36,282 nucleotides of DNA from positions 1 to 36,282 of the forward strand of contig DAOUVJ010000010.1 of NCBI GenBank assembly GCA_030667705.1, given 5' to 3'. The notes under the pieces were generated by a model, which saw only the letters and a program-made list of their open reading frames with translations, was not told where the DNA came from and did not search any database. The position numbers and the translations under genes are program-made. This DNA is from Promethearchaeota archaeon. GTDB taxonomy: Archaea; Asgardarchaeota; Lokiarchaeia; Sigyniarchaeales; SOKP01. Shown here piece by piece: positions 1 to 36,282 of the stretch (positions are counted from its first letter, which is position 1; each line of letters starts with the position of its first letter).

Positions 1-1
1 A

Positions 2-2050
2 AATCAGTTAGTGGGGGGTCAATTTGTATCAATTATATCAAGTGTTGTTGGGTTAATTCTTACAATTTTCATAATGTTTTTTCTCAATCCATTTTTAGCT
101 CTTTTATCTTTAGTTATCTTTCCAATATTCTTTTTCTTCACATATTTATTTAGAAAAGTGGCAATGGGGCTCTTCAAAGAATCAAGAAAAACAATTGGTA
201 ATGTAACCTCTTCAATTCAAGATAATATTGCAGGAGCAAAGGTTGTTCAATCATATGGACAAGAAAAAAAAGCTTCTACTGAATTTGATAAAGCCAATAC
301 AGCAAATTATGAAGCAATGTTAAAAATTAGAAAATTTATGGCTACTATCTTTCCTCTTATTTCGCTTGTTACAACGCTGATCACCGCAGGAATTTTATTA
401 GCTGGGGGTTTTGTGTTTTTAGGAAATGTTTCTGTATTTGGTATGACCGTTTCGGTAGGAGTGCTGATCGCATTTAGTATTATTTTAGTACAATTTTTTA
501 GACCTTTTATGATGTTAATGCAAGTTCAAGAGATAATTGTAGCCTCATTAGCAGCGAGTGATAGAATTTATTCTTTACTTGATGAAAAAGTTGAAATTCC
601 TGAAAGCAAAAACCCAAAACTTCTTGAAAATGTCATTGGGGAGATAAGATTTGATTCTGTAGATTTTGGTTATATTTTAGAAAATGGAGAAGATACAAAA
701 TCAGAATCGCCTCAAATCGGATCCCAAGCTATGAGTCCCTCAGGATTGTCAGGACGTCCAGATTTATCAGATAATCCAATGATGAAACAAATGATGAAAC
801 GAGCAATGGATTTTATGAAAGCCCTTCCAGAACCATATTCTTCTTTTATGATAAATAATATCATGCTAATGCCTCAAAATATTAGACAGAAATTATTCAT
901 GAGTATTATGGGTCAAAATCCTTCTGAAGCTCCAAAACTAATTGATACTATCTTAGCTGAATTTAATTATGCTGTACCAGGTACGGATAATGCTAATAAT
1001 CATCCAGAGTTGCAAACTACTTTCAAACAGGCTGATATAAAAGCTAATCAAGAAGAGTCTTCCTCAATTCCAGCTCTACCTCCTGAAGCGATCTTACAAA
1101 TGACTAAAGTTATAGAAAAAAATTTGAAAAGTAAAGCTACAATTCAATCTTCAAGCAGCGGAATGGGTGAAGGGGGTGGAATGATGGGAGGAGGGATGCC
1201 ACGCATGTCCCCTCAATCTATGCTAAGGATGTTAGCAACCATTAAAATTAAAAAAGAAGTTTATGATCAAATTCCAAAAATAGTTAGGGAAGCATTAGAT
1301 GAAGAAAAGAAATTAATTCAGCACGAACAATCAAAGGGCTATGTGTTAAAGAATGTAAATTTAGATATCCCTTCAGGTAAAACGATAGCCATTGTCGGAG
1401 AAACTGGCGCTGGTAAAACAACTATAACTAAATTGATTTCTCGATTTTATGACGTAAATAATGGAAAAGTAACGCTTGACAATATAGATATCCGAGATAT
1501 TAATAAGAAAAAGCTTCGCAATTTGATTGGTTTGGTCCCGCAAGATGCGTTTCTATTTACAGGGACTGTAAAAGAAAATTTACTTTATGCTTTCGATAAT
1601 CCTACACCAGAAATAGAAAAAAAAATGATCGAAGTATCGAAATTTCTCGGTTTACATAATTTCATTGAAACATTGCACAAAAAGTATGATACGAAGCTTA
1701 AAGAGAATGCTTCTAATATATCGATTGGACAACGTCAATTGATAGCTTTTGCTCGAGCGTTAATAACGGATCCAAAGATCTTAATTCTTGATGAAGCAAC
1801 CTCTTCCGTTGATCCTTATACTGAGACATTAATCCAAGATGCTTTAAATAAAGCTCGCAAGGGTCGTACCACCATTATCATCGCACACCGTTTATCAACG
1901 ATAAAGAATGCAGATCATATAATCGTTCTAGGTTCTGATAAACACGGTATCATAGAACAAGGGGATCATGAAAGTTTATTAGCTTTAAACGGTAAATATA
2001 AACGTCTTTTAGATATGCAACTCCGAAATATTGAAATTAACAATCAATAA
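2..2050 (+). CDS. ABC exporter (TM domain + NBD fusion), 5'-truncated by window edge, with ~220-aa Met-rich insertion in the NBD
   Basis: Frame stays open upstream of the ORF-track start (NQLVGGQFVS...). TM helices, Walker A GETGAGKTT, signature SIGQRQL, Walker B ILILDEATSS, H-loop AHRLST. Confidence 0.95.
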   Translation, partial: NQLVGGQFVSIISSVVGLILTIFIMFFLNPFLALLSLVIFPIFFFFTYLFRKVAMGLFKESRKTIGNVTSSIQDNIAGAKVVQSYGQEKKASTEFDKANTANYEAMLKIRKFMATIFPLISLVTTLITAGILLAGGFVFLGNVSVFGMTVSVGVLIAFSIILVQFFRPFMMLMQVQEIIVASLAASDRIYSLLDEKVEIPESKNPKLLENVIGEIRFDSVDFGYILENGEDTKSESPQIGSQAMSPSGLSGRPDLSDNPMMKQMMKRAMDFMKALPEPYSSFMINNIMLMPQNIRQKLFMSIMGQNPSEAPKLIDTILAEFNYAVPGTDNANNHPELQTTFKQADIKANQEESSSIPALPPEAILQMTKVIEKNLKSKATIQSSSSGMGEGGGMMGGGMPRMSPQSMLRMLATIKIKKEVYDQIPKIVREALDEEKKLIQHEQSKGYVLKNVNLDIPSGKTIAIVGETGAGKTTITKLISRFYDVNNGKVTLDNIDIRDINKKKLRNLIGLVPQDAFLFTGTVKENLLYAFDNPTPEIEKKMIEVSKFLGLHNFIETLHKKYDTKLKENASNISIGQRQLIAFARALITDPKILILDEATSSVDPYTETLIQDALNKARKGRTTIIIAHRLSTIKNADHIIVLGSDKHGIIEQGDHESLLALNGKYKRLLDMQLRNIEINNQ

Positions 2051-2140
2051 TTTTTATTTTTTTAATCCTAAGAAAAAACTAAATTAAATTCTTCTTTTCA
2101 GTTAATTAATTCGATTAAATAATATTTTAAATGAAAAATA

Positions 2141-2905
2141 ATGCCTTTCTTGAATTATAAAGAGAAGAAGATATTTTATCAGATTAAAGAAACCGAAAGT
2201 AAAAGTGTAATTATTTTTATACACTGCTCAGGAGGAAGTTCAAATACTTGGAAAAATCAATTCGATCTTGAGGTTAATTACGATCTTATTGCTCTCGATT
2301 TACCTTCCCATGACAATTCAAATGAATTTTCGGAGCTAACTCTCGAGTTGTATGTCGATACAATTCGACACCTAATTAAATCTTTAAACTATGACAATGT
2401 AATATTATGTGGCCATTCTTTGGGAGGAGCGATTACTCAACAATATTATTTTACATATCCTAAAGAAATCTCAGGTTTAATCTTATGTAGCACCGGAGGT
2501 AGGTTAAGAGTTGCACCAATTATCCTAAACTCTTTAAAAACCAATTACCAAGAGTTTTTAGATTTTTTACGCGCTGGAGCGTTCTATATAAATACATCAA
2601 GAGAATTAATTGATAATTATATACAAGAAACTTCGAAAATTAAGGCAGAAGTCACATATGAAGATTTTAAAATTTGCGATAACTTTGATACTATAGATAA
2701 AACAGATAGCATTGAAGTTCCATGCTTAATATTAGTTGGGAAACATGATAACTTGACGCCGGTGAAGTTTTCGCAATTCTTTCTCGATAAAATTAAGAAC
2801 TCTGAATTAAACGTAATAGACGATGCTGGACACATGGTCATGTTAGAAAAACCAAGTGAGGTTAATAAATCGATAGAAAATTTTGTAGTTAATTATTTTA
2901 ATTAA
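2141..2905 (+). CDS. alpha/beta hydrolase fold protein
   Basis: Nucleophile elbow GHSLGG, C-terminal DAGHMVMLEKP with catalytic His, HCSGGSSNTW oxyanion region. Confidence 0.9.
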   Translation: MPFLNYKEKKIFYQIKETESKSVIIFIHCSGGSSNTWKNQFDLEVNYDLIALDLPSHDNSNEFSELTLELYVDTIRHLIKSLNYDNVILCGHSLGGAITQQYYFTYPKEISGLILCSTGGRLRVAPIILNSLKTNYQEFLDFLRAGAFYINTSRELIDNYIQETSKIKAEVTYEDFKICDNFDTIDKTDSIEVPCLILVGKHDNLTPVKFSQFFLDKIKNSELNVIDDAGHMVMLEKPSEVNKSIENFVVNYFN

Positions 2906-2915
2906 GAAAAATCTC

Positions 2916-3707
2916 ATGCCACGAGAATATACTTATGGTCCTTTTCCGTCGAGACGTTTAGGATTATCATTGGGGGTTGATGTCCTACCTAAAATTAAAA
3001 CATGTACATTTAATTGTGTTTATTGTGAGATTGGTAATACAACTCACTTGGTATCACCAAAATTTCGTATAAATTCACCCCCCTCTACTAAATTTGAAAA
3101 AGAATTAAGAGAGATATTAAAATATTTCCCCCATTTAGGTTCAATTACATTTGGGTATAATGGAGAACCTACTCTAAATGAGAATCTAATGGATTTTTAT
3201 GATATTGCTTTAAAAATAAGAAATGAACTAAATTGGAAAGGAAAACCGCCCCTCATCACACTTTTTACTAATTCCAGCACGTTACATTTTGAAGATATAC
3301 AGGATAGAATCATGAATTTTGAAGTAGTTTTAGCAAAATTAGATGTTGCAACCCCAGCTGATTATGCGAGAACGAATCGTCCACATCAACAATGTCCTGA
3401 TATTGGTAAAATTATCGATTCTCTCATTCAATTACGAAGAAAAATGAACAATAAGCTTGTTCTTCAATGTTTAATGTTAAACTCACATCAGAAGGATGTA
3501 TATATACCAAATTTTAATGAAAAGAATATTGAGAAATTAGCATTCGCAATCAAAAAAATAAAACCTAATGAAGTACAAATATATTCGCTTGCACGAGTTC
3601 CAGCAGAATATTTTGTTTTCTCGATTGATGAAAAACAGAATAATCAGATCAAGAATGTTTTTAATCGGATCATTGATAATAAAAACATTGAGATCAGTTA
3701 TTTTTAA
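2916..3707 (+). CDS. radical SAM protein (COG0731-like Fe-S oxidoreductase)
   Basis: CX3CX2C cluster CTFNCVYC near N-terminus; GPFPSRRLGLSLGVD motif; TFGYNGEPTLN. Confidence 0.88.
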   Translation: MPREYTYGPFPSRRLGLSLGVDVLPKIKTCTFNCVYCEIGNTTHLVSPKFRINSPPSTKFEKELREILKYFPHLGSITFGYNGEPTLNENLMDFYDIALKIRNELNWKGKPPLITLFTNSSTLHFEDIQDRIMNFEVVLAKLDVATPADYARTNRPHQQCPDIGKIIDSLIQLRRKMNNKLVLQCLMLNSHQKDVYIPNFNEKNIEKLAFAIKKIKPNEVQIYSLARVPAEYFVFSIDEKQNNQIKNVFNRIIDNKNIEISYF

Positions 3708-3754
3708 ATCAATTTTATTATTAATTGAATTAATTAGTATATGGTGATGAAATA

Positions 3755-4747
3755 TTGGATATGATAATTGGAGTAGATGTTGGAGGGAGTTTGATACGTG
3801 TTGCAATGGCTACAAGTAATTTAGATAACATCAAGATAAAGATAAAACCAACTCCAAAGCAAAATGAATTTTCTATAATTAATTCTATTATATTACTTAT
3901 TACTGAATTCATGGTAGAAAACAGTATTGAAAATGATCAAATATTGGGAATTGGATTAGCGACTGCAGGTCCTATTGATCAAGTAAAAGGTCATGTTTTT
4001 AATAATGCTAACTTAGGATTTAAGGAAATACCATTAAAAATACCCCTATCAGAGAGATTTCCGGGTATCCCAATATTCCTTATTAATGATTGTAATGCCT
4101 CAGCATTAGGAGTTCATTTTTTCGAAGCATCTGAGGATGAAAAAGATAATTTAGCTTATATTACATTATCTACTGGAATAGGAGGGGGTGTTATCTGTAA
4201 TGGACGCCTATTACTTGGCAAGGATGGAAATGCTGCTGAGATTGGTCATGGTATTGTTGATCCTCGAAGCATTTTTCAATGTAATTGTGGAGCACATGGA
4301 TGTTGGGAAGTTTATAGTTCAGGAACAGGTGTAAAAAATAGAGCAATAGAGGAAATAGAGGATACTAGTTTATCTTCCAAAATATTGATGTTTATGATTG
4401 ATAATGATAAATCCAATATCACACCAAAGAAACTTTTTCAGGCAGCTCGAGGTGGAGATAAATTTTCAAAAAGTATTGTAGAGCAGTGTGTCTTTTATTC
4501 AAAAATAGGAATAGGAATGGTTAATAATTACTATGATTGTTCTTCAATATATTTTGGTGGAGCGATGATGAATGATCAAGATTTAATATTACCCCCTTTA
4601 ATTCAACAATTCGAAAACGATCCTCTTCCTTTTACCATAAACCATCCACCTAAACTAAAAATTACAAAATATATAACTGAAATTGGTGTAAGAGGAGCAT
4701 TAACGTTAGTTAAATACAAGTTAGAAGGAAATACAATAGTGTCTTAA
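3755..4747 (+). CDS. ROK family sugar kinase (glucokinase-like)
   Basis: N-terminal GVDVGGSLIRVA, STGIGGGVI, zinc motif CNCGAHGCWE typical of ROK proteins. Confidence 0.92.
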   Translation: MDMIIGVDVGGSLIRVAMATSNLDNIKIKIKPTPKQNEFSIINSIILLITEFMVENSIENDQILGIGLATAGPIDQVKGHVFNNANLGFKEIPLKIPLSERFPGIPIFLINDCNASALGVHFFEASEDEKDNLAYITLSTGIGGGVICNGRLLLGKDGNAAEIGHGIVDPRSIFQCNCGAHGCWEVYSSGTGVKNRAIEEIEDTSLSSKILMFMIDNDKSNITPKKLFQAARGGDKFSKSIVEQCVFYSKIGIGMVNNYYDCSSIYFGGAMMNDQDLILPPLIQQFENDPLPFTINHPPKLKITKYITEIGVRGALTLVKYKLEGNTIVS

Positions 4748-4762
4748 ATTATACATTCTATT

Positions 4763-6187
4763 ATGTCAGAGAAGAACTTGATTTTTACCATTAGTGGAAT
4801 ACGAGGTATTGTAGGAAGAGATTTAAATGATGAGATAGCAAAAAAAATTGCTATTGCGTTTGGATCATGGCTAAAGGGAGAATTTAAAAAAGTTATAATT
4901 GGAAGAGATACAAGACCAAGTGGATTGCAAATAGAGAAAGGATTAATCGAAGGGTTAGTTTCGATGGGTTATGATATTATAAATGTTGGGATCTGTCCCA
5001 CTCCTGTGATTATTTATATTAAAAATAAGTTAAAAATCCCCGCAGGATTGATTATAACTGGATCGCATAATCCACCAGAATGGAACGGGATAAAACTTCT
5101 TTCATCAAATAATTACTTGAATAATAATGATTTAAAGGAAATTCGAGAAATATTGGAACATACTGACTTGAGTTTTTATCCTAAGACCGCGTCAGTGGGA
5201 AAAGTTGAAATATTAAATCCTATTCCAGAATATTTAGAAGATTTATATAAACATATTAACATGAAAAAAAGAAAAAAAAATAAACTTCGAGTAGTTTTAG
5301 ACACGGGTGCAGGAGCTGGAGGGATGGTTACTCCTAGATTGTTAAAGGATTTAGGTTGTGAGGTTAAACTCATTAATGATAAAATTAATTTAGATGAGGT
5401 ATTTCCTCGAGGAATTGAACCTATTGCAAATAACTTGCACGATTTAATAATGGAAGTATGGCAAGGAAAGTATGATATTGGATTTGCTCATGATAGTGAT
5501 GCTGACAGATTGGCAATAATTGGAGAAGAAGGAATTTATTATTCTGAAGATATTGGTTTAGCACTTATCATGGAGTTTTATCTTCAAAATTTAGATAATG
5601 AATTTGAAGATGTGGTATTTGTCACAAATCTTGCATCATCATTAATGTTTGAGGTTATTGCAGAGAAATATGGAGCAAGAGTGATAAGAACTTCAATAGG
5701 AGAATTATTTTTAGTAGATAAAATGAGAACATTAATAGAGGAAAATATTTCTAAGAAGAGTTTTATTTTTGGAGGGGAAGGATCTTGTGGAGGCGTAATA
5801 TTTCCCTTATTTAATAATACACGAGATGGAATATTTGCTGCTGCAAAAATTATCGAGATATTAGCTACTTCTGGAGATAAGCTCTCTACTCTAGTATCGA
5901 AACTCCCTAAATATTATAACTACAGAGAATATATAAAAATTAAAAATATAGAAATTAATAGCTTAATCTCCCAAATAAATGAGGAATTATGTAATGAAGG
6001 AGAAAAAGTATCTCAAATTAATAATGATCTTAAATTTGGAAAATCTAAAGAGTGGTTTGTGCTAATACATCCTTCTAACACTGAACCAATTATTCGAGTT
6101 ATTTGTGAATCGAGAAGTTCATCTCTAGCGAGGATTTACTGCCAGACTACAGCGGAGCTTGTAAAATTAGTAATTTCTAGATTTTGA
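4763..6187 (+). CDS. phosphohexomutase (phosphoglucosamine mutase / phosphomannomutase family)
   Basis: Active-site loop TGSHNPPEWNGIK, metal loop AHDSDADRLA, sugar-binding GGEGSCGG, C-terminal phosphate-binding SNTEPIIRV. Confidence 0.94.
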   Translation: MSEKNLIFTISGIRGIVGRDLNDEIAKKIAIAFGSWLKGEFKKVIIGRDTRPSGLQIEKGLIEGLVSMGYDIINVGICPTPVIIYIKNKLKIPAGLIITGSHNPPEWNGIKLLSSNNYLNNNDLKEIREILEHTDLSFYPKTASVGKVEILNPIPEYLEDLYKHINMKKRKKNKLRVVLDTGAGAGGMVTPRLLKDLGCEVKLINDKINLDEVFPRGIEPIANNLHDLIMEVWQGKYDIGFAHDSDADRLAIIGEEGIYYSEDIGLALIMEFYLQNLDNEFEDVVFVTNLASSLMFEVIAEKYGARVIRTSIGELFLVDKMRTLIEENISKKSFIFGGEGSCGGVIFPLFNNTRDGIFAAAKIIEILATSGDKLSTLVSKLPKYYNYREYIKIKNIEINSLISQINEELCNEGEKVSQINNDLKFGKSKEWFVLIHPSNTEPIIRVICESRSSSLARIYCQTTAELVKLVISRF

Positions 6188-6209
6188 TGAATTATTGTCC
6201 ATCAATTTA

Positions 6210-8057
6210 CTATAAACTCTCATCTCGTAAACCTAATTCTTTTTTTATTTTAGTAGCTAATTTAATCCCAACCAGTTTTACAATATCATCAAAAGAAGCT
6301 TCTTTAATTCCTTCCACGCTTCCGAAACGGATTAATAACTTATTCCTAGTAGAAGGTCCAATTCCTTTTATATGATCTAATACAGATCCTTTCATTTTTT
6401 TTTCTCTTTGTTTTTTATGGAGATTTACTGCAAATCTATGGGCTTCGTCTCTTATTTGCTGAAATAATTTTAATACTTGTGATTCTATAGGAAGTTGGAG
6501 GGGTTCTTTTCTTTTCGGTAAAAATATTTCTTCATATTTTTTTGCTAATCCTATTATGGGAACTCTATCAATTCCCAATTCCTTTAATACAGCCACACCT
6601 GCATTCAATTGACCCTTTCCTCCATCTACTAAGATTAAGTCAGGTAATTCTAAATTCTTTTCTAAAATCATTGAGTATCTCCTCATTATTACTTCTCTCA
6701 TCATAGCAACATCATCAGGTGTAGATTTTGATCTAATCTTATAATGCCTATAATTTTTTTTATAAGGTTTTCCTTCAAGAAAACAAACCATTGAGCCTGT
6801 AGCATCCGTACCTTCAATATTTGATATATCAAAGCCTTCAATAATCCGAGGTATATGTGGAAGTTCCAATATTTCTTTCATTTGTTCCAATATTTCGATT
6901 CGGAGTTCTCCATCCTCTAACTTAATTTCCTGCATTTTTATTTCTTGTTCAACGATGACTTTGGCATTTTTCCGGGCAATTCTAATTAATCCAAATTCTT
7001 TATCTTGAGCGACTCTAACTTGGAAGTCACTCGCGAATTTCATTAGAACATCTCTAAATAATTCAATTCCCTCATATAATTCTGGAAGAACAATAGTTAT
7101 TGGAAGATTGGGATCGGTTGATAGGTAAAATTGTTCCATAATAGAAGAAAACATTTTATTTTTTTGGATTACTTTCTCCTTCAAATCTATTGTAAATGAA
7201 CTTTTATTCACGATACGCCCTTCTCTAATGTGCATTATAGTCATTGCAAAATATTTTTGTTCTCCATCTGAATAATATCCCAAGATATCCTTGTTTTCTT
7301 CATTTTCAAAGAGTACATTTTGAGATGTGGTTGAGTTTTCAATTGCCTGCAATTTGTCTCTCCAAAATGCTGCTTTCTCAAAATTCTTAGATTCTGCGGC
7401 TTTTTCCATTTTCTTCTGAATTTGCTTTACTAATAAGATTTTTTCTCCTTTAAGAAATAATTCTATTTCCTTTATATTTTCACGATAATCCTTACTACTA
7501 ATATCACTTATGCATGGACCAGGACATAATTTCAATTGATAATATAAACAGGGTCTTTTACTTTTAGATAATTTCTTTTTACACGAACAATAGGGAAAGG
7601 TTTTTCGCAAATCACGAAGAATTTGTATGATTTCCTTTTTATCTGTATACGGACCGATGAAAACTGTGTTTTGAGAATAATTTTCGGGATTACGTACTAC
7701 TCTTATTCTTGGAAAATCTTCCTCATAAAAAATTGCAACCCAAGGGTATGACTTAGAATCTCTCATAAAGACATTATAACGTGGCAGATAATTCTTAATT
7801 CGAATGTTTTCTAAAATATATGCCTCTTTTTCATTTTCAGTTACGATATATTCAATTGAATCTATCTCTTTTACCATTTCTTTGATTTTTTCTTCATAAT
7901 AAGGATCACTATATGATGTTTTAAGGAAATAGGATGAAACTCTTTTTCTAAGATCATTTGCTTTCCCAATATATATGATTTTACCCTTGTTATTTTTAAA
8001 CGTATAAACGCCAGGAGATTTAGGGAGACTTTTTCTTTGAAGATCTAAATTATTCAT
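6210..8057 (-). CDS. uvrC: UvrABC excinuclease subunit C
   Basis: GIY-YIG domain (SPGVYTFKNNKGKIIYIGKANDLRKRV), UVR-like segment, UvrC endonuclease region (EGFDISNIEGTDATGSMV, LILVDGGKGQLNAG), C-terminal HhH (IKGIGPSTRNKLL). Confidence 0.96.
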   Translation of the reverse strand: MNNLDLQRKSLPKSPGVYTFKNNKGKIIYIGKANDLRKRVSSYFLKTSYSDPYYEEKIKEMVKEIDSIEYIVTENEKEAYILENIRIKNYLPRYNVFMRDSKSYPWVAIFYEEDFPRIRVVRNPENYSQNTVFIGPYTDKKEIIQILRDLRKTFPYCSCKKKLSKSKRPCLYYQLKLCPGPCISDISSKDYRENIKEIELFLKGEKILLVKQIQKKMEKAAESKNFEKAAFWRDKLQAIENSTTSQNVLFENEENKDILGYYSDGEQKYFAMTIMHIREGRIVNKSSFTIDLKEKVIQKNKMFSSIMEQFYLSTDPNLPITIVLPELYEGIELFRDVLMKFASDFQVRVAQDKEFGLIRIARKNAKVIVEQEIKMQEIKLEDGELRIEILEQMKEILELPHIPRIIEGFDISNIEGTDATGSMVCFLEGKPYKKNYRHYKIRSKSTPDDVAMMREVIMRRYSMILEKNLELPDLILVDGGKGQLNAGVAVLKELGIDRVPIIGLAKKYEEIFLPKRKEPLQLPIESQVLKLFQQIRDEAHRFAVNLHKKQREKKMKGSVLDHIKGIGPSTRNKLLIRFGSVEGIKEASFDDIVKLVGIKLATKIKKELGLRDESL

Positions 8058-8174
8058 TCATGACACTCTATATTACTATCCATTCTCATATTACATTTAT
8101 TTTAAAATAGATTAGTATTTAATTATTATAGGGAATAAATTTACTAAATAATAATTCCTTATGTTAATAGAAGG

Positions 8175-8354
8175 ATGACGAAATTAAGGATTTGTCCCAA
8201 ATGTAAACAACCTAAGCTAAAAACAGCCCTTAATGTATCGGGGTGGTTATCCCCAGATTATTTTGAATGTAAGAATTGTGGTTATTTAGGTTCTTTATAT
8301 TTAGAAATAGATCCTAATGAACTCACATCAGAAAATGAAGAAATGGATATATGA
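8175..8354 (+). CDS. 59-aa zinc-ribbon protein (below ORF-track cutoff)
   Basis: Hand translation MTKLRICPKCKQPKLKTALNVSGWLSPDYFECKNCGYLGSLYLEIDPNELTSENEEMDI*; two CxxC pairs (CPKC, CKNC); co-oriented with and just upstream of the R15P isomerase-like gene. Confidence 0.8.
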   Translation: MTKLRICPKCKQPKLKTALNVSGWLSPDYFECKNCGYLGSLYLEIDPNELTSENEEMDI

Positions 8355-8368
8355 AGTGAAAATTAATC

Positions 8369-9313
8369 ATGGACCAATTATTAAAAGATGTTGAAAGAAT
8401 AAGTTCCTTGGAAATTCAAGGAGCCTCAAACGTTGCCGTGAGTGCGATTGATTTTTTAAGTCAATATGCTCAAAGAATTGATTGTGTGGATATGGAAATG
8501 TGGATTACTAAGATGCAAGAAGCAAAAAGAATATTGGAACGATCTAGAGTTACTGAGCCTGCGATGAGAAATGGACTTAATTATATCATGAACAAAATAG
8601 AAAAATCTAAAAATGAACTAGATGTAAAAGAGATTCCAGCAATAATTGAGGTTTTAAAAAATGAATATAAAGCAATGTTTCAAGCTTCCAAGAAAAAAAT
8701 CGCAGAAATTGGTGCTAGAAGAATACCAGATATGGAAACTGACGATGATTTTATCATTATGACACATTGTCACTCCTCCGCTGTATCAGCAATATTATTA
8801 GAAGCCAAAAAACAAGGTAAAGATAATTTTAAAGTCATCAATACAGAAACGCAACCTCGATTGCAAGGCAGAAAAACGGCAAATAAGTTACTTTCAGCAG
8901 GTATAGAAGTAATTCATGTGGTGGATAGCGCAATGAGATGGGCTGTTAATCACTTTAAAGTTGATCTGATAATTGTGGGAGCAGACTCTATAACATCAGA
9001 AGGCACCGTTCTCAATAAAATAGGGACGCGTCTTTTAGCCTTAGTAGCTCATGAAGAACACGTTCCGTTTTATGTAGCATCACAATTATTGAAATACAAT
9101 CCCGATACTACGCTTGGGATCTTAGAAAAGATTGAAATGAGAGACCCAAAAGAAATTTGGGATTGTAAACATAAAAATTTAACAATTTTAAATCCTGCTT
9201 TCGAAACCGTAAGTAGGAGATACATTGATGGCTTAATAACTGAAGCAGGTATATTTGCCAGTAGTCATGTGTCTATTTATTTTGCAAAACTATATCCTGA
9301 TTTAATCAATTAA
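8369..9313 (+). CDS. ribose-1,5-bisphosphate isomerase-like (aIF2B/MtnA superfamily)
   Basis: MTHCHSS catalytic Cys motif, VGADSITSEGTVLNKIGT with catalytic Asp; convergent neighbour of RuBisCO. Confidence 0.85.
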   Translation: MDQLLKDVERISSLEIQGASNVAVSAIDFLSQYAQRIDCVDMEMWITKMQEAKRILERSRVTEPAMRNGLNYIMNKIEKSKNELDVKEIPAIIEVLKNEYKAMFQASKKKIAEIGARRIPDMETDDDFIIMTHCHSSAVSAILLEAKKQGKDNFKVINTETQPRLQGRKTANKLLSAGIEVIHVVDSAMRWAVNHFKVDLIIVGADSITSEGTVLNKIGTRLLALVAHEEHVPFYVASQLLKYNPDTTLGILEKIEMRDPKEIWDCKHKNLTILNPAFETVSRRYIDGLITEAGIFASSHVSIYFAKLYPDLIN

Positions 9314-9319
9314 TAAAAA

Positions 9320-10606
9320 TCATAATTTCCATTTATCTAATGCCTTTTTTATCTCATCGTGTGTTTTAGCGTATTCATTTAAACTAATACCTTCAAGTGC
9401 AGCTTCGACTGCTTGTCGAATAGCTTTTGCTCCAGAAAAAGTTCCATCGGGGTGACCATGACAGCCCCCGCCAAATTGAAATACCATGTCTTTCCCTAGA
9501 AGTTCAATTAGATCTGGAACATGTAAAGGACTTAATCCGCCAGATGCTACGGGTAGTATAGGATTAATTGATCCCCAATTTTGTGTTAACATTGTAAAAT
9601 CATTCCCTTTAACCTCATTTTTGGTGATTACTTCATTAATCTCTTGAACTTCACGTTTATCTCCTTCCATTTTACCTACAACAGTCCCTGTATGAAGCTG
9701 ATCCATCCCGATTAAGCGCATAATTTTTGCTAGGGAAAGCATTGTCATCCCGTGTTTTTTATTCCTAGTAAGTGCTGCGTGCATTGCTCTATGAGCATGG
9801 ATAATAACATTTTTATCATCAAGGTAGCTTCTTATTTCTTGTAGAGCTGAAAAACCTACAGTTAATATATCTAACATGATATATTCTCCCCCATTATTTA
9901 TGACAAGATCTGCACGTTTTTTCATAATACTCATCTTAGCTGTGATATTTGGCATGTATATTTTTTTCTCGTTAGTTTCCTTCTCAACTCTATCTCGGAC
10001 TTTTAAGGTTTCAACAATTCTTTTTTGAAATGTGTTAAATTTCATGCTGGTTAAATTTTCATCATCTTTAACTATGTCTAAACCCCCCATCCACGCATCC
10101 CCACAAACACGGGCATGTTCAATCTCATTTAAACCGACTTTTGGTTTTACAATAGTTCCTAATAACGGGCGATTTTCAATACCAAGGATTTTTCTTATTC
10201 CCTTAATACCATACTTAGGACCATAATGAACATCTATCATGCTTTTTGGAAATGTTACATCTATTAACCTCAAATTTTCTATTACTTTCATACCATAAAT
10301 ATTTCCTGCGATTGCACTTAGAATTTGAGGTATATTATCCAACTCAAATAATTCTTCAGGATATGCTATTTTAATTATTCCGTTATCCTCATTTATATAA
10401 AATACTGAAGGCTTCAAGCGTTTAGCTATGTCAGATGATAAAGTGGCTATTTCAGTCCACGTCCCAATGGAACTTTCTTTTGCAATTTCTTCTGATGCAC
10501 TTTCTAAACTTTTGCACTCATTAGATTTTTCAACGTAATACATTACCACAAGGTCTTTTTCACTTGGTTCGTAATTTAAATTAACATAATCAACCATATT
10601 ATTCAA
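9320..10606 (-). CDS. rbcL: ribulose-1,5-bisphosphate carboxylase large subunit, archaeal type III-like
   Basis: GTIVKPKVGL, GGLDIVKDDENL (carbamylated Lys and Mg ligands), HAHRAMHAA, LHTGTVVGKMEG, SGGLSPLHVP, FQFGGGCHGHPDG: catalytic residues conserved. Confidence 0.95.
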   Translation of the reverse strand: MNNMVDYVNLNYEPSEKDLVVMYYVEKSNECKSLESASEEIAKESSIGTWTEIATLSSDIAKRLKPSVFYINEDNGIIKIAYPEELFELDNIPQILSAIAGNIYGMKVIENLRLIDVTFPKSMIDVHYGPKYGIKGIRKILGIENRPLLGTIVKPKVGLNEIEHARVCGDAWMGGLDIVKDDENLTSMKFNTFQKRIVETLKVRDRVEKETNEKKIYMPNITAKMSIMKKRADLVINNGGEYIMLDILTVGFSALQEIRSYLDDKNVIIHAHRAMHAALTRNKKHGMTMLSLAKIMRLIGMDQLHTGTVVGKMEGDKREVQEINEVITKNEVKGNDFTMLTQNWGSINPILPVASGGLSPLHVPDLIELLGKDMVFQFGGGCHGHPDGTFSGAKAIRQAVEAALEGISLNEYAKTHDEIKKALDKWKL

Positions 10607-10732
10607 TACCTTTAATTTCGCGTCTTTATTAATGAATTAAAAATAATTTCATTTATATGTTTTACCATTCCTTAAAATTAACTGAAAATCAAAAAAATTT
10701 TATAGAATCATAAATTATCTACAATGATATTA

Positions 10733-11047
10733 ATGAGTGAAACAAAAACTATTACTATTAATATAAAAGCCAGTGGAACTACCAGTAAATGGAAGGATGA
10801 ATATACAAATGATTTAATGAGATCCATTTCTGAGATGTTACCCCAGATAGATGTAAATCGTAAAGGAAACGAGCTAGAATTAACCGCTCCGGCAAATTTT
10901 TCCAATAGGACAATCAAACTCAGAATAAAAAAATTCTTGCATCAAAAAGGTTTAAAAGATAAATTCAGACCAGTATCATATAGGGCTGATGATAAAGCAG
11001 GATACATGGTTATTGAGAAAAAAATTATTGAGTTATCTTATTACTAA
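10733..11047 (+). CDS. eukaryotic-type ribosomal protein eL22 homolog
   Basis: LELTAPANFSNRTIKLRIKKFLHQKGLKDKFRPVSYRADDKAGYMVIEKKI aligns with the eL22 core ([48 protein letters not shown], recalled). Alternative start 10724. Confidence 0.8.
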   Translation: MSETKTITINIKASGTTSKWKDEYTNDLMRSISEMLPQIDVNRKGNELELTAPANFSNRTIKLRIKKFLHQKGLKDKFRPVSYRADDKAGYMVIEKKIIELSYY

Positions 11048-11112
11048 CTATAAACTTGGACTTATTATCCTATCCCATCGTTAGAGGAAATGGGTTAATT
11101 AATTATGAATTT

Positions 11113-11253
11113 TTAAATCCATCTCGACCTAGTACTTTTAATAACGTCCAGAACTGCTTGGTCTGTGATTTCATAAGGTTTTTTATTTTCGGTTGGTTCA
11201 AATAGTTTTTTAATGACAGATTTGATTTTTTTATATCTTTCTTTTACATTCAT
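11113..11253 (-). CDS. 46-aa small basic protein, unknown
   Basis: Hand translation MNVKERYKKIKSVIKKLFEPTENKKPYEITDQAVLDVIKSTRSRWI*; preceded on the minus strand by GAGGGAG, a plausible ribosome-binding site. Confidence 0.5.
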   Translation of the reverse strand: MNVKERYKKIKSVIKKLFEPTENKKPYEITDQAVLDVIKSTRSRWI

Positions 11254-11448
11254 TTTTATTTTTCTCCCTCTTTATTCAAATTAGTAAAAATCAAATTTTG
11301 CTAAGATTATAGAGTAAATCAAGTATATAAAAATTATGGTGAATTCCCAATCTTCATCTCTATAAGTCTATAATTATTCTTTATACTTCTAAATATTACT
11401 AATTGTTTAAACTTTAAATTTAATATATATCATTTCTATATTTTAAAT

Positions 11449-12411
11449 GTGATTTCTAAATTAATTTCTGTTAAATCATTGGATGACATACTAAGATGTA
11501 TAAATTTAGCTAGTTTACTTGAACTTTCGGGATGGCCAAAACCGGGTAATGTTCATAGATTAAAAGATTATGAATCCACAAGATTTGAGCATTTTTTAGC
11601 GGGGATTTCGGCAATTCAACCTAATTTTAGAATGTTTTGTGAGAGAATTTATGAAGAACTAGAAAATAATGAAAGTGATTATGGATTCATTAAATTAGGT
11701 CAATTTTTTGAATCTTCATCCTATCAAATGATGCAGTGGCAACAAGGTGGTAATGTTTTGTTAGGGCACCTCCTTATTTTAGCACCGTTAGCAGCAGCAG
11801 GGATCATTTGTTTCAAACAACAATTACTTACTATTGCGAATTTTAACGAGGTGTTAAAAAAAGTCATAAATGATGCTACAATAACTGATACTGTTTCACT
11901 TTATAAAGCAATTAAGTTTTGCAATCCGGGTGGTTTAGGTAAAATAGATAAATATGATTTGAATGATGATAATTCAATTAATGAAATTAAAAATGATAAA
12001 ATTACATTAAAAATTATTTTTGAACTTTCAAAGAATTATGATATGATTAGCAGGGAATACTCAACTAACTTTTCTATTATTTTAAAAGAAGGATTACCGT
12101 ATTTTTTCAACACCTATGAAACCTATAAAGATATAAATATTGCTACTGTTAATACTTTTTTAAAAGTCCTTTCTAATCACCCTGATACATTAATTATAAG
12201 AAAATCGGGGTTATCTGATGCAAAAATCGTATCAGAAGCTGCAAATCGAGTTTTAAAATTAGGGGGGATCGCAACAAAGAATGGTAGGAAATCTGTGATG
12301 AAATTAGATAAAAAGTTGCATGTCAAAAATGGTATGATGAATCCGGGAACAACTGCTGATATAATCGCAGGTATTATTTTTTGTGCTTTACTATTTGGTT
12401 TAAGATTTTAA
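11449..12411 (+). CDS. triphosphoribosyl-dephospho-CoA synthase family (CitG-like, COG1767)
   Basis: LLELSGWPKPGNVHR motif and C-terminal KNGMMNPGTTADIIAGIIF; GTG start. Confidence 0.8.
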   Translation: MISKLISVKSLDDILRCINLASLLELSGWPKPGNVHRLKDYESTRFEHFLAGISAIQPNFRMFCERIYEELENNESDYGFIKLGQFFESSSYQMMQWQQGGNVLLGHLLILAPLAAAGIICFKQQLLTIANFNEVLKKVINDATITDTVSLYKAIKFCNPGGLGKIDKYDLNDDNSINEIKNDKITLKIIFELSKNYDMISREYSTNFSIILKEGLPYFFNTYETYKDINIATVNTFLKVLSNHPDTLIIRKSGLSDAKIVSEAANRVLKLGGIATKNGRKSVMKLDKKLHVKNGMMNPGTTADIIAGIIFCALLFGLRF

Positions 12412-12460
12412 TTCAAAACCGAAAAAAAAATTTGGTAGTAGAATAAGAAGGTGTATATGC

Positions 12461-12814
12461 TTGGAATTTTGCGATGAATGTGAAGGGAGTATGATGCTCC
12501 CCTCAATAGTAAACGGTAAAAAAGTATTCAAATGTAAGTGTGGTGCGACGAAACCTATTGCTGATGAAAAATCAGAGTCATATAAAATATCTACCAAGAT
12601 CCAGCATCCTATTAGGAATGAGGTGACTAATCTTACAGATTTTATGGATTGGAAGGAAAAGAACTTACGGAGCTCTATTAAAAATTTTAGATGTAGAAGA
12701 TGTGGTTACGATAAAGCACATCTTGAAACTCGTCAAACAAGAAGTGCTGATGAAGGAATGACACATTTTATTACGTGTCTGAAATGTGGGAAAATGATTA
12801 AAATAGGCAGCTAA
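12461..12814 (+). CDS. transcription factor S-like (TFS/RpoM/TFIIS-like)
   Basis: N-terminal Cys pairs (FCDEC...CKCG) and C-terminal CRRCGYDKAHLETRQTRSADEGMTHFITCLKCGK with the RSADE acidic hairpin; TTG start. Confidence 0.82.
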   Translation: MEFCDECEGSMMLPSIVNGKKVFKCKCGATKPIADEKSESYKISTKIQHPIRNEVTNLTDFMDWKEKNLRSSIKNFRCRRCGYDKAHLETRQTRSADEGMTHFITCLKCGKMIKIGS

Positions 12815-12835
12815 GCCAATATTTTATTTAGAATT
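12794..12835. repeat. left copy of 42-bp imperfect direct repeat (TFS 3' end + duplicate of DUF167 3' end)
   Basis: atgattaaaataggcagctaagccaatattttatttagaatt; 38/42 identical to 12948-12989, offset 154 bp. Confidence 0.9.
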
Positions 12836-12840
12836 AGGAA

Positions 12841-12968
12841 TGAGGCAAGTAGCAGAACCGATAAAAAAACCTTTAAAAGAAGGTACCCCCAGACATGGAT
12901 GTGGGCATAATTTATTAGGTGTTGGATCTCTTGGTGCTGTTTTTTTCATGAAAAAAATAGGTAGCTAA
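12841..12968 (+). pseudogene. fragment of M20-family peptidase/amidohydrolase (AbgB-like)
   Basis: Translates MRQVAEPIKKPLKEGTPRHGCGHNLLGVGSLGAVFFMKKIGS*; HGCGHNLLGxGSLGA is the zinc-ligand motif of M20 amidohydrolases, with no flanking remainder of the gene. Confidence 0.7.
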
Positions 12969-12989
12969 GCCAATAGTTTATTTAGAATT
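12948..12989. repeat. right copy of 42-bp imperfect direct repeat
   Basis: atgaaaaaaataggtagctaagccaatagtttatttagaatt; includes the authentic 3' end of the DUF167 gene. Confidence 0.9.
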
Positions 12990-13282
12990 TCTTCTTTTTG
13001 ATGACTTTCACTAAATGTAACTTTTATTCTTTTGTTCGGATTTTTCCTTCCTGAAATAATTTGGAGCTGACTAATACTCACTTTTAATTTCTTTTTTAAT
13101 AAATTTAATAATTCTATATTAGCTTTATTTTGCCTGGCTTCTGAACGAATAGAAATTAGGATTTGATCATCATTTTTACTTGGTTTAGCAATAAATTGTC
13201 TATTGCTATTAGGTTTAATTTTTATACTTAGTATACATGCAAATTCCGATCTAATTTCAATGAAATTCATTGTTAAGTTCAA
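12965..13282 (-). CDS. DUF167 / YggU family protein (COG1872)
   Basis: ILSIKIKPNSNRQFI...ISIRSEARQNKANIELLNLLKKKLKVSISQLQIISGRKNPNKRIKV. Confidence 0.85.
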   Translation of the reverse strand: MNLTMNFIEIRSEFACILSIKIKPNSNRQFIAKPSKNDDQILISIRSEARQNKANIELLNLLKKKLKVSISQLQIISGRKNPNKRIKVTFSESHQKEEILNKLLA

Positions 13283-13285
13283 GTT

Positions 13286-14674
13286 CTAAAGAAGATTATC
13301 CACATTTTCTTTTAGTTTATTATAGGAGGGAATTGATAATCTTAAACCTCCAGCTAATTTATGACCGCCCCCCATTCCTCCAAAATTATCCTTTACTTTT
13401 GAAATGACATTATTTACTCCAATTCCCTCATGAGATTTTAAGTAGCCCCTTGAACAGCGAATACTAAGCTTCATCATTTGGGTCTTCTTTTCAAGACCTC
13501 CTAAGAATAACATTTTATTAGGATTTAATAATTCATTTACAGTACTGAAACTTGCAGTGTCTGACCAATTACTTGGAGGAATCTTTCCATTTCCCGCATC
13601 AATAAATATTGCTTTTTTTGTCTCAATGTGAGGGAGTTCATTTGATAATATTTTTAAATTAGAAGAAAGGGCGTTAATATATTCCAAGTAGATTCCTTGT
13701 GCATATCGAGTAATTGACTTCTGTTGAATTATTGAAAGAGCAGCACTTATATTTTTAAATGAGAGTATATTGAGTAATAATGAGTGTTCAAAAGCGTGTC
13801 GTAATAATCCTTGTTTTTGGGGTATAATTGCGTAATTTCCCTTAGATATGTGAGTCTTCATTATAAGCGAATTAATTTCTGTAGGATTCAAATCAACTAT
13901 CTTCTTATTGGGATCTATATCCAATTCACTAAGTAAGGATTTGATTTTATGATCATTCTCTCCTCCATAACCCTTCACAAATGGTAAAATGCTATTTTTT
14001 AATCCATTTTTTATATTATCATTCATGGCACCAAATAAAATCAGTCCTTCCTTGTCATTGACAATCTCTTCATTGACAATCTCTTCATATACATCCTTAT
14101 TAAATGATTTTAATTTATCCATAGATCTAAGTGAATCTCCGGCGATCCCAATGACAGCTAACCACCCTTGTTTTATAATTGCTGGTTTGATACTTTTAGC
14201 AAACATGTATGCGAGGGTAGCTCCTGCTACGTGATCGAGTCCATCATATCCATGTACTGTAGGATTCACAAAAAATAAATTCTCAGGTAAATCATCAAGA
14301 TCAACCTTATCATCAACTTCATGATGATCAAGAATATAAAAATCTTCCTTTCTTGAAGATATTATTGGAATTAATTCTGTTAATGAAGATCCAACATCAG
14401 TAAAGATAAAAGTATTTTTACGTTCATGGCTTTTAGGTAAAATTCCTTTAAGATATGCTGCCCAAGATGATGATCTGTTGTATATAAAATAATCTTGTTC
14501 CAAATTCATTTTATGAAGCAAGCTTTGAATGATTTTCAATGAACCTATTCCATCAGCATCATTATGAGTAATAGCGATTATATTATTATAGTGACTATTT
14601 GAATTATCGATAAAGTTATCTACTGCATTACTAAGATCTGCTAAGAATTTATTTCGATTTGGTTTCATGCTCAT
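13286..14674 (-). CDS. DHH-family phosphoesterase, archaeal RecJ-like
   Basis: ITHNDADGIGS, TDVGSS, ILDHHEVDD, NPTVHGYDG...AGATLAY, and C-terminal GGMGGGHKLAGG (DHHA1). Confidence 0.88.
   Translation of the reverse strand: MSMKPNRNKFLADLSNAVDNFIDNSNSHYNNIIAITHNDADGIGSLKIIQSLLHKMNLEQDYFIYNRSSSWAAYLKGILPKSHERKNTFIFTDVGSSLTELIPIISSRKEDFYILDHHEVDDKVDLDDLPENLFFVNPTVHGYDGLDHVAGATLAYMFAKSIKPAIIKQGWLAVIGIAGDSLRSMDKLKSFNKDVYEEIVNEEIVNDKEGLILFGAMNDNIKNGLKNSILPFVKGYGGENDHKIKSLLSELDIDPNKKIVDLNPTEINSLIMKTHISKGNYAIIPQKQGLLRHAFEHSLLLNILSFKNISAALSIIQQKSITRYAQGIYLEYINALSSNLKILSNELPHIETKKAIFIDAGNGKIPPSNWSDTASFSTVNELLNPNKMLFLGGLEKKTQMMKLSIRCSRGYLKSHEGIGVNNVISKVKDNFGGMGGGHKLAGGLRLSIPSYNKLKENVDNLL
14056..14085. 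repeat. perfect 15-bp tandem duplication inside the DHH gene
   Basis: cattgacaatctctt x2; encodes EEIVN-EEIVN on the minus strand. Confidence 0.95.
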
Positions 14675-14961
14675 TTACATCAGTTATCATAAAATTTCAA
14701 TATTCCTAAAACATAGATTTGGTAGTTTTAACTGTTTATTTATTCATCGGATTATGTTAGATTATGTTATATTAATTCAATTTATCCTATTCTATCTCTA
14801 AAAGAGGTTTTAAATAAAATAATGATAGATTCTATAAATATAAATATTGGTAAATCTATTTTTGATTAAAAATTGATGTTAAAGTTAAAATCTTTGGAAA
14901 AATTATTTAATTTGATTTAATTTTAACTTTTAAATACTAGTTACTATACCTATAGAGAATT

Positions 14962-16683
14962 ATGATACCTTTACTATACAAGAAATATCGGATAATCTTG
15001 ATTTTATTCATTTTATTATTAATTCCAGTTCTAACAAGTCATATCCTCGAGGATAATAAAATTGATCGGAATTATCATGCTACACAAGAATTACCGAAAC
15101 CGCTTGCCTTCTCAATAGAAGATTATGAACCAATTTTAGAAGATGGAAGTCAAAATCTTGGTAACATCACAGTTTCAAATCTAATTTTTGATGAGAAAGG
15201 TTTTTATAACAATAGTGTGAACTATCCCAACTTACAAGATGATTTCAGTACGGGGGCTCTTAGAATGGCATATCAAAATACATCATATCTCTATACTACT
15301 TTATCAGCTCGCTATGATAATCTAGATCAAACAACATTTAACAATAAAATCACTGTTGTATTGAATGAATCTATTAGCGTTGAGTATAACTATTCAAAGT
15401 CTGGTGCGGAAGGTTATTTAATATATGGTTTTCGTTTATCTCCAATTTTAGTAAAAGAAGTTTTTATACATAACCAATCAACAGATCCTATTGAAAAATT
15501 GGATGAAAATCAATATTCGATTGATTCTTCAAATTTCATGAGCTTTAACTATTACGACTATTTCCAAGTTAATGAAATTGATGAAAATTATGAAAATAAT
15601 TTTACGATGTATATTAAATATGAATATAATCTCACAATAAATAATTGGTTTTTCGACCAAATTAGTAAAAATCATGTGATAAGAACGCAAGAAAAATCAT
15701 TTTCTCCAAGCTTTGTATATAATTTCACGTTTGGGGGCCTTAAATGGAATGAAACATCAACGATTATAAGAATGCCTGCTTATAACCTCAAAGCTTTTCT
15801 AGAGGTAAATCTTCCAGATAAGGAAGTGTTATTCAATCATACATTGGTAGTATCTGATTTAGAAATTTCAAATTATTTAGGTAGTAATAATGTCATTAAC
15901 TTGACATCTTACGCTGAATATGTTTCAATTGCGATTCAATTTTCAGCAAATTTTACATTAAGGTTTGAGAATCCACTTGATATTTCATGGGCAATAGATA
16001 GATTGATAGAAAATCGTGATATTAGAGAACGAATATATTTTCCTTCTATTATATCCGGTCCAGATAAATTAATCATTCGATATATCACTTTATTTGAATC
16101 TACAATTACTTTAGACCAAGTTATGAGTAATTATTCTATATTTAATAGACCGGTGTCATTCTTTGATGCAAACGTTTCCATAATTCATGATGAATTGGAA
16201 AATAGTTTAATTTTTACCAAAAACTCAATAAAGAAAAAGGGATTAAGAATTATTATACCATACCTCATGAAGGGTGAAATTAATCCATTTATATTAAAAT
16301 ACAAGGCGACTAAAGATCTAAGAATTATCATCACTGATAACATCAATATGCCGTTAACAGATCTAAAATTGGAACTTTTTTATTTTGACAAGCTCTATGG
16401 TACATATATTTCGAATGATTTACTTCAACCCATGGCTCCTGCTTTTACAAATGAAAACGGAGAAATATTAATATCAAATGTGCCAGATGGAATTTATAAT
16501 GCGAAGATCTATTTAGATGACCAACTACTGTTGGAAGCAGAAGTTACTCCCTTTCAAGCTATAAATTATATCGTTACAGATATTTTCCATTTCCCGACCG
16601 TTATCCTTGTATTTGGTTCTCTTTTCGGGATAATCCTCTTAATTGGATTTATCTATCATTTAAAAAATAGAAGTAAACGTTGA
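14962..16683 (+). CDS. secreted/membrane-anchored protein with C-terminal TM helix, unknown function
   Basis: N-terminal hydrophobic segment, many NxS/T sequons, prealbumin-like segment near the C-terminus (NENGEILISNVPDGIYNAKIY), C-terminal TM VILVFGSLFGIILLIGFIYHLKNRSKR. Confidence 0.75.
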   Translation: MIPLLYKKYRIILILFILLLIPVLTSHILEDNKIDRNYHATQELPKPLAFSIEDYEPILEDGSQNLGNITVSNLIFDEKGFYNNSVNYPNLQDDFSTGALRMAYQNTSYLYTTLSARYDNLDQTTFNNKITVVLNESISVEYNYSKSGAEGYLIYGFRLSPILVKEVFIHNQSTDPIEKLDENQYSIDSSNFMSFNYYDYFQVNEIDENYENNFTMYIKYEYNLTINNWFFDQISKNHVIRTQEKSFSPSFVYNFTFGGLKWNETSTIIRMPAYNLKAFLEVNLPDKEVLFNHTLVVSDLEISNYLGSNNVINLTSYAEYVSIAIQFSANFTLRFENPLDISWAIDRLIENRDIRERIYFPSIISGPDKLIIRYITLFESTITLDQVMSNYSIFNRPVSFFDANVSIIHDELENSLIFTKNSIKKKGLRIIIPYLMKGEINPFILKYKATKDLRIIITDNINMPLTDLKLELFYFDKLYGTYISNDLLQPMAPAFTNENGEILISNVPDGIYNAKIYLDDQLLLEAEVTPFQAINYIVTDIFHFPTVILVFGSLFGIILLIGFIYHLKNRSKR

Positions 16684-17012
16684 ACTTGATAGTAATTTTC
16701 ATAGATAATGTTGAAAACTTCCTTCAATTTATTGAGAAGCGAGTGATGAATGAAATTTTTTATGAGTTCAATCAAATTAAATCCCAAACTGACTTATTAA
16801 GTAAGAATAACATGGAGATTATTCTTCATTTTCTTGCAAAGATTGAAAATAACTTAATTCTTTATGAAACTAAGCAAACAATAGTTAAGACGAAAAATTC
16901 TGATATGGATACTCAATTAGTGGCATTACAAAAAATTATTAGTCAAGTAGATGAATCATTGGTTCTTGTAAAAGGTAAAATTCGGGAAATTTTTCTATCC
17001 TATTCCTCATAA
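16680..17012 (+). CDS. small helical protein, unknown (translationally coupled to upstream gene)
   Basis: TTG start overlapping the TGA of the preceding CDS; predicted helical. Internal ATG at about 16745 is an alternative start. Confidence 0.5.
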   Translation: MNLIVIFIDNVENFLQFIEKRVMNEIFYEFNQIKSQTDLLSKNNMEIILHFLAKIENNLILYETKQTIVKTKNSDMDTQLVALQKIISQVDESLVLVKGKIREIFLSYSS

Positions 17013-17018
17013 TTTTAT

Positions 17019-18569
17019 TTATGCCCGAATAGATTTCCCATAACCGATAAGTCGATATCTTCTATTTATTATTCTTGAAACTGCAAAAATAAAATTTTCA
17101 GGTAAACAAATTGGGGGATTAAGGGTTAGAATATAAGAGTTCTTCAATATTTTTACAACAGTTCCAGCAGTTTTTTCGGTTCCTACAACTAATAATAATT
17201 TCTCATTGTGCCTAAGATCATGCACTTTTATTTGATCTTCTGTACCTATTACCCGTTCTAATAAATTTACTTCTAATTCAACTTCAGAGATTACTTCAGG
17301 TAAAGAATCCAATTCTCCAACTAATTGCCCAATTAAAGAATCACCTCTCGTCATTGATGGATCCAATTTAGTACCTAAGCCTATTAACCCACCGGGATTT
17401 GCTACATCTAACCTGTTACTTCCTTGACTTATACTAATAACGGTTGAGGTAAGGGGTGAATAATTATTTTCAATACGTAAACCAGGACGAATCTCGATTG
17501 TTGAACCAACTTCAATCTTCCCTTTCAATACTGACCCCCCTATAACACCACCATTCAGTTTTTCAATTGCTGTTCCAGGACGATTAATATCGAAGGATCG
17601 AGCAATGAGGAATTGAAATTTATCATTTTCATTCATTTTTGGTGTAGGTATAATTTCTTGAAAAGCTCTAACTACTAAATTAATATTTGCTCCAAAAACA
17701 GCTGAAATAGGTATTATTGGAGCATTTTCCGCTACAGTTCCACGTATGAAGGCTTTAATTTGTTTATAGTTTTCAAGGGTTTGTGCTCTAGAGACTGCAT
17801 CGATCTTGTTTTGAATGATTATTATATTTTTTATGCCCGCTATATTTAGAGCAGCTAAATGTTCACGAGTTTGAGGTTGAGGACAATATTCATCCGCAGC
17901 GATTAATAGACAAGCACCATTCATTAATGAAGCGCCACTCAACATTGTTGCCATTAATATTTCATGCCCAGGAGCATCTACAAAAGAAATATTTCTTTTA
18001 AATTCTAAAGTACTTCCACACTTTGCGCAATGATATTTCGGTTTTCCCTTTTCTCTTTCCAATTCAGCCATGTGATAGGTTAGATATTGATCACAAGTTG
18101 GACAATAAAGAATAGTAGCATTTGAATATCCTAGCTTTATTGAGATACCCCTTTCTTGTTCTTCTGAATGTCTATCGGTCCAATCCCCTGTAAGTGATTT
18201 CACTAACGTGGTTTTACCGTGATCTACATGTCCTACTAATCCAATATTACATTCTGCTTGCTGTTTGATTAAATTCTTAAGTTCAGCAATCTTTCCCGTA
18301 TCTTTTTTTATGTTTGGCTTTTCTTTTTTAGGTAAGGGTGTTTTTTGTGTTGGTTTACTGGATTCCTCGGATTCATTCTCATCAAATATAGTTTTAGCGC
18401 TATTTACATATTTTAATGCTGTGGAATCCCCAATTCCTTTAATTTTAAGTTCTATTAAATCTTCTACTCTTATAGTAGCTAATTTTTCAATGGTTTCAAT
18501 TCCAGCAGCCCTTAATCTATCCGCAGTTGCCTTTCCTATTCCCGGTACATCTTCTAATTCTCTTGCCAT
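17019..18569 (-). CDS. translation initiation factor aIF2 gamma subunit with N-terminal HhH domain
   Basis: GHVDHGKTTL, SEEQERGISIKLGY, CPTC...CAKCGS zinc knuckle, FVDAPGHEILMATMLSGA, QNKID, FDINRPGT, GGVIGGS. N-terminal ~60 aa LEDVPGIGKATADRLRAAGIETIEKLATIRVEDLIELKIKGIGDSTALKYVNSAK is RadA-like HhH. Alternative TTG start at 18578. Confidence 0.93.
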   Translation of the reverse strand: MARELEDVPGIGKATADRLRAAGIETIEKLATIRVEDLIELKIKGIGDSTALKYVNSAKTIFDENESEESSKPTQKTPLPKKEKPNIKKDTGKIAELKNLIKQQAECNIGLVGHVDHGKTTLVKSLTGDWTDRHSEEQERGISIKLGYSNATILYCPTCDQYLTYHMAELEREKGKPKYHCAKCGSTLEFKRNISFVDAPGHEILMATMLSGASLMNGACLLIAADEYCPQPQTREHLAALNIAGIKNIIIIQNKIDAVSRAQTLENYKQIKAFIRGTVAENAPIIPISAVFGANINLVVRAFQEIIPTPKMNENDKFQFLIARSFDINRPGTAIEKLNGGVIGGSVLKGKIEVGSTIEIRPGLRIENNYSPLTSTVISISQGSNRLDVANPGGLIGLGTKLDPSMTRGDSLIGQLVGELDSLPEVISEVELEVNLLERVIGTEDQIKVHDLRHNEKLLLVVGTEKTAGTVVKILKNSYILTLNPPICLPENFIFAVSRIINRRYRLIGYGKSIRA

Positions 18570-18688
18570 TATATTCAATGAAAATTTGAGTTTTATGAAT
18601 TTGAATAAAATACGATTTATATAAATTCTCTACGTTATGTAAAGAATCCTTTTTTTAATAAATTAATTGTAAAATATAAGATTTTATC

Positions 18689-18916
18689 TTAGCTAGTGGT
18701 CTCTAGGGTTTTTATTCCACCGGGTTTCTTTTCAAGTTCTTTATAGGAAACCCTCAAGAGGCTATCAACATAAAAAGTAGATAATTTACCACAAGAGTTA
18801 TCTTTATGGATAATATAGACCGGCGCTGGATATTGTGAAGGATCAATATCTTCATTTTCTATTTTGAATACAATTCTTTGTTGACAATGAGGACATGTAT
18901 TGAATCTAAGGGGCAT
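18689..18916 (-). CDS. small CxxC protein, unknown
   Basis: MPLRFNTCPHCQQRIVFKI...; single CPHC pair plus later Cys. Confidence 0.6.
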   Translation of the reverse strand: MPLRFNTCPHCQQRIVFKIENEDIDPSQYPAPVYIIHKDNSCGKLSTFYVDSLLRVSYKELEKKPGGIKTLETTS

Positions 18917-19043
18917 AATTAATGTGAGTTTTATTTATTATTAATTAAGATCTTATTTTTAATTAGTTATAATATTTACAAATATATTTTATTCTCTACC
19001 AATTATTTTATATCAAGATATTTTATATTGAATTAGATTAAAA

Positions 19044-21185
19044 ATGGTTAAATTTGGAATTAATCGCATAGTTCAAGTTTTTTTTCTAATATTTATTATT
19101 TCACCAATTCTCATCACAATCAATTTTAAGACTGAAATACCTATTTCATCGAGTATAATAGATTTGGATGATGACTCGCCCAGTATTGATCTATCATCAT
19201 TACCATCCCCGAATTTTGAAGAGCTTTATAATAAGTGGTATAATTCTGAAATAGAAATGATAATTGTTGCTCCCGATGATGCTAATTTTACCAAGGTATT
19301 GATTCCATTAATGGAATGGAAAAATCAGAAGGGTGTTAAAACTGTTATATTGAGTAACTTCTCTGAATATGCAGGATCAGATAATGCAGAAAAGATAAGA
19401 AATATGATAAAAGAATATCATGAAAATGAAAATATACAATGGGTACTGCTTGCTGGTGATACAGAAGAAGAATTAATCCCAATCAGGTACTCCTATAATC
19501 CCGATACCGTAGTAGTTAGCGGACAAACGGAATATTCAACCTGGGATGAGTATTACAAACCAACCGATTTTTATTATAGTGCACTTAATGGTACATGGGA
19601 TGATGATGGTGATGGTAATTGGGGAGAAAACCCTGAAAACAATGGAAATGGCATTGACGAAATTATTTGGAGTCCAGACGTTTATGTAGGAAGATTACCC
19701 GCTAGTAACGCTTATGAACTTCAAATAATGGTAAATAAAACTTTAAAATATGAGATCAATCCCGAAATAGGGGCATGGATGAATCAGATGCTATTAGCAG
19801 GAGGAGTTTCTTCTTTTTCTCCAGCTGAAGATGAAGCACGCTTAACAGAATATATATGGCAAAATTACACTATTAATCACATGAATTTCACTCATCTTGC
19901 TAAGACTACATCTAGTTTTACACCTTCCCTTCCTCCAGAACCAAATATTTTGGATGCATTAAATGGTACTTCCTTTATTAGTGGGGTAAATGAGGGATAT
20001 TCAACGATCATAATAGCGGGTCATGGGAGTCCTACAACAATCTCTGGCTGGGTCACTAGCAATAGCCAAATAACGTACTATTCTAATACTAATGCACTTT
20101 CAAGTTCTAATACTAATATGACTTCTTTAATATATGCTGACGCGTGCACCACTTCTTCTTATGATCAAGGAGATTCTAGCATTGGAGAAAGATTGATCAA
20201 ACGATTAAATGCGGGTGCAATAGGTTATATTGGTGGACTCCGAGTTACATGGTATTTAGATTACGATACTGAATTAGAAAAATTAAATCGAGGTAATGCA
20301 AAGCTATTTTGGAAACAATTTTTTGAGGAAATGAATTTTCAACAAGGAAGAGCATTATACAACTCCAAAGTTGCCTATCTTAATAGTGATTACTTTCAAA
20401 GGGGAGAAACATCCATTAGATTAGAATGGCAAAGAAAAAACATCTTAACGTATAATTTATTGGGCGATCCAGAAGTAGATATATATACAGATATTCCTGT
20501 TTCTGTACCTAATTACTTTGTCTCACCCATCCATGAAGGACAACTTGTTTCTTTCTCTGTTATCGATAATAAAGGACGTCTTACACCAAATGCTAGAGTA
20601 CACCTAACAACATTGGATGGTAAATATTTTACAGCTTATGCAAATAAAGAGGGAATAGTAAAATTCCGTTTACCTGCGCAATCAAATGAAAAATACAATG
20701 TAACAATTACAGGTCATAATTTAATTCCGACTTATTTAAACTTCACAACAATTGAAGATTCTCATTTTCCTGAATTGAGAAATATTGAGTGTATACCCAA
20801 TACACCTACAATCTCTGATCGAATTCAATTTAATTTTGAAGGGTATGATAATCAGTCGGGAGTAGAAAGCATCACTGTTCTTCTTTCTCAAAACAACTTT
20901 AATAATTTTGAATCTTTTCAAGTCTCAAATGGAGTTCTGGATAATGCTCAAAACTTTACTCTCACGTTAAATAAATTAGACCCCGGAGAATATGCTTACG
21001 CCGTTGCTATTAGAGATTATAGCAACAAAACACGACTATATTACGATAATGCTTTTAGTTTTAGTATAGCTACACCTCTTATAGAATATGTTTTAATTTT
21101 TACTTTAATTTTATTAGTTGGTCTTGCTGGACTCTTATCAATATCATATTTCACTAGTTTAAAGAAAAAGCGATTTAAGGAATGA
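19044..21185 (+). CDS. C25 (gingipain-like) cysteine peptidase, secreted, C-terminal TM anchor
   Basis: WVLLAGDTEEELIPIRY, DVYVGRLPA, catalytic His IIIAGHG and Cys YADACTTS; N-terminal hydrophobic signal; C-terminal TM LIEYVLIFTLILLVGLAGLLSISYF + KKKRFKE. Confidence 0.9.
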   Translation: MVKFGINRIVQVFFLIFIISPILITINFKTEIPISSSIIDLDDDSPSIDLSSLPSPNFEELYNKWYNSEIEMIIVAPDDANFTKVLIPLMEWKNQKGVKTVILSNFSEYAGSDNAEKIRNMIKEYHENENIQWVLLAGDTEEELIPIRYSYNPDTVVVSGQTEYSTWDEYYKPTDFYYSALNGTWDDDGDGNWGENPENNGNGIDEIIWSPDVYVGRLPASNAYELQIMVNKTLKYEINPEIGAWMNQMLLAGGVSSFSPAEDEARLTEYIWQNYTINHMNFTHLAKTTSSFTPSLPPEPNILDALNGTSFISGVNEGYSTIIIAGHGSPTTISGWVTSNSQITYYSNTNALSSSNTNMTSLIYADACTTSSYDQGDSSIGERLIKRLNAGAIGYIGGLRVTWYLDYDTELEKLNRGNAKLFWKQFFEEMNFQQGRALYNSKVAYLNSDYFQRGETSIRLEWQRKNILTYNLLGDPEVDIYTDIPVSVPNYFVSPIHEGQLVSFSVIDNKGRLTPNARVHLTTLDGKYFTAYANKEGIVKFRLPAQSNEKYNVTITGHNLIPTYLNFTTIEDSHFPELRNIECIPNTPTISDRIQFNFEGYDNQSGVESITVLLSQNNFNNFESFQVSNGVLDNAQNFTLTLNKLDPGEYAYAVAIRDYSNKTRLYYDNAFSFSIATPLIEYVLIFTLILLVGLAGLLSISYFTSLKKKRFKE

Positions 21186-21313
21186 AATTTGTAAATGGAA
21201 AACATATCTAGTGCGTGCTTAATTATTCCTTTTAAACTTAACCTTTCATGATGATAAACTTTAATTACTAGCTCTTATTATTTTTACATACTCTTAACCA
21301 AATAAGTAAAGCA

Positions 21314-21321
21314 TTTAAACA
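21314..21321 (+). promoter_or_regulatory. TATA-like box upstream of ncRNA candidate
   Basis: tttaaaca about 25 nt upstream of the start of the structured region. Confidence 0.4.
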
Positions 21322-21339
21322 TAAAATAGCCGAGCTTAA

Positions 21340-21590
21340 TAAGTGGTTAGAGGTGGTAATTTTAACCATATTAAAAGTAGCAATGCGCTAAAGCGCTGGA
21401 AGTTAAACTTGTTGGCGTTGAATTTAGTACTTCAATTTCAATTTGTGGGAAATTTCAAACTGTAAGCTCGCTTACGGTCATGGTCTCCAAGGATAATACC
21501 CGGTCCCATCCGAATAGCTTTTTTGGCTTCCGAATGGCTCGGGAACCCGGAATCGCTTTTCATTAATATGGTTAAAGGAAATCACTAATC
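21340..21590 (+). ncRNA. structured non-coding RNA candidate, family not assigned (ends approximate; strand inferred from promoter)
   Basis: No ORF. Perfect 14-bp stem TTTAACCATATTAA (21361-21374) / TTAATATGGTTAAA (21563-21576), extended outward by GGTGGT/ATCACT across an internal loop. Internal hairpins 21385-21396, 21462-21475, 21499-21543. GC-rich patch in an AT-rich intergene. Confidence 0.65.
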
Positions 21591-21761
21591 AATTCTTTTC
21601 ATTAAAAATAATATTTTAAAATTATTTGACCTCAATAATTGATTTGGAATTTTTTGTTGCAAAATATACTCCAAGAGTGGTTAAAGTACTAATAATTTTT
21701 TTAAGGTATTAATAATAATTATTCATCATACAGAAACATTCTTTATTTTACCCGATAAGAT

Positions 21762-22307
21762 ATGCTAGAAAAGTCTAAAATAATCCTTTTATCTTTAAGA
21801 AAATATTGGATTTTAATCGTAGCTTTCATAATTTTCATTATATCTTTTTATAACGTGGAATTGGCTATTTGGATAACAGTGATAGTAATTATTATATATT
21901 TAATCACTGATGTGCCTTCATTAATTTTTTCAATAAAATTTAAGAAATTCATTAAAGGCCATAAATCAATTGATGATAAAACCATTTCTAAACTATTGAA
22001 GAAGCCCCTTAAAAAAATTCAAGAACAAATGTTTTTAATGAGTATTAGACAGAAAAAGAAAGAATGGTTAGTAATTTTTCTTAATAAACAATACAATTTT
22101 TTCAATGAAAAGACCATTGAAGCATTTACAAAATTATACAATGAAGGTTTGGGAGAGAAAGAAATATTAGAAAAATTAACAAATTTTAAAGTAAAAACAA
22201 GGGCACAAGTGAAGGCAATTGAAGAAACACTTATTAAAAACAATAGATTAAGCCAAAGAAAAATTTCAGTAAAAGAATATAGAGAACAACAAAGATTTAA
22301 ATCCTAA
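21762..22307 (+). CDS. membrane protein with two N-terminal TM segments and helical cytoplasmic tail, unknown
   Basis: Hydrophobic YWILIVAFIIFIISFYNVELAIWITVIVIIIYLI followed by a Lys-rich tail. Confidence 0.65.
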   Translation: MLEKSKIILLSLRKYWILIVAFIIFIISFYNVELAIWITVIVIIIYLITDVPSLIFSIKFKKFIKGHKSIDDKTISKLLKKPLKKIQEQMFLMSIRQKKKEWLVIFLNKQYNFFNEKTIEAFTKLYNEGLGEKEILEKLTNFKVKTRAQVKAIEETLIKNNRLSQRKISVKEYREQQRFKS

Positions 22308-22316
22308 TAAACTTAT

Positions 22317-24047
22317 TTACTGAATTTTTATAATAGTACCTTCAACTTCTTTTGGTTTACCATCTTTATCTCTAATTAAATGAGAGCTTAATTGTACACG
22401 AATTTTCTCTCCTGTAGGTATGGTAATTTCTGCAATAAAATCATGAATACTTCCATTGGTTAGTAATTTTTCATAGTATTCATTTTGAGTATTTGGATCT
22501 GAAAAAAATTGAGAAGATGAAGATCCTACTAAAGATTTTGTTAGCTCGATGCCAAAGATTTTATTAAACGTTTGGTTGTGCAAAAGCAATTTTCCCTTAA
22601 ATTCTCCCTTATAAAAACCAACATCTAATTCATTTAACATTTTTTTATATTTTTCTTCTGATGTTTTTAATTCCCTCGTTCTTTCCTCGACTTTTTGAAC
22701 AAGAATTTCATTAAGAGATTTTAATTTTTTTTCAGAGGCTTCAAGATTAAGTTCTATCTCCTTTCTTTTAGTGATATCTCTAAAAATTAATATGACTAAT
22801 TCTGTTTCACCATCTAAATCTAAGGCGGCGGAATTCGATGTAGCCCACCAATATTGTTTATTGTTATCAAGATCTATCAATTTATGCTCATATTCATGAA
22901 TTAAACCATCCAAAAAGGTTCTAAGACCTATACAATTTTCACAAGGTTTATTTTGATATAGAAAAACCTCATGACATTTTTTCCCAGTTAAATCATTACC
23001 TTTAATATTCTTTGCGGCATCATTTACCCAAATAATATTGAATTCTCTATCGATCAAGCATATCATTTCTGTGAGTGAAGATAGAATACCACCTAAAAGT
23101 TGATGACTTCCTTTCAATGTTTCCTTAGACCATTTTCGATCCAGAGCATTCGCGATTATTTCGGCACAAGTTTGTATCGAACTTAAATTATTTGGATCCC
23201 ACTTTAAATTCTCTTTATGGTTATCAAACGCAATAAAACCCCTATTTTCTCCTTTAATATTTAATGGGAAACCTAAAAATGATTTAATTTTTAGTTTTTC
23301 TAGTTGATATCTTGTTTGATCATCAATTTTGGGAAGATTATCTAAGTTCTTTATGAAAATATATCCAAATTTTTCATTTAGCGTTTTGAAAAAGGGGAAG
23401 TTTGAAGGATCTACGTACTTGAAGTCAATTTTTGGAATTTCTACTGAGTTTTCACATCGAACTTGAGCAAAAAAATCCAAACTGGATACATCATTATAAA
23501 GAAGAATAGACGCTCGAGTAGCACCATATAATGACCCCATATCTTTTAGAGAGGAAAAGATTGCAGAATCTAACTCAGTATCACTTACAAATCGGGAGGA
23601 GATGGTCGAAATTGTTTTCTCTATTTTAATTCTTTCTTTTAACAGGGTTTCATTATGTTTTTGCTCAGATATATCTACTAAAATTGCTTGAATTATAGAG
23701 GAATCAGCAGTTTTTATTGTAGATATGAAAGGCATCACCCAAGCGACACTTCCATCTTTTTTATAGATCTGAAATTCTTCCGGTTTTAAAGGAATTCCAT
23801 CTCCTGCATTTTTTAATCTCTCCCTTAAGAGAGGTAATATGTCTAAGGAATTAACAGATAATTTTAGGTAATTTACTCCTATGAGTTCTTCTTTTTTATA
23901 ACCATATATTTTTTCTGTAGAACTATTAACTTCTATGATGTTACCGTTAAGATCCAATAATACTATAGAAAACGGAGCTTTCTCAAACAAATCATTGAAT
24001 TCTATGTGATAACTACTCATAATTAATACAATTTTTTTCTTAGGCAT
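22317..24047 (-). CDS. multi-PAS/GAF sensory protein without a recognisable kinase domain
   Basis: PAS (FSIVLLDLNGNIIEVN...DISEQK), GAF-like (LGFPLNIKGENRGFIAFDN), PAS (MICLIDREFNIIWVN...FRDITKRKEIE), coiled coil, terminal PAS then stop. True start may be an internal Met (MSSYHIEFNDLF). Confidence 0.85.
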   Translation of the reverse strand: MPKKKIVLIMSSYHIEFNDLFEKAPFSIVLLDLNGNIIEVNSSTEKIYGYKKEELIGVNYLKLSVNSLDILPLLRERLKNAGDGIPLKPEEFQIYKKDGSVAWVMPFISTIKTADSSIIQAILVDISEQKHNETLLKERIKIEKTISTISSRFVSDTELDSAIFSSLKDMGSLYGATRASILLYNDVSSLDFFAQVRCENSVEIPKIDFKYVDPSNFPFFKTLNEKFGYIFIKNLDNLPKIDDQTRYQLEKLKIKSFLGFPLNIKGENRGFIAFDNHKENLKWDPNNLSSIQTCAEIIANALDRKWSKETLKGSHQLLGGILSSLTEMICLIDREFNIIWVNDAAKNIKGNDLTGKKCHEVFLYQNKPCENCIGLRTFLDGLIHEYEHKLIDLDNNKQYWWATSNSAALDLDGETELVILIFRDITKRKEIELNLEASEKKLKSLNEILVQKVEERTRELKTSEEKYKKMLNELDVGFYKGEFKGKLLLHNQTFNKIFGIELTKSLVGSSSSQFFSDPNTQNEYYEKLLTNGSIHDFIAEITIPTGEKIRVQLSSHLIRDKDGKPKEVEGTIIKIQ

Positions 24048-24089
24048 AAATTATTTTGAGTTTTATATATATGAAGCTTTGCCCAAAAG

Positions 24090-24102
24090 AAAAAAAAAAA
24101 AA
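24090..24102 (-). terminator. T-run terminator downstream of the cupin gene (minus strand)
   Basis: 13-nt A run on the + strand (U-tract on minus) just after the cupin stop. Confidence 0.4.
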
Positions 24103-24109
24103 TGATCGA

Positions 24110-24397
24110 TTAGATTTCCAAATCGCCAAAATTATAATATTTTCTTACTGGTTTCTTAACATTCCAAACACAATCCAATCCTTTTGGGAACTGAACAAGA
24201 TCTCCTTTTTTAAACTCTAATTTTTCTCCAGTTTCAGAGTCAGTTACCTCAACTTCACCATCTAGAATAAAACAAGTCTCAGTATCACTATAAGACCAAT
24301 CGAATATGCTTTTTTCCTTTTCCCAAATTGGCCATGATTTAATTTTAAGATTTTTCAGTTCTCCTTCAGAGGGTATTTTTTTTTTCATTGAAATCAC
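24110..24397 (-). CDS. cupin domain protein (DUF861-like)
   Basis: ETCFILDGEVEVTDSETGEKLEFKKGDLVQFPKGLDCVWNVKKPVRKYYNFG. Confidence 0.85.
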   Translation of the reverse strand: MISMKKKIPSEGELKNLKIKSWPIWEKEKSIFDWSYSDTETCFILDGEVEVTDSETGEKLEFKKGDLVQFPKGLDCVWNVKKPVRKYYNFGDLEI

Positions 24398-24761
24398 TTA
24401 TTTAAACTCTAATTTGCGATGTTTAATTATAAGAATCCTCAAAATATATAAACTTGTTAATTATATCAACAAAGCATTAAAAAAGACTCTAATTTAAATT
24501 TAATTAAATGTAAAGAGTAAATAATATAAAGTTATATCATAATTGCAAGATGATTTAATTTTCAAATAGTTAAATCGTATTTAACAATGAAAATATCTGA
24601 AAAATACAATAAAATATAAAGATCAAATTATATTAGAAATTTAATCAATTGATTGATCGAACTCACTTCTATTGTCTTTGAATCAAATGATAAATTAGTT
24701 TCATAAATTATATTTTCCAAAATGATAATAAATATGATCAAAATGCTCATAACAGGGGTGA

Positions 24762-25295
24762 ATGATTATTCCTAAGAAGTTTATCCTGAAAATCCTGACC
24801 GCAGGAGAGGGTGGGGTTGGAAAAACAACCTTACTTCACCGTCTTGTTGAAGGAACGTTCTCAGCTTCAACTAAGATGACTATTGGTGTAGAATTCTATT
24901 TAAAAGAAACAATGATTGATGAGAATCATTGCACGCTTCAATTGTGGGATTTTGGTGGTCAAAAGCGTTTTAGATTTCTATTAGAAAGTTATGTATTGGG
25001 TGCTAAGGGAGCTCTTTTAATGTTTGATTTGACACGCCCGATGACCTTGGATAATTTAGAAGAATGGATAAATATTGTTCGCAGGAGTGATCCAAACCTA
25101 CCAGTGATTTTTCTTGGCACAAAAAATGATTTAGCCGAAGAAATCATGGTTGATGACGAATATGCCGAAACTTTTAAGAATCATTTTAATTTATTTGATT
25201 ATATGCGGATTTCAAGTAAAACTGGTGAAAATGTACATAAAGCTTTTGATTTGTTAACAAGAAAGATTTTAGAACGACAAAATTCTAATTTTTAA
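24762..25295 (+). CDS. Rab/Ras-like small GTPase
   Basis: G1 GEGGVGKTT, TIGVEF, G3 WDFGGQ, G4 TKND, G5 SSKTG; no C-terminal Cys. Confidence 0.92.
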   Translation: MIIPKKFILKILTAGEGGVGKTTLLHRLVEGTFSASTKMTIGVEFYLKETMIDENHCTLQLWDFGGQKRFRFLLESYVLGAKGALLMFDLTRPMTLDNLEEWINIVRRSDPNLPVIFLGTKNDLAEEIMVDDEYAETFKNHFNLFDYMRISSKTGENVHKAFDLLTRKILERQNSNF

Positions 25296-25375
25296 AATTT
25301 GAAACATAGAACATTAAAATCATATAAAGCTGAATAACGCAAATAAGAATGAAGCGATAGTTAATGGTTTTAGTA

Positions 25376-25906
25376 TTAATTATTACTATCTTTAATAGAT
25401 TTGACTACTTTTTCAGCAATTAGTCTAAATGCTTTCTCAACATTTCTCCCAGTTTTGCTTGATATTTTTATGAAATCAAATAAATCATAGTTCTGTTGCC
25501 TGTTTTTAATAAACGCCTCATCTAAAGATGCTGAATCTTCTAAATCTGATTTCGAACCGACTAGCAAAATTGGGACGGTGGGATCTTCCGATCTACAAAT
25601 ATCAATCCACTCATCAATTTTTTCTAATGAAAGAGGTCTGGTCAAATCAAATAAAAAAAGAGCCCCCTTTGTTCCTTTTGCATAATTTTTTAATAGAAAA
25701 CGGAACCTTTCTTGCCCTCCAAAATCCCAAATCTGCAATAGAACTTTACTCCCATCAACTTCCAACTCTTTTATAAAAAATTCGACTCCTATCGTCATTT
25801 GCGTGTTTACTAGGAATTTACCTTCTATATATCGATGAAGTAATGTTGTTTTTCCAACTCCTCCATTTCCGGTTATAATAATCTTGCAGACCTTTATTTT
25901 CGACAT
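25376..25906 (-). CDS. Rab/Ras-like small GTPase (convergent paralog)
   Basis: G1 GNGGVGKTT, TIGVEF, G3 WDFGGQE, G4 SKSD, G5 SSKTG; no C-terminal Cys. Confidence 0.92.
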   Translation of the reverse strand: MSKIKVCKIIITGNGGVGKTTLLHRYIEGKFLVNTQMTIGVEFFIKELEVDGSKVLLQIWDFGGQERFRFLLKNYAKGTKGALFLFDLTRPLSLEKIDEWIDICRSEDPTVPILLVGSKSDLEDSASLDEAFIKNRQQNYDLFDFIKISSKTGRNVEKAFRLIAEKVVKSIKDSNN

Positions 25907-25996
25907 TTTTTCGAATTAGAGCTCGTAGTTCATCTAAAATTTAAAAGATTATAGTTATATTGAAATAATTCTTTTAAAAAAAGCCTTACGTATATG

Positions 25997-26428
25997 TTAA
26001 CATATACCTAAATATTTTTTTTGTCGTAAGTATACATTCCTGATATTTGCTTTACTTGCTTCCTTACGTAATTGTGAATCATTTGTCGCTAAAAAGATAT
26101 TAGGATGCTTTTTATTCAATCGCAAGCATTCGTTAAGTAAAAACTGATCTGTTGTTTCAGACCCATGTTTAATTTTGTTAATATATATGAGATTGTAATT
26201 ATTTTCATTAGATTCAAGATACACCCTAGCAAAGTTTAATTCTCTTCCAAATTTTGAGATTTCGTGTAATCTTTTTCTTTTTGACTCTAACTCATCAAAA
26301 ATTTGTTTATAAATGAGATAATAGTTTTTTCCTTCTAAGAGATAGTTTATTTCACTAAGAAAATCAATTTTAAATTGAATTGGAAGAAAAAGGAAATTTG
26401 CATCAATAATTACTATATTACAGCGCAT
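25997..26428 (-). CDS. PIN-domain protein, Fcf1/Utp24-like (COG1412-like)
   Basis: VIIDANFLFLPIQFKIDFLSEI...TDQFLLNECL...FLATNDSQLRKEASKANIRNVYLRQKKYL. Confidence 0.78.
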   Translation of the reverse strand: MRCNIVIIDANFLFLPIQFKIDFLSEINYLLEGKNYYLIYKQIFDELESKRKRLHEISKFGRELNFARVYLESNENNYNLIYINKIKHGSETTDQFLLNECLRLNKKHPNIFLATNDSQLRKEASKANIRNVYLRQKKYLGIC

Positions 26429-26488
26429 TTTTAATTAATAATTCTTTATTGTTTTTAATTACTCTCTAAATAATTACTCATAATCTGA

Positions 26489-27688
26489 TTATAAACGATT
26501 TTCTAAAATTTCTATAATGTCTTTTTTATCAAGATTGACGGGATTATTCTTTAATCCTGAATTTTCAACAACATTTTTGATATCATCATAACTAATCCCG
26601 TATTTACTTAATTTATCTAAATCCAAAACATAAGTCCAATTTTCAAGAGTTTTAATGAGAATGGAGAGATTTTCAGATAATTTTTTTTCCGTGTTCAATG
26701 GCTCATTGGAAAGTAGAGCTCCAATATCAGCGTATTTTTTCAAGCTTATCTTACCTTCTGAACCCATTTTTTTCAGTATCTTTATGTTCATTTTAGTAGC
26801 TTCAGCAAGGATAGTTCCACAGACAACCCCATGAGGGATGATGAAATTAGCTCCAATTGGTGATGCTAATCCGTGTACAATTCCTAAACCAGCATTTGCA
26901 AGAGTCATCCCTGATATGAGGGATCCATAAGCCATAGAACTTCTAATATTGATATCTGAAGATTTATGAGAACATGCAGGAATTAGCGCATCTTTCATAT
27001 ATTTCATGCCACTATATGCTAAAGCATCTGTTATTGGATTTGCCTTAGAGGAAACATAAGATTCGAGTAATTGGGTGAATGCATCCATTCCACATGCTGC
27101 GGTAACAGATGGAGGGCATGATATCATTAGTTCTGGATCGATAATAGCCACATCAGGAATTAAATTGTCGTGTCGAAGTGATTTCTTAAACCCCCCTTTT
27201 CCAATTTCACTTATCACAGCGTTTTTTGTTGCCTCACTTCCAGTACCTGATGTTGTTGGAATTGCAATATATGGTATTTTCTGTCCATCATGGATCTTTG
27301 TTCCTACACCCTCAAGGTAATTTTTAATTGATTCTACCTTAGGGATCATTGCTGAAATCGCCTTACCGGCATCTGTGACACTTCCTCCCCCAATTCCTAC
27401 TACTAAATCTATACTTTTATTACGATACTTTTTCGCAGCCTCATCCACCATGCTAGGTGATGGCTCCCCTTTTACTTCTATTACATGATAATTAATCATC
27501 TTATCTCCGAGATTCATCTGAATTTCATCTAATTTACCAGATTTCTTGAGAGAGCTGGCACCTACAACAATAAGAACAGATTTTCCATATTGCGAGATAA
27601 GAGAATAAAGATTTACTAATTTACCAGGACCAAAAATAATATGGGGTATTCGGGCAAAATTGAAAGAAGGGATCATATTTTTTATCAC
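26489..27688 (-). CDS. iron-containing alcohol dehydrogenase
   Basis: GIGGGSVTDAGKAIS, PTTSGTGSEATKNAVI, ACGMDAFTQLLESYVS, GIVHGLASPIGANFIIPHG. Confidence 0.94.
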   Translation of the reverse strand: MIKNMIPSFNFARIPHIIFGPGKLVNLYSLISQYGKSVLIVVGASSLKKSGKLDEIQMNLGDKMINYHVIEVKGEPSPSMVDEAAKKYRNKSIDLVVGIGGGSVTDAGKAISAMIPKVESIKNYLEGVGTKIHDGQKIPYIAIPTTSGTGSEATKNAVISEIGKGGFKKSLRHDNLIPDVAIIDPELMISCPPSVTAACGMDAFTQLLESYVSSKANPITDALAYSGMKYMKDALIPACSHKSSDINIRSSMAYGSLISGMTLANAGLGIVHGLASPIGANFIIPHGVVCGTILAEATKMNIKILKKMGSEGKISLKKYADIGALLSNEPLNTEKKLSENLSILIKTLENWTYVLDLDKLSKYGISYDDIKNVVENSGLKNNPVNLDKKDIIEILENRL

Positions 27689-27791
27689 TTTTATTATATG
27701 TCTCTATTAGGTATCTAAACATTTTTTACATATTATATATATATAAATATAACTTAATTATGAATTATGCAATTAGAGTAGGTGATCAGAA

Positions 27792-28133
27792 ATTAAACAA
27801 ATAAATGAGAATGATTTTGAGTACAGGAAGGGAGATTCAGGAGTTAAATACCTAATGAGAGGCCCTAGTATCGATTGGGGGATTATTCTATTAAAACCGG
27901 GTGAAGCAATGGCAAATGTGGATCATGGTCACCATGAAGTTGATGAAACTTTTTATTTTGTTGAAGGCAATGGTTTAATGATAGTTAATGGAAAAAAACA
28001 TGATGCTCCTCAAGGGAGTGTCTTTTTAATAGAACCAAATGAAATACACAATATTAAAAATAATTCAGAGGATCAATTAAAAGTGTTATTTATCAAAGGA
28101 GAGTATAAACCAGAAGATAAATATGAATGCTAA
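27792..28133 (+). CDS. cupin domain protein (putative ATT start; ORF-track start is 27855)
   Basis: HGHHEVDETFYFVEGNGLMIVNGKKHDAPQGSVFLIEPNEIHNIKN. Upstream in-frame coding KQINENDFEYRKGDSGVKYL and SD AGTAGGTGATC at 27777-27787. Confidence 0.7.
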   Translation: MKQINENDFEYRKGDSGVKYLMRGPSIDWGIILLKPGEAMANVDHGHHEVDETFYFVEGNGLMIVNGKKHDAPQGSVFLIEPNEIHNIKNNSEDQLKVLFIKGEYKPEDKYEC

Positions 28134-28302
28134 TTAATTTGAAACCTCAGTTAGCCGGAAAGATAATATTAAAACACTCAAGATTGTTATAAAAGCAAAA
28201 TTTTATAATTTAGAAAAAACTTAGAAAGTTAAGCTTTTTTTCTATTAAATTAAATCAATAATATTAAAAAATTGTAAATTCAAATAAGAAAAGTGAGGAA
28301 GA

Positions 28303-29022
28303 ATGGTAGAGAAAGATGATTATTTAAAACCAATTGAAGTAGATGATAAGGATGAGTTAACAACATTATTTGCTGTTAGAACGACAATCAATCAGGAGAG
28401 TAACATACTGAAACAGATTTTCTATCGGTTTAGAATTCTTGAAGTTATTCCCGATATTAGAGCTATACTTGTTTCTCCTCTGCTTCCAGGATATATATTC
28501 TTCGAGGCTCCTCAGAAACGTGATGTACAAATTGGTGTACAAGGAATTCCTCACATTAAAGGCAGAATTGTTCAAAACATTAATTTAGCAGAATTAAAAC
28601 ATGTACTTCTTCCAAGAAGTGTCACTGAATATTTAGAGGAGGGGGATACTGTAGAAATAATCAGTGGTGTTTTTGAAAGCTCTAGGGCTTTAGTAATGAG
28701 GATGCCTCACGACACGTCCAGTAGCGAAGAAGTGGTGGTAAGGTTATTACAAGAAGAAACTCCAATAACCATCAAAATACATGGTGACTATTTAAAATTA
28801 GTTGAAAAGAAGACACCTAAAAAGGAACCTATTCCCGAGGTTCAAGTCACGGCTGGAGATCTCATAACTGATTTGGAAAAAGCTATTTCTTTTGATGAAG
28901 ATGAGGAGGATTATTATGATGATTCCACTGAACGTGAAGTTGATGACAAAATGCCAGTAACTTATGAAGATGATGATGAATTTGAAGACGATGACGAATG
29001 GGCTAAGTTTGATGGGTTTTAA
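28303..29022 (+). CDS. Spt5/NusG-like transcription elongation factor with acidic C-terminal tail
   Basis: NGN domain (FAVRTTINQE...AILVSPLLPGYIFFEA...GIPHIKGRIVQ), KOW (EEGDTVEIISGVFESSRALV), then an Asp/Glu-rich tail. Confidence 0.88.
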   Translation: MVEKDDYLKPIEVDDKDELTTLFAVRTTINQESNILKQIFYRFRILEVIPDIRAILVSPLLPGYIFFEAPQKRDVQIGVQGIPHIKGRIVQNINLAELKHVLLPRSVTEYLEEGDTVEIISGVFESSRALVMRMPHDTSSSEEVVVRLLQEETPITIKIHGDYLKLVEKKTPKKEPIPEVQVTAGDLITDLEKAISFDEDEEDYYDDSTEREVDDKMPVTYEDDDEFEDDDEWAKFDGF

Positions 29023-29188
29023 CCACATATATTAATAATATCCTCCTTTTATACTTATTTTTAATGATTTTGTCATGGAATTTCTAAAAAAATTCATTTA
29101 ATTAGAGGTATTTATGTTAAAAGAGGATTTTTATAATTGTGGTTTTATTAGAATTTTATAAAACAAGCATTTTCTTTAAATTTTAATC

Positions 29189-29935
29189 ATGATCAAAAAT
29201 ATCTTTATAATGAAATCTACTGGAGAATTGATTTTCTACAAGACATATGAAGATATTTTTGACATTAAGTTGACTAGTAGCTTTCTAAGTGCCATATTCT
29301 CTTTTGTAAAGGCAACTTTGAAAACTAAAGAACTCTCAGAAATCGAGGTTGGACCTTTCCGGTTTATATTTGAAATTGAAAAAGCTAATTCCAGCGAATT
29401 AATGTTTGCATTATTTAGTGATAGAGTTGATAATTTAGTAGAGTTGAGAAACCAACTAAGAGAAATTAAAAGCCATTTTCTGGAAAAATTTGATCTAAAT
29501 TTACTCACAGAAAATTTTAATGGAGATATCTCTATTTATCAAGATTTCAAACATGATATTGATGAAATAATGGAAAGAAGCAACAAATTGGTTTCAATAG
29601 AGATACAAAAAGATCTTATAGAAGTATTCGAAGAATTACATACATTTTCTTCTTTTGTAATATCATCTGCCTTATTGACTCAAACCGGACGTGTGATCAT
29701 TTCTTACTTGAGTGCGAACGTGTTTTCTGAAATCATAAGACTTTTAGAAAGCAGATTCATAATAGGGAATTCAAAAATCCATGAATTGATTTCTCTCGAA
29801 GATTATGGCATTCTTGCACTTGTTGGCATTGATAATTTCATCTCGGTCATTCAATTCAAAAAAAAAAGCCCATTTGAAACTGTAATGATAATTTCAAAAA
29901 AATTCTCAGCTCGATTGAGAAAAGTAATAACTTGA
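29189..29935 (+). CDS. putative longin-like + roadblock-like two-domain protein
   Basis: N-terminal IKNIFIMKSTGELIFYKTYED...FLSAIFSFVKATL...FRFIFEIEKANSSELMFALFSD...FLEKF (longin-like pattern); C-terminal SSALLTQTGRVIISYL...IIRLLESRF...GILALVGIDNFISVIQF (roadblock-like pattern). Fold call not verified. Confidence 0.5.
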   Translation: MIKNIFIMKSTGELIFYKTYEDIFDIKLTSSFLSAIFSFVKATLKTKELSEIEVGPFRFIFEIEKANSSELMFALFSDRVDNLVELRNQLREIKSHFLEKFDLNLLTENFNGDISIYQDFKHDIDEIMERSNKLVSIEIQKDLIEVFEELHTFSSFVISSALLTQTGRVIISYLSANVFSEIIRLLESRFIIGNSKIHELISLEDYGILALVGIDNFISVIQFKKKSPFETVMIISKKFSARLRKVIT

Positions 29936-30076
29936 AATGGTACTGAATCAAGAGAAAGTTTTTTTGAAAAACCATTAGTTTTGATAAAATTAAAAAGAAA
30001 ATTCATACTCTTTTTAATACTAATAATACTATTTCTCATATCTTTTAAATGATTAAAACAATTTTGAGTGATAAAT

Positions 30077-31381
30077 ATGGAAGAAGAAAAAAAAACCAGA
30101 TACATGACTCAAGCTATTAATGACGAGATTCTTGAAAAATTAAGTCTCAAGAACCGATATGCGTTCTTGAACACGAATTTAATGACTGTATTAAATCCTA
30201 AGGAATTTAATTTTTTAAAATCGGTTCAGAAATATTGCATGAGATTTGAAAAAAAAAATAATGTAACTCACGGTCCAGATGAAGATGTTTATGATTGGAT
30301 CCCAGCATTTGGGGCAGAGGGTTTCTTAACAAGGGCTCATCCCTTTGAAATGATTGATATTAATTACCCTGAACATGGTGCAACCATCGAATTCATGAGA
30401 AATTTAGCGGTTAATTTTTTTGATCCCCAATTTTCTTTAGCAAGTGGTGCCACTGTATTAGCAGTCAACCCACTTCATGAGCACCATGAAAACGTTCCAA
30501 TAAGATTAGAAGTCTTGAAAAAATTTGTCACGGGAGAAACTCCTGGAGCTATCCTCATCACCGAACCGGAACGCGGATCTGATGCGGTTCACATGTTAAC
30601 TACTTGTGATGAACAGCCTGATGGAAGTTATATCCTTAATGGGGAAAAGATTTACAATACTAACGCACCTAAAGCTAGATATGTCGTAGCTTATGCCACA
30701 GCAGAACAGAACAATGGAAATACCATGGCTCAATTTCTAATTGATACTAAATGGGAAGGATGGAATTGTGAAAGAGTCTTCATACCCTATATACCGAAAG
30801 TTTTCTTAGGTAAAGAGAGATTTGATAATCTTAGAGTTCCAAAAGAATATGTTCTTGGAGCTGTGGGTAAAGGTCGTGAGCACTTGTTTGAGGGATTAGT
30901 ACCAGAAAGAATAGGAATAGCAATTGATTGCATAGCCTCAAGTTGGAACGCAGTTTCACATGCCTCGATTTATGTTAATAACAGAAAGCAATTCGATCAA
31001 ATGGTTTTGAAATTCCAAGGTGTAGGTTTTCTTTTAACGGATCTTTGGGCTAGATTAACGAATGTCACGCTTGGATTACTAATGTTTTGCAAGAGTTATG
31101 ATGAGAAAGTTGAAAAATTTGGAGGATCACTTCCTCATAACATTTCTCAAGCAATGGTGGCTTCGGCAAGTCAATTCAAGTATCATGCGGCTAAACTTGC
31201 AGCTGAAATTGGCTACGAATGTGCTAACTTGATGGGAGGAGCAGGCCTGTGTGATAATACATTGATGCAAGATATATTAAACATGTCCAGAATAGCCGAA
31301 ATCGTTGGGGGCAGTAGACAGATACAAACTTATATCTTATCAATGGCATTGAGGCAATTGTACAAAATGGCAGGAATTTAA
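30077..31381 (+). CDS. acyl-CoA dehydrogenase family protein, copy 1
   Basis: ITEPERGSDAVHM, QFLIDTKWEGW, GKGREHLFEGLVPERIGIA, LMGGAGLCDN...GGSRQIQTYILSMALRQL. Alternative GTG start at 30068. Confidence 0.92.
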   Translation: MEEEKKTRYMTQAINDEILEKLSLKNRYAFLNTNLMTVLNPKEFNFLKSVQKYCMRFEKKNNVTHGPDEDVYDWIPAFGAEGFLTRAHPFEMIDINYPEHGATIEFMRNLAVNFFDPQFSLASGATVLAVNPLHEHHENVPIRLEVLKKFVTGETPGAILITEPERGSDAVHMLTTCDEQPDGSYILNGEKIYNTNAPKARYVVAYATAEQNNGNTMAQFLIDTKWEGWNCERVFIPYIPKVFLGKERFDNLRVPKEYVLGAVGKGREHLFEGLVPERIGIAIDCIASSWNAVSHASIYVNNRKQFDQMVLKFQGVGFLLTDLWARLTNVTLGLLMFCKSYDEKVEKFGGSLPHNISQAMVASASQFKYHAAKLAAEIGYECANLMGGAGLCDNTLMQDILNMSRIAEIVGGSRQIQTYILSMALRQLYKMAGI

Positions 31382-31403
31382 GTTTAGAACAAATAATTCT
31401 TTC

Positions 31404-31412
31404 TTTTTTTTT
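31404..31412 (+). terminator. T-run terminator after ACAD copy 1
   Basis: 9-nt T tract shortly after the stop codon. Confidence 0.4.
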
Positions 31413-31599
31413 ATTTTAAATTAACCAATTTATTAAAAAAAGGGGTTAGTTCTCTTAATTGATATTTCAACCTTAATCCTTATTTTCTTGAATACTCTTC
31501 TCAAAATAGTGAACTAAAGCATGACAAAATTAAAATGTCAAATCTTATTTTTGTAAGTATAATAATATATCTTGAAAACTACAAAATGGTACAATAATA

Positions 31600-32901
31600 A
31601 TGGAAGAGAAAAAAACTAAATTTATGGATCAGGCAATTAATGATGAAATCCTTGAGAAATTAAGCCTCAAGAACCGTTATGCCTTTTTAAACACCAATTT
31701 GATGACAGTACTCGAACCTAAACAGTTTAATTTTTTAAAATCCGCTGAAAAATTTTGTACTAGATATGAAAGGAAAAATAACATTACTCATGCTACAGAT
31801 GAAGAATTTTATCATTGGATTCCTGATTTTGGAAAAGAAGGTTTGATTTCAAGGGCTCATGCATATTCTGAAATTGATTTAAATTTTGAGGATCATGGAT
31901 TGGCGATTGAATTACTGAGATGTTTGGCACTAAGTTTTTTTGATCCCCAATTTGGAATGGCCGGAGGAGCTACGATTCTCGCAATTAATCCAGTCTTTTA
32001 TCATCATGAAAACGTTCCAATTAGATTGGAAATTTTGAAGAAATTTGTCACTGGAGAGACTCCGGGAGCGATCCTCATCACCGAACCCGAGCGTGGGTCT
32101 GATGCAGTTCATCAATTATCTACGCTTAAGGAAGAATCGGATGGAAGTTATGTTTTAAACGGAGAAAAAATTTACAATACAAACGCTCCGAAGTCTAGAT
32201 ACGTTGTGGCTTATGCTACCGCGGAGGAAAATAACGGTAACATGATGGCACAAGTAATCATTGATACTGAATGGGATGGTTGGAAATGCGATAGAGTCTT
32301 CATACCATGGGTTCCTAAGGTTTGGCTCGGTCATGAGTATTTTACAAACCTCAGAGTACCAAAGGATTATATATTGGGACCCGTCGGTAAAGGGCGAGAA
32401 CACATGTTTGAAGGCTTGGTACCTGAAAGAATAGGAATATCTCTTGATGCTATTTCTCAAGCTTGGAATGCGCTTGCTCACTGTTCGATATATTCCAACA
32501 ATAGAAAACAGTTTAACCAGGAAATCCTCAAGTTTCAAGGTGTTGGATTTTCATTAACCGATTTATGGGCAAGAGTTATGAATGTTACTCAAGGGCTTTT
32601 AAGATTCTGTGAAAAATACGATGCCACGGAAGAAAAGTTCGGAGGAGAAATCCCAAAGAATATTAGTCAAGCAATGGTTGCTGCTGCTTCCCAGTTTAAG
32701 TATCACACTACTGCTCTTTCAAAAGAAGTTTGTTATGAATGCGCCAATCTAATGGGTGGTGCGGGACTATCAGATAACACTTTAATGCATGATTTATTAA
32801 ACATTTCTCGAATCCAAGAGATTATAGGTGGAAGCAGGCAAATTCAGCTTTATATTTTATCAATGGCCATGCGTCAACTTTATAAAATGACGGGAATTTA
32901 G
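31600..32901 (+). CDS. acyl-CoA dehydrogenase family protein, copy 2
   Basis: Close paralog of the upstream gene throughout; ITEPERGSDAVHQ, LMGGAGLSDN, IIGGSRQIQLYILSMAMRQL. Confidence 0.92.
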   Translation: MEEKKTKFMDQAINDEILEKLSLKNRYAFLNTNLMTVLEPKQFNFLKSAEKFCTRYERKNNITHATDEEFYHWIPDFGKEGLISRAHAYSEIDLNFEDHGLAIELLRCLALSFFDPQFGMAGGATILAINPVFYHHENVPIRLEILKKFVTGETPGAILITEPERGSDAVHQLSTLKEESDGSYVLNGEKIYNTNAPKSRYVVAYATAEENNGNMMAQVIIDTEWDGWKCDRVFIPWVPKVWLGHEYFTNLRVPKDYILGPVGKGREHMFEGLVPERIGISLDAISQAWNALAHCSIYSNNRKQFNQEILKFQGVGFSLTDLWARVMNVTQGLLRFCEKYDATEEKFGGEIPKNISQAMVAAASQFKYHTTALSKEVCYECANLMGGAGLSDNTLMHDLLNISRIQEIIGGSRQIQLYILSMAMRQLYKMTGI

Positions 32902-32923
32902 GTTTATATCAATCAACTCTTTC

Positions 32924-32934
32924 TTTTTTTTTTT
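32924..32934 (+). terminator. T-run terminator after ACAD copy 2
   Basis: 11-nt T tract shortly after the stop codon. Confidence 0.4.
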
Positions 32935-33056
32935 ATTATCTCGCAAAATATGATAAGGTAATCAAATATTTTTTAGTTCTTAAATTTATAAAAGATTTTT
33001 GCATGAAAATTCATTAACTTCTTATATTATACCCTCAATTAAAACTATGGTATTCA

Positions 33057-34442
33057 ATGTTTGATTATGATATAGTTATTATTGGGGGCGGGGTTGGAGG
33101 TATAGCTATCGGTGCAATTTTAGCATCTAAAGGCTTTAAGACCTTACTTCTTGAGAAAAACAAATTTATAGGTGGACGTTGTAGTACGTATGAGAAAGAC
33201 GGCTTTAAAATTGATGTAGGAGTACATCTTTTTGGAAGATCAAGTAAAGGTCCCCATGGAGAAATTCTAAATATGATTGGGATGAAGGATGCTATAGATT
33301 GGGTTATATGTAGAAATCCTGGACCCAGATGGTTTTATCAGGGGAAGTTTTGGGCTTTTCCAAGAGAACTCAAAGAATTTGTTCCAATCTCAGATTTTTC
33401 CAGTCTCATGAAATTATTTAGGGATGTAATGAAAATGAAAAATTTAGAGGATTTTGAAAGAAAGAGTGCAAAATCATTAATTTCTAAATATACTAACAAT
33501 AATCTTGTACATTCCTTTATTGACATTATTTCATTACTCTATTTTGTTATCCCATATTATAAAACATCTGCTAGTGAATTTGTGAGATGTTTATCCTCCC
33601 TAGCAGCAGAATCTAGCATGGGATACCCCAAAGGAGGTTGTATTTCGATACCTCGAGCCTATGCCTGTGGATTTGAGAAATTCGGAGGAAAGATACAAAC
33701 AAGCCAATCAGTTTCAAAAATAGTAGTTGAAAATGAAAAGGTTCAAGGAGTCGAACTCGATAATGGCAGATTTATTTCCTCAAAATTAGTTATAAGTAAT
33801 GCTGGGATAAGAGAAACAGTAAATATGATTGGGCGAAAATTTTTCAAAAGGAATTATATTGAAAATATTGATAAACTCAAGTATTCCATAAGTGCTCTTA
33901 CTCTTAAAGTTGCATTAAAAAAACCAATTACAAATTTTAAGTTGGTTACCTCATTTTCTTCATATGATCCTGAAGAGCGTTTCAATTCATTGCTGAAAGG
34001 TAAGGTACCTGAAGAACCCTTCCTTTTTATTCCAGTACCTTCAAATTTTGATGCTGCTTTAGCACCTAAAGGAAGGCAGTTAATCATAGCCGGAACAGCA
34101 GTAACACAAGAAGGCTTTGAAAAAAATCAGGATAAATGGATAAAGAATTCATTTGAAAGTCTTCAAAATGTTTTTCCAGATCTCTCTGAGAATCTAATGT
34201 GGTATGATGTATCAACACCAAAAGATTTAAATCATTTAGGGGGAAAAGAAGCTTCAGTTATAGGGCTTTCGCAAACGATCAATCAAACTGGTAATGATAG
34301 GCTCTCTCCAAAATTGCCAATAGAAGGATTGTATATAGTAGGGGGAGATGCAGGTGGCTGGGGAATTGGTACAGAAATGGCGGCGAAAAGCGCTCTCGAA
34401 TGTGCAGAACAAATCATGGAAAAGAAGGATTTAATGATCTAA
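33057..34442 (+). CDS. phytoene-desaturase-like FAD-dependent oxidoreductase (COG1233-like)
   Basis: DYDIVIIGGGVGGIAIGAILASKGFKTLLLEKNKFIGGRCSTYEKDGFKIDVGVH; C-terminal GLYIVGGDAGGWGIGTEMAAKSAL. Confidence 0.9.
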   Translation: MFDYDIVIIGGGVGGIAIGAILASKGFKTLLLEKNKFIGGRCSTYEKDGFKIDVGVHLFGRSSKGPHGEILNMIGMKDAIDWVICRNPGPRWFYQGKFWAFPRELKEFVPISDFSSLMKLFRDVMKMKNLEDFERKSAKSLISKYTNNNLVHSFIDIISLLYFVIPYYKTSASEFVRCLSSLAAESSMGYPKGGCISIPRAYACGFEKFGGKIQTSQSVSKIVVENEKVQGVELDNGRFISSKLVISNAGIRETVNMIGRKFFKRNYIENIDKLKYSISALTLKVALKKPITNFKLVTSFSSYDPEERFNSLLKGKVPEEPFLFIPVPSNFDAALAPKGRQLIIAGTAVTQEGFEKNQDKWIKNSFESLQNVFPDLSENLMWYDVSTPKDLNHLGGKEASVIGLSQTINQTGNDRLSPKLPIEGLYIVGGDAGGWGIGTEMAAKSALECAEQIMEKKDLMI

Positions 34443-34530
34443 ATCTCTGTTTCTTTTTTAAATTCAAATGAAATAACGGCAATGTCTTTAATAACCAATT
34501 TTTTAGTAATCGTTCTAATGTAGCTTATTC

Positions 34531-34541
34531 TTTTTTTTTTT
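34531..34541 (+). terminator. T-run terminator after the oxidoreductase gene
   Basis: 11-nt T tract about 90 nt after the stop. Confidence 0.35.
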
Positions 34542-34706
34542 AAGTGTTAAACTTTTTTAAAGTCAGTTATAGGTTTGAATCGCAAATATTAAAAATAGTG
34601 GTGGTGTTTAATTATGTGCAATTTATTTCTTCGAGTGAAGAAGTATAAATTAGGTATAAAATATATATAAATCATCTTAATGAGATATATTGAGAGTTGA
34701 GATTAA

Positions 34707-35489
34707 ATGATATCGTTCGATAAAGAGAGGTCCCCACCCTGGTTTTTTCAATACATTGAGAATTATTCGCATATAATGTTAGATTTGCGATTCAACACGG
34801 ATAGCGTGTCGGTAGAAACGTTAAACTTTTCGTTAGATTTAGAATTTCAGGGATTTGAAGGCTTAATTTTTTACATTTACAAACCAAACTCAAATAAAAT
34901 CGAGTTCGACATTCTCGACCATAGGACGGTGTTCAATAACATAATAAAGAATTTGCATATTGACATTAAAGATTATACTTCTTCAGACTCGCTAGATTTT
35001 ATCCTTATCCCTTTTGGGCACTTCAAGGAAGACCATAAGTTCATTCCAGTGATACACAGCGGAAATGTAGAATCAAATTATCAGATCTTTACTTGGTCTC
35101 CTTCGCTCCTTTTTAAAAACATTAAATCGATAATTAAAATTGCAAATACTTACGACGAAATAGTGCCGCTCGCGTATTTAGATCGGTACTACTATCAATT
35201 CAATAGCTCGTTTAAAGGAAATAAAACAGAATTTCTTTTCAGTCTTATTAATATCCTCGTTAGTCTTGAGGATATGCCCGATATTGAACCATTAGTCTCT
35301 AAGATAAAAGAGTTAATCACAAAAACTAACGAGCTTCTATTTGAATTGTGCCAAAGATCAATTCCCTTAGAAATGATTAACCTTCTCAAGGAATTAGAAA
35401 GGTTAAAATTCAACGTTGACAATTTATCTAAAGAAGAAATCTTTAATTGGCTCGATGACCTGTTAAATATTTACGCGGATAAGGTTTAG
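34707..35489 (+). CDS. conserved-looking protein of unknown function
   Basis: Long ORF (260 aa) with plausible coding composition; no recognised domain. Confidence 0.65.
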   Translation: MISFDKERSPPWFFQYIENYSHIMLDLRFNTDSVSVETLNFSLDLEFQGFEGLIFYIYKPNSNKIEFDILDHRTVFNNIIKNLHIDIKDYTSSDSLDFILIPFGHFKEDHKFIPVIHSGNVESNYQIFTWSPSLLFKNIKSIIKIANTYDEIVPLAYLDRYYYQFNSSFKGNKTEFLFSLINILVSLEDMPDIEPLVSKIKELITKTNELLFELCQRSIPLEMINLLKELERLKFNVDNLSKEEIFNWLDDLLNIYADKV

Positions 35490-35577
35490 ATGATTATATT
35501 ATTATTGACGACTACTACCTCATAACCTTGCTAAGATTTAAAGATTTAATAAAGAAAAAAAGAAAAGTTTTCTTATC

Positions 35578-36132
35578 TTATTTTTTAATTTTTTTTATAA
35601 CGAGGAGAACTAACGCTACCAAGAAGAAAATTGCTCCAATAATCAAGAAACCAAATTTAATCGTCGCAGATAGTGATGCAATTAAAGGTACGAACGATGC
35701 AAACGCGGGGGCTTCGTTAAGCATGACGAGTAAATTTATGTTTTCTATAATATCAAAAATTCCGGCGATAAATGGCGTTAAGCTCATGTAAAAGCCAATG
35801 TTTAGGATTCTTTCGTTCAATTTTCTCGAAACGAGTAAAATCAATGCGAAAAGAGGTACTGTGTAGCCAACGATATAAAGAAAGTCCCAGTACACTCCCA
35901 CTGCTTGCAATGCCATTACTTCATCTCCCCATACGCCGAATATTATTAATATTTGCTCTGCAGTCCAAGCAAATTCAAAGTCTAAGATATTATACATTCC
36001 TCCTGAATATAATAACGGTCCAAAAATCAGTATGTTAATTGTAAGAAGAATTACAATTCCTATAGCCGCTACTATTAATAGAATTAAATCGCTAGGATAT
36101 TTTTTTAATTTTTCCAATTTTTCTAACATCAT
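35578..36132 (-). CDS. multi-pass membrane protein, unknown
   Basis: 184 aa with several hydrophobic segments (LILLIVAAIGIVILLTINILIF, FLYIVGYTVPLFALILLVS, FGFLIIGAIFFLVALVLLVI). Confidence 0.75.
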   Translation of the reverse strand: MMLEKLEKLKKYPSDLILLIVAAIGIVILLTINILIFGPLLYSGGMYNILDFEFAWTAEQILIIFGVWGDEVMALQAVGVYWDFLYIVGYTVPLFALILLVSRKLNERILNIGFYMSLTPFIAGIFDIIENINLLVMLNEAPAFASFVPLIASLSATIKFGFLIIGAIFFLVALVLLVIKKIKK

Positions 36133-36282
36133 ATTATTTCACGTTTTAAAACCCGAATATAAAACCTAAATAACGAAAGTTTTGATAATAAATTAAATTT
36201 AAGTTTAATAAATAATAAATTCTGGCCTTCTTTTAAAAATAAGCAAATATAAACATTAATTATTTTTAGGTTCTAATATTAG

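Follow-up and report, generated by a model that had tools for sequence, protein, structure and literature searches.

Which RNA is encoded at positions 21340-21590, in the gap between an open reading frame that ends at 21185 and another that starts at 21762? The locus lies in the window, by which we mean the whole 36,282-nt stretch of DNA analysed here, and all of its parts are on the forward strand. The first-pass annotation had proposed a stand-alone structured RNA gene with a P1-like closing helix, unassigned or belonging to a new family, after failing to match it to 5S rRNA. The structural elements that it listed are all in place. A perfect 14-bp inverted repeat pairs TTTAACCATATTAA (21361-21374) with TTAATATGGTTAAA (21563-21576), the pairing resumes outward between GGTGGT (21352-21357) and ATCACT (21581-21586), and the inner hairpins include GCGC-TAAA-GCGC (21385-21396) and a GTAAG-CTCG-CTTAC stem that is longer than described (CTGTAAG-CTCG-CTTACGG, 21460-21477). 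The TATA-like element upstream is TTTAAA at 21314-21319, a candidate promoter element. RNAfold on 21340-21590 bore out the stability of the region, at -69.6 kcal/mol (z = -2.81), with one of 200 dinucleotide shuffles equally stable.

The scan against Rfam returned zero families at gathering score for 21340-21590, so that RNase P RNA, SRP RNA and other known RNAs were ruled out; weak matches (E 4-7) to SAM-V, MIR8562 and others are due to chance. It also gave a sub-threshold match to the 5S rRNA model RF00001 (13.7 bits, cut-off 38) at 21395-21468, which corresponds to the 3' half of a 5S rRNA. The low score is explained by a permuted order of the gene, and the locus was filed accordingly as a permuted 5S variant. 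We hold with considerable confidence that 21340-21590 is a permuted 5S gene, the sole 5S detected in its genome, whose precursor is predicted to be spliced by EndA and RtcB to a circular 5S rRNA.

The order of the 5S parts

Few RNAs are as conserved as 5S rRNA, whose ordinary order is helix I 5' strand, II 5' strand, III, II 3' strand, IV-V and I 3' strand. The order at 21340-21590 is II 3' strand, IV-V, I 3' strand, a cap, I 5' strand, II 5' strand and III, with the 3' half preceding the 5' half. By eye, hallmark 5S strings stand in reversed order, GGAAGUUAAAC (21398-21408) before AUACCCGGUCCCAUCCGAA (21496-21514), and between them CUGUAAG-CUCG-CUUACGG forms helix I with a tetraloop cap that joins the native 5' and 3' ends. 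The gene is circularly permuted, its new ends lying in loop B, and the 5S identity of the locus is established. The first reading missed the 5S because its halves stand in permuted order.

Alignment A1, covariation and the partial RF00001 match define the 3' half (21402-21459), with loop B, the 3' strand of helix II (about 21408-21416), loop A, helices IV and V and loop E (AGUAC...GGGAA). Helix I (CUGUAAG/CUUACGG, CUCG cap) follows at 21460-21477 and the 5' half at 21478-21552, with loop A (UCAUG), the 5' strand of helix II (21483-21491), helix III (21500-21503 with 21547-21550) and loop C. What had been described as a long imperfect hairpin is present at about 21499-21550 and really combines helix III with an expansion of loop C; the alignments show an inserted hairpin at 21512-21542. 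This expansion occurs in a subset of relatives (e.g., L012, L013, L020), and other 5S expansions are seen in helix I (L030, L031) and helix V (L028).

DNA relatives of the locus were found in 33 of 58 genomes, several of them with two adjacent partial RF00001 matches, the signature of halves in swapped order. When the 5S structure is put into its native order, 89.8% of cells in A1, an alignment of 33 permuted loci, are paired, 24 of the 34 pairs carry two-sided changes, and the three-way junction of helices I, II-III and IV-V is supported. The covariation score is 0.541 versus 0.188 for shuffled alignments and no more than 0.144 when partners are slid, so the check for covariation in relatives came out in favor of a structured RNA. 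Helix I cells are 98-100% paired with compensatory changes, helix III is 100% paired in the 33 sequences with 20 two-sided cells, and the loop that caps helix I is short, conserved and mostly UUCG-like. Because the element is conserved in relatives and covaries strongly, we exclude a chance origin. Free folding of the predicted circle forms helices I, IV and V and lacks the full 5S fold; the 5S structure therefore rests on covariation. A covariance model built from rotated permuted sequences only (R2) matches ordinary 5S genes from other Asgard families over its full length (1-120, 53-102 bits, best E 2.4e-24), and matches the permuted loci themselves as separate halves only.

Searching the source genome with RF00001 at E values up to 10 gave no other 5S, the half match at 21395-21468 being the only one. 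The assembly is about 92.5% complete and no 23S was found in it, which leaves a little room for a second 5S; closed and near-complete relatives agree with the permuted copy as the genome's 5S.

Distribution across the phylum

Asgard archaea are the closest prokaryotic relatives of eukaryotes. Counting matches to a native-order model (R1) at E <= 1e-9, we find the permuted 5S in 134 of 228 Asgard genomes from 22 families, spread over the Loki, Heimdall, Hod, Jord, Odin, Baldr and Sigyn lineages; one of these genomes is the closed genome CP084167 (H. endolithica PR6), with two permuted copies. RF00001 scores above its cut-off in 64 of the 228. Fifty-nine of these carry an ordinary 5S and belong to five other families (f2, f8, f21, f27, f28); the remaining five comprise three with a bacterial-looking 5S (G009, G144, G099), one weak match that overlaps the permuted copy (G087), and a special case (L271 in G070). 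Besides such contaminant-like or special cases, no family has both forms. The bacterial-type 5S genes in Asgard bins (L038 in G009, L094 in G144, L096 in G099) have low R2 scores and are probably contamination. Tandem arrangements were seen for both forms: two permuted genes 157 nt apart (L129, G112:C510:3670-3961), and three ordinary 5S genes about 374 nt apart in a family whose sister families are permuted (L034, G042:C1:1399892-1400758). Because the gene is permuted, standard annotation misses the 5S in these genomes, and the authors of closed Heimdallarchaeum genomes reported that they were unable to predict the 5S (PMC8813620).

Of the 90 stretches that a pattern scan returned from 84,980 species, 86 have Asgard titles (Lokiarchaeota/-ia, Heimdallarchaeota, Hodarchaeota, Jordarchaeia, Odinarchaeia, Baldrarchaeota and Sigynarchaeota). 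The non-Asgard matches were rejected: L217, L226 and L237 are ordinary 5S genes with a chance match downstream, and L258 is a chance match. As the pattern covers about half of the permuted loci identified here, absence of the permuted 5S outside Asgard is likely, though unproven.

These results bear on two readings of the locus that would dispense with a functional 5S. That it represents a new, unrelated structured RNA family, as the lack of an Rfam match at gathering level had suggested, is refuted by the match of the rotated model to 5S at 2e-24 in a genome without another 5S, and we give it next to no credence. From a single 36,282-nt stretch one could not exclude a 5S pseudogene or an assembly artefact; the same order in 134 genomes and 22 families, including the closed CP084167, together with the covariation, refutes this and leaves it a vanishingly small probability.

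The BHB junction and predicted splicing

The flanks of the 5S part pair with each other (P0), and the junction takes the form P0-NNNN-3 nt at the front and NNNN-3 nt-P0' at the rear. At 21340-21590 this yields a bulge-helix-bulge (BHB) motif, AAAGCG-CUGG-AAG / CCGG-AAU-CGCUUU, with two 3-nt bulges and a 4-bp helix. P0 consists of AAAGCG (21390-21395) and CGCUUU (21554-21559) and is supported by covariation: among 33 sequences, the three pairs that were counted have two-sided changes in 16, 9 and 10. The central helix pairs CUGG (21396-21399) with CCGG (21547-21550), and the bulges are AAG (21400-21402) and AAU (21551-21553). The GCGC-TAAA-GCGC hairpin, present as noted above, competes with this conserved precursor helix (AAAGCG/CGCTTT). 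Outside P0 stands the outer precursor helix, with GGTGGT plus TTTTAACCATATTAA (21352-21374) as its 5' arm and TTAATATGGTTAAA plus ATCACT (21563-21586) as its 3' arm; the helix is conserved in the family, and relatives show compensatory changes such as CCACA/TGTGG, CCATA/TATGG and GCCAC/GTGGC. The stand-alone gene and its P1-like closing helix hold up, and the helix is best read as an arm of the BHB motif in the precursor, outside the mature RNA.

EndA cuts each bulge between the second and third base. Applied here, this rule predicts cuts at 21401/21402 and 21552/21553 and a mature permuted 5S rRNA at 21402-21552, in agreement with models R1 and R2 and the alignments; it would be 151 nt long, of which the insert in loop C accounts for 31 nt, leaving about 120 nt. 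We scanned the permuted loci for a strict BHB (4-bp central helix, 3-nt bulges and at least five contiguous P0 pairs) and found it in 49 of 93 (53%), versus a mean of 4.8% and a maximum of 11% in a swap control in which front and rear halves were exchanged between loci. About a third of the permuted loci have no BHB even by a relaxed scan criterion, in part owing to hairpins within P0. Predicted splicing produces helix III, the canonical AAG linker of loop B and YYAARC in 42 of the 48 strict cases that could be measured, and this linker is the same as in most ordinary Asgard 5S genes. Two registers occur: bulges AAG/AAN give CGGAA^GUUAAGC, and bulges AAA/GAN give CGGA^AGUUAAGC. The cut shifts by one base and the product is unchanged, which makes chance unlikely.

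In some loci the break itself has moved, to loop C in L027 (G035) and L169-L173 (G155, G157, G158, G151, G152) and to the 5' side of loop B in L040 (G038). All of them show a central helix of 4 bp with bulges of 3 nt, P0 is short (3-4 bp), and predicted splicing brings back the canonical sequence, as was verified against uninterrupted siblings in the loop C group. The predicted splice product of L172, ACCCGGUC^CCAUCCGAA, is identical to the unbroken stretch in L003, and in L172 GAACCCGGAAGUUAAAC is unbroken exactly where the 21340-21590 locus has its break.

EndA cutting followed by RtcB ligation to a circular 5S rRNA is the most likely course of processing. Transcription from the gene's own promoter would give a precursor with its ends paired in a long helix. 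Of the 34 long-P0 loci, 16 carry a perfect TTTAWA at 20-36 nt before the start of P0 (shuffled mean 1.5, maximum 6), which is consistent with a transcription start near P0. The presumed promoter of the locus is overlapped by an imperfect inverted repeat, AACCAAATAAG...CTTAATAAGTGGTT (21296-21348), found by eye in family sequences, that seems to covary within the family. The tRNA-splicing endonuclease EndA would then cut both 3-nt bulges and RtcB would join 21552 to 21402, which would yield the canonical sequence across helix III and loop B, ...CCCGGAA^GUUAAAC...; the source genome encodes an EndA-type gene (PF01974, E 4.5e-19) and RtcB (PF01139, E 5e-169). In this scheme CCGG at 21547-21550 would switch partners, leaving the BHB central helix of the precursor for helix III of the spliced product, both supported by covariation. 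Of the alternative helix III pairings, A-B is 100% paired and B-C 86%, and we read them as mutually exclusive states. At 21340-21590, RNAfold gives -65.6 kcal/mol when constrained to the BHB versus -69.6 unconstrained, making the BHB form 4 kcal/mol worse. The product would be a circular 5S rRNA whose helix I is capped by a tetraloop and which would be used in the large ribosomal subunit.

Two other fates of the precursor deserve consideration. The RNA might stay linear, its ends trimmed near P0 and loop B and never ligated, as we assume for the mitochondrial permuted 5S. Permuted 5S genes are cited for organelles, specifically mitochondria (PMC10085705, PMC11528492), and the strict contiguous BHB is missing in some permuted loci. 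However, trimming explains neither a BHB frequency far above the swap control nor the exact restoration of the canonical sequence at three break sites, and we consider this outcome quite improbable. Alternatively, the spliced circle might be reopened in the helix I tetraloop to give a 5S with ordinary ends. Permuted tRNAs do return to their standard form (PMC10085705) and archaeal rRNA circles are widely held to be re-linearised (PMC12918454), but the helix I cap is conserved, short and mostly UUCG-like, with no processing motif seen in it; reopening appears unlikely. A circle that persists as the ribosomal 5S is the outcome that we prefer.

Origin and comparison with known systems

One locus suggests how a permuted gene could arise. 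L271 (G070:C117:8261-8412, minus strand) is a 5S gene whose parts stand in the ordinary order but which has a short insert where permuted genes usually break in loop B; this insert forms the same BHB, CACG-GAA-CAGUC[UAUCGA]GACUG-CGUG-AAA. Its host is uncertain; the sole close match in the phylum is its own contig, possibly a foreign contig in G070. There is a hint here that a permuted gene results when the hairpin of such an intron is opened and helix I is closed. The 'CYGGAA' that is repeated on either side of the junction and the tandem copies in G112 (L129) would fit an origin by tandem duplication. A further ordinary 5S, L280 (G212:C15:39893-40044, minus strand), has an insert of about 30 nt after GGAAGTTAA, in loop B/helix II, a possible second intron site. 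The wider proposal that most Asgard archaea splice a permuted 5S in the manner of tRNAs into a covalently circular ribosomal 5S, and that the arrangement is old and derives from a 5S with a BHB intron in loop B, with the few ordinary lineages perhaps having reverted, could in our judgment fall either way.

As far as our literature search showed, natural permuted 5S was previously known from organelles only. We found no report of a permuted archaeal 5S in the open-access PMC literature; subscription papers and preprints were outside the scope of the search, and priority is therefore not assured. If true, a 5S that is permuted throughout the phylum closest to eukaryotes, and probably circular, would be the third rRNA in the BHB pathway. 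The permuted 5S can also serve as a character in phylogeny, and it offers an easy correction where genome-quality checks ask for a 5S.

With the ordinary archaeal 5S (RF00001), the permuted gene shares five helices, the loop A junction, the loop E motif and the conserved letters of loops B and C; it differs in that its halves are reversed, its native ends are joined in helix I, and its new ends lie in loop B with a BHB and an outer helix. A circularly permuted 5S gene was reportedly described from mitochondria by Valach et al. in 2014 (mtPerm-5S, RF02547). The Asgard gene shares the permutation, whereas it is cellular, phylum-wide and has a BHB at the junction; RF02547 gave no match at 21340-21590, at gathering score or up to E = 10.

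In permuted tRNA and SRP RNA genes, a BHB joins the halves into a circle. Such permuted archaeal RNA genes are known (PMC10085705) and have both the permuted order and the BHB in common with the Asgard gene, the difference being that the Asgard RNA is a 5S rRNA. Asgard archaea have circular 16S and 23S rRNAs (PMC12918454), and the same paper cites culture studies in which archaeal 16S and 23S are circularised and 5S is not; a permuted P. furiosus 23S is also on record (PMC7758197). BHB circularisation of 16S and 23S shares the proposed enzymes and a circular rRNA product, but it starts from genes in normal order, whereas here the gene is permuted, stand-alone and a 5S. Finally, E. coli lives with an engineered permuted 5S fused into 23S (PMC7283268). 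That construct likewise has its native ends linked by a 4-nt connector and is opened elsewhere; unlike the Asgard gene, it is artificial, fused into 23S and opened in loops C or D. Because such cells live, a permuted 5S can work in the ribosome.
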